From NCBI GenBank assembly GCA_018711405.1, contig DVIH01000047.1:1-45602 (forward strand): a stretch of DNA of 45,602 nucleotides. The letters run 5' to 3'. Numbering within the stretch: position 1 is the stretch's first letter; each line of letters starts with the position of its first letter. The notes below the pieces were generated by a model that did no database searches, was not told the DNA's origin, and was given only the letters and a program-made list of their open reading frames with translations. The DNA comes from Candidatus Avibacteroides excrementipullorum (GTDB lineage Bacteria; Bacteroidota; Bacteroidia; Bacteroidales; Bacteroidaceae). Of the stretch, positions 1 to 45,602 are shown in pieces. The position numbers and the translations under genes are program-made.

Positions 1-888
1 GGATATGACCTCTGCAACACACCTTGTGGTGAGGACTGCGGAAAATGTCATATAACCTCCTGTCAGAGACTTGCCTATGCACATTATGTCAGGTTTCACC
101 GATGCATGCTCCCATGCAAACAGTTTTCCGGTTCGGCCGAAACCTGTGGCTATCTCATCGAATATGAGCAACACCCCGTATTTCCTGCACAAGACCTCAG
201 CCTCACGCAAATATTGCGGATGATAAAAACGCATACCGCCCGCACCCTGCACTATCGGCTCCAGTATAAGGGCGGCAATATTGTCGGATTCCTTTTCCAA
301 TACCCTTTCAAGGCTTTCCATGTCGCTACCGTGCCATTCGTGTCCGAACTTCGATGAAGGTGCCGGCACAAAATATCTGACCGGCAAAGCCTGCCCGAAT
401 ATGGAATGCATGCCCGTGACGGGGTCGCACACCGACATGGCATTCCACGTGTCGCCATGATAGCCCGAACGGATTGTCACAAAATTGTTTTTCTTCGGTC
501 TGCCCGATGCATACCAGTATTGCACAGCCATCTTCATGGCCACCTCTACCGCCACCGAACCGGAATCGGCATAAAATATCTTGTCCATATTGTCGGGAAC
601 TATGGACAACAGTTTTTTGCCAAGCTCTATGGCAGGCTCATGCGTCAGCCCGCCGAACATGATGTGCGACATGCTTTTCAGCTGCGTTTCTATGGCTTCA
701 TTAAGAACAGGGTTGCTATAGCCATGTATGGCACACCACCATGAAGACATGCCGTCCACGAGTTCCGTACCGTCATCCAGAGTTATGATGCATCCTTCCG
801 CCTTTTTCACCTTATATGTAGGCAAAGGATTAGTAGCCGAAGTGTAAGGATGCCACAAGTGCCGTCTGTCAAATTCATCGAATATCAT
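1..888 (-). CDS. bioA: BioA, adenosylmethionine-8-amino-7-oxononanoate aminotransferase (C-terminus cut by window edge)
   Basis: BioA is the PLP-dependent aminotransferase that converts KAPA to DAPA in biotin synthesis, using S-adenosylmethionine as amino donor, in the cytoplasm. It is not in the ORF track because the frame runs off the window; I translated it by hand as 296 residues with no stop, against roughly 430 for the family. It begins [17 protein letters not shown], the usual BioA opening. Seen motifs are DGMSSWW (45-51), [11 protein letters not shown] (109-119), SGYHGDTW (141-148), [12 protein letters not shown] (243-254, PLP-binding Asp244) and GKSLTGG (272-278, Schiff-base Lys273). 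Its ATG overlaps the bioB stop by four bases (ATGA), which indicates translational coupling. The missing C-terminus and any further bio genes would lie left of position 1. Confidence 0.96.
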
Positions 889-1850
889 AATTCATAACCT
901 TTCTTTTCTATCATTTCCATGTCGCGCCTTATCTCCGCACCGTCTGTAGTGAGCATGTGTCCCATTATGGCCGAATTGATACCTATGCCGAAAGCCTTTT
1001 CAGTATCCTCGTCAGACAATGAAGCCCTGCCTCCGGCAAAACGCAGGTATGCATCGGGATTGACAAGGCGGAACAGTGCTATCGTGACAAAAATCTCCTC
1101 GCTGCCCAAAGGCGGCATATCCTGAAGCGGAGTACCTTTTATAGGCTGGAGGATGTTCAGCGGAATGGACTTGACACCCAAGTCCCTCACGGCAAAGGCA
1201 AGTTCCACTCTCTGCATCATGCTCTCGCCCATGCCTATGATGCCTCCGGAACAAATGTCCATGCCGGCCTCCCGCGCAGCCTTCAGCGTCCTCACTTTAT
1301 CTTCCACAGTATGTGTGGTGCACAGCTCAGAGAAAAAAGACGGTGCAGCCTCAAGGTTGCAGTGATAACGCTCCACCCCACTCTCGCGGATTATGGCCAG
1401 TTCTTCTCCTGACAACAGTCCCAGCGATGCGCAGAGACGAATGGAAGAATGCTCCTTTATGTATGCTGCTATTTCCGCTATCTGCCGTATCTGCTCCCTA
1501 TTGGGCTTCTTGCCGCTTGTCACTATGGAGAACCTCTCTATGCGCTGCTCCTCATTGAATCTGGCACGCTTCAGACACGTTTCCTTGTCGAGCAAAGGAT
1601 AAATCTCCGCACCCGTCTTGTAGCGTGCCGACTGGGCACACCATTTGCAGTTCTCGCTGCACAGGCCCGACTTGGCATTGATTATGGAACATCTGTCGAA
1701 ATGTCGCGGAGCCATTTCCCTTGTTATCTCCGCCGCAGTTTCAAACAGACGCTCTTTGTCAAACCCCTCGCGCAAAAGGGCATCCATGTCATCTCTCCCG
1801 ACACTGCCCACATCCAAAATCTTGTTTCTTATAACCGCTAATCTGTCCAT
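885..1850 (-). CDS. bioB: BioB, biotin synthase
   Basis: BioB is a radical SAM enzyme that inserts sulfur into dethiobiotin in the last step of biotin synthesis. From the chosen start the protein is 321 residues, normal for the family. The radical-SAM cluster ligands are Cys64, Cys68 and Cys71 in [11 protein letters not shown]. Other BioB signatures are [47 protein letters not shown] and RFAGGRASL. The ORF track starts at 1868, but those six extra codons (MLFFCD) lie in the T-run of a terminator hairpin; ATG 1850 ([10 protein letters not shown]) matches the family start. No good Shine-Dalgarno is visible. bioA follows with an ATGA overlap. The hairpin immediately upstream means that bioB is expressed either by read-through or from a promoter inside the preceding gene. 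Confidence 0.96.
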
Positions 1851-1855
1851 GTCAC

Positions 1856-1897
1856 AAAAAAACAGCATCCGGACAATACACTGACTGCCCGGATGCT
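1856..1897 (-). terminator. Intrinsic terminator or attenuator between the small gene and bioB
   Basis: On the minus strand AGCATCCGG and CCGGATGCT form a perfect 9-bp stem with a 16-nt loop, followed by GTTTTTTTG. The 5' arm overlaps the TAG stop of the 111-residue gene (1896-1898). The T-run ends six bases before the bioB ATG at 1850, so this structure sits directly in the bioB leader. Confidence 0.8.
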
Positions 1898-2231
1898 ACA
1901 TCCTCATATTAATATTGTTAAACTTTATATTGCAGGCATACACGCTTTCCTGCATTGCATGGTTGCAACGCACTCCGCAGCTTTCCATCAGGTGCAACGA
2001 CACATCGTCCGCCATCAGTCCCGGACTGTCATCGTCAGGCCTCTCACCGTAGGAACGGAAAAGCTCCATGCAGACGAATATCATATTGCGGCACTTCTTT
2101 ATGGCCTGCCTCAATATGCCGAAAGTCACCACGCCCACACTAACGCACACCTTCAGGCTGCTGAAAGCGGCATAACCTTTGTTACTCCAACGCCTGAACC
2201 TTACTATATGTGTTTTCTGCTGACTGTGCAT
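1896..2231 (-). CDS. Small RRWSNKGYAAF-type protein, function unknown
   Basis: This is a 111-residue protein I cannot assign. Its N-terminus holds IVRFRRWSNKGYAAFSSL. From memory, similar F-R-R-W-S-x-K-x-Y-A-x-F-x-S-L openings occur in short Bacteroidales proteins near vitamin or TonB-receptor genes; this is unverified. A hydrophobic stretch follows (SVGVVTFGIL), and the second half is rich in Cys and acidic residues. The track ORF runs up to 2480, but a well-spaced promoter (TTG 2289-2287, TATTTTTG 2265-2258) lies inside that longer frame. This makes ATG 2231, preceded by GAGAGGAAAG, the likely start. Its stop is inside the hairpin before bioB, so it is the first gene of, or a leader to, the biotin genes. 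Confidence 0.62.
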   Translation of the reverse strand: MHSQQKTHIVRFRRWSNKGYAAFSSLKVCVSVGVVTFGILRQAIKKCRNMIFVCMELFRSYGERPDDDSPGLMADDVSLHLMESCGVRCNHAMQESVYACNIKFNNINMRM

Positions 2232-2257
2232 AATACTTTCCTCTCTGCATCCGATTG

Positions 2258-2289
2258 CAAAAATAAGAATAATCCGGCAAACCCGGCAA
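2258..2289 (-). promoter_or_regulatory. Bacteroides-type promoter of the small gene / bio locus
   Basis: On the minus strand TTG (2289-2287) is followed after 21 nt by TATTTTTG (2265-2258), fitting the Bacteroidetes -33 TTTG / -7 TAnnTTTG pattern. The predicted transcript start near 2251 leaves a roughly 20-nt leader to ATG 2231. Confidence 0.6.
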
Positions 2290-2317
2290 GGTTTATAGTA
2301 TTTGTTAAACCCGGTTT
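2279..2317. promoter_or_regulatory. Operator-like inverted repeats over the -33 region
   Basis: Plus strand shows AAACCCGG CA AGGTTT (2279-2294), a 12-nt spacer, then AAACCCGGTTT (2307-2317). The two AAACCCGG copies start 28 bp apart and the first overlaps the -33 TTG. TTGTTAAACC (2302-2311) resembles a BirA half-site, but the partner half-site is not at the usual distance, so the regulator is unknown. Confidence 0.35.
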
Positions 2318-2378
2318 CAGATTTACTTTTGTTAGCAGCCATATTCTTGTGTCGTTGTTCTTTTGTCAGGTGGTCCAT
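2318..2378 (-). pseudogene. Relic of a very-short-patch repair endonuclease gene (vsr), 5' end only
   Basis: From ATG 2378 the frame reads MDHLTKEQRHKNMAANKSK, which closely matches the N-terminus of Vsr proteins (M-x-x-L-T-x-E-Q-R-x-x-N-M-x-x-x-x-S-K). After about 19 residues similarity stops: the following SETGFNKYYKPCRVC shows none of the Vsr core. The frame then runs, without stop, into the RRWS gene downstream. No Vsr catalytic region and no adjacent cytosine methyltransferase are present in the window. A -7 box (TATATTTG, 2406-2399) remains upstream. I read it as a truncated relic; the alternative is that this short ORF is now a leader peptide. Confidence 0.55.
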
Positions 2379-2398
2379 CGGTATTTTTACATTTAAAG

Positions 2399-2427
2399 CA
2401 AATATACCATATTCAATTAAGTGCAAA
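2399..2427 (-). promoter_or_regulatory. Promoter-like TTTG-N17-TATATTTG upstream of the vsr relic
   Basis: Minus strand TTTG (2427-2424), 17-nt spacer, TATATTTG (2406-2399). The -7 match is perfect; the spacer is slightly short for the Bacteroidetes consensus. Confidence 0.4.
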
Positions 2428-2512
2428 TTTAGATATAAATAAAATATCAATTTATATGCCAGTGTGATAATAAAAATCAAGATAACTCATGACGTTGGAA
2501 AAGTCTTTTCGG

Positions 2513-2591
2513 CGTGTACGCCATCTTCGCCCGGTATCGGCTCGATCTTCACCCGATACCGAGCCGATCATCGGGCGAGACCGAGCCGATC
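2513..2591 (-). repeat. 79-nt tetrameric intergenic element, copy E1
   Basis: Four 13-nt cores at 2513, 2535, 2557 and 2579 with exact 9-nt linkers. Plus-strand cores are cgTGTACGCCATC, TATCGGCTCGATC, TACCGAGCCGATC and GACCGAGCCGATC. The element lies 48 nt beyond the stop of the TonB receptor gene, reading in that gene's direction with GGCTCG-type units first. No other terminator is seen at this gene end. Confidence 0.9.
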
Positions 2592-2639
2592 TTTTCCGAC
2601 ATTATTTTAGGCTTCCGGAACAAACTGATAATCAACCAA

Positions 2640-5060
2640 TCAGAATTCAAACAGCAACCGTGCATTGAGCTGGCGCGAGGTGAGGTAATTGGGCACGGCA
2701 TACTGCTGGTCGTAGACATCGGTGACCCAGTAATACGAGTTGACATTCGACATGTTGAACAGGTTGAAAAGGTCTATGCCCAGCCATATATTCCTGAAGC
2801 ATCTGGCGGCACGTCCCCTCATGTGTCCGTCTTCGTTGTTCAGTATCCTGTATGACATGCCCACGTCTATCCTCTTGTAGGCCGGAGCGCGGAATACGGC
2901 TTCTTCCAGCCCCGTATGCGGCGGGCCGAAAGGCAGGCCTCCTGCCAGAGAGGCTTTGAGACTGAGTTTCCAGCGGTCGTTGCGCGTGAAATAGTCGGTG
3001 AAGTAGAACGACAGGTTGAACCGCTGGTCGGTGGGGCGCGGAATCCAACGGCCGTTCAGCTTCTCCTGTGTCTTCATGACAGACAGTGTGAGCCATGAGT
3101 CGGTGCCGGGCACGAATTCGCCGAACAGTTTCATGTCGAGCCCCACCGCATATCCGTGCGACAGGTTTCTGCCGTAATAGCTGATGCGCACGTTGTCTAC
3201 GTTGTAGGGGATGAGGTTTGACAAGAGTTTGTAATAGACCTCTGCGGTGAACTTGAACGGACGCCCGAGTACCCGGAACTTGTAATCGCCTGCAAGTACG
3301 AAGTGTACCGACCGCTGCGACTTTATGTTTCTGTTCAGGGTTATCTCGGCATTGCCGTTCACCGTAGTGGTGTCTCTGAATTCCTTGTAAAACGGAGCCT
3401 GATAGTACAGCCCTGTAGCCGCCCTGAAAGTGAAGTCTTCATTGAACGATGGTATCATGCCGAGCGATACGCGCGGGCTTAATATGAACTCCCTGTTGAA
3501 GTTCCAGTAACTGCCTCTGACGCCTGCATTGAGAGTGAACATCCCGGCCTGCGTGTGAAATTTGTAGGTGTCTTGCAAATAAAACGACAACCGGTTGCTC
3601 GATATCGAGTTGTTGGAATTCATATTATATATGAGGTTCACCTCATCGGGCACGAAAGGCAGCGAATATCCTGCCGAATCTCTCAGTTCCCATTCGCGCA
3701 GCCGTTCGCTTATCGCCTCATGCTTCAGTTCCAGACCCCACACGAGGGTATTGTTGTGTTTCAGCCGGTGCGTACCTGTGAGGGTATAGCTCTGCACGTT
3801 TGCATTGAGGTAATTACGTGCATGTTCCATATATGTGCCTATGCCCTGCGTCTGCCCTTCGGAAGACAGCATGTCGCCCTCCTCCTCGTCATCGAGTGCG
3901 TTGAGCCAGTATTCGCCCCTTATGTCGAAAGTCTCGTCCTCGCGTGTCTTGAATGTGGAGAAAAGAAACGATACATCGTTTTTCTCATTGATGCGGTATT
4001 TCATGCTCAGCGAACCGAAGAATGTGCGGAACAGGTCTTTCTCCTGCCCGTCGAAATAGACTTTGAACTCGCGCATGTCGGTCATCGTGCCGAACTTAGT
4101 GGTCCTGTCGGCCGGGATGAAGTTGTAACTGTTCTGAGAAAAGTTGCCGATGAAGCCGAATTCCAGGTTCTTTGTCGGAGAATAGGTGATATATGCCTGG
4201 TAGTCTATGAAATTGGGGTCATATTCGCCTTTCACGTCCAGACTCCCCAGCAGATAGCGGTTGGTCTTGTATCTCACGCCGTTGGAGAAAGAGAACTTGT
4301 CGTTTCCATAGCCTGCATATACGCTTCCACCCAGCAGGCTCAGTGACGCGCTGCCCTCGAATGCCTCCGGTTTCTTGTAGGTTATGTCGAGCACCGAAGC
4401 CATCTTGTCTCCGTATTTGGCCTCAAACCCTCCGGCTGAAAAGCCTACACTCTCCACCATGTCGGGGTTGATGAAACTCAATCCCTCCTGCTGCCCGGCA
4501 CGCACCAGCAGCGGACGGTATACCTCCACTCCGTTCACATACACTATGTTTTCGTCATAGCTACCGCCGCGCACATTGTATTGCGAACTCAGCTCGTTGT
4601 TTGAACTTACTCCGGCCTGCGTGGCAATGAACGACTCTATGCTCCCTCCCGAAGCATCCGGCACCAGGCGGTTGTTGTCCAGCGTGAGCTGTTGCGTCTG
4701 CCCGGTCTGCCTGCGGCTTTCGGTGATGGTCACCTCGCCCAGCTCATAACCGGTATTGGGCAATACCACATTGAGAGTCAAATCGCCCACAGGATACCTC
4801 AATATCCTTTTGCGGGTGTTGTATCCCACCATGGAGAAGACCACCACCACACTGTCTGACGAAACTGCCGATATGCGGTATTTCCCGTTGAAGTCTGTCA
4901 TGGCTCCTATCAGCTGCTTTTCTATATGCACGGTGGCAAGTTCCACCGGGTCGCCGTTTTCATCGGTCACGCGCCCCGTCAGTGTGAACCTGTCCTGCCC
5001 GCAAAGTTGCGAAAGAGAAGACAAGGCAAACATAAGAAACACCAGTATGCGGCTTTTCAT
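2640..5060 (-). CDS. TonB-dependent outer-membrane receptor, substrate unknown
   Basis: This is an 806-residue outer-membrane beta-barrel importer energised by TonB. After a signal peptide (MKSRILVFLMFALSSLSQLCGQ) comes a CarboxypepD_reg-like domain (FTLTGRVTDENGDPVELATV to about residue 100). A plug domain follows (GGSIESFIATQAGVSSNNELSSQYNVRGGSYDENIVYVNGVEVYRP, about 140-190; quoted only as landmarks SQYNVRGGSYDEN and VYVNGVEVYRP). The barrel ends in the terminal aromatic LLFEF. The track start at 5087 adds nine residues (MMIYFFEHN) before the signal peptide; ATG 5060 is preferred. No susD-like partner, enzyme or regulator is adjacent, so it is not an obvious polysaccharide-utilisation locus and the ligand is unknown. 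It ends 48 nt before element E1. Confidence 0.93.
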   Translation of the reverse strand: MKSRILVFLMFALSSLSQLCGQDRFTLTGRVTDENGDPVELATVHIEKQLIGAMTDFNGKYRISAVSSDSVVVVFSMVGYNTRKRILRYPVGDLTLNVVLPNTGYELGEVTITESRRQTGQTQQLTLDNNRLVPDASGGSIESFIATQAGVSSNNELSSQYNVRGGSYDENIVYVNGVEVYRPLLVRAGQQEGLSFINPDMVESVGFSAGGFEAKYGDKMASVLDITYKKPEAFEGSASLSLLGGSVYAGYGNDKFSFSNGVRYKTNRYLLGSLDVKGEYDPNFIDYQAYITYSPTKNLEFGFIGNFSQNSYNFIPADRTTKFGTMTDMREFKVYFDGQEKDLFRTFFGSLSMKYRINEKNDVSFLFSTFKTREDETFDIRGEYWLNALDDEEEGDMLSSEGQTQGIGTYMEHARNYLNANVQSYTLTGTHRLKHNNTLVWGLELKHEAISERLREWELRDSAGYSLPFVPDEVNLIYNMNSNNSISSNRLSFYLQDTYKFHTQAGMFTLNAGVRGSYWNFNREFILSPRVSLGMIPSFNEDFTFRAATGLYYQAPFYKEFRDTTTVNGNAEITLNRNIKSQRSVHFVLAGDYKFRVLGRPFKFTAEVYYKLLSNLIPYNVDNVRISYYGRNLSHGYAVGLDMKLFGEFVPGTDSWLTLSVMKTQEKLNGRWIPRPTDQRFNLSFYFTDYFTRNDRWKLSLKASLAGGLPFGPPHTGLEEAVFRAPAYKRIDVGMSYRILNNEDGHMRGRAARCFRNIWLGIDLFNLFNMSNVNSYYWVTDVYDQQYAVPNYLTSRQLNARLLFEF

Positions 5061-5224
5061 ATTATGTTCAAAAAAATAAATCATCATTGTCTATAACGTC
5101 AAAATAGTCTCATAAGTATATGCCGACACTTATTTTTTTGCAAATGTACATCTTTAATGCCATATCGCGGCGTTTGGCAAAACAACTTATCGGGGTAAAA
5201 CTGTTTTCCTAACACTGTTTTTTG

Positions 5225-5232
5225 TACATTTG
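5225..5232 (+). promoter_or_regulatory. -7 box of the pyrK-pyrD promoter
   Basis: TACATTTG is a perfect TAnnTTTG -7 element 31 nt upstream of the pyrK ATG. No clear -33 TTG is present at the usual spacing, so a regulator may be needed. Confidence 0.5.
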
Positions 5233-5263
5233 CACGCAATATTCATAACATCTACCGACCCTT

Positions 5264-6037
5264 ATGAAAAAATATATAGCAAACTTGACTGTCGTAGAAA
5301 ACAGACCTCTCAACGACACGATGTTCCTCACAAGACTGAAAGGGGAAACGCCGTTGCCGGAAATGCGGCCGGGACAATTCGCAGAAGTCAGAGTGGACAA
5401 CGAAGCTGACATACTCCTGCGGCGCCCCATTTCGATAAACTTTGTCGATTACGATAAAAACGAGCTGTGGCTGCTCATCCAGAAAGCGGGACGAGGCACC
5501 CGACGCCTGTCCATGCTCAAAGCAGGAGACTGCCTCAATCTCGTAATGCCTCTCGGCAACGGATTCACCATGCCTGCCCCTGAGGAGAGATGCATACTCA
5601 TAGGCGGAGGCGTGGGAGTAGCCCCCCTCCTCTATCTGGGACATGAGATAAAGAGACACGGGGGCAAACCGGTGTTCCTGCTCGGCGCAAGAACCGAGAG
5701 CCTGATAGCCGAACTCGACCTTTTTCAAAGTCTGGGAGACACATACGTGACCACAGAAGACGGCAGCATGGGAGAAAAAGGATTCGTCACCGGACACTCC
5801 ATACTACAGAACACCCGTTTTGACAGGATATACACCTGCGGCCCGCAACCCATGATGAAATCTGTGGTGAAATATGCATCGGCTACAGATACAGACTGTG
5901 AAGTATCGCTTGAAAACCGCATGGCGTGCGGCATTGGCGCCTGCCTCTGCTGCGTGGAAAAAACAACCGAAGGACACATCTGCGTATGCAAAGAAGGTCC
6001 GGTCTTTAATTCAAAAAAACTGTTATGGCAAATCTGA
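5264..6037 (+). CDS. pyrK: PyrK, dihydroorotate dehydrogenase B electron-transfer subunit
   Basis: PyrK is the FAD and [2Fe-2S] subunit that passes electrons from the FMN subunit PyrDB to NAD+ in pyrimidine synthesis. The 257-residue protein has the ferredoxin-reductase layout: an FAD-binding barrel with [10 protein letters not shown] (R-x-x-S motif), an NAD-binding [13 protein letters not shown] near residue 110, and a C-terminal cluster motif [21 protein letters not shown]. It overlaps pyrD by 13 bases in another frame, typical of this pair and consistent with equal expression. The start is ATG 5264, after a TAnnTTTG promoter box. Confidence 0.95.
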
Positions 6038-6939
6038 AAGTAAACATAGGCAACCTGCAATTGCAGAATCCGGTGATGACCGCTTCGGGCACATTCGGAT
6101 ACGGAACTGAGTTTTCCGACTTCATCGACCTCAACCGTCTGGGCGGAATAATAGTGAAAGGCACCACCCGCCATGCCAGAGAAGGCAACCCATATCCCAG
6201 AATGGCCGAAACGCCATCGGGAATGCTTAATGCTGTGGGGCTGCAAAACAAAGGCGTGGAATATTTCATAAAGTACATATATCCTGAAATATCGGAGAAA
6301 ATCAACACCAACATCATAGTCAACGTATCAGGCTCCACAGTAGAAGACTATACCGAGACGGCCGCCATGATAAACGAACTGGACAAAATCCCGGCCATAG
6401 AGCTTAACATCTCGTGTCCCAACGTGAAACAGGGAGGCATGGCATTCGGAGTGACAGCCAAAGGAGCCGAAGCAGTGGTCAGCTCTGTAAGGAAAGCCTA
6501 CGGCAAGACCCTGATAGTGAAACTCTCGCCCAACGTCACCGACATAACCGAGATAGCACGTGCGGCAGAGGCGGCAGGAGCCGACAGCGTGTCGCTCATC
6601 AACACTCTGCTCGGCATGGCCATAGATGCCGACAAGAGAACACCGATATTGTCCACCGTGACCGGAGGCATGTCAGGCCCCGCAGTGAAACCCATAGCGC
6701 TCCGCATGGTGTGGCAGACAGCCCGCGCAGTGAAAATACCGGTCATAGGGCTGGGCGGCATCACCAACTGGCGCGATGCGGTAGAGTTCCTTCTGGCAGG
6801 AGCCACAGCCATACAGGTAGGTACAGCCAACTTCATAGACCCGGCAGTGACCGAGAAAATCATAGACGGACTGGACGAATATCTGGAAAAATACAAGTTC
6901 CAATCCGTACAGGATATAATAGGAGGATTGCAGGTGTAA
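6025..6939 (+). CDS. pyrD: PyrD (class 1B), dihydroorotate dehydrogenase catalytic subunit
   Basis: This subunit oxidises dihydroorotate to orotate with FMN and pairs with PyrK. It is 304 residues, normal for class 1B. Seen motifs are [13 protein letters not shown] near the N-terminus, NAVGLQNKG, the active-site segment [14 protein letters not shown] (the Cys is the catalytic base in class 1B), [38 protein letters not shown] and [19 protein letters not shown]. The presence of pyrK directly upstream confirms the NAD-linked heterotetramer rather than the quinone-linked class 2 enzyme. A hairpin about 20 nt downstream probably ends the two-gene unit. Confidence 0.96.
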
Positions 6940-6958
6940 CGACTGCAGAAAATGACAG

Positions 6959-7002
6959 ATGAGGAAAAACACAAGTGTTGCAAAAAGCACGTTTTTTCCT
7001 AT
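6959..7002 (+). terminator. Probable terminator after pyrD
   Basis: AGGAAAAAC...GTG pairs with CAC...GTTTTTTCCT, leaving a short bulge; the 3' arm carries six Ts. The region from here to 7157 is very AT-rich and otherwise shows only the leader of the next gene. Confidence 0.5.
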
Positions 7003-7157
7003 AGACTTATCATTTTCGACAGGGAAACCGTAACAAAAATGCAAATAGGAACTTTTTTTGACTGAAAATCAAAATTTTCTTTCTTTTTCTTGCGGGTTTT
7101 ATTCTTTAATTATATATCTTTACCACCTGAATAAACACTATAAAAAACATAATTATT

Positions 7158-7334
7158 ATGAAAAACTTACTCGAACAAATAAAAGCAGAATACAATGCTT
7201 TTATAGAAAACGCCGACTTGCAGGTTGAGAAAAACAACAAAGCTGCAGGAATGAGAGCCAGAAAAAATTCCTTGAATCTGGAGAAAATGATGAAAGAATT
7301 CAGAAAATTGTCTTTGGAAGAATCCAAAAAATAA
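7158..7334 (+). CDS. Histone H1-like small DNA-binding protein (Hc1-type)
   Basis: This is a 58-residue protein missed by the ORF track because it is shorter than 60 codons. The sequence starts MKNLLEQIKAEYNAFIENAD and contains NKAAGMRARKNSLNLEKMMK and EFRKLSLEESKK. This matches the short histone H1-like (Hc1 family) proteins common in Bacteroidetes, which are thought to act as nucleoid proteins. It is one helix-rich unit with Lys/Arg clusters and no membrane segment. The leader is AT-rich with a -7-like TATCTTTA and a TTG 22 nt upstream. A strong hairpin follows, so it is probably monocistronic and well expressed. Confidence 0.88.
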   Translation: MKNLLEQIKAEYNAFIENADLQVEKNNKAAGMRARKNSLNLEKMMKEFRKLSLEESKK

Positions 7335-7372
7335 TCCCGCTTCCACGAAAGACAATATAACGAAGACTTAAG

Positions 7373-7425
7373 AAGACTGAGATATCCGGCTGAAACGCTT
7401 CGGTATCTCAGTCTTTGGTTTTATC
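7373..7425 (+). terminator. Strong intrinsic terminator after the histone-like gene
   Basis: AAGACTGAGATA and TATCTCAGTCTT form a perfect 12-bp stem extended by CCG/CGG, followed by TGGTTTTA. Confidence 0.85.
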
Positions 7426-7447
7426 CGACAACCTCAACATACAATCT

Positions 7448-8365
7448 ATGTCAAAACTGCCACACCGCCTAACCTGCATGGCATTGCTCATGTTGATGAC
7501 AGCACTCTGCCATGCAACCGCCCAAGACACCACGACTTTCCGGCATGACTGCTGGCTCGCAGACGTCTGCGACACGGCACGCATCGCCGACCTTTTCATT
7601 CCCGGCACGCACGACAGCTGCACTGGAGGAAAGCGCAAAGCACTGGCTTTCGCATGGCAGACACAGGAATATGACATAAAGACACAACTGGAAGCAGGTG
7701 TGCGCTTCCTCGATGTGAGGCTCAACGGCAACATGCACACGGCACACGGACGGGCAGAATTCGACGAGACATTCGGAGATGTCATGAACGATGTCTGCGA
7801 CTTTCTGGACAGCCACCCCACAGAATTCGTCATCTGCCTCATAAAACAGGAAGACAGAGACCTGTCTGCCGGCGACACCGACTTCCTGATAAAAATATCG
7901 GACATCATAAATACATGGCAGATACACGACAAGACCTATCACGGCAGCCTGCACGACATGCGCCTGCACGACGTGCGGGGAAAAATAATCTTCCTAAACC
8001 GCTCATTCTCTGACGTAAAAAACAAAGTGGAGACATGGCACGGTCATGACTACGAGGTCATAAACGACATAATCTGCGTGCAAGACAACTACAAAGCCGG
8101 CATAAAGCGCAAGATGACTCTGGTAGAGCAATTTTACGACAAGTATGACCGCCGCGACATAATAGGCATCAATTTCAACACCATTCCCGGCACAGGGCTT
8201 ATCCCCAACCCGCGAAAAGCCGCCAAGACACTCAACAGACACCTGTCTGAACTCATCGACAGAAAAGGCCGGACCATGCGGGGAATAATAGTCCTCGACT
8301 TCGGGGAAAATCTCTACGACAAGATAATAGAATGCAACTTCAGGGATCGGCTCGGTATCGAGTGA
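7448..8365 (+). CDS. Secreted phosphatidylinositol-specific phospholipase C-like protein
   Basis: This is a PI-PLC X-domain protein, 305 residues. The family cleaves phosphoinositide head groups by general acid/base catalysis with two His. A Sec signal peptide is visible (LTCMALLMLMTALCHATAQ), so the enzyme acts outside the cytoplasm. The catalytic pair fits His55 in IPGTHDSCTGG and His100 in HTAHGR, with Asp56 and Arg91 (FLDVRLN) nearby. ATG 7448 places the signal peptide correctly; the track start 7415 adds eleven residues overlapping the preceding terminator. The last codons (about RDRLGIE) and the TGA lie inside repeat element E2, so the native C-terminus has been altered by the repeat. 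The substrate is unproven. Confidence 0.85.
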   Translation: MSKLPHRLTCMALLMLMTALCHATAQDTTTFRHDCWLADVCDTARIADLFIPGTHDSCTGGKRKALAFAWQTQEYDIKTQLEAGVRFLDVRLNGNMHTAHGRAEFDETFGDVMNDVCDFLDSHPTEFVICLIKQEDRDLSAGDTDFLIKISDIINTWQIHDKTYHGSLHDMRLHDVRGKIIFLNRSFSDVKNKVETWHGHDYEVINDIICVQDNYKAGIKRKMTLVEQFYDKYDRRDIIGINFNTIPGTGLIPNPRKAAKTLNRHLSELIDRKGRTMRGIIVLDFGENLYDKIIECNFRDRLGIE

Positions 8366-8423
8366 AGATCGAGCCGATACCGGGCAAAGATGGCGTACAT
8401 CCCGGGCGAAGATGGCGCACATC
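8345..8423 (+). repeat. 79-nt tetrameric intergenic element, copy E2 (overlaps the PLC stop codon)
   Basis: Cores at 8345 (GATCGGCTCGGTA), 8367 (GATCGAGCCGATA), 8389 (GATGGCGTACATC) and 8411 (GATGGCGCACATC) with 9-nt linkers. The PLC stop TGA (8363-8365) is in the first linker. This is the only copy next to a plus-strand gene, and it is flipped accordingly. Confidence 0.92.
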
Positions 8424-8474
8424 CCCGGACGACAATAAATAAGGGCTCTTGGCTGATGTGAAAGATAAAATTGA

Positions 8475-8482
8475 TATATTTG
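8475..8482 (+). promoter_or_regulatory. -7 box of the glgB promoter
   Basis: TATATTTG. A TTG lies 23 nt upstream (CTCTTGG). The predicted transcript start near 8489 leaves too little leader for the first ATG (8498) and favours the start at 8510. Confidence 0.5.
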
Positions 8483-8509
8483 CATATCAATATATAAATG
8501 CTTATGAAT

Positions 8510-10522
8510 ATGAAAGCTGAATTGAAACTGATCAAAAACGACCCTTGGCTGCGTCCGTACAGCGATGCCATAAAAGGAAGATATGACTATGCATCGGCCA
8601 AAGAAAAAGGCCTCACCGGCGGAGGAAAAATATCGCTCATGGATTTTTCGGGAGCATACAAATATTTCGGCCTGCACAAAGACAAGACCAAATGGGTCAT
8701 AAGGGAATGGGCGCCTAATGCCGAGAAAATATTTTTGACAGGAACATTCAACGGCTGGACCGAACAGCCGGAATATGAGCTGAAAAATATAGGCAACGGC
8801 ATCTGGGAACTGGAACTGGCTCCGGAGGCCATACACCATGAAGACCTGTACAAGTTTCATATATATTGGAACGGCGGACACGGCGAAAGGATTCCGGTAT
8901 GGGCCGACAGAGTAGTACAAGACGAAAAGACAGCCATATTCTCAGCCCAAGTGTGGCAACCGGAACATCCGTACAAATTCAAGACAAAACATATAAAACC
9001 GTCACGGCATCCGCTGCTCATCTACGAATGCCACGTAGGTATGGCACAAGACAAAGAAGGCGTAGGCACATACAATGAATTCAGAGAATCGGTGCTGCCG
9101 CGCATAGCAGCCGACGGTTACAACTGCATACAGATAATGGCCATACAGGAACATCCCTACTACGGCAGTTTCGGATACCATGTATCGAGTTTCTTCGCGC
9201 CATCGTCACGCTTCGGCACGCCCGACGAATTGAAACGGCTCATCGACAAAGCACACAGCATGAACATAGCAGTGATAATGGACATCGTGCACTCTCATGC
9301 CGTGAAAAACGAAGTGGAAGGACTCGGCAACTTTGCCGGAGACCCGTGCCAGTTCTTCTGCAAAGGCAACAGACGCGAACACCCGGCATGGGACTCGCTC
9401 TGCTTCGACTACGGCAAACCGGAAGTCATGAGATTCCTCCTGTCCAATTGCAGATACTGGCTCGAGGAATTCCGATTCGACGGATTCCGTTTCGACGGAG
9501 TGACATCCATGATATATTACAGTCACGGACTGGGAGAAAGCTTCTGCAACTACGACAACTACTACAACGGCAACCAGGACGGAGAAGCCATTGCCTACCT
9601 GACATTGGCCAACAAACTGATTCATGAAGTAAACCCCGATGCCATAACGATAGCGGAAGAAGTATCGGGCATGCCCGGCCTGGCCGCTCCGTATAAAGAC
9701 GGGGGGTACGGATTCGACTACCGCATGGCCATGAACATCCCCGACTACTGGATAAAAACCATAAAAGAAAACAAAGACGAAGACTGGAAGCCATCGAGCA
9801 TGTTCTGGGAAGTGACCAACAGAAGAAAAGATGAAAAGACCATATCCTATGCCGAAAGCCATGACCAGGCTCTGGTAGGAGACAAAACCATAATATTCCG
9901 TCTCATCGATGCCGACATGTACTGGCACATGAGAAAAGGAGACGAAAACTTCACAGTGGAACGAGGACTGGCTCTGCACAAGATGATAAGGCTGCTCACC
10001 GCATCGACCATAAACGGAGGCTATCTGAACTTCATGGGCAACGAATTCGGACACCCGGAGTGGATAGATTTCCCGCGCGAAGGAAACGGATGGTCATATA
10101 AATATGCAAGAAGGCAATGGAACCTGGTGGATGACAAAAGCCTGTGCTACCATTATCTGGGAGATTTCGACAAAGACATGCTGGCAGTGATAAAGAAAGC
10201 GCGCAGCATAGACACAAGCGAAGTGCAGGAACTGTGGCACGATGACAATGACCAGGTACTTGCATATATGCGCCGCAACCTGATATTCGTGTTCAACTTC
10301 AATCCGGTCAAATCATTCACCGACTACGGTTTCCTCGCACCGCAGGGGAAATATAAAGTGCTGCTCGACACCGACAGCAAACTGTATGGCGGACAAGGAT
10401 TGAACGACGACACGATAGAGCATTTCACCAATTATGATCCACTCTATGCCCCGCAAGGCAAAGGATGGCTGAAACTGTATCTGCCGGCACGTTCCGCATT
10501 CGTCCTGCAATTCAAAAAATGA
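8510..10522 (+). CDS. glgB: GlgB, 1,4-alpha-glucan branching enzyme (GH13, eukaryote-like)
   Basis: GlgB makes alpha-1,6 branches in glycogen in the cytoplasm. It is 670 residues from ATG 8510 (MKAELKLIKNDPWLRPY), which matches relatives better than the two upstream in-frame ATGs. An N-terminal CBM48 region (WVIREWAPNAEKIFLTGTFNGW, landmarks REWAPNA and FNGW, about 64-83) is followed by the GH13 barrel. Catalytic residues are Asp329 (FRFDGV), Glu383 (TIAEEVSG) and Asp452 (ESHDQA), and HSHAVKNEVEG precedes them. The sequence resembles plant and animal branching enzymes, as is usual for Bacteroidetes GlgB. A small DUF protein follows 20 nt later in the same direction. No other glycogen gene is in the window apart from a GH13 enzyme at 41.5 kb. 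Confidence 0.95.
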   Translation: MKAELKLIKNDPWLRPYSDAIKGRYDYASAKEKGLTGGGKISLMDFSGAYKYFGLHKDKTKWVIREWAPNAEKIFLTGTFNGWTEQPEYELKNIGNGIWELELAPEAIHHEDLYKFHIYWNGGHGERIPVWADRVVQDEKTAIFSAQVWQPEHPYKFKTKHIKPSRHPLLIYECHVGMAQDKEGVGTYNEFRESVLPRIAADGYNCIQIMAIQEHPYYGSFGYHVSSFFAPSSRFGTPDELKRLIDKAHSMNIAVIMDIVHSHAVKNEVEGLGNFAGDPCQFFCKGNRREHPAWDSLCFDYGKPEVMRFLLSNCRYWLEEFRFDGFRFDGVTSMIYYSHGLGESFCNYDNYYNGNQDGEAIAYLTLANKLIHEVNPDAITIAEEVSGMPGLAAPYKDGGYGFDYRMAMNIPDYWIKTIKENKDEDWKPSSMFWEVTNRRKDEKTISYAESHDQALVGDKTIIFRLIDADMYWHMRKGDENFTVERGLALHKMIRLLTASTINGGYLNFMGNEFGHPEWIDFPREGNGWSYKYARRQWNLVDDKSLCYHYLGDFDKDMLAVIKKARSIDTSEVQELWHDDNDQVLAYMRRNLIFVFNFNPVKSFTDYGFLAPQGKYKVLLDTDSKLYGGQGLNDDTIEHFTNYDPLYAPQGKGWLKLYLPARSAFVLQFKK

Positions 10523-10542
10523 GATAACAGCCCCAAGACGAC

Positions 10543-10764
10543 ATGAAACTATACGAAGATAAAGAAATAGAAGACTTGGAAAAATGGTTTGCGGCAGCCG
10601 ACCTGCCCAAAGACCTGCAATATGACAAAGCCACGTATTTTCCCGACTTGCGGAAGAGCGTCAATGCGCTTATCACTTTGCTGAAAAACCAGAACAATGT
10701 CATTTTCAGTTCCGCACTCGACCAACTGAAAAGAATCAAAGAGATATTGGAAAGCAGCAAATAA
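10543..10764 (+). CDS. Small acidic/helical protein, DUF6965-like
   Basis: This is a 73-residue protein 20 nt downstream of glgB, probably co-transcribed. It reads MKLYEDKEIEDLEKWFAAADLP with LPKDLQYDKATYFPDL and a helical C-terminus. The pattern (I-E-x-L-E-x-x-F, L-P-x-x-x-x-x-D-K-A-T-Y-x-P-D) resembles small Bacteroidetes proteins that I recall as DUF6965. It has no signal peptide, membrane segment or catalytic motif. The function is unknown; its position gives no more than a possible link to glycogen metabolism. Confidence 0.7.
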   Translation: MKLYEDKEIEDLEKWFAAADLPKDLQYDKATYFPDLRKSVNALITLLKNQNNVIFSSALDQLKRIKEILESSK

Positions 10765-10774
10765 GATAACAAAA

Positions 10775-10815
10775 CGAACGAATGCGGAATCCTCAGCGGG
10801 TTCCGCATTCGTTCG
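10775..10815. terminator. Bidirectional terminator between convergent genes
   Basis: CGAACGAATGCGGAA and TTCCGCATTCGTTCG form a perfect 15-bp stem with an 11-nt loop. On the minus strand it is followed by TTTTGTT, so it best serves the phosphatase gene; on the plus strand it ends the glgB unit. Confidence 0.82.
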
Positions 10816-10837
10816 CTAAAAGACGTAACGCAAATGC

Positions 10838-11776
10838 CTATTTGGTCCGTCTCACTGTGTGAAGCACCTTGCCCTCCTTGTTTATCATGTAAAGGCAAAG
10901 TTCCTTTTTATCTGCCGAAATGAGAGAAAAGCCTTCTTCCGAACTGCAAAACTGCGTTCCCTCAATGGGCTTTACCTTACGCGCCAACGAACCTGAGGAG
11001 TTCACCACATAATCAATCTTGCTGTCGGGCATGACTATGTGTTGGAAATTGTGTATATGCCCGCAAAGATACATGTCTACATTGGAATGCGCTTTCAGGA
11101 TGGTATTCACACGTTCCTGCATGTTGCGGCGTTCAATGTCATCTTTTCCCGTCTCGGCATAAATGGGATGATGTCCCACCACAAGCACCCAGTCTTCCTT
11201 AGCCGTGCTCAACACACCGTCCAACCACTTCAGCTGTTTGTCGATGTCCTGTTTGCATGCATCAGGATATTTGTCGCTTTCCTCACGGTATTTGTCTATC
11301 AGCGGCGTCGTATCTATCATGACAAGCCTGACAGTGACATCATTGTCTTCCACAACCAGAGTGTAATATCTGTCGGGCATATCCCAGCGCGCACTCCTGC
11401 CTGCATAATCCAATACAGCCTGAGTATTTCCCCTGTATTCATGATTGCCCAATATCGGATACCAGGGGAGCATCAGCTCCGGATGACTGTAGATAAGTTC
11501 ATAGTTTGTCATCCACAGCGGATCGTCCACGCTTCTCACTCCCTCGAAGTGATGCACGTCTCCTGCTGCCACCACGCATTCTATGCCTACCGTCTCGGCC
11601 ATTACTCCCATCAGTTCCGCAATGGGCTTTTGCTCATAATAGCCGTTGCGTCCCAAATCGTTGCCCATGTAGAAATTGAGGTCTTTTTCCAGTGCCTTCC
11701 ATTGCTCCGGTGTCTGAGCTGTCGCGGCAAGCGACAGCATCAGCACCCATAAACCTATTAAAATCTTCTTCATCAT
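10838..11776 (-). CDS. Secreted metallophosphoesterase (purple acid phosphatase-like)
   Basis: This is a calcineurin-fold phosphatase of 312 residues with a Sec signal peptide (MMKKILIGLWVLMLSLAATAQ). Metal-ligand motifs occur in order: ND in GNDLGRNGYY (38-47), GD in AAGDVHHF (70-77), GNHEY (110-114), GHHPIY (about 198) and GHIHNFQH (about 238). The order and spacing are closest to tartrate-resistant (purple) acid phosphatases. The start is either ATG 11776 or ATG 11773. The gene begins 19 nt after the TonB receptor stop on the same strand, so the two form an operon: receptor for import, phosphatase to release phosphate outside the cytoplasm. The PHO-box-like promoter upstream of the receptor supports a role in phosphate scavenging. 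The substrate is not determined. Confidence 0.88.
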   Translation of the reverse strand: MMKKILIGLWVLMLSLAATAQTPEQWKALEKDLNFYMGNDLGRNGYYEQKPIAELMGVMAETVGIECVVAAGDVHHFEGVRSVDDPLWMTNYELIYSHPELMLPWYPILGNHEYRGNTQAVLDYAGRSARWDMPDRYYTLVVEDNDVTVRLVMIDTTPLIDKYREESDKYPDACKQDIDKQLKWLDGVLSTAKEDWVLVVGHHPIYAETGKDDIERRNMQERVNTILKAHSNVDMYLCGHIHNFQHIVMPDSKIDYVVNSSGSLARKVKPIEGTQFCSSEEGFSLISADKKELCLYMINKEGKVLHTVRRTK

Positions 11777-11795
11777 GTTGTTTTATTGTTTTTTA

Positions 11796-14573
11796 TTACA
11801 GACTTATCTTTATGCCACCATTTACTTTCACTCCGTAATATTCCACCTGCATGGTCCTGTCAGGAGTGCCCTGATAATATCTCAAAGGCTGGTTCAACAG
11901 GTTGTTGGCTTCCGCATAGATTGTAAACTTAGCCTTTTTGCCGAACGTGTAGCTTGCGTTCACATCCAGATAGTTCACCTTGTCATAATATCTGTCAAGC
12001 TCTGCCGATTTGCCCATCTCGTCAATGAAGTCGGAAGCAAAGTTATAAGATAATCTCAAATTGAATCCTTTTTTCTCAAAGAACAATGAAGCGTTTGCCG
12101 TATGTGCAGGAGAACCGGGCAATCTCAATCCTGTCTCGTTTTCACGTCCCTCAAAGTTGAAGTTGTCTACTGCCGAATACGTGTAAGTATAGTTTCCGTA
12201 AATGCCTAAGCACTTCAATGCAGGAGTTATAAACCCGAGATCGCGCTGCAATGCCACTTCCACTCCGAGCAAGTCGGCATCACCGGCATTCTTAGGCTGG
12301 GATATTTCCTTGAAGTCCACATCCGGATATCCCTCGAATGCGCCGCTTGTCCTCTGATCCACGATGAAGTCATCTATGCGTTTGTAAAATACTCCGACCG
12401 AAGCAAGTCCTATGCTCTCGAAATAATATTCCAGGCTCAAGTCTACGTTGTATGACAATGTAGGAGTCAGGTCAGGATTGCCGAGACTGACTTTCTCATC
12501 GTTAAGGTCTATATTCATGCACGGCACAAGCGAATAGTAACTCGGCCTTGCCAATGTCTCGGTGAACGATGCCCTGAACTTCAGGTCATTGTTGATGTCG
12601 AACTTATACAGTATGCTCGGCAACCAGTTGATGTAGCTGTTGGTAGATTCGCCGGTGGGGACGAGGGTTTCATTTTCATCCCGGTCTATGTTCCAATTCA
12701 CTCCGGCGTATTTCAGATGAGTGTATTCCATCCTCAAACCGAGCACCAAAGTATGCCTCCGGCCCAAACTCTGGTCAAACCTATAGTAGGCAGAAGTCAC
12801 CTGTTCCCTCGCATTGAAGTTTCCTGACGACTCTTCCAATACCCTTTCGCCTTCCATGTCGTTGAAGTTCAGGCTGCCAAGATATGTCTTGTCGACGAAA
12901 TCGGTGGGAGTGTACTGGCTGCCCGGCATGAATCCGTCGCGTATCTGGCTTGAGAGATGCGACATATAGTCTGTGCCGTACATGTCTTCATAACTGCCCG
13001 TATAGTCATAGCAGGTTATGTCTTTATCCTTATACTTATTGGTATATTTGGCTCCGAATTTCAGCTTGTTGCCGAATTCACCGCGTGCCAGAGGCAATTC
13101 AAAGTCAACATGCGCCTTGATGTCTCTTTCCCTGATTACCTCATTGGCATTTGTCAGCTCGTCCATTTCCCATTCTCCGGAATGAAGCGATACCGGTGTG
13201 AGAGAATATGGCTGACGTCCGCCTGCATCGGCAAAGTCGAATGTCTGGTCTTTCAGCTTCAGTCCGAAATATCTTTCGTTGGGTCTGTCTTCGCCTGCCA
13301 TGGAATAGGATGCGCCCCAGTCCATCTGAACCCTGCCCAAGAGGTGTTCGCCGCCGAGCGAGAAGTCCATGGTCTGTTGCAATTCGAGACGTGCGTTTTT
13401 GTTGTCAGAAGAGCCGCCTTTGGTCTGGATTTCGGCTTTCATGTTTTCCGGACCGTCCATCAGGTCTTTGAACGAGAGGGCATATCTGTTTTCCCAGTCA
13501 TGACGACGGTTGTAGATTCCCTTGAAAGTCAGCTTGTGGTTATTGTTTATGTCATAGTCTATGCCGAGCGAATAGCTTTGACGCTGGCGGGTGACGTAAT
13601 ACTGGCGTGTCTGAGCCTCGCTCAACACCACATTGCCGTTGTCATCTATGTCATATTCAAACTCCGTATTGTCTGAGCCTACCGGCGCATTCTGATATGA
13701 GATGGCAGCCATGATGCCGAGTTTGTCATTGAAGAAACGTTCGCCGTAGCTGAGTCCCACATTGGCCTGCAACTTGTCGCTTATCCAATTATAGCCTGTA
13801 CCTACCGTAGCATTGAAAGTCCTCCTGTAAGGAGAGCTTTTCGTTACAAGATTTATGGAACCGCCTATGGCATCTCCGTCCATGTCGGAAGTCACCACCT
13901 TGTTGACTTCTATGGTCTGCACCATGTCGGAGGGTATGAGGTCGAGCTGCACATTGCGTATGTCTCCTTCAGCCGACGGGATTCTGTTGCCGTTGATGGT
14001 CACCGAACTGAGATCGGCCGATGTTCCCCTGACCTGTCCGAAACGCGCTTCCCCCTGGTCATACTGCACATTGATGCCGCTTATACGTTTCAAGGCATCT
14101 CCGATGTTCGAGTCGGGGAATTTGCCCACCATGTCGGCAGACACCACGTTCACGACTCCCAGTTCGTTTTTCTGAGAGTTTATCGCCCTTTTCTGACCGC
14201 GAAAGGCTCCCGAGATTTTCACTTCATCCAGCTGGACGCCTTCTGTCATGACTATATCTTTCAATATGGTTTTGTTTTCGAGCACTTCCACCGTCATTTC
14301 ATAGGGCTGGTAACCCACATAAGTCACCAATATGTGATACAGGCCCGGCTTCAGGTCGGGAAGCGTGTAAAATCCGTCTATATCGCTGATCACTCCTGTC
14401 TTGAGTTCTTTAATATAAATAGATGCGCCGGGCAGGGTGTGCTTGTCGACATCGATCACACGCCCCCTGATGGCGGCAGCCTTGTCCACATCGCTTTCCG
14501 GGTCGGCATAAACTGCCGTAGACGACAATGCAGCCGAAAGCAACGCAATTGAAAATAATTTAAGATTTATCAT
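11796..14573 (-). CDS. TonB-dependent receptor of the phosphatase operon
   Basis: This is a 925-residue outer-membrane receptor. A signal peptide (LFSIALLSAALSSTAVYAD) is followed by a CarboxypepD_reg-like domain (AAIRGRVIDVDKHTLPGASI to about 110) and a plug domain with GVVNVVSADMVGKFPDSNIG, ALKRISGINVQYDQGE and RGTSADLSSVTINGNRIPS. VVTSDMDGDAIGGSINLVT and a long barrel end at the terminal residues GGIKISL. The plug wording (P-D-x-N-I-G/D-A-L-x-R-I-x-G) is that of the TonB-Xanth-Caul type receptors rather than SusC, and there is no SusD. It is co-transcribed with a secreted phosphatase and preceded by a PHO-box-like repeat, so phosphorylated organic compounds or a product of phosphatase action are the best guess for the ligand. 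Confidence 0.93.
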   Translation of the reverse strand: MINLKLFSIALLSAALSSTAVYADPESDVDKAAAIRGRVIDVDKHTLPGASIYIKELKTGVISDIDGFYTLPDLKPGLYHILVTYVGYQPYEMTVEVLENKTILKDIVMTEGVQLDEVKISGAFRGQKRAINSQKNELGVVNVVSADMVGKFPDSNIGDALKRISGINVQYDQGEARFGQVRGTSADLSSVTINGNRIPSAEGDIRNVQLDLIPSDMVQTIEVNKVVTSDMDGDAIGGSINLVTKSSPYRRTFNATVGTGYNWISDKLQANVGLSYGERFFNDKLGIMAAISYQNAPVGSDNTEFEYDIDDNGNVVLSEAQTRQYYVTRQRQSYSLGIDYDINNNHKLTFKGIYNRRHDWENRYALSFKDLMDGPENMKAEIQTKGGSSDNKNARLELQQTMDFSLGGEHLLGRVQMDWGASYSMAGEDRPNERYFGLKLKDQTFDFADAGGRQPYSLTPVSLHSGEWEMDELTNANEVIRERDIKAHVDFELPLARGEFGNKLKFGAKYTNKYKDKDITCYDYTGSYEDMYGTDYMSHLSSQIRDGFMPGSQYTPTDFVDKTYLGSLNFNDMEGERVLEESSGNFNAREQVTSAYYRFDQSLGRRHTLVLGLRMEYTHLKYAGVNWNIDRDENETLVPTGESTNSYINWLPSILYKFDINNDLKFRASFTETLARPSYYSLVPCMNIDLNDEKVSLGNPDLTPTLSYNVDLSLEYYFESIGLASVGVFYKRIDDFIVDQRTSGAFEGYPDVDFKEISQPKNAGDADLLGVEVALQRDLGFITPALKCLGIYGNYTYTYSAVDNFNFEGRENETGLRLPGSPAHTANASLFFEKKGFNLRLSYNFASDFIDEMGKSAELDRYYDKVNYLDVNASYTFGKKAKFTIYAEANNLLNQPLRYYQGTPDRTMQVEYYGVKVNGGIKISL

Positions 14574-14599
14574 GTTTTTTTACTTATTGGTTTGCGCTG

Positions 14600-14634
14600 C
14601 AAAAGTATCGCGCGGATGTTTCATTACTGTTTCA
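14600..14634 (-). promoter_or_regulatory. PHO-box-like direct repeat with -7 box, promoter of the receptor-phosphatase operon
   Basis: Minus strand TGAAACA-GTAA-TGAAACA (14634-14617) is a 7-4-7 direct repeat of 11-bp period. Nine nt further on comes the -7 box TACTTTTG (14607-14600). No -33 TTTG is present at normal spacing; the repeat occupies that place, as PHO boxes do in E. coli. Confidence 0.55.
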
Positions 14635-14705
14635 AACTTTTTACGATGCTATGAACTTTGTGTAACATTGACATTACAAAAAGGCTTCATGAGAGAGGCG
14701 GCCGG

Positions 14706-14784
14706 GATGTGCGCCATCTTGCCCGAAGATATACGCCATCTTTGCCCGGGATGGCGCACATCTCCGCCAGGGATCGGCTCGATC
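14706..14784 (-). repeat. 79-nt tetrameric intergenic element, copy E3
   Basis: Plus-strand cores at 14706 (GATGTGCGCCATC), 14728 (GATATACGCCATC), 14750 (GATGGCGCACATC) and 14772 (GATCGGCTCGATC), with 9-nt linkers. Cores 1 and 3 are perfect reverse complements. It lies 101 nt beyond the stop of the PCMD-like gene, past that gene's own hairpin terminator; it is the only copy paired with a conventional terminator. Confidence 0.92.
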
Positions 14785-14819
14785 CCGGACGGGGGCTGAA
14801 AAGACGGCAGGCGCGATAT

Positions 14820-14858
14820 GAAAAAACGCATGGCACTCTCTGGGGAATGCCATGCGTA
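14820..14858 (-). terminator. Terminator of the cysQ-to-PCMD operon
   Basis: Minus strand ACGCATGGCA...TGCCATGCGT, a perfect 10-bp stem, is followed immediately by TTTTTTC. It lies 28 nt after the stop of the last gene. Confidence 0.85.
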
Positions 14859-14885
14859 AACCATTGAATGAAAGCGGACTAAATG

Positions 14886-15848
14886 CTATTCGTAGACGAA
14901 ACGCACATTGTCTATCCAGAACTTGTTGCCGGGAGAACCTATATAGGCTCCTCCATGACTGGAAGAAAACCTCAGCACCACATGGGTGGGGGTCTCATCG
15001 GATGCGGCCCAACCTATTTCCCTGATGGGCACCATCTCTCCCCTGCTGTTGCGCGTGTAATAAGGGTCATCGTTTTTCAGCTGCTCAATGTCAGCCAGAT
15101 TTTTTTTGCCCGATATGTCTCCATACTCCAGCTTGACGGTATAGTCGTTCACCCAGTCGGGCTGTGTCTTTGTGAAACGCCTTATAGCCGTAGCCACACG
15201 CTTGGCATAGACATTACCGTCGGCATCTTCCCATCTCTTCTGCAACACCATGTACACTTCCGGATAGTCGGGACCGGCCACAGTCTCCTGACGTCCGAAT
15301 CCTGTTATCTTTTTCCTGTCGGGCTCTCCTGTGAGTTTGGTCTTGTAGTCAAACCTCAATGCCGCCGGACGCTTGGTGAAAGGCACTCCCATGATAAGTT
15401 TTCCCAGCGGGTTCTTGGTGCCTTTTATGGGTTCGTCCACTCCGCCCAGATATATACTGCCTCCGGCAAGCACCGATATGTTTATCAGCCCCAACACTTT
15501 CACTCTTTCCACCAGAGTTTCCATGCGCACGCACTTGCCGTGTCCCCTTACTTCGGGAAACACCGATGTGCTGCATTTGGTGACGCCACTCACTTTGGCC
15601 ATGACATTGGATGTCCTCCAAGGCGAGGACGCATTGAATATGAGAGGTTCATCTCCTTCGATGACTTTCTCCGGACCCACCTCATGGAGTATCTTGTGGT
15701 TGCCTCCTATCACAAGCGATTCTTTCACGTCTCGCGTCAGCCATCTGTCCATATCGCCGCAATTGAGCATCTCCTCCCTCTCCTGCCCGGAGGCGTTCAA
15801 CAGTCCTGCGGCGGCAAGCAAGCACGGCAAAAGTATTTTCTTCATCAT
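14886..15848 (-). CDS. Secreted PCMD-like protein, last gene of the sulfotransferase operon
   Basis: This is a 320-residue exported protein with a signal peptide (MMKKILLPCLLAAAGLLNASGQ); there is no clear lipobox. The body is beta-rich: it opens EEMLNCGDMDRWLTRDVKES, then SPWRTSNVMAKVSGV, RGHGKCVRMETL, and PFTKRPAALRFDYKTKL. It ends ETPTHVVLRFSSSHGGAYIG and FWIDNVRFVYE. This layout, a jelly-roll ending in an F-x-I-D-N-V-R/x-F motif, resembles the PCMD (putative carbohydrate metabolism domain) proteins of Bacteroidetes; I am moderately sure. It starts 26 nt after the sulfotransferase and is followed by the operon terminator. Its role is unknown; binding or presenting the sulfated product or a surface glycan is a guess. 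Confidence 0.7.
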   Translation of the reverse strand: MMKKILLPCLLAAAGLLNASGQEREEMLNCGDMDRWLTRDVKESLVIGGNHKILHEVGPEKVIEGDEPLIFNASSPWRTSNVMAKVSGVTKCSTSVFPEVRGHGKCVRMETLVERVKVLGLINISVLAGGSIYLGGVDEPIKGTKNPLGKLIMGVPFTKRPAALRFDYKTKLTGEPDRKKITGFGRQETVAGPDYPEVYMVLQKRWEDADGNVYAKRVATAIRRFTKTQPDWVNDYTVKLEYGDISGKKNLADIEQLKNDDPYYTRNSRGEMVPIREIGWAASDETPTHVVLRFSSSHGGAYIGSPGNKFWIDNVRFVYE

Positions 15849-15874
15849 AACAGTCAGTTTTCAGTTCAGTCTTG

Positions 15875-16981
15875 TCAAATCTTATAATCCCAATCGCGCA
15901 AGGCAAAGTCCCAATGCTCTTCTACCAACTTCACGGTGCGCTCTTCATATTTGTATTTGTTCTTCTTATAACCTTTCTTCTTGTTCAGATACGCTTCGAT
16001 AGCCTGCCTGGAATCTTCATATCCCGGCAGGTCGAGATATTCGTAAATATGTCTGGTCATGTCGGACGCATCGGCCTCGAAGTCCTCGAACTTTATCTCG
16101 ATCAGGTTCTTTTCCGGTATGAGATGCTTGTCGGCCTCGTAACGGTGATACAGTTTCGTGTAAACCGACAGTATGTTGCTTTCCAACTCCTCATTTGAAA
16201 TGTCTTCGAGCATCAAGGGCTGTATGGTGTTGGTGAAAAAACTGCGAGTACTCTCAAATACGGTGTAAGGATTGCGCATCAGGTAAATGAATTTGGCATT
16301 AGGAAACATTTTCACCAGCTCCCTCACCCTTCCAGTGTGCGGTGGATTCTTTGAGAGAAATTGTGTGCCTCCCGTATTCCACAGGCATATCCTTATGAGC
16401 TTGTTGAATATCTGCTCGAATACCTTTAGCTCTTCATCGGTTATTTTCTCGAAAGTGAGAAACCTGTCACAATACTCATTCATATATTTCGGCAGGAACC
16501 AGAAATTATAATAAGTATACGGCATCATGTTCGACAAGGCAAATTCTTCCTCCTGCGGCAGGTCTACGGCCAGCTCCATGTTGTCGGTCGGGCGTTTGTC
16601 GGGCATAAGCCACGACATGGTTTTCTTGAAGAAAGGCTGCCCGAACATCATGAGATGCGGAAATACAGTCTGATAAGTAGTGTTGTAGGCAAAATGCTTG
16701 TCGCAAGAGAACACATTGTGCACGAACGTGGTGCCGCTCCTCCAATGTCCGAGTATGAAAACCGGGTCATGCTCCAAAGGTTTGCCGGCAAGCAACTTTT
16801 CGTATCTGGAGTCTTGCAACGGCTTCAGACAGCTCAGCAAACGGCATACAAACTTGGTCAGCCTGTACTTGGTCAGATATTTCCTGTCTATCTGACGCCC
16901 TTTCGTTATCCCGTTAAATGTCCTCCAGTCAGCCCCGACAAGAGTATTGACCGGCAATTTGCTAAATTCCAACAGCCCCAT
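15875..16981 (-). CDS. PAPS-dependent sulfotransferase (Sulfotransfer_3 type)
   Basis: Transfers a sulfo group from PAPS to a hydroxyl acceptor in the cytoplasm. It is 368 residues with no signal peptide. The 5'-phosphosulfate loop is GHWRSGTTFVHN (78-89) and the 3'-phosphate motif is FIYLMRNPYTVFESTRSFF, landmark RNPYTVFES. It lies 3 nt after cysN and in the same unit as the PAPS-making genes. From memory, this arrangement matches the Bacteroides thetaiotaomicron cluster around BT_0416, whose sulfotransferase makes cholesterol sulfate. A sterol or other lipid acceptor is therefore plausible, but the acceptor cannot be read from sequence. Confidence 0.88.
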   Translation of the reverse strand: MGLLEFSKLPVNTLVGADWRTFNGITKGRQIDRKYLTKYRLTKFVCRLLSCLKPLQDSRYEKLLAGKPLEHDPVFILGHWRSGTTFVHNVFSCDKHFAYNTTYQTVFPHLMMFGQPFFKKTMSWLMPDKRPTDNMELAVDLPQEEEFALSNMMPYTYYNFWFLPKYMNEYCDRFLTFEKITDEELKVFEQIFNKLIRICLWNTGGTQFLSKNPPHTGRVRELVKMFPNAKFIYLMRNPYTVFESTRSFFTNTIQPLMLEDISNEELESNILSVYTKLYHRYEADKHLIPEKNLIEIKFEDFEADASDMTRHIYEYLDLPGYEDSRQAIEAYLNKKKGYKKNKYKYEERTVKLVEEHWDFALRDWDYKI

Positions 16982-16984
16982 AAA

Positions 16985-18733
16985 TCAAATCTTTTCTATT
17001 AAATCCTCAATGACACTTATCACATTCTTCTCGTCTACAATCTTCTCGTCTGACAAAGGCTTCTCGGCATCCGCATCGCCCACTATGCGGAACTTGACAA
17101 ACTCTTCGCGTGCATTTGCCATCGACAGTTCCGAACCGCAACATATCACGATAATGCCCCTGTTGCTCAACTTATGTGCCATCAATGCCACATCGCGCGG
17201 AGTCATCCCCTCTATGCCTGTGGAATCGAGATTGAGTATGACTGCAATCTTGCCTATGTCATACAGACGGCGCTCAAGGGTGTAGACCATCAGACGGACA
17301 TACGATTTGTCTTCGCCCGTAATCCAAAACACTTTTCCGTCTTGCTCCAGCCTCTTTTTCCACTCTGCGGATGAAACAAGCGATTCGCCTGATATCATCT
17401 TCTTCTTGTCTTCATCGGTTATGGCTGTGAACAGGTCTTTCAGGTCGGCCTTATCTATAATCATTCCCACAGCCGAAGTATTGTTGGTGATAGGGTCTAT
17501 CAGTATAAATGCCCCGCAGCTCTTGTTCTTGACATAAGGGTCAAAATACAATGGACGATTGGTGGTGAACACTGCGCGTCCTATTTCGTTGAGTTTTAAT
17601 TTGTCCACTTTAGACTGCGACATGGTGTTCACATCCACTTTATATCTGATGCCGTCAATGCGTACCCTGCTCGTATTTGTGGTCTGCTTTATGAAAAACT
17701 GTTTGTTCACATCCATATCTTCCTCATCCATCCATACAAGCATAGCCTCGAAAGTACGTCCTATGAGAGGCAGGTTGTCGGGATGCACAAGCATGTCGCC
17801 GCGCGAGATATCTATCTCATCCTCAAGTGTTAATGTCACAGACTGCGGCGGAAAAGCATAATCAAGATTACCGTCATAGGTGACTATTTCCTTGACCTTT
17901 GTCTTTTTCATGGAAGGCAGGACCATCACTTCATCGCCTTTGTGCACCACGCCCGATGCCACTTTTGCACTGAAGCCTCTGAAATCGAGATTCGGTCGCA
18001 ATACATACTGCACCGGATAACGAAAATCATCAAAATTCTGATCGGTACCTATTTCCACTGTTTCCAAAAAGTCGAGCAAAGACTTTCCTTTGTACCATGG
18101 TGTCCTGTCGGATTTTTTCACCACATTGTCTCCCTCAAGCGCAGACAATGGGATGTATTGCACATCGGGTATGTTTAGTTTGCTTACGAACTGCTTGTAT
18201 TCTGTCACAATCTCATTGAACCGTTCCTCCGAGAAATCCACAAGATCCATTTTGTTCACAGCCAGCACCACATGTTTTATGCCGAGCAGTGAAACCAAGA
18301 AAGAATGGCGTTTGGTCTGTGTGATGACTCCTGTCCTCGCATCTACAAGTATCACAGCAAGATTGGCTGTGGAACCGCCTGTTATCATGTTGCGGGTATA
18401 CTGTTCATGTCCCGGAGTATCGGCTATGATAAATTTCCTCTTATTGGTGGAGAAATATCTGTAGGCCACATCTATGGTTATGCCCTGTTCCCTTTCTGCC
18501 TTCAGCCCGTCAAGCAACAAGGCATAGTCTATATGGTCGCCCGCATTGCCCACACGCTTGCTGTCTCTTTCCAGAGCATCAAGTTGGTCTTCGTATATTT
18601 TTTTACTGTCAAACAGCAGACGGCCTATCAAAGTGGACTTACCGTCATCGACAGAACCTGCCGTAAGAAATCTCAAAAGGTCTTTTTTCTCATCATTGTC
18701 GAGAAAAGTCTTTATATCTATTTTCTGTTCCAT
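16985..18733 (-). CDS. cysN: CysN, sulfate adenylyltransferase GTPase subunit, with a degenerate APS-kinase-like C-terminus
   Basis: CysN couples GTP hydrolysis to CysD-catalysed formation of APS from sulfate and ATP. The protein is 582 residues, about 100 longer than plain CysN. It has the translational-GTPase motifs GSVDDGKS (26-33), [12 protein letters not shown] and NKMD, followed by two beta-barrel domains. The extra C-terminal part from residue 468 reads [59 protein letters not shown]. This can be laid on the APS-kinase fold (W-x-T-G-x-x-x-S-x, ALERRL, E-N-I-R-R-I-A-x-x-A-K-L-x-x-x-x-G-I-I-V-I), but the [10 protein letters not shown]-loop is gone. A complete cysC lies upstream, so the domain is probably non-catalytic. 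It sits 21 nt after cysD. Confidence 0.92.
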
Positions 18734-18754
18734 AATGTTCTATGCAATTAATTA

Positions 18755-19666
18755 TCAGAAATACCCCTCGCGTTTTTTCTGCTCCATACTTGCCTCTTGG
18801 TCGAAATCGATGACTCTGGTGGTTCTTTCAGACTTGGTGGTGGTCATCATCTCTTCCACAATCTTCTCTATGGTATCGGCATTGCTTTCCACAGCTCCGG
18901 TCAAAGGCCAACAGCCCAATGTGCGGAAACGCACCATCTTCATCTGTATCTTGTCTCTGTATTTTTCGGGCAGGCGGTCATCATCGGGCATTATCAGGTT
19001 GCCGTCTATCTCCACTACCGGACGCATCTTGGCAAAATACAACGGCACTATCGGGATGTTTTCCAGACGGATGTATTGCCATATATCAAGTTCCGTCCAG
19101 TTTGACAACGGGAAGACACGGATACTTTCTCCTTTTTGGATTTTAGCATTGTAGATGTCCCACAATTCCGGACGCTGGTTTTTAGGATCCCACTGGTGGA
19201 AACGGTCTCTGAAAGAGAATATCCTTTCCTTTGCCCTCGACTTCTCCTCATCGCGGCGTGCGCCCCCGAATGCCGCATCAAACTTGTATTTGTCGAGCGC
19301 ATTAAGAAGAGCCTGAGTCTTCATCAGGTCGGTATGCACCTTGCTGCCATGAGTGAAAGGACCTACGCCTTCGTTGAACGCCTTCATATTTGATTCCACT
19401 ATAAGGTTCCAGCCGTATTTCTTGGCATATTCATCGCGGAAACTTATCATCTCCTTGAACTTCCATTTCGAGTCTATATGCATCAGCGGGAAAGGCACCT
19501 TGCCTGGATAGAAAGCTTTTTCGGCCAGACGCACCATGACAGAAGAATCCTTGCCTATGGAATATAGCATCACAGGATTTTCAAACTCTGCCGCAACCTC
19601 ACGTATTATATGTATAGATTCTGCTTCGAGCTGTTTCAGATGGCTCAGTTTATAATTCTCACACAT
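18755..19666 (-). CDS. cysD: CysD, sulfate adenylyltransferase catalytic subunit
   Basis: CysD is the PP-loop ATP pyrophosphatase-type subunit that adenylates sulfate to APS with CysN. It is 303 residues from ATG 19666 ([20 protein letters not shown]); the track start at 19672 is a GTG two codons earlier. The nucleotide-binding PP-loop appears as [19 protein letters not shown]. Other family segments are [53 protein letters not shown] and [14 protein letters not shown]. It ends with the common tail [10 protein letters not shown]. It is 13 nt downstream of cysC and 21 nt upstream of cysN, firmly in the operon. Confidence 0.96.
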
Positions 19667-19679
19667 AGTCACACTATCT

Positions 19680-20282
19680 TTATTTCTTTATTCTTTTCAA
19701 TATCAAATCCAAAAGTCTGTCCACACACTCTTTCAACGACAGGGCTGACGTGTCAAGGCACAAGTCGGGATGAGCCGGAGCCTCAAAAGGGGCCGATATG
19801 CCGGTAAAGTTCTTTATGTCGCCTTTCCTTGCTTTGGCATAAAGTCCTTTCACATCCCTCTCCTCGCATACTTCCAACGGCGTATTCACATAAACCTCTA
19901 TGAAATCCTCACGCCCTATTATGTCACATGCAAGTTTGCGCATAGCCTCGTCGGGACTGATGAAAGCCGCAATGGTCACAATGCCTGTATCGACAAACAG
20001 TTTCGATATTTCCGCTATGCGCCTGATGTTTTCCATGCGGTCTTCGGCTGTGAAGCCCAGATTGTTGTTTATGCCGCTGCGTATGTTGTCGCCATCGAGG
20101 ATGCGGCACATTATGCCGCGACTGTGCAACTCACGTTCAAGGGCTATGGCTATCGTGCTCTTGCCCGAACCGGAGAGTCCGGTGAACCATATCATCACAC
20201 TATGCTGGCCGAGCAGATTCTCCTTGTCGGCCCGCGTCATCATCCTGTCGAATATAGGATATATGTTATTGTCTGTTGTCAT
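19680..20282 (-). CDS. cysC: CysC, adenylylsulfate kinase
   Basis: CysC phosphorylates APS at the 3' position to give PAPS, the sulfo donor. It is 200 residues, normal length. A Walker A loop, [11 protein letters not shown] (33-43), is followed by [23 protein letters not shown] and [20 protein letters not shown], and the lid region [17 protein letters not shown]. All catalytic elements look intact, unlike the APS-kinase-like tail on CysN. It is 13 nt from both the permease stop and the cysD stop region. Because no PAPS reductase or sulfite reductase lies nearby, the PAPS is more likely to be used for sulfation than for cysteine synthesis. Confidence 0.96.
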
Positions 20283-20295
20283 ATCTACTCCTTAT

Positions 20296-21888
20296 TTATA
20301 AAGAAAACGGCCATATCTGCGGTATCAGCAATATGGAGATGACGAACACCAGCAGATTGAGCGGCAAACCCACGCGCACGAAGTCGGTGAACTTATAGTT
20401 GCCTATACCTTGCACTATGAGGTTGGTCTGATAGCCTATCGGGGTTGTAAATCCTGCCGAAGCGGATATGCAGATGACCATGAAGAATGGTGTAGGGTCA
20501 ACTCCCAACTGCGTGGCTATGGACAACGCCAAAGGAAATGCCAATGCCGCCGCTGCATTGTTGGTGATAAGCTCCGTAATGACATTCGTCACCAGATACA
20601 ATATCGCAAGCAGTATATATGTGCCGTAATTAGGTCCCAAAGAAGCTATGAAATCGCTTTCGCTCACATCTATTATGAATTTTGCAATCATATCGGCCAT
20701 ACCGGAGTTGGTCATGGCCTTGCTTATGCCGAAAGCACATGCTATGGTTATCAGTATGTCCCAAGATATGTATTTGGTATATTTCTTGGAGGGAAACACG
20801 TTGGTCCATGCCATGATGACTGTGGTGGCTGCCGCAAAGAAAAACATGTCGAGCTTTATGTTGGGAAACATTTCCCGTGTCACGGGGAGTTCACCCACCG
20901 TAGCCCCGATTATCATCAGCACCACCAGGACCAGCACAAATGTACGTTTCCTCTTATTGGCTTTCAGTTCCGGATCCTTGCCATTGGCTATCATGAGGAA
21001 CACCGATGACTCGCCCCACGTAGGCACGAAAGAATCATCGGCCAGAATCACCAAAGTATCGCCTTCATAGAGACGTTGCTTTTCCAGATTGCGGTAAATG
21101 GTCTTTCCGTTTCTTTTTATCTCTTTCACCTCTGCCCCGTAGTGACGTTTGAAGTCAAAGTCTTTCAGTTGCTTGTTGATGCCCGGAAATCGGGGACCTA
21201 TCACCACTTCCATGAGATGGCGGGCATCGCCCGGCTCCACATCGTCTTCCTGCAAATCGCTGGCGGCAATCCTGTCGGAATCGGGCAACAAGCGTTTGGA
21301 CGTGGCCAACAGATATATAATGCCGGCCACAGTCACCGGCACACCTATCAGTGTCAGTTCAAACATGCCTATGCCGTCATAACCGGCATCTATCATCATG
21401 CCATGCACCACCAGGTTGGTCGAAGTGCCGATAAGGGTACACAGTCCGCCCAATATCGTGACATACGACAGAGGTATGAGAAACTTGCTGGCCGGCAGGT
21501 TCACCGACTTGGCCCAACGCTTTATTATGGGGGCGAATATGACCACTACAGGAGTATTGTTAAGGAAAGCAGAGATAAAAGCTATGGACGGCAACATGCG
21601 GAGCTGAGCCTTAGCCACTGTGGTTTTGCCCTGAGGCAGAATCTTCTTTATGACCTGTGTCAGCGCACCCGACTGGCGCACGCCCTCGCTGACCAGAAAC
21701 AGCAGAGCCACGGTTATCATGCCCTTGTTGCTGAATCCCTCGAGCATCTCTTTGGGAGAGATTATCCCGAAGCAAAGGAACAGTACCACTACCGAAAAAA
21801 GCACCATGCCGGGACGCATTACGTCTTTAACCAAAACAGCCAACATACCCACAAGTGCCAATATTACAACTATTATATCCAACGACAT
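20296..21888 (-). CDS. SLC13-family permease with RCK_C domain, probable sulfate importer of the operon
   Basis: This is a 530-residue inner-membrane transporter of the DASS/SLC13 type. It has two blocks of membrane helices (about 1-190 and 300-530). Between them is one soluble RCK_C/TrkA-C domain (MEVVIGPRFPGINKQLKDF to GDTLVILADDSF). Family landmarks are the SNT-like signature loops LCTLIGTSTNLVVHGM in the first half and TTPIGYQTNLIVQG in the second, plus ITNNAAAALAFPLALS. Related proteins carry sulfate, dicarboxylates or other anions. Placement between cysQ and cysC makes sulfate the most likely substrate, but this is inferred from context. It begins 7 nt after the cysQ stop. Confidence 0.85.
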   Translation of the reverse strand: MSLDIIVVILALVGMLAVLVKDVMRPGMVLFSVVVLFLCFGIISPKEMLEGFSNKGMITVALLFLVSEGVRQSGALTQVIKKILPQGKTTVAKAQLRMLPSIAFISAFLNNTPVVVIFAPIIKRWAKSVNLPASKFLIPLSYVTILGGLCTLIGTSTNLVVHGMMIDAGYDGIGMFELTLIGVPVTVAGIIYLLATSKRLLPDSDRIAASDLQEDDVEPGDARHLMEVVIGPRFPGINKQLKDFDFKRHYGAEVKEIKRNGKTIYRNLEKQRLYEGDTLVILADDSFVPTWGESSVFLMIANGKDPELKANKRKRTFVLVLVVLMIIGATVGELPVTREMFPNIKLDMFFFAAATTVIMAWTNVFPSKKYTKYISWDILITIACAFGISKAMTNSGMADMIAKFIIDVSESDFIASLGPNYGTYILLAILYLVTNVITELITNNAAAALAFPLALSIATQLGVDPTPFFMVICISASAGFTTPIGYQTNLIVQGIGNYKFTDFVRVGLPLNLLVFVISILLIPQIWPFSL

Positions 21889-21895
21889 GACGATA

Positions 21896-22726
21896 TCAAT
21901 TAACCTTTGCCTTCACGACAAACCATGGGTTCAACAAATCTTCTTTATTATATCTGAGCGGCACATCGCCATCGGCACGATACACCTCAAGCCCGGCCGC
22001 AACCGCTATGGCATGTCCTGCCGCCGTGTCCCATTCCATAGTAGGGGCAAAGCGTGGATAGATATCGGCCGCTCCTTCTGCCACCAGGCATATCTTTATG
22101 GAACTGCCTTTCGACACGGTCCTGACTTCGCCGTGAGCCTTTTTCAACTCTTCTATGTATGCTTCAGTCTCACTGTTCATGTGCGAACGGGAAGCCACGA
22201 CCACCAAACCGCTGTGTGCGCAATCGGCAGAAGGCATCCGCTCCGACACATCCATAAGCTGCTGCAAGGTCACGTCACTCCCCACCGACACGATGTCGGA
22301 GCATTTGAAAGCTCCGGTCCCTATCGCACCGAAATACAGTGTCTTCTTCACCGGCACATAAATCACTCCGGCTACAGGAGAGCCATTCTCCACGAAAGCT
22401 ATATTGACAGTAAATTCGCCGTTACGCTTGATAAACTCCTTTGTGCCGTCGAGCGGATCCACTATCCACAGTTTCACCCACTTGCAGCGCACCGCATAAT
22501 CAACCGAAGCGCCCTCCTCGCTCAGGACTGGATAGGGCGTGCTCTGCAAAAAAGATGAAATCACTTCGTTGGATTTCCTGTCGGCCACAGTCAACGGAGA
22601 ATTGTCTTTCTTCATCTCAACCTCAAAATCCGAAGCAGGATCATCGTATATCTGTCTGATAACCTCACCGGCAGCCAATGCCGCTTTTACGGAAATCAAC
22701 AATACGTCTTCATGTAAATAACTCAA
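21896..22726 (-). CDS. cysQ: CysQ, 3'(2'),5'-bisphosphate nucleotidase (PAP phosphatase)
   Basis: CysQ hydrolyses PAP, the toxic by-product of PAPS use, to AMP. It is 276 residues in the inositol-monophosphatase superfamily. Metal ligands and signature are seen in LSEEGAS, WIVDPLDGTKEF and EWDTAAGHAIA. The frame starts with a TTG at 22726 (reads SYLHEDVLLISVKAALAAGE after Met); no in-frame ATG occurs near the conserved N-terminus and a TAG stop lies two codons upstream. The TTG is therefore the only reasonable start. It is the first gene of the seven-gene sulfation operon; a -7 box (TATCTTTG) lies 36 nt upstream. Having the clearance enzyme first fits a pathway dedicated to PAPS consumption. 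Confidence 0.93.
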   Translation of the reverse strand: MSYLHEDVLLISVKAALAAGEVIRQIYDDPASDFEVEMKKDNSPLTVADRKSNEVISSFLQSTPYPVLSEEGASVDYAVRCKWVKLWIVDPLDGTKEFIKRNGEFTVNIAFVENGSPVAGVIYVPVKKTLYFGAIGTGAFKCSDIVSVGSDVTLQQLMDVSERMPSADCAHSGLVVVASRSHMNSETEAYIEELKKAHGEVRTVSKGSSIKICLVAEGAADIYPRFAPTMEWDTAAGHAIAVAAGLEVYRADGDVPLRYNKEDLLNPWFVVKAKVN

Positions 22727-22761
22727 AACTATATTACCTTTAATGATTAAAAAATATTTTA

Positions 22762-22769
22762 CAAAGATA
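22762..22769 (-). promoter_or_regulatory. -7 box of the cysQ operon
   Basis: Minus strand TATCTTTG in a very AT-rich stretch, 36 nt before the TTG start. No convincing -33 TTG at 19-21 nt. Between here and element E4 (22770-22956) I see no gene; the short ORFs there are fragments of the repeat. Confidence 0.45.
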
Positions 22770-22956
22770 ATTTTTTAATCAATGTACGGCGGAAATTATT
22801 CTGATAAAAAGAAAAAATGAACATTAAAAAAGTATTCCGTAAGAGTTAGTACAGGCACGACAAGCACCCATAACACACAGATTGACAACCACATGAAAAG
22901 AGCAACGCCTTACCCGCGCCGCGACATCAGTCCAAACAAAAGAACAATGCAAAAAG

Positions 22957-23035
22957 AATCGGCTCGGTATCGGGCAAAGATGGCGTACATCTTGCTCCGG
23001 TACCGAGCCGATCATGGCCGAAGACCGAGCCGATC
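22957..23035 (-). repeat. 79-nt tetrameric intergenic element, copy E4
   Basis: Plus-strand cores at 22957 (AATCGGCTCGGTA), 22979 (GATGGCGTACATC), 23001 (TACCGAGCCGATC) and 23023 (GACCGAGCCGATC), with 9-nt linkers. Cores 1 and 3 pair over about 12 bp. It begins 58 nt after the stop of the PepSY-like gene. On the minus strand the last core runs into TTCTTTTTGC. Confidence 0.9.
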
Positions 23036-23093
23036 CCCGGCGGGGGTGAATCGCAAACCTATGTAAATCTCAAATCAAGCATTGTGCGCTACA

Positions 23094-23537
23094 TCAGTCA
23101 TCATAGCCTATCACGTTGAACTGCTTGTCAAACTTGATTTCTATGCCCGACGACAGAGTTATCTCCCAAGAATACCTGTCGCGCGAAATCTCCTTTATGA
23201 ACTGGCCTTCAAAACCGCCTTTAGCCACGAAGTCGGCAATCTGTGCGGGCACAACGGAAGAAGGCACCTGCTCATATTTGGTCTCCACGCTCTCCCACTC
23301 TCCGTCTGACCTGAAGCTGACTTCCGTGCGGTCTGTATACACGACCTCATATTCGGTGCCGAAAAATTTCCTCTCCTCCACAGCAAAGGCCACTGTCTTG
23401 CCACTGAAATTGGCCGTGAGGAAACTCTGCGCCGTTTGAGGCAATTGCGCCACATTTATGGCTCTTTCATCATTGTCCGCATTGGCTGAAACTACGCTTG
23501 TCATAAGCAACATTGCTGCAAAAAATAACTTTTTCAT
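23094..23537 (-). CDS. Secreted PepSY-like (DUF2874-type) protein
   Basis: This is a 147-residue exported protein. It starts MKKLFFAAMLLMTSVVSANAD, a clear signal peptide; the track start at 23588 adds 17 residues and is rejected. The body has two copies of a BLIP-like pattern. The first runs from INVAQLPQTAQSFLTANFSG through VEERKFFGTEYEVVYTDRTE to VSFRSDGEWESV. The second runs from VPAQIADFVAKGGFEGQFI through RYSWEITLSSGIEIKFDKQF to NVIGYDD. Such small periplasmic proteins are common in Bacteroidetes; the function is unknown, perhaps protease inhibition or metal or ligand binding. It is followed by element E4. Confidence 0.82.
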   Translation of the reverse strand: MKKLFFAAMLLMTSVVSANADNDERAINVAQLPQTAQSFLTANFSGKTVAFAVEERKFFGTEYEVVYTDRTEVSFRSDGEWESVETKYEQVPSSVVPAQIADFVAKGGFEGQFIKEISRDRYSWEITLSSGIEIKFDKQFNVIGYDD

Positions 23538-23686
23538 AATATTCCGTGTTTTTGAGTTAATAATATTTGTCTTTGTTTTATGATGCAAATGTCACACTCA
23601 AATCTGGAAACAATCTGAAATAATCGGCAGTTGTCCTATTTTTATATTATTTTTACAATTGAAGGAATCAAAGATGAGGGGCATCC

Positions 23687-24484
23687 TCAAGGTGTATCTT
23701 CCAAGTCGCAGAAAAGTATCGTGTCTTCATATTCCCCACACGAAGCCACGCTCTCTCCATCCGGAGATATAATCATGGAATCACCGCTGTATGTCTTGCC
23801 TTCGGGCGATGTCCCTATGCAATTCACTCCCACAGAGTAGCGACCGTTATCCAAGGCTCTTTCCCGAAGCAGTGAGATCCAATCGCCTCTCCTCGATTCC
23901 GGCCAATTGGCAACATACATGGCCACATCGTAATGTCCGTACATCTTGTTCCATGCAGGAAAGCGCAGGTCATAACAGATGAATGCGGCAAACTTCCAAC
24001 CTCCCACATCAAAAACAAGCGGTTCGTCTCCCGGAGTAAAACTGCCTTTCTTGAAACAGTTGTGCTTATCGTAATATTCTGTTCTTCCGTCGGCATGGGC
24101 CACAATCAGACGATTGTAAAAATTCTCCCCGTCCATGTAAATGGTGGATCCGGCAATTGTGGCATTCACTTCGCCCGCCCATTGCTTCATTGCCCGTACC
24201 ACATCGTCAAACCTTGCCGCTATGTCTTTCTTCTTCTCTCGCGCCAGAAGCCTGTCGGACTTCTTCATCTCGCATCCGCTTGCAAACAGTTCCGGCAATA
24301 TTACAATGTCGCAACCGCTGCACTCCTTTACCTTACTGCCGAATGCCGAAATATTCTTATCCACATCTCCCCACGCTATGCGTGTTTGCACCAAAGCCAC
24401 CCTGCAAGGTGGCTTCTGAGCTATTACGGCATTGGCAAACACAGCCAATGCCGATATTACAAATATGAAATGCCTGAGAAACAC
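23687..24484 (-). CDS. Exported carbon-nitrogen hydrolase (nitrilase superfamily, omega-amidase-like)
   Basis: This is a 265-residue nitrilase-fold amidase with the Glu-Lys-Cys triad: Glu in VILPELFASG, Lys in YYDKHNCF, Cys in FICYDLRFPAW. The closest pattern is the omega-amidase/YafV group acting on small amides such as alpha-ketoglutaramate. Unusually, a Sec signal peptide precedes the domain (FLRHFIFVISALAVFANAVIAQ), so it should act in the periplasm. The start is GTG 24484; no in-frame ATG lies before the signal peptide. It follows the YitT gene by 42 nt on the same strand. The export of a usually cytoplasmic enzyme is the point of interest. Confidence 0.85.
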   Translation of the reverse strand: MFLRHFIFVISALAVFANAVIAQKPPCRVALVQTRIAWGDVDKNISAFGSKVKECSGCDIVILPELFASGCEMKKSDRLLAREKKKDIAARFDDVVRAMKQWAGEVNATIAGSTIYMDGENFYNRLIVAHADGRTEYYDKHNCFKKGSFTPGDEPLVFDVGGWKFAAFICYDLRFPAWNKMYGHYDVAMYVANWPESRRGDWISLLRERALDNGRYSVGVNCIGTSPEGKTYSGDSMIISPDGESVASCGEYEDTILFCDLEDTP

Positions 24485-24526
24485 GATAAAGACCTGTCCT
24501 TTTACAATAGTGAATGTATGCTCATA

Positions 24527-25510
24527 CTATTCCGGGACAAGATCCGTCTCGGAAGGAAGCGGTTTCCATCCCTCACCGAACGCATCATAAGCATCGGTCA
24601 CGACCACAAAGGCTTTCGGGTCTGCCTCTTTTATCTTGAACTTCAGCTTACGCACCTCCTTGTAACTCACCACCATGAAAAGCATCTCCTTGTCGGCTCC
24701 GCTATAAAGTCCGCTACTCTTGATATATGTAGCCGACCTGTTCAGGTCTTCTATAATGAACTTATGCAAATCCAGCATCTTATTGTCGCTTATGACAAAT
24801 ATCAGTTTATCGTTCTTGGATCCGTTAAGTACAAAAGCAATGACGCGCGACACGATGAATATGGTTATCAAAGAATACAGTGACAAATAAACGGACGGTT
24901 CGGTGATATCTTCCGCGCTCCCCACACCGAATCCGATAACAACAAGTCCGAAACATACCACAGAAGCATCGGCAAAGAATATCCCTTTGGAAAATGGCAC
25001 GTGGAAATATTTCTGGAGTATCATAGCCACAATATCGGTGCCGCCTGTGGTAGCCCTGTTGCGCACCACCGTACCATTGCCAATGCCTATCAGCACACCG
25101 CCAATGATGACTGTAAGGATGAGATGATCGGACAAATCAAGTATGCCGCCTGCCAGCTGTGCCGGATCAAGGCTGTGCAAAGCTTCCTCCGTAGGATAAG
25201 CCAGAAGAGACATGACATTCATCAGCAAAGGAGTAAGGAGTGCTACAGCTATGGTCCGCGCCCCCAGTTTCGCTCCGAGCAGCACCACCGAAAGAATCAG
25301 CAACGGTATGTCAAACATATATCCGAACGTTCCCACCTGTATAGTGGGAAACAGGTTGTGCAACACTATACTTGCGCCATACACGCCTCCAGGAACAATG
25401 TTATACGGATTTATGAAGAAAACGAAGCCGAAAGCCATAATCACGCTTCCGAAAAGAATGTTCCCCCAACCTCTTATCTCGTGTTTTATATCAGATTTAC
25501 TTAAAGCCAT
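24527..25510 (-). CDS. YitT-family (DUF2179) membrane protein
   Basis: This is a 327-residue inner-membrane protein with about five to six helices in the N-terminal two thirds and a soluble C-terminal DUF2179 domain (VSRVIAFVLNGSKNDKLIFV through EMLFMVVSYKEVRKLKFKIK). Family landmarks are NPYNIVPGGVYGASIVLHN, GNGTVVRNRATTGGTDIVA and VPFSKGIFFADASVV. YitT-family proteins are widespread and of unproven function. ATG 25510 (MALSKSDIKHE) is preferred over the TTG at 25528 used in the track. It lies 34 nt after the galE stop. Confidence 0.9.
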   Translation of the reverse strand: MALSKSDIKHEIRGWGNILFGSVIMAFGFVFFINPYNIVPGGVYGASIVLHNLFPTIQVGTFGYMFDIPLLILSVVLLGAKLGARTIAVALLTPLLMNVMSLLAYPTEEALHSLDPAQLAGGILDLSDHLILTVIIGGVLIGIGNGTVVRNRATTGGTDIVAMILQKYFHVPFSKGIFFADASVVCFGLVVIGFGVGSAEDITEPSVYLSLYSLITIFIVSRVIAFVLNGSKNDKLIFVISDNKMLDLHKFIIEDLNRSATYIKSSGLYSGADKEMLFMVVSYKEVRKLKFKIKEADPKAFVVVTDAYDAFGEGWKPLPSETDLVPE

Positions 25511-25544
25511 AAACAAATATTTATTCAAACTGTTCTCACCATAA

Positions 25545-26576
25545 TTACATCACACCGTCTTCTCTTAATTTCAGCTGCCACTTCCATGCCGTGCGCAAAG
25601 TCTCTTCCAGATCCGTGTCGGCTTTCCAACCCAGTTCGTTGTTGGCCAATTGCGGGTCAGCCCATATTTTCTCTATATCTCCGGCTCTCCTGCCTACGAT
25701 TCTATGCGGCACTTTCACACCGGTAGCTTTCTCAAAGGCATTGATAAGTTCCAGCACGGACACTCCCCTGCCCGTTCCGATATTGAAAGCCTCGACTTTC
25801 TCTTTCTGCTCATTATTCAGTATCCTGTTTATGGCACATACATGGGCTTTTGCCAGATCTACCACATATATATAGTCTCTTATGCATGAGCCGTCGGGCG
25901 TATTGTAATCATCGCCAAACACACTCAATTCTTTCCTTATGCCTATGGCAGTCTGGGTAAGGTAAGGTATGAGGTTTTGCGGAACACCGTTGGGCAATTC
26001 GCCTATCAGAGCAGTAGGATGCGCGCCTATCGGATTGAAATAGCGCAACAGCACGGCATTGACCGGCGCACCGGACTTCACAGTGTCTCTTATTATTTCT
26101 TCATTGATTTGCTTAGTATTGCCATAAGGCGATTCTGCCGGTTTTATCGGAGCGTTCTCAGTCACGGGCAATTCGTCCGGCTCACCATAGACAGTACATG
26201 AAGAAGAGAACACAAATCCGCGCACCCCGTATTTCGGCATCAGTTCCAGAAGATTTATCAACGATACTATGTTGTTTCTGTAATACATCAACGGTTTTTG
26301 CACCGATTCGCCCACAGCCTTGCTTGCCGCAAAATGTATTATAGCCTCTATCCCGTCATATTTCCTGAACACGTTTTCAAGAGCCGCAAAGTCCGTGCAG
26401 TCCACTTTCTCGAAAGCAGGTTTTACTCCGGTTATCTTTTCTATACTGTCCACAACCGTTTCTTTAGAATTGGAAAGGTTGTCTACTATCACGACATCAA
26501 AGCCTTGATTCTGCAATTCCACCACAGTATGGGAACCTATGAAACCGGTTCCGCCTGTCACCAATATTCTTTTCAT
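25545..26576 (-). CDS. galE: GalE, UDP-glucose 4-epimerase
   Basis: GalE interconverts UDP-glucose and UDP-galactose (often also the N-acetyl forms) using tightly bound NAD+. It is 343 residues, an extended short-chain dehydrogenase. The Rossmann motif is GGTGFIGSH (8-16). The catalytic Ser and Tyr-x-x-x-Lys are in SSSCTVYGE and YGNTK. The substrate region includes LRYFNPIGAHPTALIGE, CIRDYIYVVDLAKAH and RRAGDIEKIWADP. It lies 43 nt downstream of the UDP-xylose synthase gene in the same direction, so the two nucleotide-sugar enzymes are likely co-expressed. Confidence 0.95.
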   Translation of the reverse strand: MKRILVTGGTGFIGSHTVVELQNQGFDVVIVDNLSNSKETVVDSIEKITGVKPAFEKVDCTDFAALENVFRKYDGIEAIIHFAASKAVGESVQKPLMYYRNNIVSLINLLELMPKYGVRGFVFSSSCTVYGEPDELPVTENAPIKPAESPYGNTKQINEEIIRDTVKSGAPVNAVLLRYFNPIGAHPTALIGELPNGVPQNLIPYLTQTAIGIRKELSVFGDDYNTPDGSCIRDYIYVVDLAKAHVCAINRILNNEQKEKVEAFNIGTGRGVSVLELINAFEKATGVKVPHRIVGRRAGDIEKIWADPQLANNELGWKADTDLEETLRTAWKWQLKLREDGVM

Positions 26577-26619
26577 ATTATAGATTGTTTTTTATTTCGC
26601 CTTGCATTTGCTTTCATTG

Positions 26620-27555
26620 TCACAGGTTCAATGACCTGAAATATTCTATCGTATTCTTCAAACCGTCTTCAGCATCTACTTTCGGAGACCAGTCCAGTAT
26701 TTTCCTTGCCAAAGATATGTCGGGCTTGCGCTGTCGCGGGTCATCACCCGGCAAAGGCCTGTAGACCAGTTTGGATTTGCTGCCTGTCAGTTCTATAATC
26801 ATCTCGGCCAGTTGCTTTATGGTAAACTCTCTGGGATTGCCTATATTCACAGGACCGGTGAAAGAGTCATCGGTAGCCATCATCTTTATCAGTCCGTCTA
26901 TAAGGTCGTCTATGTATTGGAAACTCCTTGTCTGGTTGCCATCGCCATAAATAGTTATGTCTTCATTCTTCAAAGCCTGCACTATGAAGTTTGATACCAC
27001 TCGTCCGTCATTCACACTCATGTTCGGGCCGTAAGTATTGAAGATTCTCACTATTTTTATCTTTATGTTTTCCTGGCGGTGATAATCCATCATGAGCGTC
27101 TCGGCGCACCTTTTACCTTCATCATAACATGAGCGGATGCCTATGGGATTGACGTTGCCCCAATAACTTTCATTCTGCGGGTGCGTGACCGGATCGCCAT
27201 ACACCTCGCTCGTCGATGCATGAAGAATCTTGCAATTCCTGTACTTGGCCAGATTGAGCATGTTGCTCACTCCTATGACCGAAGTCTGCAAAGTCTTTAT
27301 GGGATTATACTGGTAATGTATAGGCGAAGCCGGGCAAGCCAGATTATAAATCTCATCCACTTCAGCCAGATAAGGATTGATTATGTCATGACGCACGCAC
27401 TCAAAATGAGGGTTGCCCATCAAATCCTTTATATTGTCCTTTGAGCCTGTGAAATAGTTGTCCAAGCACAGTATGTCATTGCCCTGTTCGAGCAGTTTCT
27501 TGCACAAATGCGAGCCTATAAAACCGGCGCCGCCGGTTATAAGTATTCTTTTCAT
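26620..27555 (-). CDS. UDP-glucuronate decarboxylase (UDP-xylose synthase)
   Basis: Converts UDP-glucuronate to UDP-xylose with NAD+. It is 311 residues. The Rossmann loop GGAGFIGSH is followed by [12 protein letters not shown] and [44 protein letters not shown] (Tyr-x-x-x-Lys) and [24 protein letters not shown] and CPASPIHYQ are typical of UXS enzymes rather than GalE or RmlB. It probably feeds extracellular polysaccharide synthesis with UDP-xylose. A -7 box (TAAATTTG) lies 25 nt upstream. Confidence 0.93.
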
Positions 27556-27579
27556 TTCGTCAACTTATATTTCTTCCTG

Positions 27580-27587
27580 CAAATTTA
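27580..27587 (-). promoter_or_regulatory. -7 box of the UXS-galE unit
   Basis: Minus strand TAAATTTG, with the predicted transcript start near 27573 and an 18-nt leader to ATG 27555. No clear -33. Confidence 0.45.
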
Positions 27588-27616
27588 AGAACATTTTTAC
27601 TTCGGCACCGCATATA

Positions 27617-27649
27617 TTTGCGATTTATGCAGCAAAAGTTTACTTTTGC
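27617..27649 (+). promoter_or_regulatory. Promoter with overlapping palindrome upstream of the CDF exporter
   Basis: TTTG (27617-27620), 20-nt spacer, TACTTTTG (27641-27648) matches the Bacteroidetes consensus exactly. A palindrome GCAAAAGT-TT-ACTTTTGC (27632-27649) with perfect 8-bp arms covers the -7 box and looks like a repressor site. Confidence 0.65.
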
Positions 27650-27671
27650 AGACTTTTCAATCCTTCGTAAT

Positions 27672-28574
27672 ATGGTCAAGACAGAATCCCGCGAAAAGGA
27701 AATATACAAAGTCACCATCATAGGCAGCATAGTAAATTTCATCATGGTGCTGCTGAAATTCATTGCGGCGGTTGTCGGCAAGAGTTCGGCCATGCTGGCC
27801 GATGCCGTACACTCGCTGTCCGATTTCATCACCGACATCATTGTGATAGTGTTCGTCCGCCTGTCGAGCAAGCCGGCAGATTCGAGCCATGACTACGGAC
27901 ATGGCAAATACGAGACTCTGGCCACAGTCATAATAGGCATTGCCCTACTGGTGGTGGGAGCCATCATCCTGGCAGGAAGCATCGAGTCGATAATAAACTA
28001 CTTCAACGGCATAATGCCCGAAAAACCGGGATGGATAGCTTTCACGGTGGCAATCCTGTCCATAGTCTCCAAAGAGATCCTCTACCGCTACACCGTAGCC
28101 AAAGGACGGCAGGTAAAGTCGGACGCGGTGATTGCCAACGCATGGCATCACAGGAGCGATGCACTCTCGTCCATAGGCACCACGATAGGCATAGGCGGAG
28201 CCATATTTTTCGGCGAGAAGTGGAGGGTGCTCGACCCGATTGCGGCAGCGGTAGTCAGCCTGTTCATATTCAAGGTGGCTGTAGACCTCATAAAACCGGG
28301 ATTTGACGAACTATTGGAGAAATCATTGCCAAAAGACATAGAAGACAGAATCATAAAAGCCGCACTGTCGGTGGACGGAGTGTCACAGCCGCACAATCTG
28401 AGAACCAGAAAAATAGGCAACAAATATGCCATAGACCTGCACATAAGGCTCGACTGCGACCTTACATTGCGTGAAGCCCATGACATAGCCACTGAAGTGG
28501 AAAACAGGATAAGGGCGGAACTGTGCAACGACACCTATGTCAACATACACGTAGAGCCGCTGAAACAATCTTAA
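27672..28574 (+). CDS. Cation diffusion facilitator (CDF) metal exporter
   Basis: This is a 300-residue inner-membrane antiporter exporting divalent metals (Zn, Fe, Mn or Co). It has six predicted helices, with the metal-site motifs ADAVHSLSDFITD in helix 2 and WHHRSDALSSIG in helix 5. DYGHGKYETLATVI follows the first motif. The C-terminal cytoplasmic domain (about 210-300) contains the usual regulatory fold, VSQPHNLRTRKIGNKYAIDL. ATG 27672 is preferred; the track start 27618 lies upstream of the promoter's -7 box. The D-x-x-x-D / H-x-x-x-D pattern does not decide the metal. It converges on the MATE gene, sharing a TTAA for both stops. Confidence 0.92.
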   Translation: MVKTESREKEIYKVTIIGSIVNFIMVLLKFIAAVVGKSSAMLADAVHSLSDFITDIIVIVFVRLSSKPADSSHDYGHGKYETLATVIIGIALLVVGAIILAGSIESIINYFNGIMPEKPGWIAFTVAILSIVSKEILYRYTVAKGRQVKSDAVIANAWHHRSDALSSIGTTIGIGGAIFFGEKWRVLDPIAAAVVSLFIFKVAVDLIKPGFDELLEKSLPKDIEDRIIKAALSVDGVSQPHNLRTRKIGNKYAIDLHIRLDCDLTLREAHDIATEVENRIRAELCNDTYVNIHVEPLKQS

Positions 28575-29932
28575 GCGGCAGACCTTGCCGCGCCCATGCG
28601 CCTGAGCTTATATTCAAACCTGCACCAGAACAATATGCCGGCAGTGGTCAGTCCCACAGGGAAAGCCAGCCAGATGCCCATTATGCCCATATCGAGGACA
28701 AAGCCGAACAGATAACCGGCAGGCAGCGAAATGACGAAATATGAGATAAAAGCTATCAGAGCCATGGGCTTCATGTCGGATATGCCCCTGAGCGAATTGG
28801 CGAATGTGATCTGCGTGCCGTCGCCCAACTGGTAGAGCAGCAGCGGAATGATGAGCACGCTCACCATCTGCACCACTTCGGCATTGTCGCTCACGAAGAA
28901 TCCCCCTATGAAACTCCGCGTGAAAAAGAACACTGACGACATGACCACGCACAGTGCCAGAATCAAGTGATACCCTGCGTAAGCCGACATCTTCACATTG
29001 GCCATGTCATTCTGGCCCTTGGCATTGCTCACACGTATGGCTATGGCCGCACCTACGCCGTAAAACGTCATGAAAGCCAAAGTCGAAATGGTAATCATCA
29101 CCTGATGCGCCGCCAGCTGCACGCTGCCCAGCCACCCCACCATGACGGTGCTGAGGCTGAAAGCCGCCGACTCCATGCCCATCTGCAAAGCCACAGGCAA
29201 CCCGTTTTTGTTGAGCCGCCATATATGCTCCCTGCCAAGCCTGCCGGCTGAAAACCCTTTCCTGTAAACTTCATAACGGGAGGAACTGAAAAATATCAGG
29301 ACAAACACCGCAAACATCAATATTCTGGAGACCAGCGTACTGATGCCCGCTCCCAGCAAGCCCAAAGCAGGAAGGCCGAACTTGCCGTAAATCAACAGGT
29401 AATTGCCTATGATGTTGAGCACGTTGCCGCCTATGAGTATCCACATGGGCGTGGACGTGTCGGTAATGCCATCGGCAAACTGCTTGAAGGCATTGAACAG
29501 CATGACAAACACCACCGAGCTGAGTATGACCAGGAAATAAGGCCTTATGTAGGGCAACAGCTCGACAGGCTGCCCCATCATGTCCACATTGACATAGACC
29601 ACCCACATGGCGAGCGTCAGCGCCACAGCTATTATCATATTGGCGGCAAGACTGTTTTTCAGCATCATGCCTATGCCTGCATCCTCCCTGCGCCCGTACA
29701 TCTCGCCTACAATAGGAGTAAGCCCGTATGAGAAGCCTGTGCCGAACAGGATTACGAGAGAAAACAGATTGTTCACAAACGATGCTGCCGCAAGCTCGGT
29801 CGTGCTGTGGTGACCGATCATCAACGTATCGGCGAAACCGAGAATTATCACTCCCAACTGACCTATTATAATAGGTATCCCCAACTTCAGAAGTATCCTG
29901 TAGTGCGGATAATATTTCTTCAAATGATTCAT
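28571..29932 (-). CDS. MATE-family multidrug/metabolite exporter
   Basis: This is a 453-residue inner-membrane antiporter of the MATE (NorM/DinF) family with about 12 helices. Landmarks are LKLGIPIIIGQLGVIILGFA, TLMIGHHSTTELAAASFVNN and GTGFSYGLTPIVGEMYGRR in the first half, and NKNGLPVALQMGMESAAFSL with LAAHQVMITISTLAFM in the second. The track ORF (to 30103) carries 57 extra residues that come from repeat element E5 and the promoter. ATG 29932 (MNHLKKYYPHYRILLKLG) is the real start, 22 nt after a -7 box. It likely exports drugs or metabolites; the substrate is unknown. Confidence 0.94.
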   Translation of the reverse strand: MNHLKKYYPHYRILLKLGIPIIIGQLGVIILGFADTLMIGHHSTTELAAASFVNNLFSLVILFGTGFSYGLTPIVGEMYGRREDAGIGMMLKNSLAANMIIAVALTLAMWVVYVNVDMMGQPVELLPYIRPYFLVILSSVVFVMLFNAFKQFADGITDTSTPMWILIGGNVLNIIGNYLLIYGKFGLPALGLLGAGISTLVSRILMFAVFVLIFFSSSRYEVYRKGFSAGRLGREHIWRLNKNGLPVALQMGMESAAFSLSTVMVGWLGSVQLAAHQVMITISTLAFMTFYGVGAAIAIRVSNAKGQNDMANVKMSAYAGYHLILALCVVMSSVFFFTRSFIGGFFVSDNAEVVQMVSVLIIPLLLYQLGDGTQITFANSLRGISDMKPMALIAFISYFVISLPAGYLFGFVLDMGIMGIWLAFPVGLTTAGILFWCRFEYKLRRMGAARSAA

Positions 29933-29953
29933 ACGCTTTTCTAAAACCGGCTG

Positions 29954-29961
29954 CAAAGATA
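29954..29961 (-). promoter_or_regulatory. -7 box of the MATE gene
   Basis: Minus strand TATCTTTG; predicted start near 29947 leaves about 15 nt to ATG 29932, which supports the shorter MATE start. Confidence 0.5.
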
Positions 29962-30038
29962 CGCATAAACGCAATATCTTCCACATGAAAAGACATGTCG
30001 GCGACAACAGTCGCAGCCGGAAAAACAAGCCCGCCGGG

Positions 30039-30117
30039 GATGTGCGCCATCTTTGTCCAAGATGTCCTACATCTTTGCCCGGGATGGCGCACATCCCGGG
30101 CAAAGATCGAGCCGATC
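30039..30117 (-). repeat. 79-nt tetrameric intergenic element, copy E5
   Basis: Plus-strand cores at 30039 (GATGTGCGCCATC), 30061 (GATGTCCTACATC), 30083 (GATGGCGCACATC) and 30105 (GATCGAGCCGATC), with 9-nt linkers. It begins 25 nt after the stop of the SH3/zinc-ribbon gene. It creates the false N-terminal extension of the MATE ORF. Confidence 0.92.
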
Positions 30118-30142
30118 CTTTCCGCGCATCGGCAACAGCCTG

Positions 30143-31105
30143 TCACACATTGTCATATCCGCACCAGTGACACGAGCCTTTATCTCTAAGGATAGAGCCG
30201 CAATTGCCGCACCTGTATCTGCACCCGACGGCAAAAACCACGTTTCGCACGGCAACGACCAGAACGAACAAGAAAAACAGATAAACGGCCGTCAGGCTGT
30301 AGCCGCACAGCAGCACGGGCAATATGTAACATATCACACAGCCGGAAAAGGCTATCATGAGGTTGTAAAACGTATATACGGTATAGACACGGGTAAGGTC
30401 ATCTATAACGGCCACAAGCATCATGACCATGAGCCATACGCATGAGACCAGGACAGACAGCGGTAACGGCAGCTCGAAAGGATTCAAAACGGGATTGTAG
30501 AAATAGTAAGCCCAAAGCTCAGGACTGTGACGGCTGACATATACATAGACTGTAGATGAGAGTACTGCAACGAAGCACAATACAGACGGATAGGCCGAGA
30601 CTATCCCCGCAACGGGGCTTGATTTGCGCTTCATCTTGCGCAATGCGAAGAAAAAGAGAAAACACAACGAGGCGCAGATGAAATACGTGCACTTGTTCCG
30701 CCCGAAAAGCATAAGAAACTGCGAAACCGGATCGGCCGGGACTGTACTGCCCGTCAGCTCTGCACCGCTTATCCAGCCCTGCGATGATTGATCGCGTGCC
30801 ACTTTCACCCATAACATTTCGGCCGAATCGCTCCCTGCCACACTGAACTCCGAAACGACAATGGCATCACGCTTGTGCAAGACAGTCTCCTGCCTGTCAT
30901 TGGCCTCCCCTTTCAGCCGCAGGGAATCGGCCGTGACTATGAAATTATAATTGCGTCCGTAGGGTGGCACTTCTCCGTCCACTTCATACGGAGACAATGT
31001 TTCTCTCTGCTTCTCCATCTCAGTCTCATACCCCGTCCCGCATCCGCCCGACAAGACTGCGAGCAGAAAAACAAAAATCATGTGTATGGAAACAGGACAC
31101 CGCAT
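30143..31105 (-). CDS. Lipoprotein-like membrane protein with SH3-like domain and C-terminal zinc ribbon
   Basis: This is a protein of about 320 residues that I cannot name. The N-terminus (MIFVFLLAVLSGGCGTG) has a lipobox LSGGC, suggesting lipidation. A periplasmic SH3_3-like segment follows (YNFIVTADSLRLKGEANDR to QGWISGAELTG). Four or five membrane helices come next (CTYFICASLCFLFFFALR onward). The tail is a zinc ribbon, YRCGNCGSILRDKGSCHWCG. An SH3 segment, membrane helices and a zinc ribbon at the very end make an odd topology. ATG 31105 is preferred over the TTG 31114; ATG 31081 is also possible. It is directly downstream of the U32 gene, essentially abutting, so the two are co-transcribed. 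Element E5 follows its stop. Confidence 0.72.
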   Translation of the reverse strand: MRCPVSIHMIFVFLLAVLSGGCGTGYETEMEKQRETLSPYEVDGEVPPYGRNYNFIVTADSLRLKGEANDRQETVLHKRDAIVVSEFSVAGSDSAEMLWVKVARDQSSQGWISGAELTGSTVPADPVSQFLMLFGRNKCTYFICASLCFLFFFALRKMKRKSSPVAGIVSAYPSVLCFVAVLSSTVYVYVSRHSPELWAYYFYNPVLNPFELPLPLSVLVSCVWLMVMMLVAVIDDLTRVYTVYTFYNLMIAFSGCVICYILPVLLCGYSLTAVYLFFLFVLVVAVRNVVFAVGCRYRCGNCGSILRDKGSCHWCGYDNV

Positions 31106-31114
31106 AAGCTGCAA

Positions 31115-32941
31115 TCAATCACAATCAATCACTTTCATCTCGCAAGCCTTGCAGTCGAACAAAAGCCTGAAACGTCTTTTGTCGGAAGTCTCTATGTACC
31201 AGTCACTCTCATGCCGCACGCCACGGTTCTCCTTAGGGCACATGTTCATGGCATACCTTATGCAGTGCCTGCATGTCATGAGTACCTTGCCGCGCTTATG
31301 CCCGCACTCAAAAGCATCTTCCGTCACATCAGTTCCATGCCTCGTATAGAATTGGCCGGCAAGCGAATTCATCACGTTCCCTCTATAGTCCAACTGTCTG
31401 CCGGGATAAGGAGTATCGTTTCTTTTCACTTTCACGTATTTGACTTTACGGTTCATCTCCCTTGCCGACAACAGGCTTTCCACAGCTTTCCTCCTTGCGG
31501 CAGAAAGCACCGACAGCGGTATAAATGCCGGTTCGTCCGTACTGACAGAGACCTCTTTTGCCCGGAAAGGCGTGTTGCCGAGCTTCGACAATTCCCGTTT
31601 CTGCAAATCCGTCTGCCGGTTGTCCGCCTTGATTTTTTCCTGTGCCACAGACACCGACACGCGCACACCGTCCTCATCGCAAAGCGACAGCGCATATCCG
31701 AAAGCATTTTCAGTCAACTCTATGTCAACTCCTATCAGCCGCACAGCGCTCTTTTTGGACAAAGTCTTTTCAAAAAGCGAATCATAATTACGATAAATGT
31801 CCGTGCCTTTCTTCACGAGCGGCATTTTCTGAGGAAACACCACCCCGTCATTTTCTGCACGGTTCACCCTGAATCCGCACAGCTCGTTATTTCCGTTGCG
31901 ATAGCAAAGCCCATCGCCGTTGGCTATCGGCACCTTTCCTGCAATCCTGAGGCGGTCTGCCTTTACTTCGCTCACCACCCCTATTTTCTCGCCTATCGAC
32001 TTGGGTGTGTCGGGCGAATATATGTCATGCGTCCTGCCATGCAGGAAATAATCGGTGAATCCGCGCGAAAAACTCTTCCGGGGGTCCGGCACGAAGCTCA
32101 ATTCAGATATGCCCGATGACGACCTTGCATACTCCTTGCGGCGCGAGAATATCTCGTCAAGCTGCTGTCTGTAATGTGCTGTCACATTCTTTACATACGA
32201 CACATCTTTCAGCCTGCCTTCTATCTTTAGCGAAGTGACTCCGGCATCGAGCAATTCTTCCAGACTGCCGGTACGGTTCATATCTTTAAGCGACAGCAGA
32301 TGTTTGTTGCGACAGAGTATCCTGCCATTGCCATCTTTCAACGTCAGCGGCAAACGGCAGAACTGGGCGCACTCTCCCCTGTTGGCGCTGCGTCCGAAAC
32401 AGGCCTGGCTTATGTAGCATTGTCCGCTATAGCTCACGCACAGCGCACCATGCACAAAGACCTCAAGCTCCACATTGCACCTGTCGTGAATCTCCTTTAT
32501 CTGTTGCAATGACAGTTCTCTGGCCAGCACCACACGTGTGAAGCCTATGTCCTCAAAAAACTTCACCTTGTCTGCCGTCCTGTTGTCGGTCTGCGTACTG
32601 GCATGAAGTTCTATCGGGGGGATATCCATCTCGGCTATCGACATATCCTGCACGATAAGACCGTCCACCCCAATCCGGTACAGCTCGGTTATCATCTGTC
32701 TGACCTGTTCCAGCTCGCTGTCTTTCAAAATAGTATTTACAGTGACATATACTTTGGCATAATAAATATGCGCAAAGTCGCACAACCTCTTTATCTCATC
32801 TATGGAGTTGCCGGCAGAAGCCCTCGCACCAAACTTGTCGGCACCTATGTACACGGCATCGGCACCATGCAATATCGCCTCTATTCCTGTAGCAGCATCT
32901 TTGGCCGGAGATAACAGTTCTATTTTCCTTACACCATTCAT
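31115..32941 (-). CDS. U32-family protein, RlhA-type (23S rRNA hydroxylation) or collagenase-like
   Basis: This is a 608-residue member of peptidase family U32 with the long RlhA/YdcP layout. A TIM-barrel-like N-terminal half (KIELLSPAKDAATGIEAILH) carries the family signature EVFVHGALCVSYSGQCYIS (about 157-175). A Cys set, SQACFGRSANRGECAQFC, probably belongs to an iron-sulfur or prephenate-dependent site. A C-terminal DUF3656-type region ends in Cys-rich CRHCIRYAMNMC and DCKACEMKV. E. coli RlhA hydroxylates C2501 of 23S rRNA, and I regard that as the most likely role; a protease role is less supported. A -7 box lies only about 6 nt upstream of the ATG, so the mRNA may be nearly leaderless. 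Confidence 0.88.
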   Translation of the reverse strand: MNGVRKIELLSPAKDAATGIEAILHGADAVYIGADKFGARASAGNSIDEIKRLCDFAHIYYAKVYVTVNTILKDSELEQVRQMITELYRIGVDGLIVQDMSIAEMDIPPIELHASTQTDNRTADKVKFFEDIGFTRVVLARELSLQQIKEIHDRCNVELEVFVHGALCVSYSGQCYISQACFGRSANRGECAQFCRLPLTLKDGNGRILCRNKHLLSLKDMNRTGSLEELLDAGVTSLKIEGRLKDVSYVKNVTAHYRQQLDEIFSRRKEYARSSSGISELSFVPDPRKSFSRGFTDYFLHGRTHDIYSPDTPKSIGEKIGVVSEVKADRLRIAGKVPIANGDGLCYRNGNNELCGFRVNRAENDGVVFPQKMPLVKKGTDIYRNYDSLFEKTLSKKSAVRLIGVDIELTENAFGYALSLCDEDGVRVSVSVAQEKIKADNRQTDLQKRELSKLGNTPFRAKEVSVSTDEPAFIPLSVLSAARRKAVESLLSAREMNRKVKYVKVKRNDTPYPGRQLDYRGNVMNSLAGQFYTRHGTDVTEDAFECGHKRGKVLMTCRHCIRYAMNMCPKENRGVRHESDWYIETSDKRRFRLLFDCKACEMKVIDCD

Positions 32942-32946
32942 GCCTG

Positions 32947-32954
32947 CAAAATTA
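32947..32954 (-). promoter_or_regulatory. -7 box immediately before the U32 start codon
   Basis: Minus strand TAATTTTG ends six bases upstream of ATG 32941, implying a very short or absent 5' leader. Confidence 0.4.
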
Positions 32955-32966
32955 GATAAAAAACAT

Positions 32967-32974
32967 TACATTTG
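32967..32974 (+). promoter_or_regulatory. -7 box of the zinc alcohol dehydrogenase
   Basis: TACATTTG; it overlaps the GTG that the ORF track uses as start (32974), so translation must begin downstream, at ATG 33013. Confidence 0.5.
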
Positions 32975-33012
32975 TGGAAATGTTTGGAAACACAAAAAAA
33001 CAACAACACCCC

Positions 33013-34059
33013 ATGCTTGCATATACATATATAAATAAAGGGCAATTCTCCTTGCTCGACAAACCGAGACCGGTCATACAAGACCCACGTGATGCCATAG
33101 TACGCATCACACTCGGCAGCATCTGTACCAGCGACATACACATCAGACATGGCAAAGTGCCTCGCGCCGTTCCCGGCGTAACGATAGGCCATGAAATGGT
33201 CGGCATAGTGGAAGAGACCGGTTCCGGAATAACTTCAGTGAAACGCGGAGACCGGGTAACCGTAAACGTGGAGACTTTCTGCGGCGAATGCTTCTTCTGC
33301 CGGCACGGATATGTGAACAACTGCACCGACAAGGACGGAGGCTGGGCACTGGGATGCCGCATAGACGGAGGCCTGGCCGAATATGTACGGGTGCCGTTTG
33401 CAGATCAAGGACTGAACAAAATACCCGATACAGTAACCGATGAACAGGCTCTGTTTGTGGGAGACATACTTGCCACCGGATTTTGGGCAACACGCATTTC
33501 CGACATAACGGCAGACGACACAGTACTGATAATCGGAGCAGGCCCTACCGGACTGTGTACTTTGCTATGCGTAATGCTGAAATCGCCCAAGCACATCATA
33601 ATATGTGAAAGGTCGGAAGAAAGACGGGAATTCGTGCGCAGACATTACCCGGAAGTGATGCTCACCACCCCCGAAAACTGCCATGACTTTGTAATCCGTC
33701 ACAGCGAACACGGAGGAGCAGACATTGTCTTGGAAGTGGCGGGAAGCAACAACTCTTTCCGCATGGCGTGGGAATGCGCACGTCCCAATGCCACAGTCAC
33801 CATCGTGGCACTTTATGAAGAAGCACAAACGCTTCCCCTGCCCGACATGTACGGGAAAAACCTGACATTCAAGACAGGAGGAGTGGACGGATGCGACTGC
33901 GCGGAAATCCTCAGGCTCATAGAAAAAGGAAAAATAGACACCACACCATTCATTACCCACAGATTCCCGCTCGAAAGAATAGACGAAGCATACAGACTGT
34001 TTGAAGGAAAATCGGACGGAGTAATCAAAGTGGCGATAGAAAATCCTAAAACAATGTAG
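33013..34059 (+). CDS. Zinc-dependent medium-chain alcohol dehydrogenase
   Basis: This is a 348-residue MDR-family dehydrogenase, cytoplasmic. Catalytic zinc ligands are Cys in GSICTSDIH, His-Glu in TIGHEMVG and a later acidic residue. The structural zinc site is [15 protein letters not shown]. The NAD(P)-binding loop is [12 protein letters not shown]. The reading frame opens [20 protein letters not shown] after the promoter's -7 box. It resembles sorbitol/threonine/alcohol dehydrogenases, but the substrate cannot be called. It is transcribed away from the U32 gene through a short divergent region. Confidence 0.9.
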
Positions 34060-34080
34060 CCGCAAATCCATTTAATTATG

Positions 34081-34088
34081 TACTTTTG
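34081..34088 (+). promoter_or_regulatory. -7 box of aspS
   Basis: TACTTTTG; predicted transcript start near 34094 fits translation from ATG 34128 and excludes the track start at 34086. Confidence 0.5.
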
Positions 34089-34127
34089 CATAAATTTTCA
34101 CAACTGAAACATAATAAAATACACAAT

Positions 34128-35885
34128 ATGTATAGAACACATACATGCGGAGAGCTAAGGCTCTCCGACAAAGACAAAATCGTAACCTTGTGCGGTTGGG
34201 TGCAACGCTCAAGGAAAATGGGTAAAATGACTTTCGTAGACCTAAGAGACCGATATGGAATAACCCAGCTGGTTTTCAGCGAAGATCACGACACAGCCAT
34301 TTTTGAAAAGGCCAACTCGCTGGGAAGGGAATATGTCATCCAAGTCAAGGGCAAGGTAGATGAAAGAAGCAGCAAAAACAAGAACATACCTACAGGAGAC
34401 ATAGAAATAACTGTGGAAGAACTGAACGTACTCAACAAATCAGAGATTCCACCGTTTACCATAGAAGACAATACAGACGGGGGCGATGACCTCAGAATGA
34501 GATACCGTTACCTTGACCTGAGGCGCAACGCCGTAAGGAAAAACCTGGAACTGAGACATAAAATGACCATTGAGGTAAGGCAATATCTCGACAGTCTCGG
34601 CTTCATAGAAGTGGAAACGCCTGTTCTGATAGGCTCCACTCCCGAAGGTGCACGCGACTTTGTAGTTCCGTCAAGGATGAATCCCGGACAGTTCTATGCC
34701 TTGCCACAGTCGCCGCAGACACTCAAACAGCTCCTCATGGTTTCAGGATTCGACCGTTATTTCCAGATTGCCAAATGCTTCCGCGATGAAGACTTGCGTG
34801 CCGACAGGCAACCGGAATTCACACAGATAGACTGTGAGATGAGTTTCGTGGAGCAGGAAGACATCATCAACATATTCGAAGGCATGGCAAAGCACCTCTT
34901 CAAGAAAATAAAAGGCATAGAATTTACAGAGCCATTCCAAAGGATTACATGGGCAGATGCCATGAAATACTACGGCAGCGACAAGCCCGACCTGAGATTC
35001 GACATGAAGTTCGTGGAACTGATGGATATCTTGAAAGGATTCGGATTCAAAGTATTCGATGATGCCGCCTACATCGGAGGTATCTGTGCAAAAGGCGCGG
35101 CATCATACACCAGAAAGCAATTGGATCAGCTGACCGACTTCGTAAAACGCCCGCAAATAGGTGCGAAGGGAATGGTATATGCCCGCATAGAAGAAGACGG
35201 CACTGTGAAATCTTCGGTAGACAAATTCTACACTCAGGAGACATTGCAGAAAATGAAAGAAGCATTCGCCGCAGAGCCGGGCGACCTCATCCTCATACTT
35301 TCCGGCGATGATGCCATGAAGACAAGGAAGCAATTGTGCGAACTCCGTCTCGAAATGGGCAGCAGACTGGGACTCCGCGACAAAGACAAGTTCGTATGCC
35401 TGTGGGTGATAGACTTCCCGCTCTTTGAGTGGAGCGATGAGGAACAGCGTCTCATGGCCATGCACCACCCGTTCACATCGCCCAAACCGGAAGACATACC
35501 ATTGCTCGATGAAAATCCGGCAGCAGTACGTGCCAATGCCTATGACATGGTGATAAACGGCGTTGAAGTAGGTGGAGGTTCCATAAGGATACACGACAGC
35601 GCATTGCAGGATAAGATGTTCAAGATACTCGGATTCACCGAAGAGAGAGCACAGGAGCAATTCGGATTCCTGATGAACGCATTCAAGTTCGGCGCACCTC
35701 CTCACGGAGGACTGGCCTACGGACTCGACCGCTGGGTATCGCTGTTTGCAGGCCTCGATTCCATAAGAGACTGCATAGCATTCCCGAAAAACAATTCGGG
35801 AAGGGACGTCATGCTCGATGCCCCATCGGCTCTTGAGCAGTCCCAGCTGGACGAACTTAACCTGGAAGTACACCTGAAGAAATAA
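34128..35885 (+). CDS. aspS: AspS, aspartyl-tRNA synthetase
   Basis: AspS charges tRNA-Asp. It is 585 residues, the bacterial-type length with a GAD insertion. An N-terminal OB-fold ([20 protein letters not shown], then [14 protein letters not shown]) is followed by class II motifs. These are motif 1 around [19 protein letters not shown], motif 2 [18 protein letters not shown] and motif 3 [13 protein letters not shown] near the C-terminus. The GAD domain spans about 290-410. A hairpin terminator follows directly. Confidence 0.97.
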
Positions 35886-35894
35886 CCGAAACCC

Positions 35895-35940
35895 AAAGGC
35901 AGGCAACTCCGAAAGGAACATTTGCCTGCCTTTGTCTCTT
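35895..35940 (+). terminator. Terminator of aspS
   Basis: AAAGGCAGGCAA and TTGCCTGCCTTT form a perfect 12-bp stem with a 15-nt loop, followed by GTCTCTTT. Confidence 0.82.
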
Positions 35941-35962
35941 TAGCCCCACCCGTACAGACGCT

Positions 35963-36340
35963 GTGAAAAAAGAAAGCGGAAAACAAATACTCAAATTCTG
36001 CATTGTCGGCACTCTGAATGCTGCAATCACCTACATCGCACTGTGGCTGCTGCCGCACATGGGGTTTTCTACCGAAGCATCCAACATAGCAGGCTATGTG
36101 ATAGTACTCATCCACAGTTTCGCATGGAGCAAACTATGGATATTCAAATCGAAAAGCCACAACCTGCTGAAAGAGTCGGCACTCTTTGTCGCAGCATTCC
36201 TCACCGCCTATGCGCTGCAATACGCATGCTTCAACGCATTGCTTGATGCCGGCATGAACAAATATCTGGCCAACCTGCTGAGCCTTATCGTGTTCGGTGC
36301 CACAAATTTCCTGATGAACAAACTGTTGACATTCAAATAA
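35963..36340 (+). CDS. GtrA-family membrane protein
   Basis: This is a 125-residue protein with four hydrophobic helices: LKFCIVGTLNAAITYIALWL, then ASNIAGYVIVLIHSFAWSKLW, SALFVAAFLTAYALQYACF, and LANLLSLIVFGATNFLMNKL. GtrA-family proteins are thought to flip or present polyprenyl-linked sugars for cell-surface glycan decoration. The only usable start is GTG 35963 (KKESGKQILKF). It sits 22 nt beyond the aspS terminator and converges on an epimerase gene, which fits a surface-polysaccharide role, although no glycosyltransferase is present. Confidence 0.87.
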   Translation: MKKESGKQILKFCIVGTLNAAITYIALWLLPHMGFSTEASNIAGYVIVLIHSFAWSKLWIFKSKSHNLLKESALFVAAFLTAYALQYACFNALLDAGMNKYLANLLSLIVFGATNFLMNKLLTFK

Positions 36341-36356
36341 AGACGGCAAAAGGCCA

Positions 36357-37367
36357 TCACAGCCACCCGTTATCCTTGTACCACTTCACGGTCGCCTTCA
36401 CTCCGCACTCCAAGTCATAAGCAGGGGCGTAGCCCAGTTCTTTCTGCGCATCGGAGATGTCGCACCTCCAGTTGCGCTGCTTCATTATCTTATATTTGTC
36501 ATCATTGAGAGTACTGCTTTTCCCGGCCAGCGAAGCAACCCTCTGCGCTATGGCCGAAATGATTTTGAGCAGGAACAATGGGCACGTGAAGCGTAGCACG
36601 AAAGGATTGCCCAACTCCGATTTTATCAACTGCGCAAACTGCCGCGATGAATATGTATTGCCATCGCTGATGTTGTAAGCCCTCCTCCTCACATTGCCCT
36701 CTATGGCAAGGAATATGGCATCCACAAGGTCCTCGACATATACGAAAGTGAGATATTGCGTCTTGAAACCGGCTGCGAAATCGACATGCCTTTTCATGGA
36801 CTTTGCCATGAGGTAATAGTCGCGCTCTCTCGGCCCGTAGACTCCGGTCGGCCTTATGAAGATGTATGGGAAATCGCTTTTCGAATGCAGGTATTGCTCG
36901 GTCAGGTATTTGCTTTTACCGTATTCGGTCACAGGGCGCGGCGTGTCATCAGACGTTATCGGCAGACAGTCTTTCTCGTGCTGCGCGCCGTAAATGCCGA
37001 GAGTACTGATGTAGACAAACTGTGCGGGAATCATCTTGCACACCTGCAACGCTTCAACGAAATTTCTGGTATAGTCATAGTTGACAGTATAAAATTCTTT
37101 CTTGTTCCTGCACTTGGTCACTCCGGCGCAATGCACTATAATGTCCCAACTGCCGTGTATGACCTTGTGCGACTCGAGCTGCCTGACGAGCTGTGCCGGC
37201 GATGAAAAATCAAATTCGGCAAAATGCAGCCTTGCGTCTTTCAGAAACTTTCTGCTGCTGCCCGACCTTACGCCCGCCCAGACGTCATATCCCTCCTCAA
37301 GGGCTTTTTCCACAATGAAACTGCCTATAAAACCGCTTGCACCGGTCACTAATATGGATTTGTCCAT
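36357..37367 (-). CDS. NAD-dependent epimerase/dehydratase family protein
   Basis: This is a 336-residue extended short-chain dehydrogenase. The Rossmann motif is TGASGFIGSFIVEKAL (8-23), and the active site is STLGIYGA with YGKSK (Tyr-x-x-x-Lys). RPTGVYGPRERDY, YVEDLVDAIFLAIEG and YNISDGNTYSSRQF follow. The C-terminal part (RFTCPLFLLKIISAIAQRVA) has a hydrophobic stretch, seen in the subgroup acting on sterol- or lipid-like substrates and on nucleotide sugars; the substrate is undecided. A -7 box (TATCTTTG) lies 30 nt upstream. It converges on gtrA with only 16 nt between stops. Confidence 0.88.
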   Translation of the reverse strand: MDKSILVTGASGFIGSFIVEKALEEGYDVWAGVRSGSSRKFLKDARLHFAEFDFSSPAQLVRQLESHKVIHGSWDIIVHCAGVTKCRNKKEFYTVNYDYTRNFVEALQVCKMIPAQFVYISTLGIYGAQHEKDCLPITSDDTPRPVTEYGKSKYLTEQYLHSKSDFPYIFIRPTGVYGPRERDYYLMAKSMKRHVDFAAGFKTQYLTFVYVEDLVDAIFLAIEGNVRRRAYNISDGNTYSSRQFAQLIKSELGNPFVLRFTCPLFLLKIISAIAQRVASLAGKSSTLNDDKYKIMKQRNWRCDISDAQKELGYAPAYDLECGVKATVKWYKDNGWL

Positions 37368-37396
37368 CAGCTATGCCTGTTTTTTTGATACTCTTG

Positions 37397-37404
37397 CAAA
37401 GATA
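37397..37404 (-). promoter_or_regulatory. -7 box of the epimerase gene
   Basis: Minus strand TATCTTTG; a TTTG occurs 23 nt upstream, slightly far for a -33. Confidence 0.45.
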
Positions 37405-37446
37405 TAAAACCAAGCGGAATCAGCCACCAAATCGGACTGCAAAAAA

Positions 37447-37525
37447 GATGTGCGCCATCTTCGCCCGGGATGGCGCACATCTTTGCCCGACACCGAGCCG
37501 ATCATTGTCCATGACCGAGCCGATC
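37447..37525 (-). repeat. 79-nt tetrameric intergenic element, copy E6
   Basis: Plus-strand cores at 37447 (GATGTGCGCCATC), 37469 (GATGGCGCACATC), 37491 (CACCGAGCCGATC) and 37513 (GACCGAGCCGATC), with 9-nt linkers. Cores 1 and 2 form a perfect 13-bp hairpin with a 9-nt loop, followed on the minus strand by TTTTTTGC, the form of an intrinsic terminator. It begins 35 nt after the stop of the DUF5686 gene. Confidence 0.93.
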
Positions 37526-37560
37526 CCCGCAGGCACTGAAAAACGGCTTGCCGCCCGATG

Positions 37561-40131
37561 TCAGAAAGTGACCATCATCATGAGCCTGACGCCGTTTTTG
37601 TTTATTCCGGGATTGTTCAGATAGGTAAGGCGGCGCACATACTCTATGTGCAAGATTTTGAATATGTTGTGTATACCCACACACACCTCCATGTAGGGCA
37701 TGTTGTCCATCACGAAACTGGTGTATTCGCCGTTTCTCGTTGGGAACAGGTAGAGTTCGTTGTCGCCCGGATTCTTGAACGGGTTGTTCTTGTCGGAGAG
37801 TTTCCCGTAAAACATGTTGAACCTCACCACTTCCCTCCACTTCAGTTTCTTCAACAGCGGGATTCTGTTGAACAGTTTCCCGTTGAGGTCATAGGTCAGC
37901 ATGAGCGATGCGAAACGGTCGCTGAGAAACTCCATGTTGTTGATGAGGTTAAACGTATTTTTCTGCGTGATGTAAGAGAGGTTGGCATCGGGCATTATCA
38001 GCAGCGGGAACGGCACCTTGTTCCACTGTATTCCGCCTTTCAGATTTATGTCGACCTTTCCCCACGATGAGAGCCAGAAACGTTTGGAAAATCCCAGCTC
38101 GGTGTAGTTGTAATTGTAGTCTCCGCCCAAAAAGCCTTTCACTCCGGTGTTGTGCACGAATGTGAAGACCGGAGCATCCAGATTGACCGGACGTCTCCTC
38201 TGCTTGCTGTTCAGATATGTCTCGCCGGGAGCATAACGCAGGCTGACTCCAAACTCCATTGTCGTCATCTTCTTTATCTCGGTAGACAGGCCGTCATTCA
38301 GTATGTAGTGCAGGTTTGATGTAGGCTCGTCCTGCTTGTTGATGGCCGACAGCTTCATCGACAGCCCCGACACCCATTCCTTTTCATACTCCATCCTTAT
38401 GTCGCGCACGTACATCATCTGGTCTACAGTCGTTGCTTTCCATGCCACGAAGACATTATCCTTGTCGGTTTTCAGGAACTTGTCCATAGGCGACATGACA
38501 TCATACTGATAGGAGAAAGACAGACAGTTCTTGGGAAACTCTCTCGGCAGGAATTCTTTCTTGTCAAACGAGTATTCCACCTTGCCTTTGTATTTCATGC
38601 GCTTATCCCTGAATCCGTAAGCCGCATATCCGCTGAAAAACAGGTTGGGATGCAGCTTGGCTGTGGTCTGCCCGCTCAGACGCAGACGGAATCCGTCCAC
38701 ATCGTTGGTGGAGAATATGGTATTGATAGGGCCTATATCGAATTTGCTTGGTTTTCCTCCTACGCCGGTCTCGACAAAATTCTCTATAAAGGCTTTTGCC
38801 ACAAATACCACGAATTTGAATCCCGGCACTTGTTCAAGCCGCTCCACAAGGCGGTCTATCATGGTCTCCTGCTTGCTCATAGGCACCTGACGCACATCGG
38901 CCCAAAACTCGTCGCTCTTCATCATGGCATCGTTTTCCTTGACCACATCGCCTTTTAGCCTGAATATGTTGGAGGAAATCTCGTCGAAATTGAAATTGTC
39001 ATATCTTGTGGTACGCCTCACCTGCACTCCCTGCACTGCCTTGACAATGAAAAGCTCCGCAAGCATGTCATCATTTTTCAGTACCCATTTGCCGTTAGGC
39101 AGCTGCGCGAACTCCTGGCTTATGGTAAGACTCTCCACAAAATTGACACCGGTATTTTTCGGCAGGTTCATGACGCACTTTTTCACCGCGTAAGTGGAGT
39201 CGGCAAGCACATAAAGGTGGCCTGTGAACCCGAAGTCCTGCGGATTCTGCGGAACGAACGTGAGATGTACGCAAGAATCGGTGTCAACCCTGACGGTATC
39301 CATGATGTAATACTTGTAAAACGATATGCCCGATGTGGAAGATATGGGGCTGACAAAGCGTGACTGCAACATTTTTATGTCATTGTCATATATATTGACA
39401 TCGGCAAATATATCCTGCAACAGTGTACCGAACATCTCACCTGTGGAAAACAGCTGGTCCACGCCCGAAGCATTCATTCCCTTTATGATGGTTTTCTCCG
39501 ACTCCGGCTCGCGCCTGTAGACTTTCTGCGAAGCCACCTCCTGTATGGAAAACGGCAATATCAGTTTGTTGGTCTCGATGCACGGCTCCACCTGATCTAC
39601 AAGGAAAGGCATCTTCTTGAACATGCCTTTGTCAAACATGTCGGGCGTTATGTCGTTCAGCGATGTGGTCATCTTCTGATATATGTCATAAGAGTAGTAA
39701 TCGAAATCGGCCAGATTCTGAAGAGACTTATGTTCTATCACCTTTTTCATAAGCTCCACCGCCGGATTGTTTTTCCTGCTATACCGCTCCCGCTCAGGTT
39801 TTATGACCACTTCCGAAAGTTCCACACTCGCTTCGGAAACAGTCACATTCAGCTCTTGCGCCACTCCGGGCACGATTTTCACAACTTTCGTATTGTATCC
39901 GACAGCAGAGAATGTCAGTTCTGACAAATCCTTGCGGGCCTCCACGCTGAACTTTCCGTCAATATCGGTTATGCTGCCGATGCCCGTCCCGTCATAATAC
40001 ACGGCAAGATAGGCAACAGGTTCCTTGCTTATCGAATCGGTCACAATGCCTGTTACCATTTGGGCTTTGGCCACAGTCTGCACAAAAAACAATAAGACAA
40101 GGAATATTATGTGTGAATATCTTTTCATCAT
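37561..40131 (-). CDS. DUF5686 / CarboxypepD_reg-like outer-membrane protein
   Basis: This is a protein of about 856 residues. A signal peptide (KRYSHIIFLVLLFFVQTVAKAQ) is followed by a CarboxypepD_reg-like domain (MVTGIVTDSISKEPVAYLAV to about 105) and a long region typical of DUF5686 (landmarks NPAVELMKKVIEHK and FVPQNPQDFGFTG). A C-terminal set of beta strands suggests an outer-membrane barrel, ending MMMVTF. Such proteins are common in Bacteroidetes with no settled function; they lack a TonB plug. ATG 40131 (or 40128) is preferred over the track start 40188, which lies upstream of the -7 box. It is followed by element E6. Confidence 0.9.
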   Translation of the reverse strand: MMKRYSHIIFLVLLFFVQTVAKAQMVTGIVTDSISKEPVAYLAVYYDGTGIGSITDIDGKFSVEARKDLSELTFSAVGYNTKVVKIVPGVAQELNVTVSEASVELSEVVIKPERERYSRKNNPAVELMKKVIEHKSLQNLADFDYYSYDIYQKMTTSLNDITPDMFDKGMFKKMPFLVDQVEPCIETNKLILPFSIQEVASQKVYRREPESEKTIIKGMNASGVDQLFSTGEMFGTLLQDIFADVNIYDNDIKMLQSRFVSPISSTSGISFYKYYIMDTVRVDTDSCVHLTFVPQNPQDFGFTGHLYVLADSTYAVKKCVMNLPKNTGVNFVESLTISQEFAQLPNGKWVLKNDDMLAELFIVKAVQGVQVRRTTRYDNFNFDEISSNIFRLKGDVVKENDAMMKSDEFWADVRQVPMSKQETMIDRLVERLEQVPGFKFVVFVAKAFIENFVETGVGGKPSKFDIGPINTIFSTNDVDGFRLRLSGQTTAKLHPNLFFSGYAAYGFRDKRMKYKGKVEYSFDKKEFLPREFPKNCLSFSYQYDVMSPMDKFLKTDKDNVFVAWKATTVDQMMYVRDIRMEYEKEWVSGLSMKLSAINKQDEPTSNLHYILNDGLSTEIKKMTTMEFGVSLRYAPGETYLNSKQRRRPVNLDAPVFTFVHNTGVKGFLGGDYNYNYTELGFSKRFWLSSWGKVDINLKGGIQWNKVPFPLLIMPDANLSYITQKNTFNLINNMEFLSDRFASLMLTYDLNGKLFNRIPLLKKLKWREVVRFNMFYGKLSDKNNPFKNPGDNELYLFPTRNGEYTSFVMDNMPYMEVCVGIHNIFKILHIEYVRRLTYLNNPGINKNGVRLMMMVTF

Positions 40132-40157
40132 GCAATTACGGTAAATCATTATCGGCG

Positions 40158-40165
40158 CAAAAATA
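40158..40165 (-). promoter_or_regulatory. -7 box of the DUF5686 gene
   Basis: Minus strand TATTTTTG, 27 nt upstream of the ATG; this excludes the upstream start in the ORF track. Confidence 0.5.
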
Positions 40166-40228
40166 CAATTTAGATAGCTAAAAACCATGCAGATGCACTA
40201 CACGCGCATATATTACTGATATAATGAA

Positions 40229-40264
40229 CATAAAAAGGGAAAAAATGAAACCCCCTTTTTATGT
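40229..40264. terminator. Hairpin after the helicase gene
   Basis: CATAAAAAGGG and CCCTTTTTATG form a perfect 11-bp stem, with the T-rich arm on either strand. It lies about 12 nt beyond the helicase stop, so it best serves that gene. Confidence 0.6.
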
Positions 40265-40275
40265 CACATGAATAT

Positions 40276-41484
40276 TCATTTTTTCTTTTTGGAAAATGCA
40301 CGGCGTTTCCGTGCCTGCCGCTTCCGGTCCAAGTCGAACACTTTCTCTACAGGGGCTTCCATGCCATCGGGAAGCGGTATCCTGTATATTTTCTTCCCGA
40401 TGAATTTTTCGATTCTGGCAAACTGCATCTGGTCTTTTTCATTGACGAGTGTTATGGCCAGACCGTCATTGTTGGCACGTGCGGTACGTCCTATCCTGTG
40501 GATGTAGTCTTCGCACTCTTTCGGCACATCATAATTGATTACCGTCTTTACATCGTCTATATCTATGCCTCTCGATATTATGTTCGTCGCTACAAGTATG
40601 CCTATTTTCGCGTTCTTGAAATCGGTAAGCACGTTTGTCCGCTCCGACTGTTCCAGATCTGAATGAATCTCCGCTGCATTCATCCCGTTCTTTTTCAGCT
40701 GTCGCGTGATATCCTTCACACTCGCTTTGGATGCGGCAAAGATAATGGTGCGTTGCTCTGTCTCGTCTTTCAACAGATATTTCAGCAACTCTGTCTTCTG
40801 CCCGTCATAGCAGACATACGCAGCCTGAACTATCTTTTCGGCAGGTTTGGATACTTCCAGTCGCACCTCCTCCGGAGCATTCATAATCTTTTTCGCCAGC
40901 AAATCTATCCTCTCGGGCATGGTGGCCGAAAACATTATGGTCTGCCTGTCTTTAGGCAATTTTGAAGCAATGAACATGATATCATCATAAAATCCCATGT
41001 CGAGCATCTTGTCTGCCTCGTCTATTATGAAATATGACACATGCGAAAGGTCGACATAATCCATTTTCAGATGACTTATAAGACGTCCGGGAGTAGCTAT
41101 GACTATATCAGCCCCCAATGTAAGACCTTTTTTCTGCTGCTCGAACAGTATCCCGTCATTCCCGCCATAGACGGATACTCCCGATACTGGAATGAAATAG
41201 GAAAAGCCCTCCAATTGCCTGTCTATTTGTTGAGCCAACTCACGGGTAGGCGACATGATTATGCAATTGATATGTTCTTCGTCATGCTCCTTGCAAAGCA
41301 TGTTAAGAATAGGCAACAGATAGGCCGCCGTTTTCCCGGTACCGGTCTGCGCTATGCCTATCACATCTTTGCCGGACATTATAATGGGAATGGTCTTTTC
41401 CTGAATAGGGGTACATTCGTCATATTGCATGGTTTCAACGGCCTGCAACAAGTCTTCTTCAAGATTCAAATCAGAGAATTTCAT
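40276..41484 (-). CDS. DEAD-box ATP-dependent RNA helicase
   Basis: This is a 402-residue RNA helicase core with a short basic tail. The motifs occur in order: Q motif (CTPIQEKTIPII), I (AQTGTGKT), Ia (SPTRELAQQ), Ib (TPGRL), II (DEAD), III (SAT), IV and V (ATNIISRGIDID), and VI (HRIGRTARA). The tail is very basic (KRQARKRRAFSKKKK). It could act in ribosome assembly or RNA decay, as RhlE-type helicases do, but a precise ortholog call is not safe. It starts 5 nt after the stop of the GH13 gene, so both are probably in one transcript. Confidence 0.95.
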   Translation of the reverse strand: MKFSDLNLEEDLLQAVETMQYDECTPIQEKTIPIIMSGKDVIGIAQTGTGKTAAYLLPILNMLCKEHDEEHINCIIMSPTRELAQQIDRQLEGFSYFIPVSGVSVYGGNDGILFEQQKKGLTLGADIVIATPGRLISHLKMDYVDLSHVSYFIIDEADKMLDMGFYDDIMFIASKLPKDRQTIMFSATMPERIDLLAKKIMNAPEEVRLEVSKPAEKIVQAAYVCYDGQKTELLKYLLKDETEQRTIIFAASKASVKDITRQLKKNGMNAAEIHSDLEQSERTNVLTDFKNAKIGILVATNIISRGIDIDDVKTVINYDVPKECEDYIHRIGRTARANNDGLAITLVNEKDQMQFARIEKFIGKKIYRIPLPDGMEAPVEKVFDLDRKRQARKRRAFSKKKK

Positions 41485-41489
41485 AACAT

Positions 41490-43199
41490 TCAGTCATCAG
41501 TAAGCAAAAATTTAACCATAACAGCAGAATGGGCAGACACTCCGGCAACGACTTTCTTTTCACTGCAAAACGGAGTAAAAATCTTGCGCCCGGACAGCAG
41601 GTCTATCCCTTCCGTCTCATGCCTTTCTTCAGGAAGATTGAAACAATCGAAAGCATGTTTCGGGATGTTTACCCCGACTATCGCTTCGGTATCCTTGAAA
41701 TTGGCAACAATCAATATGACTTCATCGCCATAAGCACGGAGAAAAGCAAACTGACGGTCCTTATCAAAATCGGGATTGTCAAGATTGACATAAGTCAGGT
41801 CAAAAAACATGCCGCAAGATATCGCTTTCTCATAATTGCAGATATTGAGCAAAGCTGAATAAAACCTGTCGAGTTTCAGTTCGTCATTGGTCAGGGCTGC
41901 ACTGTCATATCTGCCTCCATTGGTCCACCGCCTTATGGTATCCATGCTCCAGTAGTCATATATTGTGGTACGCCCGTCTACGCCGCTGAAACCTTCAGCA
42001 TCCATACCTTTTTCTCCAAACTCCTGCCCGAAATAAATCATGACAGGATTAGTGTTAATCGCAGCAGAGACAACCATGGCGGGTATCGCCTTGAAAGGGT
42101 CGTTTATATAAAAAGACGATGCTATCCTTTGTTCATCATGATTTTCAAGGAAGTTCAGCATCTTTTTATCAAGTCCACCCAACGATTGCCAGCAATTGGT
42201 AATCTTGGCAGCCGAAGCCTCCCCTCTTGTCACAGCTTTAAGCGTGTCATACAGACCGACTTTGTCGTAAAGATAATCAAATCCGCCTGTGCATATATAT
42301 TCGTGGTATAGAGCCGGATTGTACACCTCAGCTATGAAAACGATGTCGGGATATTGTCTTTTGACAGAAGCAATGGCCCATTGCCAGAACTCCACAGGCA
42401 CCATTTCAGCCATGTCGCATCTGAATCCGTCTATTTTCTTCCCGGCCCAAAACAGCAATATGCCGAGCATCTTATGCCAAGTGTCGGGCACTGGGTTGAA
42501 ATGTTTCACTCCGCCATTCTGAAAATCTATGCCATAATTAAGTTTCACTGTCTCATACCAGTCATTCACCGTAGGATGGGCGTCAAAACGGTTATTGCCG
42601 GTCACCTTGGCTGGATATTCACAATAAGGCTCCGGCTCGCCGCAAGTCATGTCAAACTGTCCCTCCAATTTGTGCTGCGGTATGTAATAGAAATTGTTGT
42701 ACGGACTGAACGATACACTTTTGTCATCGCCGCTGCCCAGATCTTCCGCACCTTCAGGCAATGAACCTGAATGATACTGTCTTGCCACATGGTTGGGTAC
42801 AAAATCTATGATTACTTTCATGCCGCAATCATGGGTTCTCTTCACCAGGCTCTCAAACTCTTCCATCCTGCAACGAGGATTGTCGGCAAGATCAGGATCC
42901 ACATTGTAATAATCTCTTATGGCATAAGGAGAACCGGCCTTGCCTTTCACTATGGCCGGATGGTTTGAGTCTATCCCCTCATACGCAGTGGTAGTGGCAT
43001 GCTCAATGACACCAGTATACCATATATGAGTAATGCCTTTACGCTTAATGGCGGAAAGCGCATTGATGTTGAAGTTCGAGAACTTGCCGCATCCGTTCTG
43101 CCTTATGCTGCCGGAATGCACGCATTCCCGGTTTTCATTGCCGAACAACCTTGTAAATACTTGGTATATGACTATTTTGTCTTTTGTCTTATCAGGCAT
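41490..43199 (-). CDS. Cytoplasmic GH13 alpha-amylase-family enzyme
   Basis: This is a 569-residue GH13 glycosidase without signal peptide. It opens MPDKTKDKIVIYQVFTRLFG, the standard N-terminus; TTG 43217 and ATG 43214 in the same frame are possible alternatives. Catalytic residues are Asp in FRCDMAEMV, Glu in FIAEVYNP and Asp in ENHDEQR; IDFVPNHVAR is region I. It probably hydrolyses or rearranges alpha-glucans such as glycogen or imported maltodextrin, perhaps acting with GlgB encoded far away. It lies 31 nt after the patatin gene. Confidence 0.9.
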   Translation of the reverse strand: MPDKTKDKIVIYQVFTRLFGNENRECVHSGSIRQNGCGKFSNFNINALSAIKRKGITHIWYTGVIEHATTTAYEGIDSNHPAIVKGKAGSPYAIRDYYNVDPDLADNPRCRMEEFESLVKRTHDCGMKVIIDFVPNHVARQYHSGSLPEGAEDLGSGDDKSVSFSPYNNFYYIPQHKLEGQFDMTCGEPEPYCEYPAKVTGNNRFDAHPTVNDWYETVKLNYGIDFQNGGVKHFNPVPDTWHKMLGILLFWAGKKIDGFRCDMAEMVPVEFWQWAIASVKRQYPDIVFIAEVYNPALYHEYICTGGFDYLYDKVGLYDTLKAVTRGEASAAKITNCWQSLGGLDKKMLNFLENHDEQRIASSFYINDPFKAIPAMVVSAAINTNPVMIYFGQEFGEKGMDAEGFSGVDGRTTIYDYWSMDTIRRWTNGGRYDSAALTNDELKLDRFYSALLNICNYEKAISCGMFFDLTYVNLDNPDFDKDRQFAFLRAYGDEVILIVANFKDTEAIVGVNIPKHAFDCFNLPEERHETEGIDLLSGRKIFTPFCSEKKVVAGVSAHSAVMVKFLLTDD

Positions 43200-43248
43200 A
43201 AAAATTCCTGTCATCAAAATAAACTATAATAATAATGTATGGAAAGAA

Positions 43249-44034
43249 TCACTTCTTTCCATACAAAAATTCCAATTTTTCTTTTGCTTGCGAATATCCG
43301 ATATTGAAAATCTCTCCGGCCTTTTCCAGTTCCCTGTTGTTGTATTTTTCCAAGCCTTTCAGTTCTATAAGCACATCGGCCATTTCCTTGTCGCGCATCG
43401 CATTGTTGCAAAACATGAAGTTGTAGCAGCGTGTCGCTATGCTGATGGCATTTTTCTTATATTGCTTGGCATTTATGACGCTCAGATTTATGGCGATAAT
43501 CTCCTCGCATTCATTTCTCACCGGAGATACCGGAAGATTTTTGAACACTCCTCCGTCCACATAATTGGTTCCGTTTATCACCACAGGCGCAAACATCACA
43601 GGCATACAGCAGGAAGCCGCTATGCACAACGGCAGGTCGCCTTTCCTGAATTGCACGGAAATGCCGTGATCGAGATCACTGGCCGTTATGACAAGCGGTA
43701 TTTTCAAGTCTTCTATGCGAAGAACAGAAAGGTTGCCTTTGAGAAAGTCGATGAATTCTTTAAGCGTAAACAGTCCTTTCAGACTTCTTGCAAACTTGGT
43801 CAAATCAAAAAAATTATGATTATCGAACACGTGCAAGATTTCGTATGGTTCTTTCCCATCGGCTATAAAAGCCCCGACTAAGGCACCGGCGCTGGTACCC
43901 GATATTATATCAGGCTTAAATCCGTATTCAAACAAAGCCTGGCTCACGCCAAGATGCGCAAAACCTTTTATGAAGCCACCGCTGAAAACGAACCCCAGTT
44001 TGTATCTTTTCCTCAAGACATTGTCATCGGCCAT
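43249..44034 (-). CDS. Patatin-like phospholipase
   Basis: This is a 261-residue serine acyl-hydrolase with a Ser-Asp dyad, Ser in GTSAG (G-x-S-x-G) and Asp in YVDGGVFKNLPV (D-G-G). The oxyanion loop is FSGGFIKGFAHLG. ATG 44034 (MADDNVLRKRYKLGFV) is preferred to the TTG 44049 in the track. No signal peptide or membrane helix is seen, so it is likely cytoplasmic and membrane-associated. It lies 37 nt after the fabD stop, suggesting a link to lipid turnover, but the substrate is unknown. Confidence 0.9.
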   Translation of the reverse strand: MADDNVLRKRYKLGFVFSGGFIKGFAHLGVSQALFEYGFKPDIISGTSAGALVGAFIADGKEPYEILHVFDNHNFFDLTKFARSLKGLFTLKEFIDFLKGNLSVLRIEDLKIPLVITASDLDHGISVQFRKGDLPLCIAASCCMPVMFAPVVINGTNYVDGGVFKNLPVSPVRNECEEIIAINLSVINAKQYKKNAISIATRCYNFMFCNNAMRDKEMADVLIELKGLEKYNNRELEKAGEIFNIGYSQAKEKLEFLYGKK

Positions 44035-44071
44035 ATCGTCACACCGCAAGTTCTATAGGATATACCTCCGA

Positions 44072-44956
44072 TTATTTCACTGCCGAATGAGCATCAGCAT
44101 CCGGAGAAATTTTCTTTATCAATCCCTGAAGCACATTTCCCGGTCCGCATTCAATGAATTCAGTAGCGCCATCGGCTATCATGTTTCTGACAGTCTGTGT
44201 CCATCTCACCGGAGAAGTGAGCTGTGCTATAAGATTGTTCTTTATCGTCTCAGGGTCTGTCTGAGGCATTGCGTTCACATTCTGATATACAGGGCAGGCT
44301 GGTTTGGCAAAAGCCGTTGCCTTGATAGCTTCTTCCAGTTCTGCACGTGCAGGTTCCATCAGTGGAGAGTGGAACGCGCCGCCCACTTTCAACGGCAATG
44401 CCCTTTTGGCTCCGGCAGCTTTCATGAGTTCGCAAGCTGCGCCCACGCCTTCTATGGAACCGGATATGACAACCTGTCCCGGACAATTGTAGTTGGCAGC
44501 CACACATACACCGGCATTTACCGAAGCGCATATCTCCTCCACTTTCTCATCCGGCAATCCCAATACGGCAGCCATAGTGGAAGGCTGCAATTCGCACGCT
44601 TTCTGCATAGCCATGGCACGCGCATAGACCAATTTCAAACCGTCTTCAAAAGAAAGCGCGCCTGCAACTACCAATGCGGAAAACTCGCCGAGCGAATGGC
44701 CTGCCGTCATATCAGGCTTTACGCTGTCGGTTATGGAATAAGCCGAAATGACCGAATGCAGAAATACCGCCGGCTGAGTGACTTTGGTCTGCTTCAATTC
44801 ATCTTCAGAACCGTTGAACATGATGTCGGTTATCCTGAAGCCTAAAATATCGTTGGCCGATTCAAACAGTCTCTTTGCCGATTCCGAATTATCATAAAAG
44901 TCTTTACCCATTCCCGAGAATTGGGCTCCCTGACCGGGAAAAACAAATGCTTTCAT
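44072..44956 (-). CDS. fabD: FabD, malonyl-CoA:ACP transacylase
   Basis: FabD loads malonyl groups on acyl-carrier protein for fatty-acid synthesis. It is 294 residues. It opens MKAFVFPGQGAQFSGMGKDFYD; the catalytic Ser is in GHSLGEFSAL, the Arg in LVYARAMAMQ, and the His in GGAFHSPLM. NCPGQVVISG and CGPGNVLQGLIKK complete the usual set. It is located 22 nt after the zinc-ribbon coiled-coil gene. Confidence 0.96.
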   Translation of the reverse strand: MKAFVFPGQGAQFSGMGKDFYDNSESAKRLFESANDILGFRITDIMFNGSEDELKQTKVTQPAVFLHSVISAYSITDSVKPDMTAGHSLGEFSALVVAGALSFEDGLKLVYARAMAMQKACELQPSTMAAVLGLPDEKVEEICASVNAGVCVAANYNCPGQVVISGSIEGVGAACELMKAAGAKRALPLKVGGAFHSPLMEPARAELEEAIKATAFAKPACPVYQNVNAMPQTDPETIKNNLIAQLTSPVRWTQTVRNMIADGATEFIECGPGNVLQGLIKKISPDADAHSAVK

Positions 44957-44978
44957 ATTCTAAATACTTATATTTATA

Positions 44979-45602
44979 TTATGCTTCTATTTTTTCTCCT
45001 TTATCTCCATTGGCCAGTTCCGGATCTATCATGATCCTGCCGCAATATTCGCATACGATGATTTTCTTGCGCATACGGATGTCGAGCTGACGCTGTGGCG
45101 GTATCTCGTTGAAGCATCCGCCGCAGGCTCCGCGCTCCACAGTCACGATGCCGAGACCGTTTTTGGAGTTTTTCCTTATTCTCTTGAATGCTTGCAACAG
45201 GCGGGGTTCAATGAGCACTTCCAGAGATTTCGCCTTGCCGCGCAACTTTTCCTCCTCTTGTTTCGTTTCGCCTATTATGTCGTCCAGTTCGGATTTTTTA
45301 GTTTCCAAATCGCCCTTACGCTCTTCCAGTTGAGTCATAGTTGCGGCCAATTCTTCTTCTTTTGCCTTTTGCGATTTGGTAAATTCCGATATGCGTTTTT
45401 CGCAGAGTTCTATCTCCAGCGTCTGAAATTCTATCTCCTTAGTCAGGAAATCAAACTCCCTGTTATTCCTTACATTTTCCTGTTTTTCTTTATATTTGTC
45501 TATAGACAGTTTCGCTTCGCTGATTTCACCTTTTTTCTTTGTAATGTCCTTTTTCAGCTCGGCCATGTCTGTCTTTATGTTCTCAATACGTGTGTTGAGG
45601 CG
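44979..45602 (-). CDS. C4-type zinc-ribbon coiled-coil protein (N-terminus beyond window)
   Basis: At least 207 residues are visible; the frame continues past the window edge (RLNTRIENIKTD precedes the first ATG in the track). A long coiled coil (LSIDKYKEKQENVRNN through EELAATMTQLEERKGDLETK) is followed by a C4 zinc ribbon: ERGACGGCFNEIPPQ and VCEYCGRIMIDPE. This is the DUF164/CT398-like family, usually about 250 residues, often next to Nif3-like genes. The function is unproven, with a role near nucleic acids suggested for relatives. It precedes fabD by 22 nt. Confidence 0.88.
   Translation of the reverse strand, partial: RLNTRIENIKTDMAELKKDITKKKGEISEAKLSIDKYKEKQENVRNNREFDFLTKEIEFQTLEIELCEKRISEFTKSQKAKEEELAATMTQLEERKGDLETKKSELDDIIGETKQEEEKLRGKAKSLEVLIEPRLLQAFKRIRKNSKNGLGIVTVERGACGGCFNEIPPQRQLDIRMRKKIIVCEYCGRIMIDPELANGDKGEKIEA

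Follow-up and report, generated by a model that had tools for sequence, protein, structure and literature searches.

Receptor-phosphatase locus and its promoter

The window, that is, the whole stretch of 45,602 nt of Candidatus Avibacteroides excrementipullorum DNA that was analysed, carries on its minus strand a gene for a TonB-dependent receptor (positions 11796–14573; 925 aa; CarbopepD_reg_2, Plug and beta-barrel domains; TIGR01782), followed by a gene for a purple-acid/TRAP-type metallophosphatase with a signal-peptide-like start (10838–11776; 312 aa). This two-gene operon agreed with the description in a first-pass annotation of the same DNA. The phosphatase gene was present in 46 of 50 distinct receptor loci and adjoined the receptor gene in nearly all of them; three of the four loci without it had too little downstream sequence. 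Receptor orthologs, which were about 53%–72% identical, occurred within the family and in named genomes of Prevotella, Mediterranea, Paraprevotella, Xylanibacter, Marseilla and others. Upstream of the operon and on the same strand (14886–19672), the window encodes a PCMD-domain protein, a sulfotransferase, a GTPase with EF-Tu domains and a PAPS-reductase-family protein, a gene set that suggests sulfate activation and sulfation.

The promoter of the operon contains a Bacteroidota -7 element of the type TAnnTTTG, TACTTTTG (14600–14607, minus strand), separated by the 9-nt spacer TCCGCGCGA from the exact 18-mer TGAAACAGTAATGAAACA (14617–14634, minus strand). This 18-mer is the direct repeat TGAAACA-GTAA-TGAAACA and covers the -33 position. 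The 7-4-7 repeat that the annotation had placed nine bases before TACTTTTG was therefore confirmed, and the absence of a -33 TTTG that it had claimed also held, as neither TTG nor TTTG was found 18–22 nt from TACTTTTG, the sole nearby TTTG being 25 nt away. However, the window contained seven exact 7-bp repeats whose copies start 11 bp apart, compared with 3.3 ± 2.4 in simulated sequence, and the TGAAACA pair on its own is thus not significant. Exact TGAAACA-N4-TGAAACA occurred once in the genome, with no recurrence before phosphate genes, and allowing one mismatch yielded only two other genomic sites, one of which lies at the start of a coding sequence.

The reported pair constitutes the last two units (5 and 6) of a six-unit array of 11-bp direct repeats, a proposed triple PHO box, at 14613–14678 on the minus strand. 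From 14678 to 14613, the units read TGTAATGTCAA, TGTTACACAAA, GTTCATAGCAT, CGTAAAAAGTT, TGAAACAGTAA and TGAAACATCCG, and the last of them starts 16 nt before the -7 element. The distal pair TGTAAT-N5-TGTTAC (units 1 and 2; 14662–14678, minus strand) resembles the pst-type motif more than units 5 and 6 do, and unit 3 (GTTCAT) is a poor match. The array is supported by its register in receptor orthologs and by a unit matrix derived from 14 pst promoters from other genomes, the genome of the window being left out. When the matrix was applied as six units at 11-bp steps to both strands, the top score in the window was 24.0 at 14618–14678, whereas six-unit scores across the 45.6-kb window averaged -41.8 (SD 10.7). 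The six best-scoring positions listed all overlapped the array at 14613–14678, the sixth scoring 8.5. It is the larger array, and not the reported pair alone, that is beyond chance.

Copies of a dispersed element that share the core GATGGCGCACAT and often form inverted pairs were also observed in the window (14707–14761, 8389–8422, 22979–22990, 30040–30094 and 37448–37480). In the genome of 2.2 Mb, the core was matched exactly 278 times and the reversed pattern not at all. The copy immediately preceding the array showed a good RNA fold (z -3.5), and another copy lies upstream of the pst array of this genome. The element appears to be a palindromic repeat of a REP-like or mobile kind.

Conservation of the array in orthologous receptor promoters

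Across the 50 distinct receptor promoters, the hexamer self-match at a lag of 11 was 298, compared with 48 ± 9 in shuffled sequences, and smaller peaks were found at lags of 22 and 33. The pst-trained matrix scored at least 11 bits in 42 of these 50 promoters and reached p < 0.05 against shuffles in 45, as against four of 141 further genes from these loci that reached 11 bits, although the receptor promoters are related and non-independent and these counts overstate their independence. The sole control gene exceeding 12 bits was phoB itself (locus L081). Among 90 offsets upstream of the -7 element, the six with the highest unit scores were 16, 60, 27, 71, 49 and 38 nt. TTG at 18–22 nt was found in one of 31 receptor promoters versus nine of 33 controls. 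Despite the kinship of the sequences, such an 11-bp register across orthologs would be hard to explain otherwise. The few orthologs without a clear array include those in L031 and L061; in L031, where the gene order is swapped, no array was recognised by eye before the phosphatase gene.

Recurrence at phosphate genes

The annotation had proposed a search for the repeat before pstS, phoU or other phosphatase genes. Related arrays were indeed found in this genome before pstS-pstC-pstA-pstB-phoU and before the genes for a PHO4-family transporter and porin O/P, and a shared element thus precedes pst and other phosphate genes. What recurs is an 11-bp array of TGTAAY/TGAAAC-like units, and not the exact TGAAACA pair. 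The pst array (TGTCAT-N5-TGTAAC-N5-TGTAAC) includes the only exact TGTAAC-N5-TGTAAC of the genome and is 1 bp off the 16 + 11n register. The array before the PHO4-family transporter and porin O/P genes consists of four units (TGTAACACTTT, TGTAATATCTA, TGTATCAGATA and TGTCACATGCT), the last of which starts 16 nt before the -7 element TAATTTTG. The same 16-nt spacing was found in arrays before a SusC-like gene at a contig end and before a second TonB receptor gene with a downstream 510-aa lipoprotein-like gene. The second receptor and its 510-aa partner, which has no Pfam match, lie at 2316–6674 of L123 (contig C120); the two could be similar to receptor-lipoprotein pairs that Flavobacterium uses at low Pi. 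Units matching the E. coli consensus CTGTCAT (TGTCAT or TGTCAC) are present in the pst, PHO4 and C125 arrays of this genome, and none is present in the window array.

In this genome, no good array was detected with the pst-trained matrix at the Pit-phoB-phoR cluster. Two-unit sites with one mismatch allowed were not enriched genome-wide (six matches versus 14 for the reversed pattern); counts alone therefore prove nothing, and location and register carry the evidence. The site TGTAACATGAATGTAAT, of the form TGTAAC-N5-TGTAAT, was noted approximately 110–130 bp before a P-type Ca-transporting ATPase gene (L045, 3570–3732; contig C88), where the promoter geometry does not fit.

From 37 receptor promoters, none of them in the genome of the window, a 36-bp sequence model (R1) was built and scanned over 101 genomes of the family. 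It gave 33 matches at E ≤ 0.02, whereas the same model with reversed columns (R2) gave three. At least 22 of the 33 matches precede genes for receptors, phosphate transporters, PstS, PhoU_div, phosphatases or a phosphodiesterase, a nuclease or a porin-like family. The downstream genes comprised the receptor itself (three), Na/Pi cotransporters (four), PHO4 transporters (two, one by similarity to the PHO4 of the window's genome), TonB receptors or SusC-like genes (three), a porin-like outer-membrane family (five) and genes for PstS, PhoU_div, a type I phosphodiesterase/phosphatase, an endonuclease/exonuclease/phosphatase protein and a non-specific nuclease. The porin-like proteins matched no Pfam family at 1e-5 and were not truly similar to the porin O/P of the window's genome. 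For the other 11 matches, the downstream gene was unassigned or its relation unclear. In the genome of the window, R1 was scored on part of the candidates and recovered the window site in part.

PhoB and PhoR and their linkage to the operon

The genome encodes PhoB (NF053854, 351.8 bits; cut-off 270) and, after it, PhoR (NF053855, 557.1 bits; cut-off 500). The recognition helix of this PhoB, DRTVDVNITRLRK, is close to that of E. coli PhoB, DRTVDVHIRRLRK, and unlike the helices of the genome's two remaining full OmpR-family response regulators. In relatives, phoBR adjoins the receptor operon in five loci (L062, L064, L066, L017 and L081). Directly upstream of the receptor-phosphatase operon lie phoB-phoR in L081 and phoR in L017; in L062, L064 and L066, phoB-phoR is divergent from the operon. 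The gene order in L066 is phoR-phoB, divergent from receptor-phosphatase-porin-like gene-pstS, and the porin-like gene is preceded by a box of its own. This phosphate island spans 1844–10854 of L066 and includes a further gene resembling pstC.

Interpretation of the array

A PHO box consists of two 11-nt direct repeats, and its consensus differs between species (PMC4415409). The window array likewise includes at least two 11-nt direct-repeat units, each with seven conserved and four less conserved positions. The array, its detection with the pst-trained matrix and the recurrence at phosphate genes supported the PHO-box reading of the repeat in the first-pass annotation. Judged from sequence, the array is very probably the operator of a PhoB-activated phosphate-starvation promoter, i.e., a Bacteroidales PHO box.

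This arrangement is reminiscent of the phoA promoter of E. coli K-12, whose repeats begin 27 and 16 nt ahead of the -10 element TATAGT. In both promoters, two head-to-tail 11-nt units replace the -35 or -33 element, and their starts are 27 and 16 nt away from the TA of the -10 or -7 element. In contrast to phoA, the unit here is TGTAAY/TGAAAC rather than TGTCAT, the -7 element is TAnnTTTG, and there are six units instead of two. Because units 5 and 6 share the phoA offsets, PhoB likely binds them head-to-tail over the -33 position and contacts the primary sigma factor. We infer the following course of activation. When phosphate is scarce, PhoR would phosphorylate PhoB, and PhoB dimers would occupy the 11-bp units in a head-to-tail orientation, with three dimers on the six units. 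The strong sites would be those at -16/-27 and -60/-71 from the -7 element, with a weaker middle pair. The promoter-proximal dimer, lying over the TTTG-free -33 position, would contact the Bacteroidota primary sigma factor and recruit it to TACTTTTG. The resulting induction of the TonB receptor and the purple-acid-type phosphatase would serve phosphate scavenging.

Other explanations of the repeat were considered. Tandem repeats of approximately 11 bp are common targets of OmpR-family regulators, and the genome encodes four Trans_reg_C proteins; another member of the OmpR/PhoB family, such as RprY or the third regulator of this genome, might therefore bind the array. This is improbable, however, given that the same kind of array is found before pst, PHO4, Na/Pi, PstS and phosphatase genes, that the regulator pair linked to the operon in relatives is phoBR, and that PhoB has a recognition helix different from those of the two remaining full response regulators. 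TGAAAC could also represent the -35 element of an alternative (ECF) sigma factor, with the second copy being incidental, since GAAC or AAC is frequent in ECF -35 elements and Bacteroidetes receptor genes are often under ECF control. A -35 element leaves unexplained why up to six repeats are kept in an 11-bp register, and the TAnnTTTG -7 element conserved here is a normal primary-sigma element; in an unsystematic look, no ECF or anti-sigma gene was noticed at the locus. We regard ECF control as very unlikely. Least credible of all is that the 7-4-7 match arose by chance within an AT-rich promoter region. The seven such repeats in the window against 3.3 expected, together with the uniqueness of the exact pair in the genome, would fit that explanation, but the six-unit array and the independent pst-trained matrix speak against it, and the register in receptor orthologs already contradicts it.

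Related systems are described in other Bacteroidota. In Bacteroides fragilis, the pstC promoter region is bound by PhoB, on which the expression of phosphate genes depends (PMC3547664). The genome of the window encodes homologous PhoB and PhoR, whereas the available portion of that PhoRB regulon account defines no site sequence or repeat geometry, and the word TonB is absent from its main text (PMC3547664). In Flavobacterium johnsoniae, the TonB receptor Fjoh_0545 (Plug, CarbopepD_reg_2 and OMP_b-brl_3 domains) is encoded in the phoBR operon and strongly induced by Pi depletion (PMC8115612). This resembles in kind the receptor-phoBR linkage seen here in relatives; the text of that study contains no mention of a Pho box or of a promoter (PMC8115612). 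Riemerella anatipestifer PhoP, a phosphate-linked (PhoPR) OmpR-family regulator in Bacteroidota, has a DAP-seq motif whose most conserved bases, TTTAACA, are close to TGTAACA; in the accessible part of that report, the motif is described as ArcA-like across 583 targets and is not tied to phosphate genes (PMC9603813). Among open-licence papers, no Bacteroidetes PHO box associated with TonB was found.

Taken a step further, it seems rather likely that the array is a six-unit PhoB operator of three tandem dimers, held in an 11-bp register to TAnnTTTG, that controls a previously unrecognised receptor-phosphatase scavenging system, which in some species is part of a phoBR-pst island. The array would provide a concrete PHO-box sequence and geometry for the dominant gut order, in which PhoB is known and its site is undefined in the literature examined. 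The placement of PhoB in E. coli phoA would have been kept despite a very different primary-sigma promoter. The conserved receptor-phosphatase pair points to a phosphate-scavenging system, and the phosphate regulon of Bacteroidales would become predictable from sequence.
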